DNA of 64,000 nt. Origin: Gimesia chilikensis. Lineage in GTDB: Bacteria > Planctomycetota > Planctomycetia > Planctomycetales > Planctomycetaceae. Position 1 is the stretch's first letter, and the number at the start of each line of letters is the position of its first letter. The translations under genes and the position numbers were made by a program. Positions 1 to 64,000 of the stretch are shown here, piece by piece. The stretch covers positions 7,344,564 to 7,408,563 of the forward strand of contig NZ_CP036266.1 in the NCBI RefSeq assembly GCF_007744075.1, read 5' to 3'. Under the pieces are notes generated by a model. The model did no database searches. It saw nothing but the letters and a program-made list of their open reading frames with translations, and was not told where the DNA came from.

Positions 1-662
1 GCCTGCGGCGTGCCGCGGGGATCGGGTATCGCGACGTAGGACGGGAGGTCCTGATTTTCGCTCCCCAGAGCGTAGCTGGTCCAGGCGCCCATACTGGGGA
101 AGCCGTCGAGGGTGAAACCGGTCGACATGTAGTTTTCGCCCGGACCGTGTGTGTTCGTCTTGCCTTTGATGGAATGCAGGAAGCAGATGTCGTCGGCCAG
201 TTCCCCGAGGTGGGGCACGAGGTCGGAAATCATCTTGCCCGATTCGCCTCGCGGCTTGAACTTCCAGGGACTCTGAGTGAGGTTCCCCTGCTGCCCCTGG
301 AAGGTGACGAGTTTGTCGCCGCCGGGCATCGGCTTGCCGTGCATTTTGACGAGCGACGGTTTGTAGTCGAACGTATCCAGATGACTGCAGGCTCCAGAGC
401 AGAAAATGACGATGACATTTTTCGCCGCGGCCGGGAAATGGGCATCGCGGGGGGCGAAGGGCTTGCCGGGATCGATTTCGGGCCGGATGGGGGCTTTGCC
501 CCCCACGGTCAACCGGGGTTCCTTCTCCGCGGCGAGCAGATGCTGTTCGGCGAGCATCGCGGAGAAAGCGATACTGCTCAAACCGCTGACGGTCTGACCG
601 AGGAAGTTTCTGCGGTTGAGCAGATGACGATTCGCTGGAAACGGGTTTTGAGGAGCGCTCAT
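1..662 (-). CDS. DUF1501 family protein (5' part only, runs off window)
   Basis: Reading from the ATG at 662, the N-terminus carries a twin-arginine-like motif NRRNFLGQ followed by a hydrophobic stretch. The protein therefore looks Tat-exported, as is usual for DUF1501 proteins. Further on, a segment reading VIVIFCSGACSHLDTFDYKP matches the start of the DUF1501 domain, which is distantly related to the sulfatase/alkaline phosphatase fold. About 220 residues are visible and the C-terminus lies beyond position 1. The gene follows the DUF1549/DUF1553 gene with about 30 bases between them, so the two are probably co-transcribed. This pairing is a hallmark of planctomycete genomes and is widely suspected to act in polymer degradation, but no enzymatic activity is established. 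Family call is firm; function is unknown. Confidence 0.9.
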   Translation of the reverse strand, partial: MSAPQNPFPANRHLLNRRNFLGQTVSGLSSIAFSAMLAEQHLLAAEKEPRLTVGGKAPIRPEIDPGKPFAPRDAHFPAAAKNVIVIFCSGACSHLDTFDYKPSLVKMHGKPMPGGDKLVTFQGQQGNLTQSPWKFKPRGESGKMISDLVPHLGELADDICFLHSIKGKTNTHGPGENYMSTGFTLDGFPSMGAWTSYALGSENQDLPSYVAIPDPRGTPQ

Positions 663-692
663 GTGTGACTCTCAATGCCTGGTGAAGTTGAC

Positions 693-3600
693 CTATTGAA
701 TAAACAGAAGCTCGTTGCTGTTGAGCAGCGCCCGGCAGAAAGCGGGCAGTTGTTCCGCCTGGATGAACTGAACGGAATCACTCAGTTCGGACTCGGTGGG
801 GGGACGCGAATAACAAAGTTCGAAGGCCCGTTTGACCTGGGCCTGTTGATCGCCGGGATGCTCGCGTTCCAGACGCTGGGCGAACAGGTCGGCCTGTTGC
901 AGCAGGAACCGGCTGTTGAACAGATTCAAAGCCTGCAGCGGCGTTGTGGAGCGACTGCGTTTGGCGACGGAGGTGGCAGCGTCGGGACAGTCGAATAGAC
1001 CGAAGACGGAATCCTGTTCCATGCGGACTTTGGTCATGTAGATCATGCGGCGCCAGTCAGCGGGACCGTAGGTTTTCTTGGGGTGATAGTGCCTTACGTT
1101 CTCTGCTTCGACTTCGAAAGCACTGAAACCGGGTCCGCCCATTTTCAGATCCAATACGCCGGTCACCGCGAGAATTGAATCGCGGATCGGTTCGGCTTCA
1201 AGACGGCGGGGCGGGAAACGCCACCAGAGCTGGGAGGCGGCATCCACCTTGAGTGCGCGGGGATTGGGTTGTCCGGACTGCTGATACGTGGCGGAGGTAA
1301 GAATCGTGCGATGAATGTGTTTGAGGGACCAGTCGTGCGCGATCAGTTCCTGCGCGAGCCAGTCGAGCAGTTCGGGGTGCGTGGGTGGCACGCCTCCGGC
1401 TCCAAAGTCGCTGGGCGTTGTTACCAGTCCCTTACCGAAGTGGAACTGCCAGAGGCGGTTCACGATGACGCGGGCAGTCAGCGGATTCTCGGGGGAAGCG
1501 ATCCACTCGGCCAGCCGTTTGCGGCGTTCATTTTCGGGAGCGGTGGTACTCAGTTTCAGATCGGTAAAGATCTCGGGGGCATTCGGCGGAACCTGTTCGC
1601 GTTTGGCCAGGGGTTCGCCACGATAGAGGCGGTGGGTCGGTCCAGGTGGCATGAATTTACCTGCATAGACGATGTCTGATTTCTGCAGGCGTTTGAGGTC
1701 GCTCTGTTGTTGCTTCAGTTCAGCGAGCAGCTGCTTCCCAGCCTGAGCCTCTTTGGCGGGCAGGTGGTCGAAATGGTAGGTGGTGCTGGCGGCCTGGAGT
1801 GTATCGGCAGGCAGCGTGAGGGGGAGTCGATCGCTTGAGCCGGCGATCGTCTGCCAGTCGGTGCCGGTCTCTGAGACTTCGATGACATAGTCGACGGGGA
1901 CGCGGTCGCTGTATCTGCCTTCACGATCCCTGCCCCATTCGATGCGATCGATGGTCGTGGTCTGCGGGAGTTCAATCTGAATCCAGCCGCCGCCGTTCTC
2001 GTGGGAAATCCAGCTGTGGCTGTTGCCGTATTTGCCGTCGTTGATGTGCTCCAGCTTGTGAATCGGATAGCCGGGCAATGCACTGGAACAGGTGGCTTTT
2101 GCGCCGGTGGAAGCGAGGGCGACATTCTGCCCGCCGGAGAAGATTTCGAGTTCATCCAGACAGGGTGCACTGCTGTTGGTGGCGTGAACCGTAAAACGTA
2201 CGAAGCGGGTTTCCACCGGGCTGATGCGTTCCACATTGTGGGTGGGTTGCACCGGTTTCCGGAAGGCTGGTTTGGGCAGGCTCTGATCGGAGGGGGAGAG
2301 AGTCACTGACTCCCAGAGAATGAGGTCCGCGGTCACAGCGGTACCGTGTTTGCCGCCCACCAGGAGCAGTGCATTCTGTGGTTCGAGTGTAACGATCCCT
2401 GCATCGTGGAAACCGCTCCAGAGGGCCGCTCTGCGGGCTGGTTTCGTTCCATCGGCGAAGCGTTGCTGATCGACCTGGGCGACTTCCTGCCAGTCATCTG
2501 TGGTCTGCGGGTTTCCATCGCGGTCCAGAACATAACGGACATCGGTGCTATGCGACTCGTACCCACAGCCCCAGGAGAGCCAGAGGCGATAGTCGCCGGT
2601 TTGCCCGGGCTTCCAGGCGACCAGGGGTTTGCCCGGCTCGTTTTTCCACCAGCTGTATTTACCGCCACTCAGGTTGGGCGAGCGAGTGGGGCTGCCGGGA
2701 TCGTCCTTTGCACCTGGATCGGTGCCTGCGGGATTGGCGCCGAAACCAGCACGCGTCTGCAGGACTTCGAGACGGGGGGAAGGATTGTCCGGCGAAAGTT
2801 GATCGTCGATGGAAACGAAGCGGCGGGACTCGGGTCGGCGGCGATAGGGTTCCAGTTCGGATTTCAGTTCCGCGATACGCGTCTGTTTAACGCGGATTTC
2901 TTTCTGTTGTGACGCGGGAGTCGGCAGACTGCGGTCGCCATGCCTGACGCCGGCAAAGATGGCCTGCATCGAATAGTAGTCGGCCTGGGTCACGGGATCG
3001 AACTTATGATTGTGACAGCGGGCACACCCCAGGGTGAGGCCCAGGAAAGCGGTGCCCGTGGTATTGATCATGTCGTCGAGTTCGTTCTGACGCTGCATGA
3101 GTGTCAGGTTGATGTCGGGGCTTTTGACCTGATCGTAGGGGCCCGCAACCAGATAGGCGGTGCCGGTCGGGTCACCCAGAATGTCGCCGGCAATCTGTTC
3201 TTTGATGAACTGGTTGTAAGGCTTGTCTGCGTTGAGTGACTGAATGACATAGTCGCGGTAAGGCCAGGCATGCGGTCGTTCGCGATTGGTTTCGAATCCA
3301 TGTGTTTCGGCGAAGCGGACGAGATCGAGCCAGTAGCGAGCCCAGCGTTCGCCGTAGTGCGGGTTGTTGAGTGTGGCGTCGACCAGTTTCTCCCAGGCGT
3401 CGGGGCTCTCGTCGTTCAAAAAGCGTTCGACTTCAGCGGGCGTCGGGGGGAGACCGAGGAGGTCCAGGTAGAGTCGGCGGATGAGAATTCGGCGATCGGC
3501 GCGGGGATTATGGGTCAACTGTTTCTGCTGAAGACGACCCAGAATGAAAGCGTCGATGCCGGTACGGACCCAGGCATCTTTGGTTTTGGGAGGCGTGACT

Positions 3601-4052
3601 TTGGCCAGAGGCTGAAAGGACCAGTGATCGGTCGTCCGTTTTTCCTCTTTGACGACGCCGTCCGGTCCGGGCCAGGGGGCCCCCTGATCGATCCAGTCCG
3701 CCAAGAGCTGGATCTGTGCTGCGGTGAGCCGTTCGGATTCGTCGGGGGGCATCAGCAGACCGGCCTCTTCTCCCCGCACCAGTTTGAGCAGGTGACTCTT
3801 CGCGCTCTGGCCGGGAATGATGGCTGGTTCACCCGAATCGCCTCCCCGCAGCAGGCCAGATTTGCGGTCGAGGCGGAACTTGCTTTCCTGGGTGTCGGCG
3901 TTGTGACAATCGAAGCACTTCGACTGCAACAGGGGAAGGACCTGTTCCTCGAAATCGATTTTTTGCTTCGCTGCAGGCGGCGCTTCCGCAGCACCGAGGG
4001 GTGATACCAATACCAGAGGAATCAGACAGAGCAGACATGTACGCGCTAACAT
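693..4052 (-). CDS. PSD1-type protein: planctomycete cytochrome C + DUF1549 + discoidin + DUF1553
   Basis: A secreted 1119-residue protein. Residues 1-22 form a Sec signal peptide ending in GAAEA. A planctomycete cytochrome C domain follows, with a haem-binding motif C46-F-D-C-H50. The DUF1549 domain covers roughly residues 140-360 and includes a second CxxCH motif, CARCH, at about 343. A discoidin (F5/8 type C) carbohydrate-binding-like domain lies at about 640-755, recognised by NVALAS and an IQIELP strand. DUF1553 fills about 850-1110. It is the upstream partner of the DUF1501 gene. The family is greatly expanded in planctomycetes and is presumed to take part in redox-linked breakdown of sulfated or complex polysaccharides. 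The inserted discoidin domain suggests glycan binding. The domain order is visible; the substrate is unknown. Confidence 0.93.
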   Translation of the reverse strand: MLARTCLLCLIPLVLVSPLGAAEAPPAAKQKIDFEEQVLPLLQSKCFDCHNADTQESKFRLDRKSGLLRGGDSGEPAIIPGQSAKSHLLKLVRGEEAGLLMPPDESERLTAAQIQLLADWIDQGAPWPGPDGVVKEEKRTTDHWSFQPLAKVTPPKTKDAWVRTGIDAFILGRLQQKQLTHNPRADRRILIRRLYLDLLGLPPTPAEVERFLNDESPDAWEKLVDATLNNPHYGERWARYWLDLVRFAETHGFETNRERPHAWPYRDYVIQSLNADKPYNQFIKEQIAGDILGDPTGTAYLVAGPYDQVKSPDINLTLMQRQNELDDMINTTGTAFLGLTLGCARCHNHKFDPVTQADYYSMQAIFAGVRHGDRSLPTPASQQKEIRVKQTRIAELKSELEPYRRRPESRRFVSIDDQLSPDNPSPRLEVLQTRAGFGANPAGTDPGAKDDPGSPTRSPNLSGGKYSWWKNEPGKPLVAWKPGQTGDYRLWLSWGCGYESHSTDVRYVLDRDGNPQTTDDWQEVAQVDQQRFADGTKPARRAALWSGFHDAGIVTLEPQNALLLVGGKHGTAVTADLILWESVTLSPSDQSLPKPAFRKPVQPTHNVERISPVETRFVRFTVHATNSSAPCLDELEIFSGGQNVALASTGAKATCSSALPGYPIHKLEHINDGKYGNSHSWISHENGGGWIQIELPQTTTIDRIEWGRDREGRYSDRVPVDYVIEVSETGTDWQTIAGSSDRLPLTLPADTLQAASTTYHFDHLPAKEAQAGKQLLAELKQQQSDLKRLQKSDIVYAGKFMPPGPTHRLYRGEPLAKREQVPPNAPEIFTDLKLSTTAPENERRKRLAEWIASPENPLTARVIVNRLWQFHFGKGLVTTPSDFGAGGVPPTHPELLDWLAQELIAHDWSLKHIHRTILTSATYQQSGQPNPRALKVDAASQLWWRFPPRRLEAEPIRDSILAVTGVLDLKMGGPGFSAFEVEAENVRHYHPKKTYGPADWRRMIYMTKVRMEQDSVFGLFDCPDAATSVAKRSRSTTPLQALNLFNSRFLLQQADLFAQRLEREHPGDQQAQVKRAFELCYSRPPTESELSDSVQFIQAEQLPAFCRALLNSNELLFIQ

Positions 4053-4336
4053 GGCAGATCATCTTTGTGTTAATTGATTCAGAGACTCAGGCGGGAGACG
4101 AATATCCTCATTATGGTCCCTTTGCGGGAGGTCCTGGCAAGCCCAGATAATCTATTATTCTGCCAAATTATATATAATCCTGCAAATCAAAAATCGAATT
4201 TCTGAAGCAGACTGGGAACGGGGCGAAAAATATATTTTCCATTTTCAAAAAAGTGAGGAACACTTTTGGATGGATCGGGGGTTTGTTTGAGTACTGTATT
4301 TCAGTTTCAATTTCACAGGAAGTGTTGAGGGGCGCA

Positions 4337-5317
4337 ATGCCGGTTTTCGTAACACGTGTCGTTTTGGGAATCGTTTTTCTGGGAATCGTTGTCTGCCTGA
4401 TCCCGGACGTGGAAAAAAAGCAGGAGAAAGAACCGGCGCGCCAGCTGAGTTCCATTCCCCGTTCTAATATTGTGCCCCTGCCCAAAGACCTGAAAGTCAT
4501 CGATGATGTTGTCTATCACCCCGGCAAAAAGACCCGCTGGCGGATGAACCTGGTTCTGCCTCAGCAGGTGGAAACTCAACCACGGCCGGCTCTGGTCTTC
4601 GTTTATGCCGGGGGTGGTTCAGGCGGAAACAACACGACTCGACACTCTCGGACAGGTCCCCTGCATTACGCCCGCAAAGGGTATGTCTGTGTCAGCCTCT
4701 ATCATCGACTTTCGGATGACACCCCTTTTGCAGAATGCCTGGAAGATCTGAAGTGCGCCATTCGCTGGATGCGGGCACATGCGGACAAATACCAGATTGA
4801 TCCGGAACGAATTGGTGCCTTTGGAAATGCGAACGGCGGTTCCATGGTCTGCCTGGTCGGATTGATGAAACAGAGTCAGCAGGTTGATTCAAGTGCCCCC
4901 TGGCATGACAAGTCCAGCGAACTGAATGCGATCTGCGTGACCGCGACGCCGACAGACTACCTGAGCTGGGCAGATGGCATCGAGCATCTCCCGCGGATGA
5001 TCCATTTGACATGGAAGAACGAAGACGAATTGAAAACGGAAGTCGCGAAAATCTCGCCGATCACTTACGTCCGTGCGGACGCCCCGCCGATGCTGGTGAT
5101 GCATGGCGTACTGGATCCCTTCGTGGATGTAAGCCAGGCAGACCAGTTCGTGGCTGCGTTGAAATCTGTCGGTGCCCGGGATGTGACTTACTATCGTAGC
5201 GACGAAGCCGGCCACGCGGTCTTCTTAAGAGACCAGACCCAGACGTTCCCGATGATGGAAGACTTTTTCGCCCGGACCCTGGGCTATCCCAAGGGTTACA
5301 AAGTGGCCCAGAGATAA
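4337..5317 (+). CDS. Alpha/beta-hydrolase (BD-FAE/carboxylesterase-like), probably catalytically dead
   Basis: A 326-residue exported protein. I chose the ATG at 4337 because GAGG precedes it at normal spacing and a signal or anchor helix (residues 5-22) follows directly. An in-frame ATG at 4253 would add 28 unconvincing residues. The fold matches the acetyl-esterase/BD-FAE group: the second acid region reads VMHGVLDPFVDV and the histidine region DEAGHAVF. However, the nucleophile elbow reads G163-N-A-N-G167 where active relatives have GxSxG, placing Ala165 at the serine position. The oxyanion HGGG is replaced by YAGGG. The active homologue at 29975-30931 keeps both motifs. It is probably a non-enzymatic or altered hydrolase-fold protein. 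Confidence 0.85.
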   Translation: MPVFVTRVVLGIVFLGIVVCLIPDVEKKQEKEPARQLSSIPRSNIVPLPKDLKVIDDVVYHPGKKTRWRMNLVLPQQVETQPRPALVFVYAGGGSGGNNTTRHSRTGPLHYARKGYVCVSLYHRLSDDTPFAECLEDLKCAIRWMRAHADKYQIDPERIGAFGNANGGSMVCLVGLMKQSQQVDSSAPWHDKSSELNAICVTATPTDYLSWADGIEHLPRMIHLTWKNEDELKTEVAKISPITYVRADAPPMLVMHGVLDPFVDVSQADQFVAALKSVGARDVTYYRSDEAGHAVFLRDQTQTFPMMEDFFARTLGYPKGYKVAQR

Positions 5318-5329
5318 TCTTCGGTCTGC

Positions 5330-5872
5330 TCAGCGAACGGCCATTGGCTGCAGTTCGTCGCCGGTGATCGGATTCAGCCGCCGGGCTTCGGTGACCTTCC
5401 ATTCGCCCCCGATCTGCTGCCAGGTCAATTCCCAGCGGGTGGGGGCGCGACCGCTGATGCCCTTAAAGGTGGCCGCGCCATTGGCACGAAAATGCGTTTT
5501 GGCGATCGAGTCGTCGGCCAGCATTTCCGTTTCGACATCGGTAATCCGCAGATCTCCGTCGATGGTGACTGTATTCAGGGCCAGCATGACCAAGGTTTGC
5601 AGCGGAATGGCGCGGGGGCTGATATAGCCCATTGTCGCATCTACTTCTTTGTGCTGAAATGCATCGGCCAGTGCATAAAGGTCGGCTTCGACACGTTCGC
5701 GGGGTGTCACGATGCTGATTTCAACCAGGTAGGAAACTACCAGCATGACCAGCGCAATACCCATGCCCACGAGGTATTTTGACTGTCGCCTCAGGTAGTA
5801 CTGAATAAACAGGATGGCTGCAATCACGGAGCAGATGGCAATGGGGGGAATGGCTGTTTCGGTAAACCACAT
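5330..5872 (-). CDS. Membrane-anchored NTF2/SnoaL-like protein
   Basis: A 180-residue protein with two predicted N-terminal membrane helices (about residues 6-26 and 34-53). After them comes a soluble domain that looks like the NTF2/SnoaL cone fold: an early helix ALADAFQHKEVDATMGYI, then beta strands ending in RWELTWQQIGGEWKVTEA. No catalytic residues can be named. The start is well supported by AGGAGA just upstream. The gene begins 11 bases after proB stops on the same strand, so the two probably share a transcript, although no functional link to proline synthesis is evident. The fold call is by pattern only. Confidence 0.75.
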   Translation of the reverse strand: MWFTETAIPPIAICSVIAAILFIQYYLRRQSKYLVGMGIALVMLVVSYLVEISIVTPRERVEADLYALADAFQHKEVDATMGYISPRAIPLQTLVMLALNTVTIDGDLRITDVETEMLADDSIAKTHFRANGAATFKGISGRAPTRWELTWQQIGGEWKVTEARRLNPITGDELQPMAVR

Positions 5873-5883
5873 TGAATTGTCTC

Positions 5884-7038
5884 CTAGACTGCAGGATGAT
5901 TTTCCAGGACGGCCAGGTTGTCGCGGTGAATCACTTCCGAATAGGGAACGGATCCCAGGATGGAAGCGATCTGATCGGAACGGTGCATAATGATTTTTGC
6001 CAGATCGCCGGAATTGTAATTGGTCAGACCCCGGGCAAATTCTTCTCCGCTGGGACTGATAAGGGTGACTGCTTCGCCGCTCTCAAAGGTGCCATCAATC
6101 GAGCGGATGCCGATCGCCAGGAGCGACTTGCCCCCTTCGCGAATGGCGCGGGTGGCACCTTCATCAAGATGAAAGCGCCCCTTGGGACGGATGGTGTAAC
6201 CGATCCAGCGTTTCCAGGCAGAAACCGAGGCTCCCTGGGCGTGAAACAGCGTGCCGACATCTTCGCCCTGCAGGATGCGGTCCAGAATCCCCTCCTGAGT
6301 CCCGTTGGCGATAATGACATTTTCACCGACGGCGGTCGCCGAGCGGACGGCCTGCAGTTTTGATTTCATGCCCCCGGTTCCCCGCGAGCTGCTGTCGTCG
6401 GTTGCCAGCGCGAGTAATTCGGGTGTCCAGTCCTGCACCGAAGAGATGCGGGTGCTTTCAGGAGATTTCGGATCGCCATTATAAAGACCGTCGACGACAG
6501 ACAGGATCACCAGTAGCGGCTTTTTGACCAGGCTGGTGACCATGGCGGCCAGGTGATCGTTATCGCCAAACTTGATTTCCTGGATGCTGACAGTGTCGTT
6601 TTCATTCACAATCGGGACGGCACCATACTCAAACAACGTATGGATGGTGTTACGTACATTGAGATAGCGGGTCCGGTTTTTGAAATCATTGGCGGTGACC
6701 AGGAGCTGGGCGGCGTGATAGCCGTGTTTGCGTAAGTAGCGGTCATAGCGACGGATGAGGTGTGCCTGTCCGACAGCGGCGGAGGCCTGCAGGTGCCCCA
6801 GATCGCGGGGGCGTTCTTTGAGTCCCAGCAATCCCATGCCGGCACCGATGGCACCACTGGAAACGACGACGACTTTGCGGCCGGTCGTTTTGACACGGTG
6901 AATCTGTTCTGCCAGCGTTTCGATCCGTGCGGGGTCGAGTGTATCGTCCGGGCAGGAGAGAACGTTTGTTCCAATTTTAATCACCAGCGTTTCCGCTGAG
7001 TCGATGACTTCGCGACGGGTTAGACTCACAGTCTGCAC
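5884..7038 (-). CDS. proB: Glutamate 5-kinase with C-terminal PUA domain
   Basis: Cytosolic first enzyme of proline synthesis; it phosphorylates L-glutamate to glutamyl 5-phosphate using ATP. The amino-acid-kinase domain begins [10 protein letters not shown] and contains [19 protein letters not shown] and the [11 protein letters not shown] segment that are diagnostic of ProB. The PUA domain occupies about residues 285-370. The length of 384 residues is normal for the kinase-PUA form. The start is a GTG at 7038; a second in-frame GTG three codons later cannot be excluded. No proA is adjacent. The gene is transcribed away from purF, sharing an AT-rich divergent spacer. Classic ProB is feedback-inhibited by proline, which cannot be judged here. 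Confidence 0.96.
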
Positions 7039-7312
7039 TTTTTCCGGGAATCACAAAAAAATTTCAAAGAGGTACTCGCCACCGGGTCCCTATTTCTTAA
7101 TATTTATATAATATAGAAGTCCGGGGCCGGAGCATAGACAATCATCAGCGCGAGCATGTCGTAAATCAAAGGGATTTCCTGTAAAACGGCGTTTTTCTCT
7201 CTCAATTTGCTGATTCTGTTTGACGCTCAAGCAGGGCTCGGGAACAATTTACCGCATAGTTCACCCGGTTCACACTGATTTCGAAACTCTATTTCACGAA
7301 CTAAGGCAATTT

Positions 7313-8908
7313 ATGTCGGAACTATACCACGAATGTGGAATTGCAGCCGTCTACCATCTTCCCAACCGAGATCCCAGTCCTCTGACTCCCCTGGGCGACC
7401 CTGAAAAGACATCGCAACTTATCTCCCGGTTACTGCTGGATATTCAGAATCGCGGCCAGCTGGCTGCGGGAATGACCACGTTTAACCCTGGCCGGAATCA
7501 GTTGATCGATACTCACAAAGATGTGGGAACCGTCACCGAGGTGTTCCAGCTGAATCATCAGCAGACCTTCAACAGCCTGATGAAGAAGTATGAGGGCCCC
7601 GCGGCGATTGGCCACGTGCGGTATGCGACCTGTGGGAAAGATGACCGCAGCTACGCACAGCCGTTCGAACGCCATCATATCCAGAAATCCAAATGGTTCG
7701 CCTTTGGTTTTAATGGTCAGTTGGCCAACTACCAGGAACTCTGCAAGGAAATCCTGACCGAGTCCGACTTCCATCTGGCCCGGGAAACCGATACCGAAAT
7801 TCTGATGCACCTGATTTCGCAGGAGCTTTCCAAAGAGAGCCCCGCCGATCTGTTCGACATGCTGACCACGCTCAGCAAACGTCTGGACGGTGCTTACAAT
7901 ATTGTCTTCCTGGATGCGTTGGGGAATATGTTCGTTTCCCGCGATCCGGTGGGACTGCGTCCGTTATGCTATGCCTTTGATGGTTCTCTGTTCGCAGCTG
8001 CCTCTGAAAGTGTGGCGCTGGCCAACATGGGCTTCGAAGCCGAGCAGATCAAGAGTCTGCCCCCCGGATGTGCGATTGTGATTCAGGATGGCGAACTGAC
8101 AATCCGCGAATATTCGAAGCCAACACAGAAGGCACACTGCTTCTTCGAATGGATCTACTTCGCGAATGTCTGCAGTACCCTGGACGACCAGAGTGTGTAT
8201 ATCACCCGTAAACGCCTGGGTGAAGAACTGGCCGAGCAGGAAACCGTGCCCATTGATGAAGATACCATCGTCGTACCTGTGCCTGACACCGCGAAAGCAG
8301 CCGCCGACAGTATGGCGTATACCCTGCGAGTGCCCTGTCTGGAAGGCTTGATCCGTAACCGTTACATCGGGCGAACCTTTATCGAAGGGGCCAACCGTAA
8401 AGACAAAGTACGGGCAAAATACACGCCGCTGCCGGAAGTTCTGGAAGGGAAGCGGGTGCTGCTGGTGGAAGACACCATCGTCCGCTCAACCACGATGAAG
8501 GCATTGATCAGCCAGTTGAAGGAACGGGGTCGAGCTAAGGAAGTACACGTCCGCGTGGCCTGTCCGCCGATCATTGCTCCCTGTTTTTACGGCATCGACA
8601 TGTCGACGATCAACGAGTTGTTCGCCCCCAAATTCCTGAACGGTGGCGAAATGAGCCCCGAAGTGGAAGAAGCGATGGCCGAGGCGATTGGCGCTGATAC
8701 GCTGAAGTATCTGCCCAAGGCTTCGATCGCGCGTGCCGTAGGTCTGCCCGGCAGTTCTCTCTGCCAGGCCTGTATCGATACGACTTACCCGACCGAATCG
8801 GGTCGTCAGCTGTATCAGATCGCTGTGGAGAATTCGCTGAACGATAATGGCGAAGAAGCACACCGGACCTACGATGTGACTCTCTCCAGCAGTCCGGTTC
8901 GCTCCTGA
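7313..8908 (+). CDS. purF: Amidophosphoribosyltransferase
   Basis: Committed step of purine synthesis: PRPP plus glutamine gives phosphoribosylamine. I start at the ATG at 7313 (AAGG upstream) and not an in-frame ATG at 7220. From 7313 the protein begins [13 protein letters not shown], so the N-terminal nucleophile Cys8 is exposed after removal of a seven-residue propeptide. The glutaminase domain contains IGHVRYAT and GFNGQL; the phosphoribosyltransferase domain contains the PRPP loop [14 protein letters not shown]-terminal CPPII and a CQAC pair are also present. The propeptide plus extra cysteines resemble the Bacillus-type, iron-sulfur-containing class; the cluster itself is inferred. The length of 531 residues is typical. 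Confidence 0.96.
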
Positions 8909-8945
8909 GACGCATTCTGATTTCGACAAAGGATGGTTTTGACTG

Positions 8946-9341
8946 ATGTCTAACTCGCATGAGATCGAAATCCGGGTCCGTTATAACGAAACGGACGCCA
9001 TGGGATTTCTGCATCATGGTAACTACTTCACGTACTTCGAAATGGGCCGCACCGAGCTCTTCCGTTCCCAGGGTGGTAACTACCGCGAGATGGAAGAGAA
9101 AGGCTACCTTCTGGTAGTCGCTAAAATCGAATGCAAATACCGGCTGCCGGCCCGCTACGATGATGTGCTGACGCTGCGAACGCCCCTGGAAAAAGTGACC
9201 GGGGCCAAACTGGTACACAAGTACGAGCTGTTTCGCGATGGTCAAAGCGTGGCGGTGGCCCAATCGGTGATTGCGTGCGTGGACCGGGAAGGCAATATCC
9301 AGCGGATGCCCGCGGCGATGGAGCAGTTGGGGACGGAGTGA
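8946..9341 (+). CDS. YbgC/4HBT-family acyl-CoA thioesterase
   Basis: A 131-residue hotdog-fold protein. The N-terminal motif [20 protein letters not shown] is the signature of the YbgC/FadM branch, with the catalytic aspartate in TDAMG and the HxNY motif after it. These enzymes hydrolyse acyl-CoA or acyl-ACP thioesters in the cytosol; substrate length varies and cannot be read here. AAGGATGG precedes the ATG at 8946. The gene lies 37 bases behind purF on the same strand and may be co-transcribed with it, although the pathways are unrelated. A fatty-acid desaturase follows on the opposite strand. Confidence 0.9.
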
Positions 9342-9390
9342 GCGCTCGTCCGCTGTTGAGAATTCCTAAGGATACATCCTCGAAACATGC

Positions 9391-9412
9391 GGGCTGGCAC
9401 ACAGGCCAGCCC
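9391..9412. repeat. Family B hairpin, copy 1
   Basis: An eight-base-pair stem GGGCTGGC/GCCAGCCC closes an ACACAG loop and is followed by CTAC. Other copies share the loop and tail while the stem sequence changes with pairing kept (10785, 33416, 38403). Confidence 0.75.
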
Positions 9413-9487
9413 CTACTGTAACGGGCATCGGAATGTTTTGCTCTTAAACAGCTCGACTTCCCTGACAGTTTCCTGCTCGCTGCGCTC

Positions 9488-9508
9488 GGCTCGGATTTCA
9501 TCCGAGCC
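9488..9508. repeat. Family A hairpin, copy 1
   Basis: A nine-base-pair stem GGCTCGGAT/ATCCGAGCC with a three-base loop, preceded by GCTCGCTGCGCTC and followed by CACC. It sits about 97 bases after the family B copy at 9391, between the convergent thioesterase and desaturase genes. Confidence 0.75.
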
Positions 9509-9526
9509 CACCCGTTGAGCGTGACT

Positions 9527-10510
9527 TCAGTCGACCTGTGCCTGGACTGCCTGCTGTTGTGTTGCGAATTTGGGTGGTTTGACGGCAGTCGCTTTGTCGT
9601 TGGGGGGAATGGTTTTGACAACCTTCCAGGCGAGGCCCAGTTTTTCGAGCACGAGAATTGCGCCGTAGGTCATGTCGAGTTCCCACCACTTGTGGCCGTT
9701 CTTGGCCATCCGCTGGTATTTGTGATGATTGTTATGCCAGCCTTCGCCGTAGGTCATCAGAGCCACCCACCAGAGATTGCGGCTGTCGTCGGTCGTTTCA
9801 TAGTTGCGATAACCCCAGATGTGAGTCGCGGAGTTCACGAACCAGGTTGCGTGCAGGACGTAGAACAGACGCACAAACATGCCGTAGACGAGCAGGCTGA
9901 GGCCCAGTTCTGTACCGCCGGCCCAGTAGCCGATACCGTAGAGGAGTGCGCCCAGACCCAGGTGCCAGTACAGGAAGGTTCGCTGCAACAGACGCATGAA
10001 CGGGTCTTTCAGCAGATCGGGGGCGAACCGCTGATGGGTTGCCTGAATTTCCTCTGCACTGTGAAAAGGAACGAGCCAGAGGATGTGGCTCCACCAGCGA
10101 CCATCGCGGGGCGAATGCGGATCGCCGGGCTGGTCGCTGTGCAGGTGATGTTTACGATGATTGGCAACCCACTGGATTGGAGGCCCCTGCCCTGCCAGCA
10201 AGCCGATCAATCCAATCAGCCGATTCATGAACGGATAGGTCTGGAAGCTGCCATGCGTGAGCAGGCGATGATAGCCCAGGCAGATACCGATGCCGCCGGT
10301 AAGCCAGCCCAGGAACATACAGGTGAAGAGACCGGTCCAGGTGAAGCAGAACGGTGCTGCGAGGACGCCCAGATGAATGGCGACGACCCAGCCGATATTC
10401 GCCCAGTCTGGTGTTGCATATCGCCCCGACTCAGGCATCTCAGCAGACGTGTTTTCAGGAACAAGAGGATCCGTTTCCGGAGGGGGCACGAGTGTCTGCT
10501 GGGAATTCAT
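9527..10510 (-). CDS. Acyl-CoA (delta-9-type) fatty-acid desaturase
   Basis: An integral membrane di-iron desaturase of 327 residues that introduces a double bond into acyl chains. All three histidine boxes are present: HRLLTH at 81-86, HRKHH at 118-122, and HNNHH near residue 263. Their spacing matches the stearoyl-CoA desaturase family. Hydrophobic helices flank the boxes (about 38-75, 95-112 and 165-200). The proline-rich first 35 residues are probably cytosolic. It presumably tunes membrane fluidity; acyl-CoA versus acyl-lipid substrate cannot be resolved. No ferredoxin or reductase gene is adjacent. Confidence 0.93.
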   Translation of the reverse strand: MNSQQTLVPPPETDPLVPENTSAEMPESGRYATPDWANIGWVVAIHLGVLAAPFCFTWTGLFTCMFLGWLTGGIGICLGYHRLLTHGSFQTYPFMNRLIGLIGLLAGQGPPIQWVANHRKHHLHSDQPGDPHSPRDGRWWSHILWLVPFHSAEEIQATHQRFAPDLLKDPFMRLLQRTFLYWHLGLGALLYGIGYWAGGTELGLSLLVYGMFVRLFYVLHATWFVNSATHIWGYRNYETTDDSRNLWWVALMTYGEGWHNNHHKYQRMAKNGHKWWELDMTYGAILVLEKLGLAWKVVKTIPPNDKATAVKPPKFATQQQAVQAQVD

Positions 10511-10784
10511 TCAATAGGACCGATGCTGTCAGAGTGTGGAGTACCAATAAAAAACCGGCCGATTCTAGGGGGATTGGGCAATCGTGTCTATAGTGATGGG
10601 GTTTGATGGGAGGAAATCACCCGCAGGGGGTAACGTCTGCTCAGTTTTTCTGTGTTTCGTGCTGGTTTTGTGACGTTTTTGAGCAGGTTCTTTCTGTACT
10701 CGATGGGATTATTTCTCACTTGTGTCGTTCGTGAGGTTCGTGGCGGCACCTGTTATGTCTGAGCTGATCAGGGCCTTGCCAGGC

Positions 10785-10806
10785 GGGCGGACACATGGGT
10801 CCGCGT
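10785..10806. repeat. Family B hairpin, copy 2 (divergent)
   Basis: The core stem GCGGAC (10787-10792) pairs with GTCCGC (10799-10804) around ACATGG, and CCTAC follows. Stem bases differ from copy 1 but pairing is kept in the inner six pairs; the outer two pairs are imperfect. Confidence 0.55.
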
Positions 10807-10878
10807 CCTACATTTTCTGGTGAGGTGCGTTGTTGCTGAACGGGCTAAATTCTCTGAGACCTCTTGCTCGATGCGCTC

Positions 10879-10899
10879 GGCTCGGATTACATCCGAGCC
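10879..10899. repeat. Family A hairpin, copy 2
   Basis: The stem GGCTCGGAT/ATCCGAGCC is identical to copy 1, with loop TAC, preceded by GCTCGATGCGCTC and followed by CACC. It lies about 92 bases after the family B copy at 10787, the same arrangement as copy 1. Confidence 0.75.
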
Positions 10900-10969
10900 C
10901 ACCAATTTTCAGGGGTTCTGATACAGTCTTGAGATGCCTATTGGTGAGTCAAAGGTGTCTCCCTTCGCT

Positions 10970-11926
10970 TTAGGAAGGGATGGACTTCTGGATTTCAGCG
11001 AGCTGCTTCTGCTGTTGATCGCTCATTCCATCGATGCAAAACTTCACCGGTCGGGCACAAAACGGAGTTGCGTGAACCCGGAGTAACCAGTCCAGGGCGC
11101 GTTTAGAAATGAAGTTGGAAACCACGTAGTCGCCTCCGGTACCGTAGACAAAGTCGGATCCATCCCAGCGGCTGCCTTCCAGAACGGGAATCTCTCTTTG
11201 TGAGAGTGGTGAGACAATCAGTTGCTGATCGGCGGCCCCCCCATGTTCTTTCTTAATCGTCCAGGTACCTTTTTCGCACGCAGGGCAGGTCGAATTGCCG
11301 TGTCCACATGACTGACAGATTAATGGTTTGTGACCACAAAACGGGCAGGCATTTTCAGCGCCTTGAACCTGGGAGGGGCGCAAACATGATTTGCCTCGAA
11401 ACTGGAAGTCGAACAGAGGCGGAAGCGTTTTTTCCAGGGGCCCTTCCGGATCCTTGATGGATACCGGAACGAAAGCAGCCCCGGTCAAACCACTCTGTTT
11501 GATTCGTTCCACAAATGTTTTGGGCACCAGCACTGCATCTGCATCACACGGCATTTCATACCAGGGTTTCGTGAGATTAAACTCGGAGAGCAGAATTTTC
11601 TGATCTGCAGAATTCCAGACTTCGACTTCCAGGCTGGCAAAACCGCTTTGAGTTACATGCGACGGATCGGCGGGACAATGTTCCAGTTTGACGTATTTGG
11701 CTTTGGTAATCCCTGATTCCAGCCAGGCCCGCTCCTCTGCCTGAGCTGCATCGGCTGCTTCAGCCAGCTCGAGCTCGGTCGGCGAACGCTTGGAGATATA
11801 CTCCCAGCCGTCTGCCTTTGGGTGATCCAGCTCTGCGATATCGGAATCCAGGGGAATGGAGAATTCATAAAAGAGGTCTGTTCTCAGTGTCCCTGAGTCA
11901 TCCTGGTAGATGTGGTATTCGTACAT
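10970..11926 (-). CDS. Uncharacterised protein with CxxC-rich zinc ribbon
   Basis: A 318-residue protein, probably cytosolic since no signal peptide or membrane helix is visible. Around residues 196-222 it has three closely spaced cysteine pairs: CPFC, CQSC and CPAC, typical of zinc ribbons. The C-terminal part (GSDFVYG, YVVSNFISKRALDWLL, FCARPVKF) resembles the layout of the Myxococcus double-CXXCG paralogous family, which I offer only as a lead. It is the last gene of a three-gene operon, starting three bases after the preceding stop. Function is unknown. Confidence 0.75.
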   Translation of the reverse strand: MYEYHIYQDDSGTLRTDLFYEFSIPLDSDIAELDHPKADGWEYISKRSPTELELAEAADAAQAEERAWLESGITKAKYVKLEHCPADPSHVTQSGFASLEVEVWNSADQKILLSEFNLTKPWYEMPCDADAVLVPKTFVERIKQSGLTGAAFVPVSIKDPEGPLEKTLPPLFDFQFRGKSCLRPSQVQGAENACPFCGHKPLICQSCGHGNSTCPACEKGTWTIKKEHGGAADQQLIVSPLSQREIPVLEGSRWDGSDFVYGTGGDYVVSNFISKRALDWLLRVHATPFCARPVKFCIDGMSDQQQKQLAEIQKSIPS

Positions 11927-11929
11927 ATT

Positions 11930-12541
11930 TCATTTCTTCTCTGAATGCGACTCATGTAGTTCGTCAGTGAGATTCCAGACCTTCCTCATTGTTTCTTCTT
12001 TAGTCAGCCAGGTCCTGGAATACTCGCTCAATCCTGTCATGAACTCTTCAACGGTCACCTGAATCGGAAGCCGCGTATTTTGTCCCTTGTACTTTCCATA
12101 TGTGGCAGGGAGGTTCAGGAACAATGTTTTTCCCATCAGATGGACTTCGTAATTTGCCTGATCCTGGAGACACAATCCAATAGTAAACCAGTCATGACTG
12201 TGAAATCGACTCTGTATCGTTCGTTTTTCTGGTTTTGCCGGGACAATGATCCACGTTGAATACTGATCATAATTCGGAAACGGACGATTTCCAGGACGCC
12301 CTGCCCCCGGATTCAGTGGTCCCTGATATTCGGCTCTTAAATCGAATTGCTGACAATATGTTTGAAGCATCTCATTAAACTGACTGACTGTGTAGACATC
12401 GATTTGTTTCGCACAATGTTCTGTCGGCGAAGCTGGTTGCTCAAGTACCGCCTGTTTCGCTAAGACACTCAGCTGAATAAGCAGGCCGATTATCAACAAC
12501 ATCGATCCTCCCACCAGTCCTTTTCGTAAGAGTTCACTCAT
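11930..12541 (-). CDS. Uncharacterised membrane-anchored protein
   Basis: A 203-residue protein with one hydrophobic N-terminal helix (about residues 9-28) that is either an uncleaved anchor or a signal sequence; the remainder would then be periplasmic. I recognise no domain. The body carries several cysteines (in EHCAKQ, TYCQQF and GLCLQD) that could form disulfides. Its ATG overlaps the stop of the upstream gene by four bases (12538-12541), so the two are translationally coupled. It is the middle gene of the three-gene operon. Confidence 0.72.
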   Translation of the reverse strand: MSELLRKGLVGGSMLLIIGLLIQLSVLAKQAVLEQPASPTEHCAKQIDVYTVSQFNEMLQTYCQQFDLRAEYQGPLNPGAGRPGNRPFPNYDQYSTWIIVPAKPEKRTIQSRFHSHDWFTIGLCLQDQANYEVHLMGKTLFLNLPATYGKYKGQNTRLPIQVTVEEFMTGLSEYSRTWLTKEETMRKVWNLTDELHESHSEKK

Positions 12542-13128
12542 TGCTCCTCCTGGTCAATCAGCTGCATATCTTTCAAATCATTCAGTAACGCGACTTGCCA
12601 TTCCGGCGGTAGTTGCTCTTTGGGCAAACAGAGTTCGGGCAGGCAGGGAAACTGCAGTCGGAAGTCGGTCTGCTCCTCGATCAGAGCTGTAACCTGGTCC
12701 CAGGTAAAGGTCTGCCTGATATCGCGGTTATCCTGCCTGTCTGCGATCAGCAAATCCAATTGTGAACGGGAGAGACAGACTTTGATTTCCTGCGGCGCAG
12801 TCTGCAGGCACCGTTGCAGAAACTGCTGGAATTTGAAGAGCAGTCGGGAACGTTTGCTGCGAAATCCGAAAATCACGCCGAGGCGGAAAATCATATAGAA
12901 GATGACCAGCGGCATCAGGACTCCCAGCACCAGGGAGGGATCTTCGCCGAACAGAAAGAAGACCAGCAGGAAAACACAGAGAAAAGCAAACCCCAGAATC
13001 TGTATCAGAAAATAGAGACCATCGACGAGCATGGATGAGAGTGTCAGTGACGCACTCATGCCAAGGGGGCGTTGTTGTGGATCCAGAACGATCAATTCGC
13101 AGGGGTCCAGGTCGGAAGAAAGTTGCAT
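12538..13128 (-). CDS. Two-helix membrane protein with YcxB-like C-terminal domain
   Basis: A 196-residue protein. Two membrane helices lie at about residues 33-60 and 65-88, preceded by a short N-terminal segment and followed by a basic turn (RSKRSR). The C-terminal domain (about 110-190) has the rhythm of YcxB-like/PH-like domains: a TFTWDQVTALIEE turn, then LCLPKEQLPPEWQVALL resembling the xPKxxL motif and final helix of that family. This assignment is by eye. It is the first gene of a three-gene operon, coupled to the next gene by a four-base overlap. Function is unknown. Confidence 0.72.
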   Translation of the reverse strand: MQLSSDLDPCELIVLDPQQRPLGMSASLTLSSMLVDGLYFLIQILGFAFLCVFLLVFFLFGEDPSLVLGVLMPLVIFYMIFRLGVIFGFRSKRSRLLFKFQQFLQRCLQTAPQEIKVCLSRSQLDLLIADRQDNRDIRQTFTWDQVTALIEEQTDFRLQFPCLPELCLPKEQLPPEWQVALLNDLKDMQLIDQEEQ

Positions 13129-13350
13129 CCGGGTTCATCCTCAAATAGTTTCTTGCAGAAAGCATGACTCATGCCTGCACATGAGAGCCTATTATACAGA
13201 GCTGTCTGCAGGACGACGCGGTTCATTTATACGATCCCCGGAAATTTCGGAATCCTATTCTGGAAATGCAGGCAGCGGGATTTGGAATGTATTAGAATCA
13301 AAGAGTGAAATGTGAACCCGAACCGACCCTGCAGAACACGAGGTGCTCCG

Positions 13351-14331
13351 ATGTTGTGGATTTGTCGCGTTGCTGTTTTCAGTTTGATCTGCTGCTGTCT
13401 GGCTGTGCCCCTCAGTGCAGAGGAAACTTTTCCGAATGCACGGAAGCCGGCGACGGATGAGGAGCTGAAATACTGGCTGGAAAACATGTCGCTGTATCAT
13501 CACTATTCGCTGGATGAAATGCAGCAGGCGACCGGGCTTTCGAAGCCGGAGATCAAGTCGGCACTGAAACGGTTTGAACTGCAGGAGCGACTCGCACCGG
13601 AGCGTAAGCCTGCGGATATCTTAACGGTGAAGCCGTATCCGGGCGGTCGGCATCCGCGGATCGGTTTTCTGGAAGGGGCGATCAACCCCCAGCGGGAGAC
13701 GAAGATCTCCGTGTTTGCCCCCTGGGATCCGGCCAGCTATGTCGTGCTGGATATCCCGGAAGCGATCTGGTCGAACCTGGGTCTGACGTACCTGGCGCAC
13801 ACGCATGTGCCTACGATCTGGACACAGCAGAATAAGGAACTGCCCCCGCAGGAATGGTCAGTCTATCTAGACGGATCCATGGTAGCACGACGCCGACTGC
13901 CCAATGGTATCGAATTCGGAACGATCGTGTTGCCTCTTCAGAAAGCGGTGCTGATGGAGATGTGGTTGAAGAATGGCACTGATGAGCCTCTTTCCAGGCT
14001 GCGGGTGCAGAACTGTGCGATGCTGAAAATGATGGACGGCTTCACCCAACAGAGCAATGACAACAAGGTATTTCGCGCACCGTATGCCGCCTGCCGGTCT
14101 GCTAAGGGCAACCACTGGGTGATCATGGGGTGGACTCCCTGCTTTAAAGCGTGGGGCAATCAGAAGTGTCCCTGCCTGCACTCGGATCCGATTTTTCCTG
14201 ACTGTCCGCCGGGAGAAATCAAACGGGTTTACGGTATTCTCACGTTTTATACCGGGACTGACATCGAGGGCGAGTTCAAGCGGCTGGAAAAAGAGAACTG
14301 GAAGAAATACCTGATGGAGCGCACGTTTTAG
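13351..14331 (+). CDS. Secreted protein of unknown function
   Basis: A 326-residue protein when started at the ATG at 13351, which has GAGG seven bases upstream and is followed at once by a Sec signal peptide (about residues 1-24, ending PLSAEE). An in-frame GTG at 13312 would bury the signal peptide and is less likely. The mature part begins with a helical segment (ATDEELKYWLENM, then a helix-turn-helix-like QQATGLSKPEIKSALKRF). It continues with beta-rich sequence. Cysteines cluster near the C-terminus (CPCLHSDPIFPDCPPG). I recognise no family. The final four bases overlap the convergent gene at 14328. Confidence 0.75.
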   Translation: MLWICRVAVFSLICCCLAVPLSAEETFPNARKPATDEELKYWLENMSLYHHYSLDEMQQATGLSKPEIKSALKRFELQERLAPERKPADILTVKPYPGGRHPRIGFLEGAINPQRETKISVFAPWDPASYVVLDIPEAIWSNLGLTYLAHTHVPTIWTQQNKELPPQEWSVYLDGSMVARRRLPNGIEFGTIVLPLQKAVLMEMWLKNGTDEPLSRLRVQNCAMLKMMDGFTQQSNDNKVFRAPYAACRSAKGNHWVIMGWTPCFKAWGNQKCPCLHSDPIFPDCPPGEIKRVYGILTFYTGTDIEGEFKRLEKENWKKYLMERTF

Positions 14332-14894
14332 ACGCCGGCTCCTGTTTTGGTTTTTCGCCGGGCGAGCAGTTTTTCCAGACGTGAAATCAGATGCTGCGGA
14401 GAGAGTTGGTCACCATCGACTTTGATCGTTTCCATCACCGCATCATCTTCCGGCGTTTGTACCAGTAGCACGACGCCCAGCGGGGAAAGCGAATCAAAAT
14501 ATCCCTGCCAGGCCTCGAACTGTTCCTCGGAGAGGCTGGTGAGATCGATGCGATAACAGACAACCGGATGCGTGCGCAGGAACTGCAGCATGGCGGGATC
14601 GTGCGAGTAGCGTGCCTCTAAAAAAAGGATCAAATAATCTTTGCTTGACATGGCGCTGATCAGGATGACTTTGCCTTGATCCATGTCACGCTGGATGTGC
14701 GGCAGGGAATATTCCTGCCAGGCGATTTCTGTCTGTTGAGGCGGCGGAACCAGAAAAAAGAGGGCCGCAACTGCAATCAGACAGGCCAGAAAACAGGCCA
14801 GCAGATTTTTATGATAAAAAAATGAGTTCCGACTGGGCATTTTGTAAGCTTCCCGAATTAAATCATTTTCATCTGAACCTGTTGTTGTCATCAT
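14328..14894 (-). CDS. Membrane-anchored thioredoxin-fold-like protein lacking CxxC
   Basis: A 188-residue protein. One membrane helix lies at about residues 31-49; the rest would be periplasmic. The segments IQRDMDQGKVILISAMS, HPVVCYRIDLT and SPLGVVLLV follow the strand order of thioredoxin-like domains such as the DsbD C-terminal domain. The CxxC pair is missing and only one cysteine remains in that domain. A redox role is therefore unlikely and the fold call is tentative. A later ATG (residue 19, KMPSRNSFF) is a possible alternative start. Confidence 0.65.
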   Translation of the reverse strand: MMTTTGSDENDLIREAYKMPSRNSFFYHKNLLACFLACLIAVAALFFLVPPPQQTEIAWQEYSLPHIQRDMDQGKVILISAMSSKDYLILFLEARYSHDPAMLQFLRTHPVVCYRIDLTSLSEEQFEAWQGYFDSLSPLGVVLLVQTPEDDAVMETIKVDGDQLSPQHLISRLEKLLARRKTKTGAGV

Positions 14895-15102
14895 ACTTGT
14901 GATTCTAGCGGATAGAACTGCCTATTTTGACAGAGAAGTCCGCTTTGGGATAATCACAGGAAATTCATCGAACCTTATGTGAAGACTCGTCGTCTCACCG
15001 TTATAATATATTAACACCAGTCTTAAGCCTCAATTCAGTGAGGCACATCGGTCCAATGTTCTGTGACCCGCCGTTTCTTTCTTTTGAACAGGGGGCTCTC
15101 TT

Positions 15103-15426
15103 ATGAAGTATCAACTCGTTCTGCAATTCACGGGAACTGTAATTCCTGACTATGATTCACTGGTAGACCTGGAGTCGGTGCTGATTGAACAAATTCAGGA
15201 AGATGGCAAGGCGACCGTGGACGGACATGATTTCGGCAGTTCGCAGATGAATCTGTTTCTGACCGTGGATGATCCGGAGAACGTCTTGAACCGCATCCGT
15301 GGGAAGATTCAACATCCGCTGATGGAACGCGTGCGTGCCGGCTATCGTAATGTGACTGACAATACTTTTCGCGCCATCTGGCCGGAATCGCTGCATGAAT
15401 TTTCTGTGAAGTCAATTCAGGCCTGA
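15103..15426 (+). CDS. Small conserved hypothetical protein (VDGHDxG motif)
   Basis: A 107-residue protein. The pattern LQFTG, then DLESVLIEQI, then TVDGHDFGSSQMNLFLTVDD, looks like a small uncharacterised family whose members share VDGHDxGxxxxNxF. Alternating strands and helices suggest a compact alpha/beta fold. There is no signal peptide, so it is probably cytosolic. AGGGGGCT precedes the ATG. TATAAT at 15002-15007 could be part of its promoter, but no good -35 is visible. Function is unknown. Confidence 0.72.
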   Translation: MKYQLVLQFTGTVIPDYDSLVDLESVLIEQIQEDGKATVDGHDFGSSQMNLFLTVDDPENVLNRIRGKIQHPLMERVRAGYRNVTDNTFRAIWPESLHEFSVKSIQA

Positions 15427-15469
15427 GCGAGTCACGCTTTTTAACTGCTCTTTAGTCTTCCTCTACCGG

Positions 15470-15670
15470 TCAATCACTGCAGAACAGGACGAAACGTCCG
15501 TCAGGTGACATCGACAGACTGAGCAGTTTCTGATCCTGCTGTCTGGGTTCCAGCCTGCGCGGCGGTCCCAGTTTGGTCAGATTGATTGCATACAAGGCAG
15601 TCCCTTCCGGAGTGCGCCCCGTAAAGACGCAGGTTCCTGTTTTTCGGAATAGACGGGGCAGCCGGGAACT
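15470..15670 (-). pseudogene. C-terminal remnant of a WD40/TolB-type beta-propeller gene
   Basis: On the minus strand an open frame of about 66 codons runs to a TGA at 15470-15472. It has no start codon and is closed upstream by another TGA at 15671-15673. It reads like the last blade of a propeller: GTCVFTGRTPEGTALYAINL, then LLSLSMSPDGRFVLFCSD. The SPDGRFVLF motif is characteristic of PD40/WD40 repeats. The upstream portion of the gene is absent and replaced by a short tandem repeat. A decayed gene fragment is the simplest reading. Confidence 0.6.
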
Positions 15671-15675
15671 TCAAC

Positions 15676-15711
15676 GCGTGGTTGACTCGCCGGGCGTGGT
15701 TGACTCGCCGG
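15676..15711. repeat. 18-bp perfect tandem duplication
   Basis: The unit GCGTGGTTGACTCGCCGG occurs twice back to back, at 15676-15693 and 15694-15711. It lies just upstream (minus strand) of the propeller remnant and downstream of the leucine-rich-repeat gene, at the point where the remnant loses coding sense. Confidence 0.9.
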
Positions 15712-15729
15712 TCTCAGGATCGGCTGATG

Positions 15730-17301
15730 CTACTTACCGCAGACACTGTATTTGATAAACGGGTACCGGGCTTTGACCTCGTCGCTGAGTACAGCGGATT
15801 GTTCTGAACCAATATCACACCATTTGAGCTCGCGCAACTCGGGCATGGTGGCCAGGAGTGTGAGTCGTTTATTGGTCAGTGACTGCGGGTATTCGATTTC
15901 GAGGGTCTCTACATGAGAGAGCCAGGGCAGCAGGTGCGCTGATTCATCAGAGAATGACAGCGTTCGCACGGTGAGATGTTTCAGCGCGGGCATGCGGGCG
16001 AGGTAGATCAATGTCGACTGATGGAGATTCAGATTACGACAGTAAAAAGATTCGAGCTGATGCAGACGCGTGAGCGGTTCCAGTGCATTGACGTCAGGCA
16101 ACTTGACTGGAATGTGTACCTGCTGCAGATTCGGAAAGGCAGAGAGCAACTGCAGTGCTTTGCGAGCCTGTTTGCCTTTGAGATGCTCTCCCGTGTCCCA
16201 GCCGATGGTCAGCGAGCGGAGCTTCGTATTCTGTTTCGCGAGACGCTCAAGCAGATATTCCATCTCTTCCGGAGAGCCAGAGGGAACTTTAAGTACTTCC
16301 AGGTTGGGGGCCAGGGCCAGGGCATCAGCGAGTTTCTGGCGGGGAATGCGTTCCCGGATGGTCCAGCTTTTCAGACGCTGATGATCCCCTTTGGTGAGGA
16401 AGTCATACATCATGTCCTGGCTGACTTTTCCACAGTCGACTTCCAGATTGACCAGCGATTCACAACCGGCCAGTTTTTTCCAGAAGCGTCCGACCTCTTT
16501 GGGCTCCAGGTGGATCTGCAGTTTGAAGTCTTCCAGTTCAGAAAGATTGAGCAGTTGCTCTGCAGCGATGGTGGACATCTTCTGATCGCCGAAACTGAGG
16601 TGCAGGCGACGGAGCTGCGCGAGTTCTGCGATGTGCTTCAGTGCTGTTTCATCGAGATGCGAATGCAGGATTTCCAGATCGGAGAGTTGGGGAAGATCGT
16701 GAAGTGCCTCGTACCCGCGTTGACTGATGCGACAATAGGAAAATTTGACGCTGTGCAGTTTTTCAATTTTTGTCAGCGTTTCGACACAGGCTCCCAGTTC
16801 CGGATTGGATTGATCCCGGGTTCCATAGAACCAGACACGTACCGGGAACGGGAGTTGATTAATGTGAGGAATCGCGTTGGTGAGTGCTTCGGTGTGGTTA
16901 AAGACTTTCTTGCCATCGACTGTCTTCTGTGGATTGCCGACCCAGATCGAGAATGGCTCATCATTCCGGGGAAACCAGATTGTCAGTTTCTGATTGCGGA
17001 TCTGCTGATAGATCCGTTCCAGCGCAGGGTCCTGCCAGGATTCTGTTTCATGGGAATGTGAGGTACCAGCGGTCTCCGTGATATGAGGGACCCGGCTCGC
17101 GAGGATCTGATTGATCTCTTCGAGTTTCCTGGTCCGTTCCAGCACACGAGGATCGGACTGCAGTTTGAGAGGTGGCGCAGGTGAGTCCTGCTGCTTGTCG
17201 GCGACGGCATTTTGTGTTGAATCAGAACTCAACAGAAAACAGCCGATTCCTGCCAGCGCAATCACCACGATCGTTGATACTAAAGTCAATTGTCGAAACA
17301 T
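15730..17301 (-). CDS. Leucine-rich-repeat protein with N-terminal signal or anchor
   Basis: A 523-residue protein. Residues 8-25 form a hydrophobic helix (IVVIALAGIGCFLLSS), either a signal peptide or an anchor; a GCFLL stretch rather than a clean lipobox argues for an anchor. From about residue 150 onward, irregular repeats follow the leucine-rich pattern, for example LPQLSDLEILHSHLDETAL, LAQLRRLHLSFGDQ and LSELEDFKLQIHL. The domain is probably periplasmic and protein-binding. GAGGGAGAG lies before the ATG at 17301. No enzymatic domain is seen. The partner is unknown. Confidence 0.8.
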   Translation of the reverse strand: MFRQLTLVSTIVVIALAGIGCFLLSSDSTQNAVADKQQDSPAPPLKLQSDPRVLERTRKLEEINQILASRVPHITETAGTSHSHETESWQDPALERIYQQIRNQKLTIWFPRNDEPFSIWVGNPQKTVDGKKVFNHTEALTNAIPHINQLPFPVRVWFYGTRDQSNPELGACVETLTKIEKLHSVKFSYCRISQRGYEALHDLPQLSDLEILHSHLDETALKHIAELAQLRRLHLSFGDQKMSTIAAEQLLNLSELEDFKLQIHLEPKEVGRFWKKLAGCESLVNLEVDCGKVSQDMMYDFLTKGDHQRLKSWTIRERIPRQKLADALALAPNLEVLKVPSGSPEEMEYLLERLAKQNTKLRSLTIGWDTGEHLKGKQARKALQLLSAFPNLQQVHIPVKLPDVNALEPLTRLHQLESFYCRNLNLHQSTLIYLARMPALKHLTVRTLSFSDESAHLLPWLSHVETLEIEYPQSLTNKRLTLLATMPELRELKWCDIGSEQSAVLSDEVKARYPFIKYSVCGK

Positions 17302-17684
17302 TGCCCGCTCTCCCTCTGCCTGCTTCTGAATCCTGACTCAGAAAGTTCCGGCACCGTTTGAACCGCTCCCTTGCAGGAGCCCGTCAGTTAAAAATGTCGC
17401 CTTAATTTACTTCATTTCACTAACTGATTGTACACAGCAAAACAGTTGTTGTCCGCCCAGAGTTTAAAGATTTTTTCACACAGATGTCCTGTGATAACGG
17501 GAGACATCGTATCCTGTTCAAAATCAAGCATTTACAAATGACGCATCAGCAAACCCCACTGCGAGGTATTCCCCTCCTTTTTCCGTCTCTGCTTTTTTTG
17601 AAAAACCCTGTAACAGCTGCTGCGGTTTTGCGCCTGGTAGTCAGTAGAGGACACAAATTCATTTTCTTTGAGGGGAGACTTTGA
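17302..17684. other. Divergent intergenic region, no gene seen
   Basis: About 380 bases between the divergently transcribed leucine-rich-repeat gene and the methyltransferase gene. It must hold both promoters. I found no convincing -35/-10 pair, hairpin or coding frame. Confidence 0.6.
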
Positions 17685-18791
17685 ATGACAACCAGCTATA
17701 CCACACTGACCATTTCTGAAGATCGGACCATCGCTTTTGAAAACCAGCTGCAAAACAAGATTAACCAGGGAAGCCTGGCGTTGCTGGTCGCATTGGGTTA
17801 CCGGACGGGGCTCTGGAAAATCATGAGTCTGCTGGAGCATGCCACGAGCAGTGAGATTGCAGCGGAAGCTGGTCTCAAACAAGTGTATGTCGCCGACTGG
17901 CTGACGGCCATGCAGGGAGGCGGGCTGGTGGAGTATGATCCGATCTTCCAGACATACCGACTGCCGCGAGAGCATGCGGAAGTTCTGACCGGCTCCGCCC
18001 AATACGAGGAGAGCCTGCGCTGGTTGACACTGTTGGGGAAACTGGAGGACGAACTGGCAGAGAGTCTGCGGGCGGGAGCACCGCTATCAGACGAAACCCG
18101 CGAACGGATCCTGCAGGCACAGAGTGCAGAGCGTTCGACCTCATTTACAAATCAGCTGTTTCAGCAGATCCTGCCTTTGATTCCCGGTTTGATCATGCAA
18201 CTCTGCGAAGGCCTGGATGTACTGGACCTGGGTTGTGGCGACGGCAGACTGTTACTGGAACTGGCGACCGCGTTTCCGGAGAGTCGGTTTGTGGGCTACG
18301 ATCCGTCGACCGAATTAATAAAACAGGCACGCGAAAGTGCCGCAGCGCTGGGTCTGGAGAATATCGCATTCATCGAACGCGAGCTGACAGCCATTCATGC
18401 AATCAATGCCTTCGATCTGATCACCGTGTTTGACGTCACCGTGGCGCCGCAGGAACGGGAAGAGATGCTGCAGGCCGTCCAGACGGCACTCAGACCCGAT
18501 GGAACGTTGCTGCTGAGAGAACTGGCCTGTTCGCGCAGCCGGGAAGAAAATCTGCAGCACCCGCTGTCGGCTTTGCTGTTATCTATCTGCAGTCTGCGGA
18601 ATCTGACCGGAGCCGAACGTCCAGCAGCGGGTAACGAACGCGGCAGAGAAGCGTTGTGCAACAGTCTGACAGCAGCAGGGCTGGGCGACCTGGAATATCG
18701 CCTGCTGCCCGAGGATGTACTGCACGAGTATTACATCGCGCGACCTGGTGTGGCTGCGGAAACCTCGCTTAGCGCTGAAACAGCTTTTTAG
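17685..18791 (+). CDS. SAM-dependent methyltransferase with N-terminal winged helix (Rv2258c-like)
   Basis: A 368-residue cytosolic protein. Residues 20-110 form a winged-helix/dimerisation domain (ATSSEIAAEAGLKQVYVADWLTAM), as in small-molecule O-methyltransferases and the mycobacterial Rv2258c group. A class I Rossmann methyltransferase domain follows, with motif I VLDLGCGDGR at about 184 and the acidic end of strand 2 in FVGYDPS. Later motifs are FDLITVFDVT and LRPDGTLLLRE. The methyl acceptor is unknown. GAGGGGAG precedes the ATG at 17685. The last 23 bases overlap the end of the convergent small membrane-protein gene. Confidence 0.88.
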   Translation: MTTSYTTLTISEDRTIAFENQLQNKINQGSLALLVALGYRTGLWKIMSLLEHATSSEIAAEAGLKQVYVADWLTAMQGGGLVEYDPIFQTYRLPREHAEVLTGSAQYEESLRWLTLLGKLEDELAESLRAGAPLSDETRERILQAQSAERSTSFTNQLFQQILPLIPGLIMQLCEGLDVLDLGCGDGRLLLELATAFPESRFVGYDPSTELIKQARESAAALGLENIAFIERELTAIHAINAFDLITVFDVTVAPQEREEMLQAVQTALRPDGTLLLRELACSRSREENLQHPLSALLLSICSLRNLTGAERPAAGNERGREALCNSLTAAGLGDLEYRLLPEDVLHEYYIARPGVAAETSLSAETAF

Positions 18792-19161
18792 AAAGCTCTT
18801 CGTAATAGCGGGCATCGGTCCCGCCATCCGAGGCATGCAGGTGCAGGATGCCGGGATCGATAAACACCAGCGCGGGCTGTTCGTGTGCATGTTCTTCCGA
18901 GGCTTTGAGCAGGTAGCTGATATCCGTGCGACTCAATCGATGCGTTTTACACAGATCGTAGAACAGCCCCTGTGGCGTATCGGCACTGGCCTTCCGCTGA
19001 ATCTGCAGGTTTTCCCAGAGATAGAGTCCGAGCCAGATGGAACTGATGACAATCGTCGCGGTGATCAGCAACCAGTTTTCCTGCAGTACTCCACGATTAC
19101 GAAAGGCACGCGAAACATCATCGGTGTGACCGGCGAGGGTCAGAAAGAAATCATAGGACAT
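18769..19161 (-). CDS. Small single-pass membrane protein, unknown
   Basis: A 130-residue protein with one membrane helix at about residues 30-48. The following soluble part begins NLQIQRKASADTPQGLFYDL and contains LSRTDISYLL, a helix-turn-helix-like or docking segment, then a short strand ALVFIDPGILHL. No known family recognised. It starts three bases after the HEAT-repeat gene ends on the same strand and is very likely co-transcribed with it, so the two products may interact. The 3' end overlaps the convergent methyltransferase by 23 bases. Confidence 0.72.
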   Translation of the reverse strand: MSYDFFLTLAGHTDDVSRAFRNRGVLQENWLLITATIVISSIWLGLYLWENLQIQRKASADTPQGLFYDLCKTHRLSRTDISYLLKASEEHAHEQPALVFIDPGILHLHASDGGTDARYYEELSKKLFQR

Positions 19162-19164
19162 CGA

Positions 19165-20802
19165 TTACTCTCCCTTCTCAGTTGCTGATTGGTCAGCGGG
19201 TATTTCTTTTGACTTCTCCGGAACCCGCAGGGCTTTAATGGCGACCTCGCGGACCCTTGTTTTCTCATCACTTACCAGGTGCAGCAGTGCCTGTCGGGCT
19301 TCGGGGGTGGAAAGCGTGCCCAGGATCTCGGCGCTGGTACGGCGGACCAGTTCATCCGAATCTTCGGTGAGGGCTTTCAGAGCGGGAACCACTTCTCCGT
19401 GTAACTGTAAGACCTGTGCACAGCGGGCGGCCTGAATCCGGCGTTTCTTCAACGGATGTGCCATGGCCCGACTCAAATCGATCAGACAACGGGGATCGAG
19501 TTTGAGCAACAGCTTACCAACAGAGGGACAGACCTGGGGACTGAATTCTTCAAAATGTTCCAGCACGAAATCGACGTCGAAACTTGCGAGTTCGCGACGG
19601 GCGGCTTCCCGCACTTCTTCGATGGGGCTGTCGATTTTTTCAACCAGCAGATTCATGGCATCCGGGACGTGCTGCGCGCGAAGCTGACAGGTCGCCCAGG
19701 CCTGTTGCACCGGATCTTCGGAGTCGAGGTTTTCCAGAACCATTTCGGCAACCTCGGCGCGATCGGGATTACGAAGGATCGAGATCGCGGCTTCCTTAGC
19801 GGCGGGGGTGCCGTGCTGCAGCATCCAGCGCTGTGCCTGCTTCTTACTCGGCAGATCCAGATCGAGCAGACTGATCAACCGAATGACGCTGGTCTGTAAC
19901 ACAGGTGGAATGCGGGTGAAGTCCTGGTGATCGGCTTCGAGCCAGGCCAGCTTGCCGATCTGTCGGAAGTTGGTCTGCTGCAGTTCTGAAGGATGTTCGG
20001 GCAGCCAGCGGAGCAGGTGTGCGATGAACTCGGGATCTTCGCGATTCGCGAGTGCCTCCAGGGCTTTGGTGTTAGGATAGCTTACGCCGGTGAAATCACA
20101 GATCAGCTGCATCACGCCGACATGCTTACTCTCGTGAAGAACTTCTTCTGCCAGTCTTCTCGTCTCCGGATCGGAGTGCCAGAGAATCTTACGAATGGCG
20201 GCGTCATCGACATTGCCGAGGATCAGCAGGCTCTCCATGATCTCTTCGGGCCGATCGAATTCGGGGAGATTTTCGGCAGCTTTCATCAGCGAACTGAGGA
20301 TCTCGCGACGGATCTCTTTGGCGTTCTTCAGAAACAAACGGGAGTAAGCTGAGTCAACGCTGCGATCGAGAAAATGCTCGTACAACAGACCGATCAGATG
20401 GCGGAGTGTCTGTGTAGCCAGGTCGGGTTGATGATTGACCAGCCGCTTGTTTTCAAACAGATCAATCAGGGCGGGGATCTGCCTGAAGTCGTGGTTGATG
20501 CGGACGAACTCCAGGCCACAGTACTGCAGCTCGCGGTTGCCGTGCAGCAGACATTGACGGATGGCGGCATCGAGGGCTTTGGTATGTGTTTCCAAAAGCT
20601 TGCGGACAGACGGCGAGTGGATTGCGTACCGACGGATGACTTCGACCAGACCGCGGGCACTCTGCTGCTGGAGCAGCGCAAAGACAGCCTGTTCCTGGAT
20701 CAACTCGTCTTCGACGTCGAGTGCCAGGATCAAGGCGTTGATCGCATGCGAATTTCTGCTCTGCGCCAACAAATCAAAGGTTTTGGTAATTGAGGAGGCC
20801 AT
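19165..20802 (-). CDS. HEAT-repeat protein
   Basis: A 545-residue protein started at the ATG at 20802 (MASSITKTFDLLAQ). An in-frame extension to 20931 has no sequence character and was rejected, although a strong ribosome site is lacking at either position. The whole protein is made of paired helices in the HEAT style, clearest at the C-terminus: LVRRTSAEILGTLSTPEARQ and TRVREVAIKALRVPE. Such solenoids act as protein-binding scaffolds. There is no signal peptide, so it is probably cytosolic. The small membrane protein immediately downstream could anchor it. No enzymatic domain. Confidence 0.85.
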   Translation of the reverse strand: MASSITKTFDLLAQSRNSHAINALILALDVEDELIQEQAVFALLQQQSARGLVEVIRRYAIHSPSVRKLLETHTKALDAAIRQCLLHGNRELQYCGLEFVRINHDFRQIPALIDLFENKRLVNHQPDLATQTLRHLIGLLYEHFLDRSVDSAYSRLFLKNAKEIRREILSSLMKAAENLPEFDRPEEIMESLLILGNVDDAAIRKILWHSDPETRRLAEEVLHESKHVGVMQLICDFTGVSYPNTKALEALANREDPEFIAHLLRWLPEHPSELQQTNFRQIGKLAWLEADHQDFTRIPPVLQTSVIRLISLLDLDLPSKKQAQRWMLQHGTPAAKEAAISILRNPDRAEVAEMVLENLDSEDPVQQAWATCQLRAQHVPDAMNLLVEKIDSPIEEVREAARRELASFDVDFVLEHFEEFSPQVCPSVGKLLLKLDPRCLIDLSRAMAHPLKKRRIQAARCAQVLQLHGEVVPALKALTEDSDELVRRTSAEILGTLSTPEARQALLHLVSDEKTRVREVAIKALRVPEKSKEIPADQSATEKGE

Positions 20803-21057
20803 GCTGACTTGAGATCGAATTAAGTGCCTGGATCTGCCAACGCAGCGCAAACCCGGGATTAAGAGCCAGGGGTTTGTCCCCTGCCCGTCGCCGGCGCAGC
20901 AACTGCGCATTTCCTGCCCGCTATCTTTCAATATCGAGAATCTGAGAGGGCCTTCTGCAGCCAGAGTGTTTTAACCCTGCTATGCGGCATAACCGTTACA
21001 CTTGCGGCAGGAAGGCCTCAAAAAGCAGGCTGCGACACAGAAAAAGGTGTCGATCTG

Positions 21058-21894
21058 TCAACCCGTCTGCAGATGCTGCTGGAGGAAGGCAAACGACTCG
21101 CGCAGGATATCGGGGGCCATATGACTGTGTCGGCTGAGTTCGACGTGCAGCGCTCCCTGATAGTCAATCTGTCTGAGGCCGGCGAATACATCGTCGAAGT
21201 CGATTTCCCCTTCTCCGAAGCGGAGGTGATCGTGCACACCCTGGCGCATGTCTTCGATGTGGATGTTAAAGATGCGCTCACGCCAGGGTTTGAGAAATTC
21301 GCTGATGGGCAGTTCTCCCATGCATTGCAGATGACCGATGTCGACGGTCAGTCCGAAATAGGGATGATCAACGAGTGTGAGCAGTTCCTCGAAATCAGCC
21401 AGCGTCTCGATGAGCATTCCCGGCTCCGGTTCGAATGCCAGACGCACTTCTTTGTCTGCAGCGTAGTCGATGACCTCGCGACAGCCAGCGGCTAACCTGT
21501 TGAGTGCTGCGACGCGGGGCAGGTCTTCTTTTAACTGACCAGCCCAGAATGAGACGGCGTCGGACTGCAGAGCTGCGGCCAGATCAACACAGCGTTTGAG
21601 AAAGTCGATGCGGCGTTCCCGCTCTTCCGCGGACGGACTGACGAGCGTCGGCTCGTGTTTGACGCGGGGATCCAGCAGGAAGCGGGCACCGGTTTCGATG
21701 ACCGTGGAGAGCTGGCATTCCTGCAGCAGTTGCTGTGTCGCTGCCATCTGCCGGGGGAGGTCGGGAGCAAAAGGATTAAGCGTGTAATGATCGACGGTGA
21801 TGGCTGCGGAGGTATAACCGGTCTCGGCAATCAGGCGGAGGGCATCGTCCCAGCGATGGAAGGCCAGACCGTTGGTGTTAAATCCCGGTTTCAC
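21058..21894 (-). CDS. Sugar phosphate isomerase/epimerase (xylose isomerase-like TIM barrel)
   Basis: A 278-residue protein of the AP-endonuclease-2/xylose-isomerase-like TIM barrel superfamily. It begins with a typical first strand (KPGFNTNGLAFHRWDDAL). It contains metal-site signatures: a glutamate in LAFEPEPGML, the DIGH motif (GLTVDIGHLQCMG) and a late HIEDM. These enzymes isomerise or epimerise sugars or inositols. The exact substrate cannot be told. The gene follows the DUF1080 gene on the same strand, with a hairpin terminator between them. Confidence 0.88.
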   Translation of the reverse strand: MKPGFNTNGLAFHRWDDALRLIAETGYTSAAITVDHYTLNPFAPDLPRQMAATQQLLQECQLSTVIETGARFLLDPRVKHEPTLVSPSAEERERRIDFLKRCVDLAAALQSDAVSFWAGQLKEDLPRVAALNRLAAGCREVIDYAADKEVRLAFEPEPGMLIETLADFEELLTLVDHPYFGLTVDIGHLQCMGELPISEFLKPWRERIFNIHIEDMRQGVHDHLRFGEGEIDFDDVFAGLRQIDYQGALHVELSRHSHMAPDILRESFAFLQQHLQTG

Positions 21895-21932
21895 GTCTCA
21901 GTTCTCCGCAGCGGATGTCAGTCGAATGCAAA

Positions 21933-21958
21933 CGGCCCTCGTTGTGTAACGAGGGCCG
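21933..21958 (-). terminator. Hairpin terminator after the DUF1080 gene
   Basis: An eleven-base-pair perfect stem, CGGCCCTCGTT/AACGAGGGCCG with a four-base loop, followed on the minus strand by a short TTT run. It lies between the DUF1080 stop (21990) and the start of the isomerase gene (21894). Confidence 0.7.
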
Positions 21959-21989
21959 GTATCAGGCTTTCAATATAACGCGATCAGGC

Positions 21990-22649
21990 TCAGTCAGCCA
22001 GTGGCTTGACCTTGATGTTCTTGTAGTAAACCACGCTCTTGGGATCGTGTGCCTGGAGAGCAAAGCTTCCCTTGTCTCCCAGTGAGGGTGATCCGGTGGC
22101 CCCTTCGGGTTCGGTGTAATCGATCACGGTTTCGTCGTTGATTTTGACAATCACGTGACGACCTTTGACGATAATGTGCTGCGTCCACCATTCGTTATCT
22201 TTGGCGGGTGTCTTGAAGAGTTTGACGCGGTTGTAGAGGCTGCCGGTTTTGACCGGGTCTTTGTGACTCACATTGACCTGCGATTCGTATCCCTGAGTCG
22301 GCCAGCCTTCTTCCTGGAATTTAGTGTGGAAGAAGATACCAGAGTTGCTGCCCGGGGTGGTTTTGACGTCTGCTTTGAATTCAAAGTTCTTGAACTCTTC
22401 TTCAGTGAAGAGATGCGAACGCTTCCCGGTGACGACGATCACGCCATCTTTGACTTCAAAAGGGCCCCCTTCTGCAATCTTCCAGCCGGTGAGATCTTTG
22501 CCGTTGAAGAGGTCAACCCAGCCATCAGAAGAAGCTGCGTTGTTATCACCGGAGCAGGCAGTCGTGCTGCCCAGAACAGAGGAGATCACCAGGGCTGCCA
22601 TCAGACCGGTGAAGACATTGAAGTAAGACTGCGAGCGGTATTTGTTCAT
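21990..22649 (-). CDS. DUF1080 (3-keto-disaccharide hydrolase-like) exported protein
   Basis: A 219-residue protein from the ATG at 22649 (an in-frame ATG four codons upstream is also possible). A hydrophobic N-terminal segment ends in GSTTAC at Cys32, possibly a lipoprotein site although the box is not ideal. The mature domain starts DGWVDLFNGKDLTGWKIAEG, the diagnostic opening of DUF1080. It continues with a jelly-roll, LamG-like pattern (NSGIFFHTKFQEEGWPTQGY, then YKNIKVKPL at the end). DUF1080 is very common in planctomycetes; some members act on 3-keto-glycosides. The substrate is unknown here. Confidence 0.92.
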   Translation of the reverse strand: MNKYRSQSYFNVFTGLMAALVISSVLGSTTACSGDNNAASSDGWVDLFNGKDLTGWKIAEGGPFEVKDGVIVVTGKRSHLFTEEEFKNFEFKADVKTTPGSNSGIFFHTKFQEEGWPTQGYESQVNVSHKDPVKTGSLYNRVKLFKTPAKDNEWWTQHIIVKGRHVIVKINDETVIDYTEPEGATGSPSLGDKGSFALQAHDPKSVVYYKNIKVKPLAD

Positions 22650-22745
22650 TGTGGGTATCACTCCTGGAAGCGGATCAGAAATAAGACAGAGGTTTCTTGC
22701 TCAGTTTCTATATGCTACGCAGGCGTTGCACCCGTTAAAAGGAAA

Positions 22746-22783
22746 CAGAGCACTTCCCGGCTATTTTTCCGAAAAGTGCTCTG
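22746..22783 (-). terminator. Hairpin terminator after VWA gene 1
   Basis: Arms CAGAGCACTT (22746-22755) and AAGTGCTCTG (22774-22783) pair perfectly around an 18-base loop, and the minus strand continues with TTTCCTTTT. It lies downstream of the VWA gene that ends at 22818. Confidence 0.65.
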
Positions 22784-22817
22784 CCTGTGTTAAGTATCTT
22801 TAGTAATTCAAGCCTGC

Positions 22818-24692
22818 TTACAGCTTGGGAACTTTGATTTCCTTACCGACTTTGTCGTAGCGTGGATCGCGGAAGTGTTCTACAAAGTACATGCCGAAAC
22901 CCTGATTGAGTTCGTATTGTGCCCGTTGGGCCCAAGGGGTACCAGGATGCTCTTTGATCACCAGCTTATACTGGTTTTCCGCTTTTTTGAGTTGCTTATC
23001 CAGTTCTTCCGGGCTGACCTTGGTGAGTTTGACCTGGACCGGATCCGGGGGCAGCATTTTTTTACCACGTTTCACATTCCAGGTGTTGCTCTTCTGGTCC
23101 TTGGGAGCAGGCATGTTTTTAGCATGCGAGTCCATGGCCAGGCAGTACTGGAACAGACGAACGCGGTAGGCCAGACACTGTGCCAGTGTCAGGTCGTAGG
23201 CAGCACGCCAGCGGGAGGATTTTTCCTGAGCCCGCAGCGGTTCGATGTCTTCGAGAATGTCGACGGCTTTCTGCAGGAGGCCCATGGCACGGATGGCCTT
23301 GGGAACTTCCTTGCTGCCGGCTTCGTAAAATTCTTTCTTCTTTAGTGGGTAGTAAAGTTCCTTGATATTCAACTGCTTATCCAGGTGCGGATTGAGCGTG
23401 ACGATCACCTTCCAGATAGAAGAACGGAACTTGCTGGCTGAACGGGTAGCATCGTATTCACGACGTGAGAGCAACAGGGGCTGATACTCTTTCATATCCT
23501 GGAAACGGAACTGCCGCTCCTGGTTGCTGCCGGCACCGGCCAGACGCTGTTCTTTGCCGGGCAGAACGAAGAAGATACCACCGGTTTCACGGGCGATGCG
23601 AACCTGCTCGTAAGGTCCGAACCCGGCCGAGAAGGAATCCCAGCGGCCGTGCAGACCGTCGTATTGCAGAGACTCGGGAAACGCGGTTTCCGGTCCCCGG
23701 TTAATCTGAATCCAGTGGGGCAGATTGTAAACGGGATCACGCCAGAGCTGACGGGCATAGGGATAGCCGAAGACCGACTCGCGTCCCAGAATGTAAATCG
23801 GAGACTTCATCCGCTTGGCGCGGGTGATGACTTCTTCAACGGCGGCGCCGTCATCGCCGGACTCGTCGGTCACACAGACGATACAGAGACGGCGGTCGGT
23901 TTTACGGGCCATGGTACTGTATTTGTCGATCGTGGCCGCGACGGTCTGGCACATGTTTTCCAAGCCGGTTTCATCGATGGGAATTTTGCCGATGGCGTCC
24001 TGAACTTCTTTGACGTCCATGGTCGGCTTGGGGGTATGTACGTGAACGGTGGCCCCATAACTGAGAATGGCCGTCAGCAGGGTCTGGTCCCGTTCGCGGG
24101 TTTTCTTTTCCTGTTTGGCGGCGATACCAAGTTCGCTGTAGATCTTATTGAAGTTCTCAGAAATTTCTTTCTGGTCGTCTTTCATACTTCCCGATTCGTC
24201 GAAGAGCCAGACCACCAGAATTTTCTCTTCCCGCATGATGCGGATCAGTTCTTTGGAGATGCGGCTCATGGCGGTGCCATAACCTTCGACGACCGCACCG
24301 ACTTCACCGGTGACTTCACCGACACCGAGGTCTTCGCCCAGGATGTCATCGCCGGGCGCTGTGATTTCGCCGGCGTTGATTTTGATTTCCGGTTCTTTGA
24401 GACTCTCAGAGGTTTCAATTTTCTGAGAGGAGACGGCGGTTGACGTTGAGGCGCCGACGTTCGTCGAGACCATGCCACCGGAGGTCACACTCAGGTTTTC
24501 AGAGACTTCAAGATTGGTTTCCAGAACCTGTTCGAACTCCGCCTGATCGCGTTCGTCATCGAAGATGGTTTCGATGGCGACTTCGGGCTGACTGTCGGTG
24601 AGCTGATGATGGATCAGTCCCATGCCGACCAGAATCACAGCGTGAACGATCAAAGAAGTAAAAAAGGCTGAATAGTCTCGCGCTTGAGCCAT
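22818..24692 (-). CDS. VWA-domain protein with TonB-like N-terminal anchor (copy 1)
   Basis: A 624-residue protein from the ATG at 24692, with GGGGGA upstream. A single membrane helix at about residues 10-28 contains Ser13-L-I-V-His17, the SxxxH pattern found in the TonB anchor. A linker rich in Glu, Ser and Thr follows. The VWA domain begins about residue 157 with the MIDAS motif D165-E-S-G-S169 and includes VCVTDESGDD. The C-terminal third (about 470-620) is helical with an EHPGTPWAQRAQYEL motif resembling TPR-type trailing helices. It is a paralogue of the next gene upstream, which has the same architecture. It is probably a periplasmic protein driven or anchored by an inner-membrane complex; the role is inferred. 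Confidence 0.88.
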   Translation of the reverse strand: MAQARDYSAFFTSLIVHAVILVGMGLIHHQLTDSQPEVAIETIFDDERDQAEFEQVLETNLEVSENLSVTSGGMVSTNVGASTSTAVSSQKIETSESLKEPEIKINAGEITAPGDDILGEDLGVGEVTGEVGAVVEGYGTAMSRISKELIRIMREEKILVVWLFDESGSMKDDQKEISENFNKIYSELGIAAKQEKKTRERDQTLLTAILSYGATVHVHTPKPTMDVKEVQDAIGKIPIDETGLENMCQTVAATIDKYSTMARKTDRRLCIVCVTDESGDDGAAVEEVITRAKRMKSPIYILGRESVFGYPYARQLWRDPVYNLPHWIQINRGPETAFPESLQYDGLHGRWDSFSAGFGPYEQVRIARETGGIFFVLPGKEQRLAGAGSNQERQFRFQDMKEYQPLLLSRREYDATRSASKFRSSIWKVIVTLNPHLDKQLNIKELYYPLKKKEFYEAGSKEVPKAIRAMGLLQKAVDILEDIEPLRAQEKSSRWRAAYDLTLAQCLAYRVRLFQYCLAMDSHAKNMPAPKDQKSNTWNVKRGKKMLPPDPVQVKLTKVSPEELDKQLKKAENQYKLVIKEHPGTPWAQRAQYELNQGFGMYFVEHFRDPRYDKVGKEIKVPKL

Positions 24693-24818
24693 CAGTAATA
24701 ATCCCCCCGGCACTTTCTCAGCGAACTGCTTTCAAAGTGTTGTGCCTGTTTTGTTTCAGCGTTGGATGTTGCAGAAACGAGTCTTGAAAAATCAGTTGAA
24801 ATGATATGTCAGAAACCC

Positions 24819-24844
24819 GAGGCTCCTGCAATCTCAGGAGCCTC
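24819..24844 (-). terminator. Hairpin terminator after VWA gene 2
   Basis: A ten-base-pair perfect stem GAGGCTCCTG/CAGGAGCCTC with a six-base loop; the minus strand then reads GGGTTTCT. It lies between the stop of VWA gene 2 (24887) and the start of VWA gene 1, so the two paralogues are probably separate or partly separated transcripts. Confidence 0.65.
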
Positions 24845-24886
24845 AGTATAAAACTCAAGTGTTGTCGGTGTATTCAGTTAGGTAAA

Positions 24887-26803
24887 TCAGATCTTCAGCG
24901 GTTTGTTGGGAGAAACACCCCGTTTTCGGAGGGCTTCATTTCTCTTACGCTGTTCTTCCTCAAAACGTGGGTTCGGTGTTCGGACCCGGTTACCGCTGTT
25001 GTCGAGGTTCAGCTTCATTTCCTGCCACTTCCAGCCCAGTGGTTTTTCCAGCTCTTTGGCGGCCAGATAGGACCAGGGAGTTCCCGGATGCTCGTCGATC
25101 ACGCCATTCAGGAGTTCCATGGCCTGCTTTTCCAGTTTCCGTACAGTTGGGCTGGAACGGGCGTCTTTGGCGGCTACCAGTCTCCAGGCGTTGTTGCCTT
25201 TTGTCTCGAAGACTTTGGGATTGCTTTTCATTTCGGCGAGGATCGTGTTGTATCCGTGAGCACGTGCCTGATTGGCCAGGACGCGGCCCAAGGCCAGATC
25301 GTAGTTGGCACGCCAGCGGGGTTCTGTGATTTTCTTACGATCTTTGAGCCCCTGTTCCAGCATGACCTGCAGTTCATTCAAGCCGTAGCTGAGCTGCGAG
25401 ACCGGCTTCTGGGCTTCAGTAATCGCCTGCCTGAGAACGTTATCGGTATTGGCAGGAAATTCCAGAGTGGGCTGAGGCAGTCGACGGTCAGAAAGTCGAG
25501 TTGCCGCGGCTGTTCGGACGAGCGCCTGCTTAGCCATGTTTTGTGTGAGCATTCGCTCGTAATCGCGAATGGAGATGTAATCGGGATGGTAGTCCCGCAT
25601 ATCGGCTGCTTCAAAATTGGGAGACGTATCTTCGGTGATGAAGTAGATCCCGTTGGTTTCCGCACAGAGACGTGTCAGTGCGTAGGGACCGTAGCCTGAG
25701 CTGATCTGGCGAATGTCGTAATCGGACTGCCCCCAGAACGGCAGTTTGATACGTTCGGGCAATACAGTTTCCGGTCCGGATTGCTGAACAGCAGGAACTT
25801 CAATACCAGGTTCGATAGGGAACTGGATGACCACTTCCTGCTGACCAAAGGGAGAGGCGTTCCCCACGACGTAGCATTTAATGCCGTTACGTTTGGTGAG
25901 CAGAATGGTTTCTTCCAGGTTCTGAACCGCATCGGTGCCTGCTTCATCGGTTACCACGATGACCATCATATTACGGCGGCTGGAACGTTTGTAGGACAAC
26001 CAGCGTTTGGAGACCTGGTTCACAGCAGCGAAGACGTTTTCATCGCCGGAGGTATCTTCTTTGATCGAACGGATCTGGGAAACGACTTCTTTGACATCAC
26101 TGACCGGATCTTTGGTCACGAACTGGGTCGTCGCACCAAAGGCGGCGACAGCGGTTTTGAGTGAAGATTCATTTTCGGCGGCTTCGAGGATGCCCAGCTG
26201 TTTGTAGACGTTTTCAAAGCGATCGGCGATTTCGTTACGCCGCTGACTGACTGAAGGTGAAACGTCGAACAGCCAGACGACCAGCAGTTTTTTCTCTTTG
26301 ACCGCGGCAGCGATTTCGAGGGTCAGACGATCGATGGCCCCCGCTACTCCGCCCGGACGGTCGGTTTCGCCGGTGACTTCCACGGCAGCCGTCAGTTCTT
26401 CCTGGGCGGGCTGAGTCAGGTTGTCATCAAAGACCGGTTCGGGAGTTTCAATATCATTTTCCAGCTGATCCTTTAACGCTTCCTGCTGCTCTTTGGCTGA
26501 GACAGGGGCGGCCGCCATGGAGGGGGCCAGAATCTCGGTATCGCCGGCGGAACCAACGACGTCCTGAATGGTGGGATCGAGTTTGAAAACGTTGTCGTCC
26601 AGTTCTTCGATGGAAGAAATAATCGCATGTTCCGAATCGAGGAGCGTAATGCGGGTGATACTTGCCAGGACAAACAGAATCAGCAGGTGGACCCCGAGAC
26701 TGATAAACCAGGCGGGAACTTCTTTCATATTGAGCCAGCTGCGGTGTTCGACGTCGACGATTTCTTCGACATGAACGTCTCTGGTGGAATTGGCAATACT
26801 CAC
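24887..26803 (-). CDS. VWA-domain protein with TonB-like N-terminal anchor (copy 2)
   Basis: I start at the GTG at 26803, preceded by AAGGAG at six bases; an earlier in-frame GTG at 26839 would translate through that ribosome site. The product is 638 residues. After about 30 cytosolic residues, a membrane helix carries Ser35-L-G-V-His39, with Leu46 and Thr50 at the further positions of the TonB SHLS pattern. The VWA domain has MIDAS D180-V-S-P-S184 and a later VVTDEAGTD. The C-terminal helical region ends with EHPGTPWSYLAAKEL, matching copy 1. It is probably periplasmic. The precise role is unknown. Confidence 0.88.
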   Translation of the reverse strand: MSIANSTRDVHVEEIVDVEHRSWLNMKEVPAWFISLGVHLLILFVLASITRITLLDSEHAIISSIEELDDNVFKLDPTIQDVVGSAGDTEILAPSMAAAPVSAKEQQEALKDQLENDIETPEPVFDDNLTQPAQEELTAAVEVTGETDRPGGVAGAIDRLTLEIAAAVKEKKLLVVWLFDVSPSVSQRRNEIADRFENVYKQLGILEAAENESSLKTAVAAFGATTQFVTKDPVSDVKEVVSQIRSIKEDTSGDENVFAAVNQVSKRWLSYKRSSRRNMMVIVVTDEAGTDAVQNLEETILLTKRNGIKCYVVGNASPFGQQEVVIQFPIEPGIEVPAVQQSGPETVLPERIKLPFWGQSDYDIRQISSGYGPYALTRLCAETNGIYFITEDTSPNFEAADMRDYHPDYISIRDYERMLTQNMAKQALVRTAAATRLSDRRLPQPTLEFPANTDNVLRQAITEAQKPVSQLSYGLNELQVMLEQGLKDRKKITEPRWRANYDLALGRVLANQARAHGYNTILAEMKSNPKVFETKGNNAWRLVAAKDARSSPTVRKLEKQAMELLNGVIDEHPGTPWSYLAAKELEKPLGWKWQEMKLNLDNSGNRVRTPNPRFEEEQRKRNEALRKRGVSPNKPLKI

Positions 26804-27230
26804 GGTCTGCTCCTTGGGATGAGACTGTAATTCAAGCACGCGCTTTGTACGTCTGCACGGAAAACGCTGTCACTCACAGGCCGCACGGATACCGCAGCCC
26901 GCAACTGACATCAGTTAACATTGATGATTATAAGAAAATCCGTCCATCAATGGTGCGTCAAATGTCAGATTTTACCCCTGAAGGGAGACAAATACAATCA
27001 TTGCCCTTCCAGACCGCACAGAAATGTATTCATAAGTACACACTCCTGCACATCGTACCCATCACGTGCTACCAGATTAACCTCAAAACCAGGCTTTACA
27101 TTCGTCTTTATTTTTGCATTCTGCAATAATTTAAGTCGATGGACGAACTGTAAGAGTGCCCCCTGCGACTCCCGTTTTATGAATCCGGGGCTGTTAAACA
27201 CACTATTCTGACTCAGATCTGGTATCACCT
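26804..27230. other. Divergent intergenic region, no gene seen
   Basis: About 430 bases between VWA gene 2 and the DUF456 gene, including the ribosome site of VWA gene 2 at its left end. Base composition is more AT-rich than the flanking genes. No clear promoter pair, hairpin or coding frame was found. Confidence 0.55.
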
Positions 27231-27806
27231 ATGTCCTTTGAGTGGTTGACCGAGTGGCTGCCCTTCACGTTTTATTACCTGATGGCGCTGCTGCTGTTCC
27301 TGGCGAACTTCGCTGCCTGGGCCTCGATTCTGTTTCTGATTCCGGGCAACTGGATCATGGTCCTGCTTTCGGCACTGTTTTACCTGTTCATGCCCGAAGA
27401 GAGTGGCAAGGGTATTTCGCTGACAGTGCTGGTGATCGCAATATTACTGGCGGGGCTGGGAGAACTGGTTGAAGCGCTGGGCAGTTCTGCGGGGGCTGCG
27501 AAAAAAGGAGCCAGTCGGCGGGCGATGATTCTGGCGTTACTGGGCACGTTCCTGTTAAGTGTGATCGGCGCGACGGTGGCGACTCCCGTGTTCCCGCCTG
27601 TGGGCACGGTCGTGGGGGCGATTCTGGGCGGCGCCGTCGGTGCCTACCTGGGCGCTTACCTGGGTGAAGCGTGGAAAGGGAACCTGGATGTGGATCGCAT
27701 GGAGATCAGCCGGGCCGCGTTTGTGGGGCGATTGCTGGGCGTGGTAGGCAAGCTGGCGATCGGCGTGGTGATCCTGGTGATGCTGACGATCGATTCGCTG
27801 ATCTGA
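27231..27806 (+). CDS. DUF456 integral membrane protein
   Basis: A 191-residue protein with four or five membrane helices. The glycine-rich segment PPVGTVVGAILGGAVGAYLG and the early IPGNWIMVLLSALFYLF are typical of DUF456, a family of unknown function found widely in bacteria. No charged catalytic residues are apparent. It is transcribed alone and converges on the lipoprotein gene at 27985. Confidence 0.9.
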   Translation: MSFEWLTEWLPFTFYYLMALLLFLANFAAWASILFLIPGNWIMVLLSALFYLFMPEESGKGISLTVLVIAILLAGLGELVEALGSSAGAAKKGASRRAMILALLGTFLLSVIGATVATPVFPPVGTVVGAILGGAVGAYLGAYLGEAWKGNLDVDRMEISRAAFVGRLLGVVGKLAIGVVILVMLTIDSLI

Positions 27807-27832
27807 TTTGCTGTCGCACGAGGAAAAAAAGA

Positions 27833-27864
27833 AGGCGATCTCCCTCTGCAGAAAGAGATCGCCT
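27833..27864 (-). terminator. Intrinsic terminator for the lipoprotein gene at 27985
   Basis: A ten-base-pair perfect stem AGGCGATCTC/GAGATCGCCT with a 12-base loop. On the minus strand the hairpin is followed by TTCTTTTTTTCC, a proper T-tract. On the plus strand no T-tract follows, so it mainly serves the minus-strand gene. Confidence 0.85.
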
Positions 27865-27984
27865 CTCGCCTTCAATCTGTTCTGGAACTGTCAACTTCTA
27901 TCCTGTCAAACCTGCAGTGACCCATTGCCTGAATCGGGACGTATGCGCCCGGACAACGATTGCCTGTCACTGCCGTCTGATAGA

Positions 27985-28428
27985 TTACTCTTCCAGATCA
28001 AAATTGATTTCATTGCCCCCCTCTTTGACTTCGGCGGTGAGACCGGAAGTCTTGGGGCTCATGCTGTACTTTTCCGGGATCAGGGAAAGATCCACGTTCG
28101 CCTCTGCTGATTCGGCCGGTAGATTGGAGGTATCCCGTTCCGAGATGACCATGACTCCATGCTTGCCGATGGTGGCGCCATCCCCTTTCGTGTAAGTCGT
28201 CAGGGTGTAGGTGCCATCTTCCTGAATCTCGCCGGTGGCGGATTTCCCTGGTCCAACCGGAATAAAAGTGACGGTTCCCATTTCGAGAGGCTCACCTTTG
28301 TAAGTTACTTTGCCGTGCACTTCAGCGGTCTCCAACTGATCTGAACCGCCGGAGCAGCCTGCTTGCGCAAGCAGCAGCAGGCAGAGCGTGGCTAGTGAAA
28401 ATTGCTTTAAAGAAAAAATTGCGTTCAT
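27985..28428 (-). CDS. Small lipoprotein with carboxypeptidase-regulatory-like fold (module 1)
   Basis: A 147-residue protein. The signal ends AQAGC, giving a lipidated Cys25. The mature part is a beta sandwich of the carboxypeptidase regulatory-like kind: EVHGKVTYKGEPLEMGTVTF, then TGEIQEDGTYTL and IGKHGVMV. Such small lipoproteins are commonly found beside DUF1559 genes in planctomycetes; their function is unknown. It lies 64 bases after the DUF1559 gene on the same strand and is paralogous to the protein at 31091. Confidence 0.88.
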   Translation of the reverse strand: MNAIFSLKQFSLATLCLLLLAQAGCSGGSDQLETAEVHGKVTYKGEPLEMGTVTFIPVGPGKSATGEIQEDGTYTLTTYTKGDGATIGKHGVMVISERDTSNLPAESAEANVDLSLIPEKYSMSPKTSGLTAEVKEGGNEINFDLEE

Positions 28429-28492
28429 TTATATCCTGTTCCTGTAGAGTCTGATAGGTGTTTCTGAATCTGACAACAGCAAAGCGGCGCGA

Positions 28493-29428
28493 TTAAAACT
28501 CGCCGACCACTTCGCCGGTGGCACGGGTGGAAAGTCCTTTCAACAGATCCAGACTGGTGCTTTCAGACAGGAACCGGACACTGCCATCACAGAGCAGCAT
28601 GTGCGCGCCGCCGACGTGCTGACTGCGCCAGCCGACACCATATTGACTGTGACTTCCCGAACCGATGGGATACTGCATCAGCTTGGTGTCGATCATCAGA
28701 TAACCGTCGGAGCCGTAGTAGTAGGTCGCCCAGGTCCAGGGTGCGATGTCATCCCAGCCCCCTTTGGAACCACTCCAGCCAATGTAGCTGGACAGCTCGC
28801 CGAGCAGGAAGGTGTTGGTGGTACCGTCGGTGATGTCGCGCATCCGGGTTTTACAACCGGGATAGAGGACCCCTGAAGTTCCGTAGTGCCGACTCGAATT
28901 GGAACCGTTAACGAAGCCGACATCAACGGAACCGCCATTGCCACGGTAGTGCAGCGAGCCGTCATTCCCGGGGTTACCACCCCAGGCGGTTGAGTAGTCG
29001 TTAGCCCGTTCGCCAATTTCCGAAGAGGGGCAACAGAAGACCGCGATCGGATCGGTAAACAGGTTTGTATCTCCATTGTGAGGAGATGTTGTGAAGCGAT
29101 AGGGCTGGATGCGGGTCAGTTCTCCCAGGGAGGTCATCTGGTTGTAGCGGGGTGCCTGATCGATATAAGGCAGAATACGGGCAGCCCAGCCGGTCAGATA
29201 GCCTGAGCTATGAAAGTAACCTGTGGGGAACATGGTGAAGTTGTCGTGGTAGTTATGAAAGGCCAGTCCGAGCTGTTTCATATTGTTTTTACACTGGGAA
29301 CGCCGGGCGGCTTCACGGGCCTGCTGGACAGCGGGCAGCAACAGGGCAATCAAAATCGCAATAATGGCGATGACGACCAGGAGTTCAATGAGCGTGAAAG
29401 CACGCCTGCGGGTTGTGGATACTTGCAT
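28493..29428 (-). CDS. DUF1559 prepilin-like protein (module 1)
   Basis: A 311-residue protein. The N-terminus [16 protein letters not shown] is a type IV prepilin/pseudopilin leader; cleavage would fall before Phe, with Ala and not the usual Gly at -1. The helix continues into [19 protein letters not shown], the conserved DUF1559 start. The C-terminus has the H-x-G-like ending [18 protein letters not shown] typical of DUF1559. These proteins form a large planctomycete-specific family, probably exported by a type II-like pathway. Function is unknown. The next gene on the strand is the small lipoprotein. Confidence 0.94.
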
Positions 29429-29974
29429 GAAATTCTCTCGCGTTGGGTAGAAGAATAAAATAGATAAGTACGATTTTTAAAATCGCTGACGAGACAACAT
29501 CCCTTGAGCGGGGGAAGTGATTCGTATCAGCCGGAAGAACTCCAGCTGTCTTTATTAAGAATTATTAAGATATCTAACTCGATATTAATAATGTTTTTTA
29601 ACAATTCAATCTTTATTTATTCAAAATCCGACATTCTGACGGTGTTTTTCATCGAACAAACGCATCGCAACATGTTTATCTATTGATATTTGCGTTCCGT
29701 CTGTCTAATTGAACACTGTCCCCTGCAGGGGGCTGATCGCTACTTTCGACAAACCACGTCATTCATGTCCCATTCACCACATACTACCTATTATTAAATT
29801 CACATAACGAAACATGTGGATACGCGTCCGATACAGATAGCGGGGATGATTTTTCTAAATCGAGAGCTGCCGCGAAACTGTTGCAGCTGAAGTGGGTTTC
29901 ATGGGGAACTGCGCTGACCTGAACTGACTTGAGCCTGCAACGGACTCACGTCCCATGAACCACTGGAGAACCAG
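29429..29974. other. AT-rich divergent intergenic region
   Basis: About 545 bases between the DUF1559 gene and the divergent esterase. The stretch 29540-29700 is markedly AT-rich, with runs such as TTATTAAGAATTATTAAG; a short palindrome CCCCTGCAGGGG lies at 29720-29731. No gene is visible. It probably holds both promoters and may be a site of regulatory or nucleoid-protein binding. Confidence 0.6.
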
Positions 29975-30931
29975 ATGCACCGAGACCGCCTGACTTTCAT
30001 CGCGATTCTACTTACCTTTACCGTCGTCCTGAGCGAATCCGCTTCGGCCCAGCAGCCCCGCCGCGGTGCGCCCCGCTGGGTTCGCGAAAATGCGGACGTG
30101 CATCGGAACCTGGAATACGCGGAAGTGGACGGGAAGCCTTTGTTGCTTGATTTGTATCTGCCGAAAGGTGTCGAGCAGCCTCCCCTGCTGGTCTGGATTC
30201 ACGGCGGTGGCTGGCGAAGTGGCGACAAAGGCCGGGGCGGGATCCTGGTTCCCCTGGGTCTGCAGAACGGTTATGCCTGTGCGAGCATCAATTACCGGCT
30301 GAGTGGCGAGGCAACATTCCCTGCACAGATCCACGACTGCAAAGCCGCCATCCGCTGGCTGAGAGCCCATGCGAAAGAGTACGGATACGACGCGACCCGC
30401 ATCGGCGTGGGCGGCTCATCCGCCGGCGGTCACCTGGTTGCCCTGCTGGGAACCAGCGGGGGCGACAAGCAGCTGGAAGGGACAGTCGGCAAACATGCGG
30501 ATCAATCGAGTCAGGTACAGGCGGTGCTCGACATGTGGGGACCGACCGATTTTCTGCAGATGGATGCGCATGCCCTGCCCGACGCCCGCTTCAAACACAA
30601 CGATCCCCGTTCGCCGGAATCGTTGCTGCTGGGCGGACCGGTGCTGGAGAACAAAGACAAAGTCGCACAGGCCAACCCGATCACTTACATCGATAAACAG
30701 GATCCCCCGTTCCTGATCATTCACGGCTCGAAAGACCCGCTGGTACCCGTGCATCAGAGCCAGTTAATCGACAAGGCACTCAAAAAAGCGAAGGTGCCCG
30801 TGCAGCTGATCGTCGTCGAAGGAGCCGGGCACGGCGGTCGGGAATTCAATACTCCTGAGACCAACGACCGCATCGTGAAGTTCCTGGATCAGCATGTGAA
30901 GCAGGCCCCCAGGCAGAAAGCGGGTAACTGA
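29975..30931 (+). CDS. Secreted alpha/beta-hydrolase (acetyl-esterase/BD-FAE-like)
   Basis: A 318-residue exported enzyme. A Sec signal peptide of about 25 residues ends SASAQQ. The oxyanion motif HGGGW, nucleophile elbow GGSSAGG, acid loop HGSKDPLVPV and the histidine in GAGHGG are all intact. It is therefore expected to be an active esterase, probably deacetylating or de-esterifying plant or algal polysaccharide. It is a useful reference for the inactive homologue at 4337. It sits alone between two lipoprotein/DUF1559 modules. Confidence 0.93.
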   Translation: MHRDRLTFIAILLTFTVVLSESASAQQPRRGAPRWVRENADVHRNLEYAEVDGKPLLLDLYLPKGVEQPPLLVWIHGGGWRSGDKGRGGILVPLGLQNGYACASINYRLSGEATFPAQIHDCKAAIRWLRAHAKEYGYDATRIGVGGSSAGGHLVALLGTSGGDKQLEGTVGKHADQSSQVQAVLDMWGPTDFLQMDAHALPDARFKHNDPRSPESLLLGGPVLENKDKVAQANPITYIDKQDPPFLIIHGSKDPLVPVHQSQLIDKALKKAKVPVQLIVVEGAGHGGREFNTPETNDRIVKFLDQHVKQAPRQKAGN

Positions 30932-31090
30932 TCTTTCCTGCGTCCGGGAAAACAGATTTCCGTCTGGCTTTACACCTGTGCGGCGATTCCTGAGAATGGA
31001 GTCTGTTTCAGCAGTCTGCGGACAGATTGTTTCGAGTCTGTGCCGCGGCTGAAGTTTCTTAAGCGCGCCCCTTTTGGATACAGGAACACA

Positions 31091-31519
31091 ATGTACTTTT
31101 TATCTCCGCGATCGTTACGCTGCACGGGACTGGTTTTTACGGTATGTACTCTACTGACAGGTTGTTCCGGCACACCTGAGGATCAGCCTGATACCGCATC
31201 GGTAAAGGGACTGGTCGTGATGGAAGGAGAGCCGATCGAGGGAGCGGTCGTGACGTTTGCTCCTGAAGCGGGGCGGCCTTCGACGGGTATCACAAACAGC
31301 CAGGGGATCTTTGAACTGGCTTATAACCCGACCACCAAGGGAGCCAAGATCGGCAAGCATACGGTTCGCATCTCGACAGCACGCTACGTCGAAAATCCGG
31401 ATGGAACCACGACCGAAGTGAAAGAGGTCATTCCTGCCAAGTACAATGAGAGCTCGAGTCTGACGGTGGAAGTCAAACCCGGGGAAAACGATTTCCCCTT
31501 TAAGCTGGACAAGGAATGA
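31091..31519 (+). CDS. Small lipoprotein with carboxypeptidase-regulatory-like fold (module 2)
   Basis: A 142-residue protein from the ATG at 31091, with AGGA upstream; an in-frame ATG at 31040 would put 17 residues in front of the signal peptide. A good lipobox LLTGC gives Cys25. The mature domain parallels the module 1 protein: SVKGLVVMEGEPIEGAVVTF, STGITNSQGIFEL, KIGKHTVRIS, then IPAKY and a closing EVKPGEN segment. It converges on the DUF1559 gene at 31639 across a shared terminator. Function is unknown. Confidence 0.87.
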   Translation: MYFLSPRSLRCTGLVFTVCTLLTGCSGTPEDQPDTASVKGLVVMEGEPIEGAVVTFAPEAGRPSTGITNSQGIFELAYNPTTKGAKIGKHTVRISTARYVENPDGTTTEVKEVIPAKYNESSSLTVEVKPGENDFPFKLDKE

Positions 31520-31570
31520 GGTGAGGACTGAGACTGTCCTGTAACAGTTTCCAATTAAGATGAAACGATA

Positions 31571-31604
31571 AGAGCTCCCTGGCGTCTGAACACCAGGGAG
31601 CTCT
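31571..31604. terminator. Bidirectional hairpin terminator
   Basis: A twelve-base-pair perfect stem AGAGCTCCCTGG/CCAGGGAGCTCT with a ten-base loop. It lies between the convergent lipoprotein (stop 31519) and DUF1559 gene (stop 31639). T-rich sequence follows on both strands, modest in each case. Confidence 0.8.
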
Positions 31605-31638
31605 GTTTATGTCACAGGTAAGCAGAAGTTACTTCGGC

Positions 31639-32553
31639 TTACCATTCACCGATGACCTGACCATCGTTGATGACGGCCAGTCGGAAGTAAGTGCTGGTTG
31701 CGGAAGAAATGGTGCCCGGATTATTGGAAGCATCCATGTTTTCACTGGCGAAGCGAACAGCGCCATCTGCCATGAGCACATGCACGCCGCCCTCATGCAG
31801 ACTGCTGGGACCAAACTGGTAACCGGTGCCGTTGATCATGGACCAGCCGACACGTGCCTGAACCAGACCGTAACGAATGTTTTCGAATTTGTAGGTAGTC
31901 GCAGCACAGGGAGTGACTCCTGCCCAGATCGAACCAATGTGGTTCGTGCCGGCAGCGTCGTTCACGGTGGTTCGTTCTGTGAACGCAAACGTGTTGGAGA
32001 GCCCATCGGTAATGTCGCGGATCCGGGTTTTGCTGTCCATGTAGAACATGCCGTTCGGCCGGGAAGTGTTACAACGATAATCACCGTTGCCATTGAAGCC
32101 GAGGTAATTGGACAGACCGATGGCCACGCCACTCACTCTGTTGTCTGCGTTCTGAGCCGGGTTGGGATCGGCGCTGGACGGACAGAGGTAGGCGGGCAGA
32201 ACCGTACGCACATCGGCGAGTACGGTGGTGTTGGTCAGATCCATGGGCCTGTTGGGGCTGATTTTATTGTAGAGAGGAGCCTGATCCATGAAAGGGAGGA
32301 TAAACAGGTTGCACAACCAGCCGTGATCGTTAATGAATCCGGGTGGGAAGACGCGATGAGTTTCGTTGTAGTTGTGCAGCGCGAGGCCAATCTGCTTGAG
32401 ATTGTTTTTACACTGACTGCGGCGGGCCGCTTCGCGTGCCTGCTGGACGGCGGGCAGTAAGAGGGCGATCAGAATCGCGATGATGGCAATGACCACCAGC
32501 AGTTCGATCAGGGTGAAGCCGCGTTTGCGGACGGTGGGTGCAGATAGACTCAT
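31639..32553 (-). CDS. DUF1559 prepilin-like protein (module 2)
   Basis: A 304-residue protein with a canonical prepilin leader, [16 protein letters not shown] (Gly at -1). The [19 protein letters not shown] segment and the C-terminal DUF1559 ending (GGVHVLMADGAVRFASEN) follow. It is paralogous to the protein at 28493: the N-terminal 60 residues are nearly identical and the central part is divergent. It is transcribed towards its lipoprotein partner, the reverse of module 1. Confidence 0.94.
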   Translation of the reverse strand: MSLSAPTVRKRGFTLIELLVVIAIIAILIALLLPAVQQAREAARRSQCKNNLKQIGLALHNYNETHRVFPPGFINDHGWLCNLFILPFMDQAPLYNKISPNRPMDLTNTTVLADVRTVLPAYLCPSSADPNPAQNADNRVSGVAIGLSNYLGFNGNGDYRCNTSRPNGMFYMDSKTRIRDITDGLSNTFAFTERTTVNDAAGTNHIGSIWAGVTPCAATTYKFENIRYGLVQARVGWSMINGTGYQFGPSSLHEGGVHVLMADGAVRFASENMDASNNPGTISSATSTYFRLAVINDGQVIGEW

Positions 32554-32789
32554 AGCGCTGTTCCATTCTAAATGGAGTAATACGGGCGAGAAACATTACG
32601 ACAGCAACATAGAAGCTTAGAAGGCAGGAAAATCAGGTGGGACTCTCAGCAACCTTGCATCAGTGATATGGTATATGTGAATCCAGGCCAGTGCAAGGAA
32701 GAAGTTACAGGCAGGTATTCAGAGGGGCACGTACTGGATATGTTAGGATTGCTTTGAAATTGATGGAGTGTGGAGCGTGAAGAGACACT

Positions 32790-33314
32790 TCAATATGGTT
32801 CAAACTTGGCGCGGCGTGACGTTACCGCGAATGGTTTCGGCCAGATTTTGCATTTGACTTCGCCGGTAAAGGTGCGGGCCAGGAAGGCGGTCATACCCAT
32901 TTCGAAGAGTTGATAACGATTGTCGCGGCCAGAACAGACGACGACAGGCCACTTGTTACGGGCGCCGCGGGTTAACCAGAAGAGACTATTGCCGTTGTCA
33001 TCATTACCCCAGGGTAATAAGCCTGGCGTTTCGGGATAGAACTCGTAGGGAAAAGTGTCGGATAGCATTTGATAAATTTCACAGACACTGATCACACTTT
33101 TTTGCAAAGCCAAGTATTCGTCTTTGGAAAAGGGATTATAGACTCGCACGAAACTCCCCAGAAGACCACTGCCGAACTTCGCGACGAACAGTTTATAATC
33201 ATCGGGCAATTGCAGGCCGAGCTTCTTTTCGACGGCGGCCCAGTTCGGTTTCGCAGGCACTTCTTTTGGCTTGTCCGGTGGTGTGACAATTTTTAACAGT
33301 TCGCTGAGTGCCAT
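32790..33314 (-). CDS. SMI1/KNR4 (SUKH) family protein
   Basis: A 174-residue protein from the ATG at 33314; a longer in-frame extension to 33425 runs into repeat sequence and is rejected. The SUKH fold shows in VEKKLGLQLPDDYKLFVAKF, then LLPWGNDDNGNSLFWLTRG and a final YQLFEMGMTAFLARTF. Many SUKH proteins are immunity proteins against secreted nuclease toxins. No toxin gene is adjacent here, so the role is open. There is no signal peptide. Confidence 0.87.
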   Translation of the reverse strand: MALSELLKIVTPPDKPKEVPAKPNWAAVEKKLGLQLPDDYKLFVAKFGSGLLGSFVRVYNPFSKDEYLALQKSVISVCEIYQMLSDTFPYEFYPETPGLLPWGNDDNGNSLFWLTRGARNKWPVVVCSGRDNRYQLFEMGMTAFLARTFTGEVKCKIWPKPFAVTSRRAKFEPY

Positions 33315-33415
33315 GCGGGTGACCTTTGCGCTTGTGAGGAGATGCGATTGAGAACATTTGAATATTGTAATCTGGCTCCATTCAGAGTGGCAAGCAGCTT
33401 TGCTTCTCTCCCGGC

Positions 33416-33437
33416 GGGCCACCACACAGGGTGGCCC
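33416..33437. repeat. Family B hairpin, copy 3
   Basis: A stem GGGCCACC/GGTGGCCC (eight perfect pairs) with the invariant loop ACACAG, then CTAC. Compared with copy 1, several stem positions have changed on both arms together. Confidence 0.75.
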
Positions 33438-33512
33438 CTACAACTGGTACTGGTGAGGATTGATGAATCTGTTTCGTTTGATTTCTCTGCGACCTCCCGT
33501 TGCCTGCGACAA

Positions 33513-33531
33513 TCTCGGATTGTATCCGAGA
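33513..33531. repeat. Family A hairpin, copy 3
   Basis: A stem TCTCGGAT/ATCCGAGA with a three-base loop, followed by CCACC. Compared with copies 1 and 2, an outer G-C pair has become T-A, preserving the stem. It lies about 97 bases after the family B copy at 33416. Confidence 0.65.
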
Positions 33532-33560
33532 CCACCCTTTGAGCTGTTTCCTGTCACAGG

Positions 33561-33589
33561 CTTTTCGTGTTTTTTGTGCATTTCGTGGT
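33561..33589 (-). repeat. ACCACGAAA-type repeat, left copy
   Basis: The minus strand reads ACCACGAAATGCACAAAAAA and then CACGAAAAG, resembling 37728-37756 on the plus strand. The two copies lie in opposite orientation on either side of hrpA. Confidence 0.65.
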
Positions 33590-33723
33590 TCTAAAACATC
33601 ACCGTTCCCCACGGATTCCTACAATTCCCGGTGGAAACCCTTCGCGCTGCCGAACTTTCGCTGCATAATGCGGGTCCTTCTGCTTACTATTGTGCGTTTC
33701 CCTGTTTTGTCTGTTGATGTGTG

Positions 33724-36700
33724 ATGTCCCGTGGTGATGCGAATTCGGCTGCTGCTGACGCTGGTGCTGCCAGTGAAGATCTGAACGCTGCGCTGAAAGA
33801 GCTGCCCGGGCAGATCTCACAGGCGATGGTTGTGGACCAGTTTCGGTTCTCACAACGGCTGCGGTCGATCCGGCAGGCGAAGAAGAACAAAAAGCCGTTC
33901 GACAGGAACCTGCAGCGACTGCAGGAGGAACTCAAGAAGTCGCTGGCCCGGCGGGAGGAGCGGCTCAAGCTGCGGCCCGAGATCAAGTTTGACGGCAGTC
34001 TGCCGATCCATGACGAACTGGATCACATCAAACAGACGATCGCCGACAACCAGGTGGTGATTATCTGCGGGGAGACCGGCTCGGGAAAATCGACGCAGTT
34101 GCCCAAGCTGCTGCTGTCGATGGGACGGGGCATCAATGGCATTATCGGTCACACCCAGCCGCGACGAATTGCCGCCCGATCAGTGGCGGCCCGCATCTCC
34201 GAAGAACTGGGACGGGAACAGGGAACCGCCTGCGGTTTTAAGATCCGCTTCACCGACACGACGAACCCGAACACTTACATCAAGCTGATGACCGACGGGA
34301 TTCTGCTGGCCGAAACGCAGAACGACCGCTTTCTGAATCAGTACGACACGATCATCGTCGACGAAGCCCACGAACGCTCGCTGAATATCGACTTTCTCTT
34401 AGGCTATCTCAAACGCCTGCTCGCGCAGCGGCCCGATCTGCGGGTGATCATCACGTCTGCCACCATCGACGCCGAACGTTTCAGCGAACACTTTGCGACC
34501 CGCGAAGGGCCGGCGCCGATTCTGAATGTCTCGGGGCGGACGTATCCGGTGGAGATTCGTTATCGTCCGTTTGATGCAGAGACGGACGACAAGGGACAGG
34601 GCAAAGGCAAAAACAGTAACCGCGACGAACAGTCGCAGCTGGCGGACGCGGTGAATGAACTCGCGGCGATTGACGATGGGGACATCCTGATCTTTGTGGC
34701 GACCGAGTGGGATATCCGCGAGACGGCGAAGCTGTTGCGAGGTCGCTCGATCATCGGTGATGACGGCGGGAGGCAAACGGAGATTGTGCCGCTCTATGGT
34801 CGACTCTCGACGGCGGAACAGAATAAGGTCTTTCGCCCGTCCACCTATCGTCGGATTGTGATTGCAACGAACGTGGCTGAATCGTCGATTACGGTGCCGG
34901 GCATTCGCTATGTGGTTGATACGGGGCTGGCCCGCATCAGCCGCTATTCGAGTCGGTCGCAGGTGCAGCGTTTGCCGATCGAAGCAGTCTCGCAGGCGTC
35001 TGCCAATCAGCGGGCCGGTCGTTGCGGACGTGTCGCCCCGGGGATCTGTATCCGGCTCTACAGCGAAGCGGACTTCAACAGCCGCGATGAATTCACGTCG
35101 CCGGAAATTCAGCGAACCAACCTGGCCTCGGTGATTCTGCAGACGCTGAATATGAAGCTGGGTGCGATTGAAGACTTTCCGTTTATCGATCCTCCCAAGC
35201 CGGCGGCGATTCGCGATGGCTACAGCACGCTGTTTGAACTGGGGGCGATCGACGAACAGAACCGGCTGACCGATATCGGGCGGCAGATCAGTCGGCTGCC
35301 GGTCGACCCGCGAATTGCGCGGATGATTCTGGCGGCCCATGATGAAAACTGTCTGCATGAGATTCTGGTGATTGCGTCGGCCCTGGAACTGCAGGATCCA
35401 CGCGAGCGGCCGATCGATAAACAGCAGGCGGCCGACGAAGCCCAGGAACAGTTTCGCGATCCCGATTCGGACTTCCTGAGCTTCCTCAAGCTGTGGGATT
35501 TTTATCACAAGCTGAAAGAGGATCTGTCGCAGAGCCGATTGCGGCGGGCCTGCGTGCAGAATTACCTGTCGTACAATCGACTGCGGGAATGGGCGGACAT
35601 CTTTCGGCAGCTGCGTCAGCTGGTCGAAGAGACAGGGCTGAAACCGCATCCGCGGAAAGACGACTCGGCGGCGATTCACCGGGCCCTGCTGCCGGGACTG
35701 TTGTCGAACATCGCCATGCGGTCGGACACGCACGAGTACACCGGTTCCGGCGGGCAGAAGTATTTCCTCTGGCCCGGGTCGGGGATTTTTGAGAAGAAGC
35801 CAAAGTGGGTCATCTCGGCGGAGCTGATCGAAACGAGTAAGCGGTATGCCCGCACGGTTGCGAAGATTTCGCCGAACTGGATTGAGCCCGCGGCACCGCA
35901 CCTGGTGAAAAAGACCTGGAGCGATCCCCGCTGGAACGGGGATGCGGCGTCTGCGATGGCCACGGAAAAAGTGACGCTGTTTGGTCTGACCATCGTGCCG
36001 GGACGTTCGGTGCATTATGGCAAGATCGATCCCGAACAGTCACGCACCCTGATGCTGCAGTATGGTCTGGTCGAGGGGGATATCACGCTGAATGTCGACT
36101 TCCTGGCGCACAATCAGAAGTTCATGAGCGACCTGGAACAGCAGCAGGCGAAGTCGCGGCGGTACGACCTGATCCCTTCGCAGGAGCAGCTGTTCGCGTT
36201 TTACGATGCACGGATTCCGGAAGACGTGTATGACGGCGTGAGCCTGAAGAAGTGGTGGAAGGTCGCCAAACGAAAGACGCCGACACTGCTCAACATGCGG
36301 CTGGAAGACTTCTTCGACGCACAGGCGGAAGAGGTCGACGAGACCGAATTTCCGAACGCACTCAAGATGGGGAAGATGCAGTTTCCGCTGGAGTATCACC
36401 TGGAACCGGGGGCCGCGGAAGACGGCGTGACCATTTCCATTCCGCAGGAGAGTCTCAATCAGTTGTCACCGCAGCGACTGGGCTGGCTGGTGCCGGGGCT
36501 GCTGGAAGAAAAGGTGGCGGCGATGATCAAGGCACTGCCCAAGTCGGTCCGGCGGATGCTGGTGCCGGCACCGGAGACCGCGAAGCAGGTCGTGAAGCAA
36601 CTGGAGTTCGGCCAGGGTTCGTTTGAAGAGAAAGTCGCGACGCTGCTGTCCCAGATTTCGGGAGAGCGGATCACAAAGGAGATGTTTGAAACCGAGCGGC

Positions 36701-37713
36701 TGCCTCAGCATCTGCAGATGAATATCCGCGTGCTGGACCAGGGGGGCGATGCGATCGCCGTCAACCGGAACCTGACGCAGTTGCGACAGGAATATGGTTC
36801 GAAAGCGGCCAGCAGCTTCTCGGCACTCTCGGATGATCACTGGAGCCAGAGCGGGTTGACCGACTGGACGTTCGGCGATTTTCCAGCCGAGGTGCAGATC
36901 GATCACGATAATCTATCGCTCACCGGATTTCCAAGCCTGGTGGATGAAGGAAAGTCGGTGATGCTCTGCCTGCGGGATGCACCGGAGCGGGCCGCCTATG
37001 AGACGCGGTTCGGATTGCGGCGACTGTTTGTGCTGGCCGAACATCGGCGATTGAAATCACAGGTGGAGAACATCCCGGGCCTGGAACGGATCTCACTGTA
37101 TGCCGCGGGAATCGGCGGGATCAATCTGCGGGAGCAACTGGTCGAACTGCTGGCGGAGCGGGTGCTGTGCGGACAGAAAGAACGCCAGCCGCGGTCCGAG
37201 GCCGAGTATCGTCAGTTGATCAAGGAATGGCGGAACCAGATTCCGGTCGCCGCACAGGATCTGGCGTCACTGTTGCCGACGCTGTTTGAGCAGTATCACA
37301 AAATCAAGATCACGCTGGATAAGACCAAGGTTCCCGCCTGGAATGAACCGCTGGCCGACATGCGGGCGCAGTTGAATGCCCTGATCAACGCCCGCTTCCT
37401 GGTGAATACGCCCTATCCCTGGCTGCAACAGGTTCCCCGTTACCTGCAGGGCATTGAAATGCGTCTGAGTAAACTCGGCGGGAGCGGACTGCAGCGGGAC
37501 ATCGCGAATATTCGCAGTATTTCGCGGTACATTGAAATATACGCCCAGCGGGCCCGGCAGCATCATGAGCGGGAGATTATTGATCCGCAACTGATCAAGT
37601 TCCGCTGGCTGCTGGAAGAATTCCGCGTGTCGCTGTTCGCCCAGAAACTGGGGACGGCGCTGAAGGTGTCGCCGAAGATTCTGGATCAGCAGTGGTCGCT
37701 GGTGCGGGATTGA
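33724..37713 (+). CDS. hrpA: ATP-dependent RNA helicase HrpA (DEAH box)
   Basis: A large cytosolic helicase of about 1329 residues, normal for HrpA. Motif [14 protein letters not shown], motif II DEAH and motif III SATID appear in order. They are followed by the C-terminal RecA domain with QRAGRCGRV, the helicase-associated and OB-fold regions, and a long C-terminal DUF3418-type domain. HrpA homologues act on RNA; in E. coli HrpA is linked to fimbrial mRNA processing and to stalled-ribosome rescue. The start is ATG at 33724; a GTG three bases earlier is equally in frame. It is a single gene bracketed by repeat elements. Confidence 0.95.
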
Positions 37714-37727
37714 TCCTGTTTTTTGCT

Positions 37728-37756
37728 ACCACGAAAGACACGAAAAGCACGAAAAG
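37728..37756 (+). repeat. ACCACGAAA-type repeat, right copy
   Basis: The plus strand reads ACCACGAAAGACACGAAAAG and then CACGAAAAG. It begins about 14 bases after the hrpA stop and is the inverted counterpart of 33561-33589. Confidence 0.65.
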
Positions 37757-37843
37757 GGTGACCTGGTTCGATGCTGATTTGTGGTGGGATCGCGGTTGCT
37801 GAATTGAAGGCTTGAGCTGTCTGTTTCCTGCTCGCTGCGCTCG

Positions 37844-37862
37844 GCCCGAATTACATTCGGGC
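37844..37862. repeat. Family A hairpin, copy 4
   Basis: A stem GCCCGAAT/ATTCGGGC with loop TAC, preceded by GCTCGCTGCGCTCG and followed by TTACC. Stem bases differ from copy 1 at two positions, with matching changes on the other arm. Confidence 0.7.
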
Positions 37863-37930
37863 TTACCCGGTTTTTTGAGCGGCAAGGCGCCAGGTAGCGT
37901 TTCTTAAATCGGATGATATATAGCAAAGAC

Positions 37931-38017
37931 GTTTCAACCGGGGCTAATGCCCTGCGGCTAATTTCTTTTCTGCTGTTGAAGTCCTGAAAACAAGAGTAAC
38001 AGCATACCCTCGGCCAC
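37931..38017 (+). repeat. 88-base dispersed repeat, copy 1
   Basis: It begins GTTTCAACCGGGGCTAATGC, carries CTGCGGCTAAT, and ends CCCTCGGCCAC. A second direct copy lies at 38270-38357, about 75-80 percent alike by eye. Confidence 0.8.
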
Positions 38018-38269
38018 GGATCTGTGAGCGTAATAGGACTCGTCACTGGTTCTGAGGTCAGCATCTACCCGTGTTACCGGTGGCCAGCTCCATTCCGCTC
38101 AGTTCTGGTGGGGTTGTTTTCACTGTTGGGTGAGCTGCAGTGTTCTCCCTTCTTCGGTTCCGGCTTTTCAGTGCTGCGTGCTGTTTATCTGCGGGTGGTG
38201 GGTGCGGTTTCTTATAATCTGCTGTTGGGCAGTTCGTGATTCTTAATTCGAATGCTCCAGACCAAATTC

Positions 38270-38357
38270 GTTTCAACCGGGGTTAACGCACTGCGGCTAA
38301 TTTGGTTTTGTGTTGTTGGAGTGCTGAGAACAAAAGGAACAGCAGTCCCTCGGCCAC
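38270..38357 (+). repeat. 88-base dispersed repeat, copy 2
   Basis: It begins GTTTCAACCGGGGTTAACGC and ends CCCTCGGCCAC, the direct repeat of 37931-38017. The conserved ends and diverged middle suggest an element, not a simple local duplication. Confidence 0.8.
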
Positions 38358-38402
38358 AACGTGATTCCCTCGGAAGTTGACACGCTTAGATCACCGCCAG
38401 GC

Positions 38403-38424
38403 GGGCAGGCACACAGGCCAGCCC
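38403..38424. repeat. Family B hairpin, copy 4
   Basis: A stem GGGCAGGC/GCCAGCCC with one A-A mismatch, loop ACACAG, then CTAC. Confidence 0.7.
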
Positions 38425-38581
38425 CTACGAGTTGATGCGGTCATAAAAGGAATGTCGTCATGGATGAATTGCTTTTCTTCATATACTGGTTCAAGCACTG
38501 TCGAGCGAGCCGACGGTGGCACTCGATCGTCACAATTGAGGATGTGAATTTTGTAAAATGGCGGCAGGGGGTCAAGACAGA

Positions 38582-38663
38582 ATTTTGTCCGTTTGTGCCC
38601 GGATTTTGTCCTGGTCTGTCCGGGATTTTGTCCTGCTGTGACCGGTTTGTGTCCTGGTTTGCC
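38582..38663. repeat. Imperfect 21-22 bp tandem array, nearly four units
   Basis: Units start at 38582, 38603, 38625 and 38646. The first three begin ATTTTGTCC and end CCGG; the last is partial and begins TTTGTGTCC. Internal positions vary between units. Confidence 0.75.
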
Positions 38664-38930
38664 CTGAACATCGAAGGGCTGACTTTGCGAAGTAGTGCGA
38701 TCTGTTCCAGTAGACAACCGGTGAAAAGCAATGGGGATTCAGCTGTTGTTGCAGCACTGGTGCCGAATGTTTTAGTGCAGATCACCTGTCTCGCGCGCGA
38801 GCCAAAGTTAGAACAGCATACGCATCGGCGGGAGGCGATCAAGGGGAGTTTATGCACTTCCTCTGAGACAGTGGTGAGGCAGATTCAGGTTGCGCGGCAG
38901 GTAGTGGCGAACGGAAACCGCGGGCCTTTG

Positions 38931-39989
38931 TCAGGCGGATGTCTCGGTGGGCGGATTGAATTCTTCCATCAGCTGCGTAATCGCATCCGAGGAACCCAGG
39001 GCGAAGATACTGTCGCCCGTGTTGAGAATCGACGAACTGGAGGGGGGCATCTGGGGCTGATGACCGGGACGACAGATGCCAACCACCATTATGCCTTTGG
39101 TGCTCAGATCGGTTTCACTCAGTTTCTTGCCGCAGTAGGGGCTGGCGTCGGTGATCTGCAGGTCGGCAACTTCGAACCCACCCACATGTTTGCTGGCGAC
39201 CTCGACGAAATCTTCGACTGCGGGGTGAATCATGAAGCGGGCGATTTTGACGGCACCGCTGCGGAAAGGACTGACGACTCGATTCGCACCGGCATGTTTG
39301 ATCTTCTCGCCGGCCTTGTCGTCGCTGGCGCGGGCGATGATCTGAAAGCCGGGATTCAGCATCCGTGCGGTGAGGACCACGTAAACGTTGTCGGCGTCTC
39401 CGGGGAGGGCTGCTGCGAGGGAAGCCGCCCGTTCGATGCCGGCACTTTTGAGGACCTGGTCATCGGTGGCGTCGCCCTGGATGTAGTACCAGTTGCGGGG
39501 AGTGCAGGTCTGCTCCAGGCGTTCTTCATTGCTGTCGATGACCACGAACTGTTTTTCGCGTTCGTGCAGATACTCACAGATGGAGTGTCCCATCCGACCG
39601 AGGCCACACACAATGTAGTGACCTTCCAGATTGGCAATTGTTTTCTGCATGCGTCGTTTCTCCAGAACCGAACTCATTTGCTGGCGCACAATCCACTGAC
39701 CGAGCTGGGAGACACTGTAGGTGAAAATCCCCAGACCAAACATGAGGTAGAAAATGATAAAAATTTTGCCGTTATCAGACAGCGACACCGGGTCTTCATA
39801 TCCGACGGTGGTCGCGGTAATCACGATCATGAACAGACTGTCGAGCCAGGAAGCACCTTCGATCACCCGAATGCCGACCGTTCCGAAAATCGTAAAGCCG
39901 ATCAACAGAACCATGATGCGGAAGAAGTGCGCAAGCGACTGCTTCTGCGAGCGGTTTGGATCCAGGGTTGAGGTAAGCTGCTGAAACAT
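38931..39989 (-). CDS. Two-helix potassium channel with cytosolic RCK (TrkA-N/TrkA-C) domains
   Basis: A 352-residue protein from the ATG at 39989; a longer in-frame extension would run back into hpnE. It has two membrane helices at about residues 25-45 and 75-100. Between them is a pore loop with selectivity filter TATTVGYEDP, where canonical channels have TVGYGD. A Rossmann RCK domain follows (IVCGLGRMGHS, FVVIDSNEERLEQ, YYIQGDATDD), then a TrkA-C domain at about 265-345. It is probably a ligand-gated K+ channel in the inner membrane. It starts about ten bases after the hpnE stop, so the two are likely co-transcribed. Confidence 0.92.
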   Translation of the reverse strand: MFQQLTSTLDPNRSQKQSLAHFFRIMVLLIGFTIFGTVGIRVIEGASWLDSLFMIVITATTVGYEDPVSLSDNGKIFIIFYLMFGLGIFTYSVSQLGQWIVRQQMSSVLEKRRMQKTIANLEGHYIVCGLGRMGHSICEYLHEREKQFVVIDSNEERLEQTCTPRNWYYIQGDATDDQVLKSAGIERAASLAAALPGDADNVYVVLTARMLNPGFQIIARASDDKAGEKIKHAGANRVVSPFRSGAVKIARFMIHPAVEDFVEVASKHVGGFEVADLQITDASPYCGKKLSETDLSTKGIMVVGICRPGHQPQMPPSSSSILNTGDSIFALGSSDAITQLMEEFNPPTETSA

Positions 39990-39999
39990 GCGTGAAAGT

Positions 40000-41454
40000 T
40001 TACAGTCTGAAGAGCATTTTGGATAGAAAAGCCGTATTTTCAGGAGGCAGTAATAATGACTCGGGTTTCCCCAGATCGTGGAGCAGTTCCTCGGCCGCGA
40101 GCAATCCACTGCGAACAGCCCCTTCCATCGTGGCGGGCCAGCCGGTGGAAGTCCAGTCTCCGGCGAGATACAGACCTGCGACCTGCGTCCGTTGCGCGGG
40201 GCGGAGCTGTTCCACGCCGGGCTGAACGGAGAAGACCGCATGATGTTCGGTGAGCATGCGACTATGCAGCAGTTGGGCCTCTGCGGTGACAGGCCAGATC
40301 CGGGTGAGCTCGGCGATGACTTCCTGGATGATCTCTTCCTGCGAACGTCCCTGGCGTCCGGCTGCGGTGAGTTGATGACTGGCCGAGATGACGATCTGGT
40401 AATACCAGCGTCCGTCGTGCTCCTGCTGCATCAGCTGCGTACGGTTGAACATCCATTGAGAAAGACAATCCACGAAGACCGCATGCGGGAGCGGTGTGAT
40501 TTCGCGATCAAACCAGAGATGGACGCTGGTGATAGGGGCCGCTTCAAGCTGTTCGATGCGCGACAGTTCTGTGCGACCGGGGAACTCGGCAGGCAACAGA
40601 TCGAGCACGCGCTGGTGGGGAACGGCGAGCACGACGCGGTCTGCATCGATGTGAGTACCATCCCGAAGTTCGACGCCGGTTACTTTGCCCTCGGTGATGT
40701 GGATCTGCTTGATGCCGGTCTTGAGACGGATTTCAGTACCACGTGCGGTCAGCCAGTCACTGATTGTGGTGCCGTACAACTGTTCGAGGGGCGTAGTGGG
40801 AATCAGAACCTGCCAGCTGTCGCGGGCGCGAAGAAAGCCATCCACGAAAACCTTGCGGGCGTGCGAGAGGCTGATGCGGTCCAGGCTTTCGCTGAGTGCG
40901 CTGACAAGAACTACGTTCCAGAAGCGGTCGATGACGGTTTGCGACTGCCCGTGTGCCTGGAGCCAGTCGGCCATGGTCGGTTCGTTTTCCGGATTGACGC
41001 GGGTGCGTGCGAGCTGTTTGAGCCCCTGGGCCAGTTCGCGTTTCTCGCGGAAGTTGAGATAGGAGAGTCGCGCGAAGGCGGGAAACAGATGCAGGGGTGT
41101 GGGGAGCGCCGGACTGGAGGCAAAGCGGTTCACCTGAAAGCGGGTGTCGGTGCTGACGGGACCGCTCTGATGGGGACCGATGAAGTAGAGCTGCTCGGCT
41201 CGCTCAAAGGAATCGGCGATGCCGACGGTTTCGCAGAAGCGATTGAATTCGTGACAGCAGCCCATGCTGACGTGCTGACAGTTGTCGATCAGCGACTGGG
41301 ACTGCTGGTCTTCAAAGGAGCTCGCGCGCCCCCCGAGTCGAGGTCGGGACTCGAGCAGCATGACAGGCTGGCTCCGCTCCGCGAGAGCCGCAGCGCAGGC
41401 CAGGCCGGCGAGACCGCCTCCGACAATGACTGTTGCTGTGCTGCTGTCTTCCAA
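40000..41454 (-). CDS. hpnE: Hydroxysqualene dehydroxylase HpnE
   Basis: A 484-residue FAD-dependent amine-oxidase-fold enzyme. The dinucleotide motif VIVGGGLAGLACAAAL is at the N-terminus, followed by LLESRPRLGGRASS. The family-specific DNCQHVSMGCC and the C-terminal YLAGDWTSTGWPATMEGAV fit HpnE, which reduces hydroxysqualene to squalene in the HpnCDE route. The hpnC and hpnD genes are not in this window. It is transcribed upstream of the K+ channel. Confidence 0.9.
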   Translation of the reverse strand: MEDSSTATVIVGGGLAGLACAAALAERSQPVMLLESRPRLGGRASSFEDQQSQSLIDNCQHVSMGCCHEFNRFCETVGIADSFERAEQLYFIGPHQSGPVSTDTRFQVNRFASSPALPTPLHLFPAFARLSYLNFREKRELAQGLKQLARTRVNPENEPTMADWLQAHGQSQTVIDRFWNVVLVSALSESLDRISLSHARKVFVDGFLRARDSWQVLIPTTPLEQLYGTTISDWLTARGTEIRLKTGIKQIHITEGKVTGVELRDGTHIDADRVVLAVPHQRVLDLLPAEFPGRTELSRIEQLEAAPITSVHLWFDREITPLPHAVFVDCLSQWMFNRTQLMQQEHDGRWYYQIVISASHQLTAAGRQGRSQEEIIQEVIAELTRIWPVTAEAQLLHSRMLTEHHAVFSVQPGVEQLRPAQRTQVAGLYLAGDWTSTGWPATMEGAVRSGLLAAEELLHDLGKPESLLLPPENTAFLSKMLFRL

Positions 41455-41592
41455 TGACTTTCCCTGACCAACGTGCCGTGCATGTGAAATCGCCCCATCT
41501 GTACATTGGATCTGTATTTTCCGGGACTGCTGCCTTAAGATGTGAGGATATCGAAAATCAGCTGAGATCCCAGTAGTGACTTTGGTGAAATC

Positions 41593-42351
41593 ATGAAATA
41601 TTCGGGGATTCCCCTGATTGAGACACTTTCCCGCGGCTGGCTGCAGGCGGGGAGGAATTTCGTTTATCCGCCCCGGTGTGTACTATGCGGTGAAGACCGG
41701 CTGTGCGAGGGAACGAACTGCGGGCCCCGGATCGACCAGATCGCCCCCCTGATGGCTCACACGTGTGGACGGTGCGGTGCACCAGTGGGACCGCATGTAG
41801 AGACGTCTTCCGGCTGCATTCACTGCAGGAAAGATCGTTTTTTATTCAAGCGAGCGATTGCCCTGGGACAATATCAGGGGCCATTGAGCGAATTAATCTT
41901 AAAACTGAAGCAGAACCCGGGAGCCCCTCTGGGAGTGAGCCTGGGAAATCTACTATACTACCGCCATCAGGAAACACTGGAGAAGATGGACTTTGATCTG
42001 ATCATTCCGATCCCGCTGCACTGGACATCCCGGCTCTACCGGTCTCATAATCCGTCGACTCTGATTGGTGAGGCATTGTCGGGCCGCTTGCAAGCCCCTT
42101 TCGACGTGAATATACTCGCGAAACGAAAACGGACCCCTGCGCAGCTCGGATTGAATTCTTCAGAACGAAGACGAAATTTACGGGATGCGTTTCGAGTGCG
42201 TCGAGCGAGGCGAATCCAGGGGCAGAGCATTTTACTGGTGGATGACGTCCTGACTACGGGCTCAACCGCCAATGCTGCGACGCAGGCGCTGCTGGAGGCA
42301 GGAGCCCGCGAGATCAACGTGGCAGTCATTGCCAGGGCCCTGGGCCAATAA
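41593..42351 (+). CDS. ComF-family phosphoribosyltransferase-like protein
   Basis: A 252-residue protein. The N-terminal double zinc ribbon is visible as CVLC, CGRC and CIHC pairs. The phosphoribosyltransferase domain carries the PRPP-binding motif ILLVDDVLTTGSTA. ComF proteins take part in DNA uptake in competent bacteria, but in most phyla the role is unproven. It is first in a co-directional run with the DUF502, hemC and citrate-synthase-like genes. Confidence 0.92.
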   Translation: MKYSGIPLIETLSRGWLQAGRNFVYPPRCVLCGEDRLCEGTNCGPRIDQIAPLMAHTCGRCGAPVGPHVETSSGCIHCRKDRFLFKRAIALGQYQGPLSELILKLKQNPGAPLGVSLGNLLYYRHQETLEKMDFDLIIPIPLHWTSRLYRSHNPSTLIGEALSGRLQAPFDVNILAKRKRTPAQLGLNSSERRRNLRDAFRVRRARRIQGQSILLVDDVLTTGSTANAATQALLEAGAREINVAVIARALGQ

Positions 42352-42424
42352 AAGATTTAAGATCGATACTCCACGGAAATGGCTGCTGTTTCAGTGGATA
42401 CAACAGATAAGGTAAGTTATCTCG

Positions 42425-43609
42425 ATGGATGCGAGTACCACACCGCCACCCCCTGGTAAGAATTCGCCTGAACAAAAGGAGAAGAAAAAGATCGGGAGAA
42501 CCCATCACTTCTTTCTGCGGGGCCTGGCGATCAGCCTGCCGCCGATTCTGACGCTGGTGATCGTCATCTGGGTTGCGGGAATCGTGAATGACTATATCAT
42601 CACGCCTACCACAACCACGGTGCGCTATTGCATCGCCTACTTCACCGACGATTCGCAGCCGCGGGATAACTTCGTGCAGTTGGAAAGTCTGCCCCCCTTG
42701 GAATACTGTCGCAAGGATTACCTGGTCAGCAGAGCAGATGCAGCAGAGCTGGAAGCAATTGACGATCAGACGCTGGGAAGAATCCCCCGACGGCAGCTGA
42801 CGGACAAAGCCTGGGTCCCGTTTGGAGATCGGGCGGTACCTTACACCGACTATCGGGAAGTGGCCAAACGAATTCGCCCCTCTGACATGCCGACAACGGC
42901 GATGGGGCTGTACATGGAACTGGCGACGACCCGCTGGTTCAAAAGTCTGTTCAACCTGAGCGCGGTCGCGGTCGCGTTAACAATTGTGGCGTTGTACTTC
43001 CTGGGACGTTTCGTGACGGCCCGGATTGGTGCCTGGATGGTCTACAAGTTCGAACAGGGCGTACTGGCGAGACTGCCTGTGGTGAGCAACGTTTATTCTT
43101 CGGTGAAGCAGGTGACCGACTTCTTCTTCAGCGAACGCACGGTCGATTACAGTCGCGTGGTTGCGGTGGAATACCCGCGGCGCGGCATCTGGTCGCTGGG
43201 ATTTGTCACGGGTGACAGCATGCTGGAGATGACAGTCACTGCGGGCGAACCCCTGGTGGCGATCCTGATTCCCACCTCCCCGATGCCGGTGACCGGGTAT
43301 ACGATGAGCGTTCCGAAAAGCGAGATTGTGGATTTGAATATCACCGTCGACCAGGCGTTTCAGTTCTGCCTGTCATGTGGAGTGCTGGTGCCTCCGCAAC
43401 AGAGAGTGACTGATGAACTGCTGCGGGAGGAACTGGGCAAGCGTCTTTTGGGCGATCGCAAGCTGGCCGGCTTCAAAGTTCAGATCGCCCCGCCCGAACC
43501 CACGACTCAGACCACCACACTCGCCAGCGAACATTCCGAATCGGAAGAAACGACTGATGCTTCCGAGCCAAATTCCACTGACTCTTCAGAGCAGCCACCA
43601 GAGAAATAG
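42425..43609 (+). CDS. DUF502 membrane protein
   Basis: A 394-residue protein. Membrane helices lie at about residues 33-55 and 178-200. The segments HHFFLRGLAISLPPILTLVI and the central RLPVVSNVYSSVKQVTDFFF are the DUF502 signature. An insert of about 100 residues separates the helices. The final 40 residues are a low-complexity tail rich in Ser, Thr and Glu. Function is unknown. It lies 73 bases after comF-like and 78 bases before hemC on the same strand. Confidence 0.9.
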   Translation: MDASTTPPPPGKNSPEQKEKKKIGRTHHFFLRGLAISLPPILTLVIVIWVAGIVNDYIITPTTTTVRYCIAYFTDDSQPRDNFVQLESLPPLEYCRKDYLVSRADAAELEAIDDQTLGRIPRRQLTDKAWVPFGDRAVPYTDYREVAKRIRPSDMPTTAMGLYMELATTRWFKSLFNLSAVAVALTIVALYFLGRFVTARIGAWMVYKFEQGVLARLPVVSNVYSSVKQVTDFFFSERTVDYSRVVAVEYPRRGIWSLGFVTGDSMLEMTVTAGEPLVAILIPTSPMPVTGYTMSVPKSEIVDLNITVDQAFQFCLSCGVLVPPQQRVTDELLREELGKRLLGDRKLAGFKVQIAPPEPTTQTTTLASEHSESEETTDASEPNSTDSSEQPPEK

Positions 43610-43687
43610 ACCGCGGTCTGACGTTGATCGATTCGGTCCAGAGACACATGGAAACAGAATACGCAGGATAGAAAGCAAATTTGACTG

Positions 43688-44656
43688 ATGAATCAGACAG
43701 CGGAACCCCGTCCCTTGCGCATCGCAACCCGGGCCAGCAAGCTGGCGCTCTGGCAGGCAGAGCATGTGTCTGCCCTGCTGGAAGCTCAGGGGAGCGGACG
43801 GCCGATTGAAATCGTGCACATCACATCGGAAGGTGACCGCGATCTGACCTCGCCACTGTCCCAGTTCGGCGGACTGGGTGTCTTCACACGCGAAGTGCAG
43901 AAAGCGGTTTTGGACGGACGGGCTGATCTGGCGGTTCACAGTCTCAAAGATTTACCGACCGAGCCGGCTCCCGGTCTGACCCTGGCGGGAATCCCGGACC
44001 GGGGTCCCTTGTATGATGTGTTGATTCTGCCCGAGGGTTCCGAGCCGATTGAGTCGCTGGCTGATCTGCCCGAACAGGCACGGATTGGAACGGGAAGTCT
44101 GCGGCGCCGGGCTCAACTGCTGCATCAGCGAAGTGACCTGGAAATGCTCGAAGTCCGCGGAAACGTGCAGACCCGTCTGAAGAAACTGGACTCCGGCGAA
44201 TACGACGCCCTCTGTCTGGCGGAAGCCGGAATGGTGCGACTGGAACTGCTGGCCGAAAGGAACTGGCTGCTGTTGAGTCCGCCGGAAGTCTATCCGGCCG
44301 TCGGTCAGGGCGCCTTGGGCATCGAATGCCGGGACGACGATACCGAAACCATTGAAATTCTAGGAGCGATTTCCGATCCCGCGGTGCGTGCCGCAACCAC
44401 GGCGGAACGGAGTCTGCTTTCGCATCTGCGTGCGGGCTGCCATGCCCCGATTGGTAGTCTGTCTCGACTGGAAGAGAATCAACTGACATTGGAAGCAGTC
44501 GTATTAAGCGGCGACGGTCAGGAGCGGATCTTCGTTTCCGAGAGTGGTCCACTCGAAGCGGCAGCGGAGACCGGGATCAAGGCTGCGGAGGCACTGCTGG
44601 AAGCGGGGGCAGACCGGTTGATTTCGCCCGGTCCCGGCTCGCCGGAGGCCCCCTGA
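43688..44656 (+). CDS. hemC: Hydroxymethylbilane synthase
   Basis: Joins four porphobilinogen molecules into hydroxymethylbilane in tetrapyrrole synthesis. The 322-residue length is normal. Key segments: RIATRASKLALWQA, FTREVQKAVLDGRADLAVHS with the catalytic aspartate following (SLKDLPT, Asp88), GTGSLRRRAQL, and the dipyrromethane-cofactor cysteine in LRAGCHAP (Cys251). It is cytosolic. No other heme genes are in the window. Confidence 0.96.
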   Translation: MNQTAEPRPLRIATRASKLALWQAEHVSALLEAQGSGRPIEIVHITSEGDRDLTSPLSQFGGLGVFTREVQKAVLDGRADLAVHSLKDLPTEPAPGLTLAGIPDRGPLYDVLILPEGSEPIESLADLPEQARIGTGSLRRRAQLLHQRSDLEMLEVRGNVQTRLKKLDSGEYDALCLAEAGMVRLELLAERNWLLLSPPEVYPAVGQGALGIECRDDDTETIEILGAISDPAVRAATTAERSLLSHLRAGCHAPIGSLSRLEENQLTLEAVVLSGDGQERIFVSESGPLEAAAETGIKAAEALLEAGADRLISPGPGSPEAP

Positions 44657-44833
44657 ATCGCGAACGACTGGGCGGCGGGACGTCAACCCAAAAAAAGGAC
44701 CTGTAAATTATTTCCCTATTCATGTAAAAAACAGGCTGTAACGTATGTCGATTCTGTGATTCACTTGGGTTATACTCTGTGCAAATGGACTGCCTCTCAA
44801 AATCGTATTCAGGAAGAGCGAAAGGTTTGAGAC

Positions 44834-45955
44834 ATGGAACGTCACCCTTATCGCCCCGGGTTAACCGGGATCATCGCGACGGAAACTGAAATCTCACAAA
44901 TCCAGGATGGTTTAACTTATCGGGGTTACCTGGTAGATGAACTGGCCCGCGAGGCCATGTTCCTCGAAGTTGCTTACCTGCTCCTGCACGGTGAACTTCC
45001 CAGCCACGAAGAGATGGCTGACTTTCAGACGATGCTGATCGAATCGGGTCAGCTCCCTTACCCCGTGTTGAAGGCTCTGGAATCAATTCCTCCGCACATC
45101 GACATGATGGAAGTGGTCCGCAGCGGCGTCAGCCTGCTGGCACATTTCGACCCGCAGATGGAATACGGAATGTTCATGTCGGACATTTCCAATGCCCAAT
45201 ACCTGCTGGCGATGCTGCCGCAACTGATCTCGTTCCGTTATCATTACGTCAACGGGAAGAAACCGGTGGTGCCTAACTTCCAGCACTCATATGCGGGCAG
45301 TTTCTGGTACATGCTTAAAGGGGACGAGCCGACTCAGCTCGAAGAAGAAGCCTTCAATGCCCTGCTGATCTCACAGGCCGATTACGGTCTGGCCCCATCC
45401 ACCTTTGCCGCCCGCGTGGTAGCATCGACGGGGAGTCCCCTGTATTCATCGATCAATGCCGCCATCGGTTCGCTGAACGGCCAGTTGCACTGCAGCTCCG
45501 GAGCCGGCGTTCTGGATGCATTACAGGAAGCGATGCACTCAGGAAATGCAGAAGAGTGGGCCTGCCAGGAAATCACCAAGGGACGTCGGGTACTCGGTTT
45601 CCAGCACTCGCCGCGTAAACCACGCGATCCCCGGGCAGCGGTCCTGAAGAATTACTGTGTGCAGGTTGCCGATGCACTGGGCCTGAATGCCATGGAAGCG
45701 ACCGCGGATGCGATCGAAGATGTCATGGCGAAAGTCTCCCGCGTTCATCCCCGCGTGGAATGGCACGCGAGTCGACTGCTGCATTACCTGGGCTTCGAGC
45801 CTGAGCTGTTCACGCCGATCTTTGCGGTTTCGCGAATGGCAGGCTGGGTGGCACACATCGTCGAACAGACGGAGAATAATCACCTGTACCAGCCGCTCTC
45901 ACGCTATGTGGGCATGGATCAGCGAAAATACAAACCGATGCCGTTACGCAGCTGA
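44834..45955 (+). CDS. Citrate synthase family protein with altered active site
   Basis: A 373-residue member of the citrate synthase fold. The N-terminus (RPGLTGIIATETEISQI, then LTYRGYLVDELA and YLLLHGELPS) and C-terminus (ELFTPIFAVSRMAGWVAHI) align plainly with citrate synthases. However, several active-site motifs differ: HADHE reads QADYG, HGGAN reads H219-CSSG, GHRVYK reads QH258-SPRK, and NVD reads RVE with Glu309 at the catalytic aspartate position. The two central histidines and the DPRA arginine remain. It may still act on a different acid or acyl-CoA, or may be regulatory. AAAGG precedes the ATG. The 3' end overlaps the convergent MMPL gene by 12 bases. Confidence 0.87.
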   Translation: MERHPYRPGLTGIIATETEISQIQDGLTYRGYLVDELAREAMFLEVAYLLLHGELPSHEEMADFQTMLIESGQLPYPVLKALESIPPHIDMMEVVRSGVSLLAHFDPQMEYGMFMSDISNAQYLLAMLPQLISFRYHYVNGKKPVVPNFQHSYAGSFWYMLKGDEPTQLEEEAFNALLISQADYGLAPSTFAARVVASTGSPLYSSINAAIGSLNGQLHCSSGAGVLDALQEAMHSGNAEEWACQEITKGRRVLGFQHSPRKPRDPRAAVLKNYCVQVADALGLNAMEATADAIEDVMAKVSRVHPRVEWHASRLLHYLGFEPELFTPIFAVSRMAGWVAHIVEQTENNHLYQPLSRYVGMDQRKYKPMPLRS

Positions 45956-48238
45956 TTCCGCTTTGTCGGGATAGGTCAGTCGCAGCAGAATGGGCATCAG
46001 GACGAGGTCACCAAAAACGCCGCCCACCATAGCGACACTCACCAGCGCCCCAAAATAAATCAGGGGGATGAAGTGCGACAGGGTGAGTACACTGAAGCCG
46101 GCAACCAGGGCGGACGTGGCATAAATGATTGCCCGGCCGACACTGTGCTGAGTTGATCGCAGCGCTTCATCTGTAGAAGCACCGCGCGAACGTGCTCTTA
46201 AGAAGCTTGAGATAAAGTGGATGCTCGAATCGGTCGTAAGTCCCATTGAAACACTGGCGATCATGGCGGTACCGATATTCAACGTCAGTCCGGTCCAGCC
46301 CATGACACCAATCACGACGACAATCGGAAACAGGTTGGGAACCATGGAAATCAGTCCCAGTTTCAGACTGCGAAAGGCGAGTGACATGATTAACCAGATA
46401 CTGGTGGCAGCGAGCAGGAAGCTGTAAAGCTGGTCCCTGAGCAGACTGTCAATCAAATAGGCGAGCAGAATAAAAATACCGGCGGCCTTACCAGGCTCGT
46501 CATGAACAGACTTTGAATCCTGATCGGACTCTTTCGTTTCCGAGCCGGGAAAATGTTTTTTCGCGAGGGCATCGACCTTGTGAATCAGGGAGAGTTTTTC
46601 CTCAGCCGACTGTCGTTCGAGGGCCCGCAGGACAATACGCATGCGACCCTGTTCGGGATTGTAGAGGCTGCTTTCGAAGTCCGCCTGCAGGTCTTCGATC
46701 TGGTCGAGCTTGGACTGGATCGGGTCGGAGGCGAACGGTTTTGACGGCACGAAGTCGAGCGTGTCCGTAATGGAGATGACTTTAGTTAACTGTGTTTTGT
46801 CAGGAGGGTTAACCTGTTGCAGGTCTTCCGCCAGAGCCCGGACGCGGTCGAGGTATTCCTTATTCAGTTGAGAGGGAGCAGGAAAGTTGACTTCCCAGGT
46901 GGAAGCACCGCCAAGCCGGGTTTCGACGAAGTCGAGCGCCTTGACGATCTCACTGGAGTCGCGGAAGTTTTTACTGAAATCCGTTTCAATGGTTAAGCGA
47001 CTGAAGCCGGCAGCAGCAAAAATCACGAAGATCAGCGAACCCCAGAGAATCCGCTTGGGGTAACGCTCATTCATTTGAGCGACCTGTTTCAGCTTTCGGG
47101 CCAGACCTTTATCGTCTGACTGTTTTGAAGGCTGACGCAGATATCCCAAAGACATTCCGCCGGGCAGAAGGACCGTGGAGGCGATGAGTACCATCAGAGT
47201 TCCCAGCGCCATCATGATACCGAAGCTGCGGACAGGAGCGATTTCACTGGTCAACAACGAGAGGAATCCGGCTGCCGTGGTGGCACAGGTCCAGAAGATC
47301 GCGGGTAATAGTTCGACCATCGTCCGGCGGATCGCATCGGGACGGGGAACGTTCTCGCGCTGCAGGGCCTGAAAGTGGACGGCCACGTGTGCGACCGTCG
47401 CGATGCCGATGATCGTTACGAGGGAATTCAACATGGAGCTGACCATGCTCAACTGGAGATTGCCGATGACAAGTGTGGCTTCGGTCCACCAGATGGAACA
47501 GATCACAACCAGTAAAGGGAGGGCGACCCAGCGCAGCCGACGGAACAACAGCAGCAGCACGACCGCCAGCAGACTGAGCGAGACTTTGAACAGCACATCG
47601 CCATCTTCTTCCACGTAACGGAACATGTCATAGACCTGCACGGGCTCGCCGACCACATAGGCGCGGGGCTCGTGAGCATGTGCCAGCTCGCGGATTTGTT
47701 TGAATGTTTCAGCACGGGGAACGGGTGATTGATCTTCGGGAAGCAGGCGCAGGACGATGGCCGTGGTTTCGTTGTCGTCACCGATCAGCACACCACGCGA
47801 AAGTTCGATCAGTTCATCACGTTTCTGTCGAATCAATACCCGCAAGAGGAAGTTTAATTTCGGAGGGCTGAGCGCATTGGCCAGGTTTTGTGTGACGTCT
47901 GTATTGACACCCGGAACCTGACTGAGTTCCTGAGAGAATTTACGGACCTCTTTCAGCTCGTCAGTTTCCCGGGATCCTTCTTCGCCCAGCAGACCTGGTA
48001 CGGTATAAGCGACGAATACAAATTCATCGCCGCCGAAGAGCCGTTTGCTCTCGAGGTAATCGAGCAGGTGCTGGTCATCTTTAGCGTAGAGAGATTCAAT
48101 CGATTGTTCGAAGTCCAGCTTCGACGCTGGAAAATAAGCGAAGCCGGTCAGAATCAAAAAAACGACCAGCAGGCCCCAGCGGAGTTTATAGAGCAGGTTT
48201 ACCCCTGATTCCAGCCAGCTCTCTGGTTGACGACTCAT
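45944..48238 (-). CDS. MMPL/RND-family transporter
   Basis: A 764-residue inner-membrane protein. It has the RND layout: helix 1 at about residues 17-35, a large periplasmic loop, five helices around 205-370, a second loop, and five more helices around 590-755. The repeated SSMLNSLVTIIGIATVAHVA and the later IASVSMGLTTDSSIHFISS correspond to the MMPL pore helices with acidic or polar residues. Such transporters move lipids or hopanoids; HpnN belongs here. With hpnE nearby, lipid export is plausible but not shown. Confidence 0.9.
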   Translation of the reverse strand: MSRQPESWLESGVNLLYKLRWGLLVVFLILTGFAYFPASKLDFEQSIESLYAKDDQHLLDYLESKRLFGGDEFVFVAYTVPGLLGEEGSRETDELKEVRKFSQELSQVPGVNTDVTQNLANALSPPKLNFLLRVLIRQKRDELIELSRGVLIGDDNETTAIVLRLLPEDQSPVPRAETFKQIRELAHAHEPRAYVVGEPVQVYDMFRYVEEDGDVLFKVSLSLLAVVLLLLFRRLRWVALPLLVVICSIWWTEATLVIGNLQLSMVSSMLNSLVTIIGIATVAHVAVHFQALQRENVPRPDAIRRTMVELLPAIFWTCATTAAGFLSLLTSEIAPVRSFGIMMALGTLMVLIASTVLLPGGMSLGYLRQPSKQSDDKGLARKLKQVAQMNERYPKRILWGSLIFVIFAAAGFSRLTIETDFSKNFRDSSEIVKALDFVETRLGGASTWEVNFPAPSQLNKEYLDRVRALAEDLQQVNPPDKTQLTKVISITDTLDFVPSKPFASDPIQSKLDQIEDLQADFESSLYNPEQGRMRIVLRALERQSAEEKLSLIHKVDALAKKHFPGSETKESDQDSKSVHDEPGKAAGIFILLAYLIDSLLRDQLYSFLLAATSIWLIMSLAFRSLKLGLISMVPNLFPIVVVIGVMGWTGLTLNIGTAMIASVSMGLTTDSSIHFISSFLRARSRGASTDEALRSTQHSVGRAIIYATSALVAGFSVLTLSHFIPLIYFGALVSVAMVGGVFGDLVLMPILLRLTYPDKAESAA

Positions 48239-48699
48239 AAGGGGAAACCACTTCCTGTTGCCCGACAGGCAATACGATTAAAATTCGGCCCGTTACGATA
48301 ATGCAGGAAAACTTCCGCAGCTCTCGCAACCCAGATACTCTTGTCGAACTATAGCTCACGGAAACCGTGATTTCACGACAAAGTGTGCCTTTTTTGCATC
48401 GTGTTGTTTTTTTCCAACGGGCATACTTCAGAACCTGCAGCATCGATATTTCCTGATATCTGGATCGTTTCGAATCGCAGGTCTGTTCAGTCCCTACAGA
48501 CGTCAGAAATCACATAAACCCCTTTTCTGGTGAGCAGAGTCCCCTTGTTTCTGCCGTGTGAGATCTGCATACTTAGGGCAGTCTTCCCACTGGTTAACTG
48601 CCGTAATGTTAATACTTTGGGGAATCGAAACACCAGATCGAGAATACGCCGATCCAGTCGGGTTGTCCCCCCGGGATCTCGCTTTTCCACAGTGGAACA
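48239..48699. other. Intergenic region, no gene seen
   Basis: About 460 bases between the divergent MMPL and glycosyltransferase genes. No repeat family member, strong hairpin or coding frame is visible, and no convincing promoter pair was found. Confidence 0.55.
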
Positions 48700-50070
48700 T
48701 TGTCTGTGACCAAAACCGGATTCTTAACGACGGCCCTTGTACTGATTCTACTCCTGGCAGGCGGTCTGCGACTGGGAATCGTAATGCGGCAGAGTGATCA
48801 ACTGCGGGAAGACCGGGATGCCTACATCGCGATTGCCCGTAACCTCGCTGCGGGAAATGGTTTCACTTCAAGTCGCATGGAGGCGGGACAGGACCTCGAA
48901 CCGACGGCCTTTCGTCCGCCCCTTTACCCCTGCCTGCTGGCCGTGGGTTACTATCTGAATGCGGGTCCCCAGGTGACAGGGATCCTTCAGGTCCTGCTGG
49001 GGATCGCCACCGTCTGGTTCACCTGGAAAACAGGGCAGCGATTACAGTTACAATGGGCCGCTGTGCTCGCAGCGGGAATCGTGGCGACGGATCCGATTCT
49101 GCTGCAATACACCTCTTACTCCATGACCGAAGTGCTGGCCACGTTCTTATGCAGCCTGTTGCTCTACCTGCTGGTCTGCAGTTTTTCCACGCGTTCAGAG
49201 GAATTATCAGCGTCAACCAACAAACCCCTGCTGTTCTGGACCGGCGCCGTCTGGGGGCTGGCGATTCTCTGCCGGCCCACTTTTCTGGCGTTTCTGGGTA
49301 TCTGGCTGGTGATCCGCCTGGCGGATTCACTGAAACAGAGACTGCTCTCAAACAGTGAGGAGTCACGCCCCGCATCTGTCAGCCAGCAGCTCGCATTTCT
49401 GGCAGCGGGAATTTTACTGGCTGTTTCCCCCTGGCTCATTCGCAATCTGGTCGTGTTTCGCGCACCAATTCTGACGACCACGCATGGCGGATACACGCTC
49501 CTGCTGGGGAATAATCCGGTCTTTTACAATGAAGTGGTGCAGCAGCCCTGGGGAACGGTGTGGACAGGTGAGAGCCTGGATGCCTGGCAGAAAAGTCTGG
49601 AGGCGGATATCGCGCAGCTGCAGCCAGCCCTCGAGACCGAACAGGAACGGGATCGCTGGATGTACCAGCGGGCACGCCAGAATATTTCATCCCAACCTTC
49701 GCTGTTTGCCCAGTCATGTCTGCTGCGACTCAAGCGTTTCTGGAATATCGCCCCTCTCGCAAGTGCGGGGCAGACACCCTCTCGAACCCTGCTACTGGGA
49801 GTGGCGAGCTACTACTTTGTTGTCCTGCTGGGCTGTCTCTGGGGAGTGTGCCTGGTAGTCTGGAAAAGAGAGCGAAACTGGTCGCCACTAATCTGGCTGC
49901 TGGTGAGCTTTACCATCGTGCATCTGTTCTACTGGACCAACATGCGAATGCGGGCGCCGCTGGTGCCTGCGATCGCCCAGCTGAGCGTTTTCGGCTGGTC
50001 CCATCTGATTCATTTCTGCAAAATCGACCGACTCTGGACCCGCCCGAACACGGATCACCCTAAAGTCTGA
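48700..50070 (+). CDS. Glycosyltransferase family 39-like membrane protein
   Basis: A 456-residue protein with about ten membrane helices. The early periplasmic loop has acidic residues in LREDRDAYIAIARNLA, the position of the catalytic aspartate in GT39/ArnT-type transferases. These use polyprenyl-phosphate sugars to glycosylate lipids or proteins outside the membrane. Start codon choice is uncertain: TTG at 48700 or GTG at 48706. It precedes the LptD-like gene, suggesting a role in the outer envelope, but the acceptor is unknown. Confidence 0.82.
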   Translation: MSVTKTGFLTTALVLILLLAGGLRLGIVMRQSDQLREDRDAYIAIARNLAAGNGFTSSRMEAGQDLEPTAFRPPLYPCLLAVGYYLNAGPQVTGILQVLLGIATVWFTWKTGQRLQLQWAAVLAAGIVATDPILLQYTSYSMTEVLATFLCSLLLYLLVCSFSTRSEELSASTNKPLLFWTGAVWGLAILCRPTFLAFLGIWLVIRLADSLKQRLLSNSEESRPASVSQQLAFLAAGILLAVSPWLIRNLVVFRAPILTTTHGGYTLLLGNNPVFYNEVVQQPWGTVWTGESLDAWQKSLEADIAQLQPALETEQERDRWMYQRARQNISSQPSLFAQSCLLRLKRFWNIAPLASAGQTPSRTLLLGVASYYFVVLLGCLWGVCLVVWKRERNWSPLIWLLVSFTIVHLFYWTNMRMRAPLVPAIAQLSVFGWSHLIHFCKIDRLWTRPNTDHPKV

Positions 50071-50123
50071 ATAATCAATCACTTACAAGCAGGCTGACTC
50101 TCATTCCCGGCCAGTGATTGTTA

Positions 50124-50153
50124 TTGACACTCTTTCAGAAATCGACCTATAAT
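50124..50153 (+). promoter_or_regulatory. Near-consensus sigma-70-type promoter before the lptD-like gene
   Basis: TTGACA at 50124-50129 and TATAAT at 50148-50153, both perfect hexamers, separated by 18 bases. It lies about 160 bases upstream of the chosen GTG start at 50315 and within 55-60 bases of the preceding glycosyltransferase stop. Confidence 0.75.
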
Positions 50154-50314
50154 CCGCACCCATTTATCTCGGGTCGACAGACTGAGTTACCGCCTGCCGA
50201 CCTCAAATCGTTACCCTCTTTACTGCTAAACCCTTGGCAGCAGAGCGTATTCCACTTCGATCCTATCCTCTCATCAGAAGATTGACCTACCCGGTTATCA
50301 CTTCAGGAGTGCCC

Positions 50315-53300
50315 GTGTCGGGCGAGATCTATTCCGATTCTCGGTATGTTTCGCTTCGTATCTGGCGAGTGATTTTGCTGATTGCAATCCTCGGCGGTGT
50401 CACCACCGTTGCGCCTGCTCAGACCAGTTTCTTCGGTGCTCCCAAAGCGTCTTACGAAGAGTCGGAGTACGAACCATCGGAACAGGAATCGATCCAGATC
50501 GAGGCGGAATACTCCCAGCAGTGGGAACAGGATTTCGTCAATGTTTCGATTTTGAAAGGGAACTGCCGCATTCAACAGGGCGACGCTGTTCTCCGTTCGC
50601 GACAGATGGTTATCTGGCATGCCAAATCCCGTAAGACGGATCGCATTTCGGTCTATCTGGAAGGGGAAGTCCGCGTCGATCTGCCGGGAGAATCCCAAAG
50701 CGAGAACAGTCTGCTCGTCAATCTGGTCACGCAGAACGGTTTGAAAACCAAATACCGTCGCCCGACGAACGGAACGCCCGCCGAGGATGATCCCCTGCTC
50801 AAGCGAGCAACACAACGCCGGGGCATGCCCCACGATCATCAGTTGAAGCGTGCCCAGTTCATCGTCGAGAAACCGCCGATCGAAGGACCGGAACTGGCTC
50901 CCATGCCCGAACCGGAAATGAACGTCGGCTTCCGCCGCATTCGCCTGTTCCCCCGGAGTGCGGTCCCTTACAACGTACAAAGTTTTCCCTCGACACATAC
51001 CGTTCCCCCGGAACAGATCTGGGTGATTACCGGCGGGGTCAACCTGCTGATCGACGGTGTGGAAGGACTGGGCATGGTCGACATGTCCGCGGATCGGATT
51101 ATCATCTGGACCGACGGACGGGATACGCAGAACTTCAACTCGGAAATCCGACAGTCCAAAGAAACACCCTTCGAAATCTACCTCGAAGGCAATATCGAGA
51201 TCCGGCAGGGAACCTATTATCTCCAGGCCAACCGTGCCTACTACGATGCCCGGGAAGAACGGGGCGTGCTGCTGGACGCGGAACTCAAAACGTATATCCC
51301 CGAACTGGGAGAAGACGTCCGCGTCCGGGCCAGCCAGATCCGTCAGTTGTCGAAAGGGGCCTATCTGGCTCAGAACGCCTGGGCAACAGGCAGCCAGTTT
51401 GGAAAGCCGGGCTACAAAATTCAATCCTCGGATGTGTTCATCGAAGATCGCTATACAACTCCCTGGCTGGGAACAGGCTCACCGCAAATTGATCCGCTCA
51501 CGAATGAACCAGTACCGAATAAGCGCGCCTGGATTTCCAGTTCGAACAATACCTTCCAGGTTGGTGACGTACCGCTGTTTTATCTGCCCTACGTCTCCAG
51601 CCCGGCCGAGGATATCTATTTTCCAATCACGGGTCTGAGATTCGGGAACGACCGGATCTTCGGTTTTCAGGTTGAGACCGAATGGGATATGTATAAACTG
51701 CTCGGCCTCGAGCGTCTGCCCGGCACGAAGTGGGAAGGTCAGGTCGATTACTACTCATACCGTGGTGTCGGCATCGGTCAGTCGGGAGACTATCAGGGAG
51801 CCAACATGCTGGGCTTCGATAATGTCTTCCGCGGTGACGCCAAGATGTTCTACATTCACGATACCGGTCTCGATAACCTGGGTGCCGACCGTCGGGCTCT
51901 GGTCCCCTCCACTGAGGACCGCTATTTCATTAATATGCATCATCGTCAGGAATCGCCGTTCGGGATGACACTCACCGGCGAAGGTGGTCTGCTCTCAGAC
52001 CGAAACTTCCTGAACGAATACTTTGAAGAGACGTTCGACACCGGCAAAGATATTGAAACCCTGCTGCACCTCAAGCAGCAACAGGAGAACTGGTCCTGGT
52101 CGATGATTGGGCGAACCCGTTTGAACGGATTCGAAACCACCACAGACTGGCTACCCAAAGCGGATCTGTTCCTGCTGGGCGAGCCCCTCTTCGGAAACCT
52201 GGTCAACTGGACTTCCCATTCCTCCGTCGGTTACGGAAAGCTGAAGCCCGGCTCCGCACCATACAACCCCTCTCAGGATGTCTTTACTCCCCTGCCCTTC
52301 GTTGCGGATTCAGAGGGACTGGTCGCGATGACCCGGAACCAGTTGGAAGCCCCCTTCAATCTGGGGCCCTTCATCATGACTCCTTATGTCATGGGGGAAG
52401 CGGCTTACTGGGAACAGGGTCTGCAACAACAGCAGATTGATCGTCTGTATGGTTCTGCCGGTCTGCGGAGCAGCATCATGGCAGAGCGAGTCTTCCCCAC
52501 GGTTTACAATCCGTTTTTCAATCTGAACGGTCTGGCTCACAAGATGGTGCTCGAAGCGGATTACTCCTTCAGCGACTCAAGTGAAAACCTGACCAACATC
52601 GCACAATACAATGAATTCGATGACAACGCTCAGGAACGATTCCGCGAACGTCTGGTCATCAACACATTCGGTGGTACGCTGCCTCCCCAGTTCGACCCCC
52701 GCTTTTACGCCGTCCGAACGGGAGCCGCACGGGGTGTGACCGATCCGTACTACGAAATGGTCGACGATCAACAGGTCCTGCGGATGGCGTGGCGGCATCG
52801 TCTGCAGACCAAAACGGGTCCCCCCGATCAACAACGGATCAAAGACTGGATGAGCCTGGATCTGGAAGCGTCCTACTTCCCGGACGCGACACGTGACAAC
52901 TTTGGCGAAGACTTTGGTCTGTTGGGTGGACGTTACCGCTGGTACCTGGGTGACCGAACAACGCTGGCAGCCAACGCCTATTACGACCTGTTCGATGGCG
53001 CACAGCAGTTGTGGGACGTGTCATTGACCAGTCAACGGACCCGCCGCATGACGGTTAACGTGGCATTACAACAGATCAAAGGGGGCGGCGGCCTGGACAG
53101 CCAGATCATCTCTGCCACACTGAACTACGTCATGAGCGAAAAATGGAGTGCGGGTGTCAGCACCGCATACGACCTGGGCGAAAACATGAACCGCGGACAG
53201 ACCTTCATGCTCACCAGAACCGGGGCGGACTTCGTCATGAGCCTCGGAATGAACTACGATCAGAGTACGGGTAATGCCGGAATCGGCTTAACCATTATGC

Positions 53301-53368
53301 CGCGTTTTGGAAACTTTGGAGCCGGGCCAGGGGCTTTCAATTCACTCTTTGGCAATCCGCCTCAATAA
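50315..53368 (+). CDS. lptD: LptD-like outer-membrane LPS-assembly protein
   Basis: A 1017-residue protein from the GTG at 50315, which has AGGAG at five bases and leads directly into a signal peptide ending VAPAQ. A TTG start at 50234 would put 27 residues ahead of it. Two OstA-like beta-jellyroll segments are visible: one at about residues 60-150 (LKGNCRIQQGDAVLRSRQMV) and another from about 288 (LEGNIEIRQGTYYLQANRAY). The C-terminal half alternates strands with aromatic residues in the manner of a barrel, ending near GIGLTIMPRF. LptD inserts lipopolysaccharide into the outer leaflet. Similarity is of family type; LptE is not seen nearby. Confidence 0.8.
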   Translation: MSGEIYSDSRYVSLRIWRVILLIAILGGVTTVAPAQTSFFGAPKASYEESEYEPSEQESIQIEAEYSQQWEQDFVNVSILKGNCRIQQGDAVLRSRQMVIWHAKSRKTDRISVYLEGEVRVDLPGESQSENSLLVNLVTQNGLKTKYRRPTNGTPAEDDPLLKRATQRRGMPHDHQLKRAQFIVEKPPIEGPELAPMPEPEMNVGFRRIRLFPRSAVPYNVQSFPSTHTVPPEQIWVITGGVNLLIDGVEGLGMVDMSADRIIIWTDGRDTQNFNSEIRQSKETPFEIYLEGNIEIRQGTYYLQANRAYYDAREERGVLLDAELKTYIPELGEDVRVRASQIRQLSKGAYLAQNAWATGSQFGKPGYKIQSSDVFIEDRYTTPWLGTGSPQIDPLTNEPVPNKRAWISSSNNTFQVGDVPLFYLPYVSSPAEDIYFPITGLRFGNDRIFGFQVETEWDMYKLLGLERLPGTKWEGQVDYYSYRGVGIGQSGDYQGANMLGFDNVFRGDAKMFYIHDTGLDNLGADRRALVPSTEDRYFINMHHRQESPFGMTLTGEGGLLSDRNFLNEYFEETFDTGKDIETLLHLKQQQENWSWSMIGRTRLNGFETTTDWLPKADLFLLGEPLFGNLVNWTSHSSVGYGKLKPGSAPYNPSQDVFTPLPFVADSEGLVAMTRNQLEAPFNLGPFIMTPYVMGEAAYWEQGLQQQQIDRLYGSAGLRSSIMAERVFPTVYNPFFNLNGLAHKMVLEADYSFSDSSENLTNIAQYNEFDDNAQERFRERLVINTFGGTLPPQFDPRFYAVRTGAARGVTDPYYEMVDDQQVLRMAWRHRLQTKTGPPDQQRIKDWMSLDLEASYFPDATRDNFGEDFGLLGGRYRWYLGDRTTLAANAYYDLFDGAQQLWDVSLTSQRTRRMTVNVALQQIKGGGGLDSQIISATLNYVMSEKWSAGVSTAYDLGENMNRGQTFMLTRTGADFVMSLGMNYDQSTGNAGIGLTIMPRFGNFGAGPGAFNSLFGNPPQ

Positions 53369-53382
53369 CAGGAATTTCGACA

Positions 53383-53817
53383 GTGTTACAATCACCGGAA
53401 ACGCAGTCACGAAATATTCGCATCCACTCTGCTGGAAATTCAGACACCGAAAAAATCCGTCCCGAATGGCGGCAGCGCCTGGTTGATGTCGAGCGGGGTA
53501 TCACGTTCGGCGTGCGCCTGGACAGCTCGTTCTTCATCCACTTCTTCACAGGCAGTGCCGTACTCACCACAGGCATGCTGCTGGGCCTGTCAGCCACACA
53601 CTGGGCGATCGTCATTCTGGCTATGACCACCGTGCTCTGTGCGCAAATGTTTAACCAGGTCTTGAAGTCCATCTGGAAACTGCTGGGAAGCCATCTGCCG
53701 GCAGAATCACAGAATACGTTCAAAGTCGGAACAGCAGCGGTCGGCGTGAGTATCATTGGTTCGATCATCACCATCGGGATCATTTTCTGCTCTGCAATTT
53801 ACCGCTTACTGTTTTAG
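53383..53817 (+). CDS. Diacylglycerol kinase-like membrane protein lacking catalytic glutamates
   Basis: A 144-residue protein from a GTG, with AGGA upstream. After about 45 soluble residues come three membrane helices (about 50-70, 72-95 and 115-140), the layout of bacterial diacylglycerol/undecaprenol kinases. The kinase motif with sequence ExxNxAxE reads Q88-M-F-N91-Q-V-L-K95, so both glutamates are replaced while the asparagine stays. Activity is doubtful. It follows the LptD-like gene by 14 bases and is likely co-transcribed. Family call is tentative. Confidence 0.65.
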   Translation: MLQSPETQSRNIRIHSAGNSDTEKIRPEWRQRLVDVERGITFGVRLDSSFFIHFFTGSAVLTTGMLLGLSATHWAIVILAMTTVLCAQMFNQVLKSIWKLLGSHLPAESQNTFKVGTAAVGVSIIGSIITIGIIFCSAIYRLLF

Positions 53818-53933
53818 CAAACAGTAGCGATGAGAACCCTATTTTCATCAGAGTCTTGCTTCTGCCTCAGTCGTATCGGATAATCATCAAAACACTTATC
53901 CATTCGAACCTGATATCACTGGTGGCGCTGCTG

Positions 53934-55214
53934 ATGAAACAACAACGAACTTCGATCATCTTATTCCTGCTCTGCGGAATTACCCTGCTCAGTGCCGACG
54001 TCGCTTCGGCCGCTGATGTCATTAAACCGGATCCTCGATTGCCGGAATCGACTCCCTGGGATCTGACAGCACTCAGCCAGACCCCCGAATTTGAATGGAT
54101 TGACCAGAGCGGTCCGGTTCACGAGCTCCTGTATCAGGGACTGGAATACAAAGGGAAGCCAACCCAGGTCTTCGCTTACTACGCTTCTCCCCGTACACTG
54201 GGTCTCTCTAAAGACAAGCAGGCAACCTACCCTGGCGTTGTATTGATTCACGGCGGAGGAGGGACCGCATTTCGTGAATGGGCCGAACTGTGGGCGAAGC
54301 AGGGCTATGCAGCGATCTCTATGGACCTGGCCGGCAGCCGTCCGCTGGAAGGGAAGAATCCACACAAACGCGAGCATCGCGAGCGCCTGTCAGCAGGTGG
54401 ACCGAACCAGTCTCATACGGAAAAATTCAACGCAATCAAAGACGACAAATCGGAACACTGGTGCTACCATGCCCCTGCCAACGCGATCCTGGCTCACTCG
54501 CTGATTCGCTCCTTCCCCGAAGTCGACAAAGACAGAACCGCCGTCACGGGTATCTCCTGGGGGGGCTATCTGACTTGCATCGTGTCTGGGCTGGACAATC
54601 GATTTAAAGCAGCTGCTCCCGTTTATGGTTGTGGATTTCTCAACAACCATTCTGTATTTGAGCGGTCGATCAACCAACTCCCCGACGAAGACGCCAAGCG
54701 CTGGATGCAACTCTATGACCCGGGGCACTATCTGCGGGCAGTTCAGATGCCGATCTTATTCCTGAATGGTACCAACGACTTTCATTACTGGCTCGAAGCC
54801 TATCAGCGCAGCTACGAAGCGGTCCCCGCATCCACTCCAAAGAACATTCGCATCGAAGTCAAAATGCGGCACAGCCACCCGGCAGGCTGGGAACCGAAAG
54901 AGATCGCCCGCTTCTTTGATGAAAAGCTGAAGCAGGCAGCACCGCTGGCCGTTGTTCAGAAACCGGTCATCCAGGGAGAACAGATCACCGCCGAACTGAA
55001 GCAGCCGGTCAAACTGAAATCGGCGGTCCTGCAATATACGACGGACGAAGGACCGAACCTCGAACGCAAATGGCAAGCGGTACCTCTGACGATTGAAGGC
55101 ACAAATATCACCGGACCAGCGCCCCCGAAAAACGCCGTCATCTGGTTCATCAATGTGACCGATGAACAGGACGCTATGACCTCCAGCCCGCTCTCTTCGA
55201 AACTGGTAAAGTAA
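53934..55214 (+). CDS. Secreted acetylxylan-esterase/dienelactone-hydrolase-like protein
   Basis: A 426-residue protein from the ATG at 53934; a longer in-frame reading from 53856 lacks meaning. The signal peptide ends DVASAAD. The alpha/beta-hydrolase core has oxyanion motif HGGGGTAF, nucleophile elbow GISWGG, acid region LNGTNDFHYW and a late histidine in MRHSHPAGW. A small C-terminal beta domain (about 345-425) resembles PhoPQ-regulated or immunoglobulin-like modules. It probably de-esterifies carbohydrate; the substrate is unknown. Confidence 0.85.
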   Translation: MKQQRTSIILFLLCGITLLSADVASAADVIKPDPRLPESTPWDLTALSQTPEFEWIDQSGPVHELLYQGLEYKGKPTQVFAYYASPRTLGLSKDKQATYPGVVLIHGGGGTAFREWAELWAKQGYAAISMDLAGSRPLEGKNPHKREHRERLSAGGPNQSHTEKFNAIKDDKSEHWCYHAPANAILAHSLIRSFPEVDKDRTAVTGISWGGYLTCIVSGLDNRFKAAAPVYGCGFLNNHSVFERSINQLPDEDAKRWMQLYDPGHYLRAVQMPILFLNGTNDFHYWLEAYQRSYEAVPASTPKNIRIEVKMRHSHPAGWEPKEIARFFDEKLKQAAPLAVVQKPVIQGEQITAELKQPVKLKSAVLQYTTDEGPNLERKWQAVPLTIEGTNITGPAPPKNAVIWFINVTDEQDAMTSSPLSSKLVK

Positions 55215-55217
55215 CGA

Positions 55218-57140
55218 TCAGGCAGCTGAGTTCGGAACCTTGGGGGCGATCTTCTGGGTCGTATCCCCTTTCTTCTGCTTCAGATCGAACAGGCCGAAGA
55301 TCTCGGCTGCGGTCAGGCTGCGCGATTCGCAGGTCGTATCGCCATCGCCCAGAATCGAGCGGAACAGTTCCCGCTTCTGTTCAAGCACCATGTCGATCCG
55401 CTCTTCAATCGTGTTATTGCAGACAAACTTGGTGACAATGACTTGCGTTTTCTGCCCGATGCGGTGCGCACGGTTAATCGCCTGGTCCTCAATCGCTGGA
55501 TTCCACCAGCGGTCAAACAGGAAGACGTAACCGGCGAACTGCAGATTCAATCCGACGGCCCCGGTACCATAACTCATCAACAGCAGATGCGAATTGGGAT
55601 CGTGCTTGAACTGATCCAGAATCGGTTCGCGCTGTTTCGTGGGAATCCCCCCGTGATAAACCAGGGTCCCGAAACGTTCCAGCCGCTGCGCCATGAAGTC
55701 CAAAGGCTTGGTCCACTGGCTGAATAGAATCGCTTTTCCCCCCGAGGCAGCGATTTCTTCCATGTCGGCTTCGAGGCGGTCGAGTTTCGCACTGTCGCCG
55801 GTCACTGGATCAAAATTGGTGATCTGCTTCAAACGCAGCACGAGCTCAAACACATGCTGCACCGTGATCGAGTCACCCATTTCATTCAACTGGATCACAC
55901 CATCTTTCTCAGCTGTTTCATAAGCAATCCGTTGCGCCGGATTCAGATCGAGGTAAGCGGGCCGGTCCAGACGGGGCGGCAGGTCGGTCATCACCAGGTC
56001 TTTGGTCCGCCGGAGAATGAACTCTTTCGAGAGCGCCTGCAACTGACGCAGGTCGGGTGTGCCCCGGGGCGGGATGATCTCCATCCACTCAAAGAGTGAC
56101 GACATTTCCTCGTGACGATTCTCAATCGGCGTTCCCGTTAATGCCCAGCTCCGCTTGCGGGGAATCGATCGTGCGACGTCTGCCGTCCGTGAATCTCGGT
56201 TCTTGATCCGCTGTGCTTCGTCGAGCACCACCAGATCGAAGCGAGGCAGGTTTTCTTCTCCCATTGCTTCAAAGTCGCGTGCCATCGACTCATAGTTGGC
56301 GATCAGGATCGGCGTATTGGGCATTTCCCAGATCATACGGCGGCGATTCGTATCCCCCTGTACCACGGTGACCGGCAGCTCTTCGGCCCAGAATTTGAAC
56401 TCGCGCTGCCAGTTAGGAATCAACGGTTTGGGACAGACCAGCAGGATCCGACGCACCTGTCCGCTACGCAGCAGCAGACGCACGCCGGTAATCGTCTGCA
56501 TGGTTTTCCCCAGTCCCATTTCATCAGCGAGCAACGCGGACTTTTTAGAGAACAACCAGGCGATCCCCTCATACTGATAGGGGAATGGTTCGAAAGGCAT
56601 GATCAGTTCCTGCCCGGCCAGCCAGGTCTCCAGCGGTGGCTGCAACAGGTAGAACAGGCGGTCTTCGAGTGAAAGCGCGTTAGCCGGCGGTTTGAGCCGG
56701 GTCGACTTTTTGCGCGGCGCAGCCTCTGCGCCCTCGACTTCCGGGCCTTTCATTTTGCTCAGTTCGGGCTTGTCTTCTTTCTCCTCTTTGGGCGGAATGA
56801 ACTCCAGGCCGTCGGGAAAGGTCATGCCGAAGGTTCTGACACGTGGCCTGGTCGGCTTCCATTTGGGCTGCAGGCCGGCGCGTTCAATCAGTTCGATTTC
56901 AGTAGCATCGAGATTAAATTTCCGGGTCAGGGCACCATTCATGCCGGACGCAAACACGGACGTACTGACTGTCAGCGGGACCGTGTCACTGCTGATCTGC
57001 CGTAAAAGTTCCTCGCGATCCGTGTCGGAAATGGATTGTGTTTCGGGGGCTGCAGAAGGGGGAAGAAAATGCGGTCCCCCCGTGTGAGGTACCTTGTGTT
57101 GTGCCTGTTGTTGCTGGAATGATGACTCGGTAAAATCCAC
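55218..57140 (-). CDS. SNF2-family helicase
   Basis: A 640-residue protein. The SNF2 ATPase core has motif [12 protein letters not shown], motif II DEAQ, motif [11 protein letters not shown], and motifs [13 protein letters not shown] and [11 protein letters not shown]. The 200 residues before the core are not recognisable, and no SWIM zinc finger is present. Bacterial SNF2 proteins move along double-stranded DNA or remodel protein-DNA complexes; RapA-like and repair roles are both possible. The start codon is a GTG at 57140. The nearest upstream gene on the strand ends 62 bases away. Confidence 0.9.
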
Positions 57141-57202
57141 GTTTCTGCCTGATCTGGAAGTAGTGCCTGATAAATTAATTCAACGCTGCCTCAGAAAGCG
57201 GT

Positions 57203-57733
57203 CTAACGGGAGGACCCCATCTTTACCGCTTCTGTTAAGGCTTCACGCACACGTTCAAACGGCTCCCCAAGGTCAGCATCTCCGGGGATATGCTGACTCG
57301 TCTTTTCAATCGCAGACTTTCCAATCTGATGTGCAGCATCAAACCGCAGCCGGTTTCGCCCGACCTGTTCTGTGAGGTAGGCGTCACTCTCTTCGATCAG
57401 TTGTTCCACATCAGTCAGGATGGCGACCGGAATCGACGTATGGTTCTGCAGTTCCAGCGCCTGTTCCTGCTCTACGAGGATCAGGCTCGGTTTGACGTTC
57501 ATCTTGTCAACCAGCGTCTGGCCAATCACTTCCCCCAGCAGGAACGGAACCAGCGTCGGTCCATACAATACCTCTTGTGTCCGGTTCGGTTTGACGGGAG
57601 TCGTACATTGAAATTCCAGGGGACGACCAAAATGATTCGTCACCAGCAGGCCTCCGATCAGCGCCCCATCCGGGCATTCAATCGTGGTCAGGAATCCCAG
57701 TTTCAACTCTTTGCTGTTACCGTCCGCGGCCAT
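57203..57733 (-). CDS. Conserved hypothetical protein
   Basis: A 176-residue protein from the ATG at 57733 (GGAG and GAAGAG upstream); an in-frame TTG at 57775 would add 14 residues. It opens with beta strands (LKLGFLTTIECPDGALIGGL), then a mixed region with LYGPTLVPFLLGEVIGQTLV, and ends helical. It contains no signal peptide or membrane helix. I recognise no family. It lies just upstream of the SNF2 gene on the same strand and may be co-expressed. Confidence 0.68.
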   Translation of the reverse strand: MAADGNSKELKLGFLTTIECPDGALIGGLLVTNHFGRPLEFQCTTPVKPNRTQEVLYGPTLVPFLLGEVIGQTLVDKMNVKPSLILVEQEQALELQNHTSIPVAILTDVEQLIEESDAYLTEQVGRNRLRFDAAHQIGKSAIEKTSQHIPGDADLGEPFERVREALTEAVKMGSSR

Positions 57734-58085
57734 AAAGTTCTCTTCTCCGGATGTCAGTTCTTGTGTTGTCGACAATGATCAGGTGATCCTGATTCTCATC
57801 TGAACCGTACTTCTTTCGTCAATCAGGAAAACCTACTGTATCGATATCATCGTCCTCCTCATTTCATGACTTGAGAGGTTGTTGGAATGGTCGTATTAGA
57901 TAGTTTCACTTCAATAACCCTTGAAATAACAACTGGTTCCAGATTCTCTCATCAGCCGCCTAGAGCACAGTTTTTTCCGGTAGAGATTGCTCATTAGGTT
58001 GGAAAATCACTCAAGTTGCGGCAGAATAAGGGATACCTGCAAGAAATCTCCCCCATGCCCCTGCTCCAACCAGACAAGCAAGTTT
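57734..58085. other. Divergent intergenic region, no gene seen
   Basis: About 350 bases between the divergent hypothetical protein and the CoA-ligase gene. No hairpin, repeat family member or clear promoter was found. Confidence 0.55.
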
Positions 58086-59393
58086 ATGAATCCATCTGAC
58101 AGCCAGCCGGAAAACCTGAATCGGGACGCCTTAGAAGCCCGCCAACTTGAGCGACTGCAACACCTTCTGAAAGAGGTGTCGGCCTCGAATCCGTTCTGGC
58201 AGCAGAAGTGGAACGCCGCGGGTGTCGACGTCAACTCGATCCAGAGCCTCGCGGACCTGCAGAAATTGCCGATCACGACCAAAGCCGAGCTGGTTGAGGA
58301 TCATCTCTCAAACGCCCCGTATGGCACCAACCTGACCTACCCGCTTGAAACTTACACACGCATGCATCAGACCTCGGGAACCACCGGTTCACCCATGCGC
58401 TGGCTGGACACCAAAGCCAGCTGGGACTGGTTTGGGGAATGCTGGGCACAGATTTATCGTATGGTGGGTCTCTTTCCGGAAGACCGCCTGTTCTTTCCCT
58501 TCTCATTCGGACCGTTCGTCGGATTCTGGGCAGCCTTCGAAGGGGCCACCCGTCGCGGCAACTTCTGTCTGGCCGGTGGTGGCATGGGCAGCGAAGCCCG
58601 ATTGAAAATGATCCTCGACAACAAAATCACCGCCGTCTGCTGCACACCAACGTACGCCCTGCGTCTGGCCGAAGTCGCGGAGGCGGAAAACATCGACCTG
58701 GCAGGCAGCCGCGTGCGGGCACTCGTGGTTGCCGGAGAACCAGGGGGCAACATCGAAGCGACCAAACAGCGGATCGGCCAGGGCTGGGGCGCCCGCGTAT
58801 TCGATCACTGGGGCATGACCGAAATCGGCGCCCTCGGAATTGAGCCGCTCGAAAACCCGGGCGGTCTCAACATTCTCGAAACCGAATGCATTCCCGAAAT
58901 CGTCGATCCGGAAACACTGCAACCAGTCGAACGTGGAGCACAAGGCGAGCTGTTGATTACCAACCTGGGCCGCGTCGGATCCCCGCTCATCCGCTATCGC
59001 ACCGGTGACCTGGTCTGTGAAGATACCACCCCCTGCCCCTCGGGTCGCAGCCTGCTGCGTCTGAAAGGGGGTATCCTGGGTCGAGCAGACGACATGGTGA
59101 TCATTCGCGGAAATAACGTCTTCCCCTCCAGCCTGGAAGCGATCCTGCGTACGTTCGAGCAGGTAGCCGAATACCGGATCGAGGTCCGCACCATTCGCGC
59201 CATGCAACACATGAAAATCGAACTGGAACCGATAGAATCCCTTTCGACCACCGACCAGCAGAAACAGATCGTTAATGAAGTCAGCCATGCGATCAAAGAT
59301 CGGTTGAACTTCAATGCTGAGGTCACCACGGTTGCCCCTGGTGCCCTGCCCCGCTTTGAACTGAAAGGAAAGCGGTTCTTCAAAATCGACTGA
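58086..59393 (+). CDS. AMP-forming CoA ligase, phenylacetate-CoA-ligase-like
   Basis: A 435-residue protein from the ATG at 58086; the in-frame extension to 57987 is not plausible. The adenylate-forming motif [13 protein letters not shown], then [16 protein letters not shown] and RTGDLVCED followed by [18 protein letters not shown], place it in the PaaK-like group. The enzyme would activate an aromatic or other carboxylic acid to its CoA ester in the cytosol. No phenylacetate genes are adjacent, so the substrate is open. Confidence 0.9.
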
Positions 59394-59463
59394 GGCAGTT
59401 CGCTGAAACAGGAATCAGCGGTTCCCTCTCCATCTGTCGCTCATCACAATCAGGAACCTGAAT

Positions 59464-60942
59464 ATGACTACCTACCTGAGATACCTGCTGCTAATCCTCT
59501 GTTTCCCGCTGGGCGTGCTCATCGGTCCGAGTGCCGTCTCCGCAGCAGAGAAAGCATCCCAGCGTCCGAACATTCTGTTCCTGTTCAGCGATGACCAGCG
59601 TGCGGACGCCCTCGGTGCCTATCAGAATCCTCACATTCAAACTCCGAATCTGGATCAGTTGGCACAGGCCGGTTTCAGTTTTCGGAACGCGTACTGCATG
59701 GGGTCGATTCATGGCGCAGTCTGCCAGCCGAGTCGGGCCATGCTCAATAGCGGACGCTCCCTCTATCATGTGCCCATGGATCTCAAAGGGGTGATGACGA
59801 TGCCCCAGTTGCTGAAAGAATCCGGTTACACGACCTTCGGCACCGGGAAGTGGCACAACCACCGCGAATCGTTCCAGAAAAGTTTCACTTTGGGAACAGC
59901 CGCCTTCATGGGAGGTATGTCGAACCACCTCAAGGTCCCCGTGGTTGATTTGAAGGATGGCAAATTTGAGAACAAACGCATGGGAGAGAAATTCTCCAGC
60001 GAACTGTTCGTTGACGCGACCGTCGACTTTCTGAAAACGCAGCCCGCGAACAAACCGTTCTATGCGTATGTCGCCTTCACTGCACCCCATGATCCACGGA
60101 TGCCTCCCGCTTCCGCGATGGAAATATACAAAGACAAACAGCCACCACTTCCCAAAAACTTCATGCCTCAGCACCCGTTCAACAATGGCTGGATGACCGG
60201 TCGCGATGAAGCACTGGCCGGCTGGCCGCGTCAGCCGGAAGTCGTTCGCGAGCAGTTGACAGAATACTACGCGATGATCACGCACATGGATTCGCAGATC
60301 GGCCGTATTTTGAAAACGCTCAAAACGCAGGGGCTCGACAAAAATACGATCGTGATTTTCTCATCAGACCACGGTCTGGCGGTGGGCAGTCACGGGCTTT
60401 TGGGAAAACAGAATCTGTATGAACACAGCATGAAGTCTCCCCTGATTTTTAAAGGCCCCGGTATTCCGCAGAATGAATCGAGCGAGGCCCTCGTCTATCT
60501 CTATGACATCTTTCCCACAGTCTGCGACCTGACCCAGACCAGTGTTCCCTCTGGAGTGGAAGGCTTAGACCTGGCTCCCATCTGGCAAGGCAAGCAGAAA
60601 GGTGTGCGAGATTCACTGTTTACGACTTACGAAGATCTGATGCGGGCGGTCCGCGATGACCGCTGGAAGCTGATCCGCTATCCACAGATCAATAAAACAC
60701 AGCTGTTCGATCTCAAAAACGATCCTGCTGAGTTGAAAGATCTCTCTGAACACCCGGAGCAACAGGCACGCATCGAACAGATGCTGACAACATTGAAAGA
60801 GTGGCAGCAGAAAACGGACGACAAACAGCCCCTCACATCCGAACATCCCAAGTCAGAAAAAATCGACCTGACGGGCCGCAAGCGAAAACCGGACGCACAT
60901 CAACCTGACTGGATCGTGAAAAAATACTTCGATTCGGAATGA
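59464..60942 (+). CDS. Secreted sulfatase (type I, formylglycine)
   Basis: A 492-residue protein with signal peptide ending SAVSAAEK. The metal-binding start FSDDQRADALG and the sulfatase motif C87-Q-P-S-R91, whose cysteine is converted to formylglycine, are both present. GTGKWHNH and the later SSDHGLAVGSHGL complete the active site. The size is typical. Planctomycetes carry many such sulfatases for removing sulfate from marine polysaccharides; the exact substrate is unknown. A CoA ligase precedes it and a PQQ-type protein follows. Confidence 0.95.
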   Translation: MTTYLRYLLLILCFPLGVLIGPSAVSAAEKASQRPNILFLFSDDQRADALGAYQNPHIQTPNLDQLAQAGFSFRNAYCMGSIHGAVCQPSRAMLNSGRSLYHVPMDLKGVMTMPQLLKESGYTTFGTGKWHNHRESFQKSFTLGTAAFMGGMSNHLKVPVVDLKDGKFENKRMGEKFSSELFVDATVDFLKTQPANKPFYAYVAFTAPHDPRMPPASAMEIYKDKQPPLPKNFMPQHPFNNGWMTGRDEALAGWPRQPEVVREQLTEYYAMITHMDSQIGRILKTLKTQGLDKNTIVIFSSDHGLAVGSHGLLGKQNLYEHSMKSPLIFKGPGIPQNESSEALVYLYDIFPTVCDLTQTSVPSGVEGLDLAPIWQGKQKGVRDSLFTTYEDLMRAVRDDRWKLIRYPQINKTQLFDLKNDPAELKDLSEHPEQQARIEQMLTTLKEWQQKTDDKQPLTSEHPKSEKIDLTGRKRKPDAHQPDWIVKKYFDSE

Positions 60943-60959
60943 AATCGCGTTTCCGGGCA

Positions 60960-60968
60960 TGTTATAAT
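60960..60968 (+). promoter_or_regulatory. Possible extended -10 promoter before the PQQ-type gene
   Basis: TGTTATAAT provides a TG-n-TATAAT extended -10 element about 90 bases upstream of the ATG at 61057. No good -35 hexamer is visible. Confidence 0.4.
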
Positions 60969-61056
60969 CGCAGTTCTCACCCAGACTGTGATCCCCATAC
61001 AAACTGAATGAACCAGAATTCATTCCCACTAATTTACACATACCGAGGTAATCAGA

Positions 61057-62322
61057 ATGAAAGCTTTACTGGCGACTGCCTTACTCTCCCTGTTCATTGC
61101 CGCCCCCACCTATGCGGGCAACTGGCCCGGCTGGCGTGGTCCGAATTCGAATGGCGTCGCTGAAGGTAGCGGTTATCCTGTTGAATGGGACAGCTCCAAA
61201 AATATTCTCTGGGAAGTCAAATTCCCCGGGCCCAGTGGATCGACTCCCGTGATCTGGGGCGATGACCTGTTTCTGACCACAAACTCAGAAGGTAAGAATC
61301 GGGTGATCTGTCTCGACAAGAACACCGGGAAAGAAAAATGGCACACCGACTTCGGAACCGAACGTGCCGGCAAGCACAAAAAAGGGAGCGGCAGCAGCCC
61401 CTCGCCTGCAGTCGATGACCAGTTCATCTTCGGTTACTTCAAGAGCGGGGATCTGGCCTGCCTGACAAAAGAAGGAAAAATCGTCTGGCAGAAAAACCTG
61501 CAGAAAGAATATGGCGAAGACACCCTCTGGTGGGACCTGGGTACCTCGCCCGTCTTAACCGACAACCTGGTTGTGATCGCCTGCATCCAGAGCGACAATT
61601 CCTACATCGCCGCTTTCGATAAAGCGACTGGCAAAGAAGTCTGGAAACAGAGCCGCAACCTGGATGCCCCGAAAGAAGCCAATCAGAGTTACACGACTCC
61701 GGTAGTCGCCAAACAGAATGGTAAAGAAATCATCTACGTTCTGGGAGCCGACCATGTCACCGCCCACGATGCACAGAACGGTAAAGAAATCTGGCGCGTG
61801 GGGGGACTGAACCCCACTCAGCATGAATACTTCCGCTCGATTTCATCCCCCGTGATCAGCGATGGCTATCTGATCGCTCCCTATGCCCGCGGTGGTTCAC
61901 TCACCGGAATCAAACTCGGTGGACAGGGAGATGTCACAAAATCCAATGTAGTCTGGACGAAAGAAGGGGAAGGCAAAGGCGCCTTCTCGGATGTTCCGAC
62001 CCCAGCTGCTATTAACGGTCGCTTCTACGTCTGTTCGGATAAAGGTGAAGTGCTCTGCTTCGACATCAAGACGGGAAAACAGATCTGGGAAGGACGCCTG
62101 CCACGCAGCCGTCATAAATTCAGTGCCTCTCCGATTCTGGCGGACGGACATATTTATGTAACCCGCGAAGACGGAACCACCATGGTTGTGGAACAGGGAG
62201 ACGAATTCAAGCTCGTTTCCGAAAACCCACTGGAAGGTATGGCCCTGGCCACACCGGTCTTCTCGGATGGTAAGATCTATCTGAAGATGACTGATAAACT
62301 GTATTGCCTCGGCAACAAGTAA
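61057..62322 (+). CDS. Secreted PQQ-like beta-propeller protein
   Basis: A 421-residue protein with a clear signal peptide (residues 1-20, ending PTYAG). The mature start NWPGWRGPNSNGVAEGSGYP is typical of planctomycete PQQ-binding-like repeat proteins. Propeller blades recur as CLDKNTGKEKWHTDF, AFDKATGKEVWKQS, AHDAQNGKEIWRVG and CFDIKTGKQIWEGR. No separate catalytic domain exists, so whether it binds PQQ or is a scaffold cannot be said. GAGGT lies before the ATG. A strong intrinsic terminator follows. Confidence 0.92.
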   Translation: MKALLATALLSLFIAAPTYAGNWPGWRGPNSNGVAEGSGYPVEWDSSKNILWEVKFPGPSGSTPVIWGDDLFLTTNSEGKNRVICLDKNTGKEKWHTDFGTERAGKHKKGSGSSPSPAVDDQFIFGYFKSGDLACLTKEGKIVWQKNLQKEYGEDTLWWDLGTSPVLTDNLVVIACIQSDNSYIAAFDKATGKEVWKQSRNLDAPKEANQSYTTPVVAKQNGKEIIYVLGADHVTAHDAQNGKEIWRVGGLNPTQHEYFRSISSPVISDGYLIAPYARGGSLTGIKLGGQGDVTKSNVVWTKEGEGKGAFSDVPTPAAINGRFYVCSDKGEVLCFDIKTGKQIWEGRLPRSRHKFSASPILADGHIYVTREDGTTMVVEQGDEFKLVSENPLEGMALATPVFSDGKIYLKMTDKLYCLGNK

Positions 62323-62345
62323 AAACGCCTTCGATCAGGCTTTCT

Positions 62346-62378
62346 GAGGGACAGGTCACTCACCTGTCCCTCTTTTTT
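62346..62378 (+). terminator. Intrinsic terminator after the PQQ-type gene
   Basis: An eleven-base-pair perfect stem GAGGGACAGGT/ACCTGTCCCTC with a five-base loop, followed by six T residues. It is a textbook rho-independent terminator. Confidence 0.93.
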
Positions 62379-62414
62379 CGACTCAACTTCTGACTAAATG
62401 AAGCTAAGAAAATC

Positions 62415-64000
62415 ATGACTGATCAACCTCAAATTAACCGACGCACGTTTCTGGGTGAAACCATGGCGGCAACAGCGCTGTCTGGACTGCGTGTGAACTC
62501 TGAACTCCAGGGAGCGGGGACTCAAAAGAAGTATCAGTTGTTCTGGGGCGATTTACATAATCACAACGCCGTCGGTTATGCAAAAGGATCACTGGAACGT
62601 TCCATTGACCTGGCACAGGAACACCTCGATTTCTTCGCTTTCACCGGACACGCTTCCTGGCATGATATGCCCAAGATGCCGGGCAACCGTCACATGAAAT
62701 GGGTCAACGGATTCGAAGTCCACTCCAAACACTGGCCCAAGACCCGACAGTTGATTCAGGATGCGAACTCCGACGACTTCGTGGCGTTTCTGGGCTACGA
62801 ATGGCACTCCAGCCAGTTCGGCGACTACTGCATGATCTTCCCCGAGGACCAGCCTGAACTGTTCCTGCCGAACCATGTCGAGAAACTACTCGACTTCGCG
62901 GAAGGGAATCAGGCACTGGCGATTCCGCATCACGTGGGTTACAAGCAGGGCTGGCGCGGTGCGAACTTCAAGCATTTCCGACCAGGAGCCTCTCCCGTAG
63001 TGGAAGTCTTTTCTGAACATGGCTGCACAGAAACCGACCGCAGCCCTTTCCCAATGATCCGCCACAGTAATGGGGGGCGTTCCGCATCGAACATGATTGT
63101 CCCCCAATTGCAGAAAGGAATGCGCTTTGGCTTTGTCGCTTCGTCCGATGATCACCTGGGCTATCCCGGTGCATACGGCGAAGGGGTGCTGGGTGTCTGG
63201 GCAGAAGATCTCTCTTCGCGTTCGCTGATGGAAGCGATTCGCGCCCGCCGCACTTATGCCGCCACGGGAGACCGAATTGCACTCGAAGTTTCGCTGAACG
63301 GTCACCCGATGGGCAGCGATGTGCCTGCAACCACCGATCGTCAGATCGACGTTCGCGTACAGGGCGAAGACGCGATCGCCAAGGTCGAATTGATTCGCAA
63401 CGGCAAAGTCATTGAACGTCATTTCCCCGAAGATCACCTGGATGATAAACCGATTCTGCCCGGCAAAGTGAAATGCCGTCTGCAATACGGCTGGGGTCCC
63501 TGGGCGGATCTGGCGATGGGCCGCACCTGTTATTGGGATATGACCATCAAACTGGACGGCGGTCGTTTCACCCGCGCGATCCCCTGCTTCCAGTCAGCGC
63601 CCTTTAATGAAAAGCTGCGTGATAAACTCAAAGTCGTTTCGAATCAGGAACTTCGCCTCGATTCGAACACCACACGCGTCAACTGCTACGCCGAGGATCC
63701 CACCAAGGCCGTCGTCACCGAAATCGAAGGCACGCCCGACACCGTGCTCACACTGCAGATTCGCAAACCATACGAGAAAACCATCAGTGCCAAACTGCAG
63801 GATCTGATCGACGACAATGTCGTGGAATTCACGGGCGTATTTACCAGTGAAAGCTATATCGTACATCGCCTGGTTGGTCAGAGCGAATATTCGGCTCAAA
63901 TCCGCTGGCAGGATCAGCGCCCCGATGCAAACTCAACCGACTGGTATTACGTACGCGTGACACAAAACAACGGACAACTCGCCTGGTCCAGCCCGATCTG
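62415..64000 (+). CDS. DUF3604 (PHP-like) Tat-exported protein, 3' end beyond window
   Basis: From the ATG at 62415 the N-terminus reads NRRTFLGET, a twin-arginine-type signal, followed by a hydrophobic stretch. The mature part opens with FWGDLHNHNAVGYAKG, matching the first metal-binding motif of DUF3604/PHP-like proteins. Further histidines follow in FTGHASWHD, YEWHSSQFGDY, IPHHVGY and ASSDDHLGYPG. About 528 residues are visible with no stop before the right edge. The family is a predicted metal-dependent hydrolase; the substrate is unknown. It lies behind a terminator and so has its own promoter. Confidence 0.88.
   Translation, partial: MTDQPQINRRTFLGETMAATALSGLRVNSELQGAGTQKKYQLFWGDLHNHNAVGYAKGSLERSIDLAQEHLDFFAFTGHASWHDMPKMPGNRHMKWVNGFEVHSKHWPKTRQLIQDANSDDFVAFLGYEWHSSQFGDYCMIFPEDQPELFLPNHVEKLLDFAEGNQALAIPHHVGYKQGWRGANFKHFRPGASPVVEVFSEHGCTETDRSPFPMIRHSNGGRSASNMIVPQLQKGMRFGFVASSDDHLGYPGAYGEGVLGVWAEDLSSRSLMEAIRARRTYAATGDRIALEVSLNGHPMGSDVPATTDRQIDVRVQGEDAIAKVELIRNGKVIERHFPEDHLDDKPILPGKVKCRLQYGWGPWADLAMGRTCYWDMTIKLDGGRFTRAIPCFQSAPFNEKLRDKLKVVSNQELRLDSNTTRVNCYAEDPTKAVVTEIEGTPDTVLTLQIRKPYEKTISAKLQDLIDDNVVEFTGVFTSESYIVHRLVGQSEYSAQIRWQDQRPDANSTDWYYVRVTQNNGQLAWSSPI

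Follow-up and report, generated by a model that had tools for sequence, protein, structure and literature searches.

Tandem VWA proteins of Gimesia chilikensis carry TonB-like Ser-His membrane anchors and may form a proton-driven periplasmic arm

The closest systems described to date are the SHLS-vWA proteins, which have been proposed as force transducers driven by the proton motive force (PMF), Planctomycetes included (Williams-Jones et al. 2025, PMC12204202, Fig. 4a/b). In that paper, their genes lie beside TPR-tolQ-tolR-tolR, they are contrasted with a family encoded as heterologous pairs, and their function is not known there either. A second group of the same paper, the TPH-vWA family (Fig. 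4c/d), is found beside tolQ and has no SHLS; its transpore helix carries an Asp that binds protons. Contacts of a Ser-His helix with its motor have been seen by cryo-EM of TonB-ExbBD, in which TonB Ser16 and His20 touch ExbB Ser34 and Trp38 (PMC12215075). Asn has been reported as a full substitute for TonB His20.

We analyzed a tandem pair of VWA genes, denoted A and B, in the 8.29-Mb genome of Gimesia chilikensis. The window, that is, the whole stretch of DNA that was analyzed, is 64,000 nucleotides long; features of the pair are collected in Table 1. On the minus strand B comes first and A follows, with 194 bases separating the genes, and the longest B reading frame in the ORF list opens at 26839. 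The two paralogues have a common layout, in which a linker joins a single N-terminal helix carrying Ser-x3-His to a VWA domain and the C-terminal part contains EHPGTPW. An earlier note on this DNA had claimed for both proteins the single SxxxH helix, a MIDAS-bearing VWA domain and the HPGTPW motif, and for B also Leu and Thr at the remaining SHLS positions; the reading frames, the motifs and Pfam matches to VWA in both proteins bore this out (counting from the His, B has Leu at +7 and Thr at +11, and A has Met and His there).

Table 1. Features of the A and B genes, in positions of the window
Feature	Position	Strand	Basis
Gene A	24692-22818	minus	ATG start, 624 aa; ORF and translation; Pfam VWA, 32.9 bits; AlphaFold2, mean pLDDT 80.9
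A N-terminal transmembrane helix, residues 10-33	24594..24665	minus	Hydropathy, model, column statistics; S13 (codon 24656-24654), H17 (codon 24644-24642), Met at +7
A linker, residues 35-126	24315..24590	minus	pLDDT <50; acidic stretch after helix; alignment
A VWA domain	23547..24245	minus	MIDAS D165-x-S167-x-S169, T242, D276; Pfam, alignment, structure match
A C-terminal helical domain, residues 436-624	22821..23387	minus	EHPGTPW; weakly TPR-like; domain-only model, pLDDT 95.4
Gene B (paralogue of A)	26803-24887	minus	GTG start after AAGGAG, 638 aa; Pfam VWA, 38.2 bits
B N-terminal transmembrane helix, residues 30-53	26645..26716	minus	Hydropathy and translation; S35 (codon 26701-26699), H39 (codon 26689-26687)
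B VWA domain	25859..26281	minus	Pfam match
B C-terminal helical domain	24890..25492	minus	EHPGTPW; alignment

Like the SHLS-vWA transducers of PMC12204202, A and B have an N-terminal SHLS-type helix, a disordered linker and a vWA head. Ser, His and Leu of SHLS are kept in the family and the last Ser is not, and A itself departs at the Leu; the succession of linker and head is present, with pLDDT below 50 across residues 35-126 of A and a VWA domain recognized by both Pfam and structure. No tolQ/tolR-like synteny was found nearby in the window, and none was consistent in about 120 homologous loci; the paper calls such synteny frequent ('often'), not strictly required. Whereas the SHLS-vWA genes described there adjoin their motor genes and are set apart from heterologous pairs, A and B are themselves a heterologous pair distant from motor genes, and their products, of about 630 aa, have an added C-terminal helical domain. 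In being membrane-anchored vWA proteins in heterologous pairs they resemble the TPH-vWA family of the same paper, but their helix has Ser-His and no Asp, and no tolQ is adjacent.

With E. coli TonB and TolA, the pair shares the Ser-x3-His-x6-Leu helix face and the three-part layout; it differs in a head made of VWA plus a helical domain, in the absence of an adjacent motor gene and in the variable fourth residue of the motif. Clusters of MoxR, DUF58 and VWA genes, which we take to encode the Bat-type VWA proteins of Planctomycetes, also contain envelope proteins with a MIDAS-bearing VWA domain, as A and B are. However, the Bat-type clusters of this genome encode MoxR-like ATPases and multi-helix VWA proteins that lack an N-terminal SxxxH anchor, and none lies beside A and B.

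An AlphaFold2 model of A, built from 45 homologues, has a helix at residues 2-33, disorder at 35-126, a VWA core and a helical C-terminal region. Residues 150-382 align to known VWA domains (VIA-align, Z about 14-16); MIDAS residues D165, S167, S169 and D276 are invariant in the 45 homologues, and position 242 is mainly Ser or Thr. The C-terminal part, modeled by itself with high confidence, is a helical domain plus two strands. A Foldseek search with this domain against the PDB returned nothing at E <= 0.001, the best natural match being the YbgF TPR domain (E 0.19); 14-3-3 and designed helical proteins were rejected as relatives, their VIA-align scores (Z about 8) not being meaningful. A PDB sequence search using the family profile gave zero matches, and no TonB/TolA family Pfam match was found in A, B or 43 relatives. 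After the helix comes a short hydrophobic stretch and then acidic residues, roughly at the distance of the TonB D-box, although it does not clearly match the pattern given in PMC10907165.

Family homologues of A are present in 164 of 198 Planctomycetia genomes. The earlier note had suggested checking whether Ser and His are invariant among homologues: Ser proved invariant, and Asn was the sole replacement of His. With 45 homologues of A and B aligned by MAFFT without use of the motif, the S13 column is Ser in 45/45 and the H17 column holds 43 His and 2 Asn; 40 Leu, 4 Met and 1 Ala occupy +7, and most remaining helix columns vary freely. Across 58 non-redundant anchors, the entropies at -4, 0 and +7 are 0.00, 0.29 and 0.61 bits, of which only the +7 figure is independent, the windows having been selected by S-x3-H/N. 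Leu stands at +7 in 52 of these 58; most other helix columns have 2.0-3.0 bits, +4 on the same face has 1.33, and +11, the last Ser of SHLS, is not conserved.

Wider sampling gave the same picture. A first set of 86 anchors comprised 78 SxxxH, 7 SxxxN and 1 with neither (a lipoprotein-like signal); a second set, taken from 80 named loci and sharing some genomes with the first, comprised 89 SxxxH, 22 SxxxN and no other, with 4 unreadable. A B-type relative (L016:1498-3153) has a lipoprotein-like N-terminus (LALFVGCDG) and no SxxxH anchor. For background, we sampled 0.8 Mb of this genome, less than the full proteome, and took its ORFs with one or two N-terminal transmembrane helices; SxxxH fell within the helix in 1 of 150, in a protein that reads as bestrophin channel-like. 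Throughout the window, A and B alone have an SxxxH anchor, and among flanking ORFs of related genomes it occurs in 12/221, seven of these being a third, cyclase-like SxxxH gene.

When 158 family members (134 His and 24 Asn anchors) were placed on a tree, two independent changes accounted for the Asn anchors, which fall into two groups, one within each of the paralogue clades. His is constant in the A genes of tandem pairs, and B has Asn in nine of these pairs; Asn appears in A only in genes with no B neighbor within the stretch read. Replacement by Asn, in two events and not many, would be expected if the position does the same job as in TonB. A and B form separate clades, each of which covers families f1, f2 and f77; the duplication therefore predates these families. 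The order is B then A in all 38 tandem pairs of the named set, and in one f2 genome two A-type genes stand in tandem. Most homologous loci have no conserved neighbor besides the partner gene. Elsewhere in the window, two proteins (28493-29428 and 31639-32553) have a pilin-like N-terminus and are presumably DUF1559-like; proteins of that type are common in planctomycetes.

Genome-wide, 10 matches to the MotA/ExbB family and 7 to ExbD were found, none closer to A and B than about 0.4 Mb; ExbB proteins are encoded near 420967, 4334855, 5316052 and 6854804 of G000:C1. The earlier observation that no exbB or exbD gene is adjacent thus extends to homologous loci in general: among about 120 of them, few have a motor gene within 10 kb, its type differs between loci, and by our estimate random placement would produce about as many. 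An attempt to name the cognate motor from synteny was abandoned, as the loci with motor genes within 10 kb (L112, L121/L221, L224, L265 and L210) have different types. Co-occurrence, also suggested as a check, holds but does not discriminate: ExbD genes are present in 198/198 genomes of the class, including those that lack the VWA family. Three ExbB proteins of the genome (L001, L002 and L004) have a Ser at about the place of ExbB Ser34, and the Trp is apparently not conserved; any contact of the anchors with ExbB would therefore differ in detail. Two TPR-ExbB loci (L089:5093-8327, with two exbD genes, and L091:6836-11100) are candidates for motors that drive proteins whose genes lie in other places.

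Genes for SxxxH-anchored proteins also occur directly beside motor genes in this genome. At L088:4920-9475 (G000:C1 about 5312919-5317474), a 342-aa VWA protein with PSWAASLAIHSLILLIL is encoded in a same-strand cluster of the SxxxH-VWA gene, an lspA-like gene, a TPR gene, exbB and two exbD genes; the arrangement is close to that of SHLS-vWA transducers in the PVC group (PMC12204202). At L093:3816-6083, exbD is overlapped by a gene whose 755-aa product resembles squalene cyclases and has SIIVH in the second of its helices. Seven loci of one lineage, in Schlesneria-type genomes, encode a relative of this product immediately downstream of A: a third SxxxH-anchored protein, with a squalene-hopene-cyclase-like fold, at L209:10032-11630, L196:10056-11666, L123:7142-8713 and four more loci. 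The N-terminal part of the family profile also matches SxxxH-anchored proteins of 500-570 aa across the phylum, some with the cyclase fold and most without a motor neighbor. Acidic linkers follow SxxxH anchors in proteins of about 500-570 aa at L305-L311, L315, L317 and L324, with several per genome in some. The phylum thus seems to reuse the SxxxH anchor as a module for diverse periplasmic heads.

By analogy with the known transducers, we consider it likely, at a probability of roughly 60%, that A and B form a heteromeric TonB/TolA-like arm docked on ExbB and driven by the PMF. The two proteins would be two parts of a periplasmic arm anchored in the inner membrane, each N-terminal helix using its Ser and His, together with the Leu at +7, to dock on the outer face of an ExbB-type pentamer whose gene lies at another place in the genome. 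The disordered linker, of about 90 residues, would extend into the periplasm, where the VWA-MIDAS head and the helical C-terminal domain would hold a partner located on either the cell wall or the outer membrane; at the cost of PMF, the ExbBD motor would move or strain the arm. From the data above we infer the docking on ExbB, the force transduction, the A-B heteromer and the nature of the bound partner. Coupling of A and B to the PMF is plausible because the Ser is invariant and the His is replaced by Asn only. It is favored by the two motor-linked SxxxH genes of this genome, beside TPR-ExbB-ExbD-ExbD in one case and overlapping exbD in the other. Against it stand the absence of an adjacent motor gene, the variable +11 position, the universality of ExbD and the unclear fit of the D-box pattern. 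As for the PMF-linked VWA machine proposed in the earlier note, the coupling thus survives as a plausible idea but is not new, and the statement that no such machine had been described fails at the level of the class, given the SHLS-vWA transducers proposed in PMC12204202.

Other readings of the anchors must be weighed. Chance, with an ordinary signal anchor happening to contain SxxxH, would be worth considering for one protein, for which a four-residue spacing is a weak signature by general reasoning. Conservation refutes it: the motif of A and B is not due to chance, because 1 of 150 background anchors has it, compared with SxxxH or SxxxN in all but one readable family anchor. Alternatively, the Ser-His-Leu face might serve helix packing, for A-B pairing or with another membrane partner, in passive VWA scaffolds with no link to a motor. 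The fixed B-A order and the unlinked motor genes would suit such scaffolds, as would the pattern of His and Asn within tandem pairs, which points to helices under unequal constraint. We nevertheless judge this unlikely, as the spacing of Ser, His and Leu is identical to that of TonB/TolA, SxxxH is also present in proteins with unrelated C-terminal folds whose genes directly adjoin exbB/exbD in this genome, and unpaired A or B genes retain Ser with His or Asn.

It is also conceivable that A and B bind ExbBD yet regulate, localize or plug the motor, the real transducer being another protein. A localizing role of the TonB-ExbB helix contact has indeed been proposed for TonB (PMC10907165), and the two TPR-ExbB loci mentioned above have no SxxxH neighbor. 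However, a helix followed by a disordered linker and a binding head is the layout of a transducer, and the MIDAS site is conserved, so that a role of this kind seems quite improbable. Returning to the PMF-driven arm, we can envisage a broader picture in which Planctomycetes use TonB-like arms interchangeably, the heads of these arms being unrelated (VWA pairs, small VWA proteins and squalene-cyclase-fold toroids) and a small number of ExbBD motors serving them in trans. In that case the two VWA heads of the B-A pair would belong to one proton-driven machine, with one helix keeping His and the other possibly using Asn. We offer this picture tentatively, as possible but on balance doubtful.

A and B are probably motor-driven arms of a kind already proposed in PMC12204202. 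Not described in the accessible part of that paper are an ancient B-A pair of fixed order, SHLS anchors distant from motor genes, the added C-terminal helical domain and the natural Asn variants, though the supplements of that paper may list the family; a literature search for von Willebrand proteins in Gimesia gave no result. The clades in which His has naturally become Asn are evolutionary evidence in line with the conclusion drawn from mutants that the His of the TonB helix need not be protonated. If our reading is true, the proton-driven Ton/Tol principle would also power processes other than the uptake of nutrients and the stabilization of the outer membrane, and the tandem VWA proteins would exemplify this widely in the Planctomycetia.
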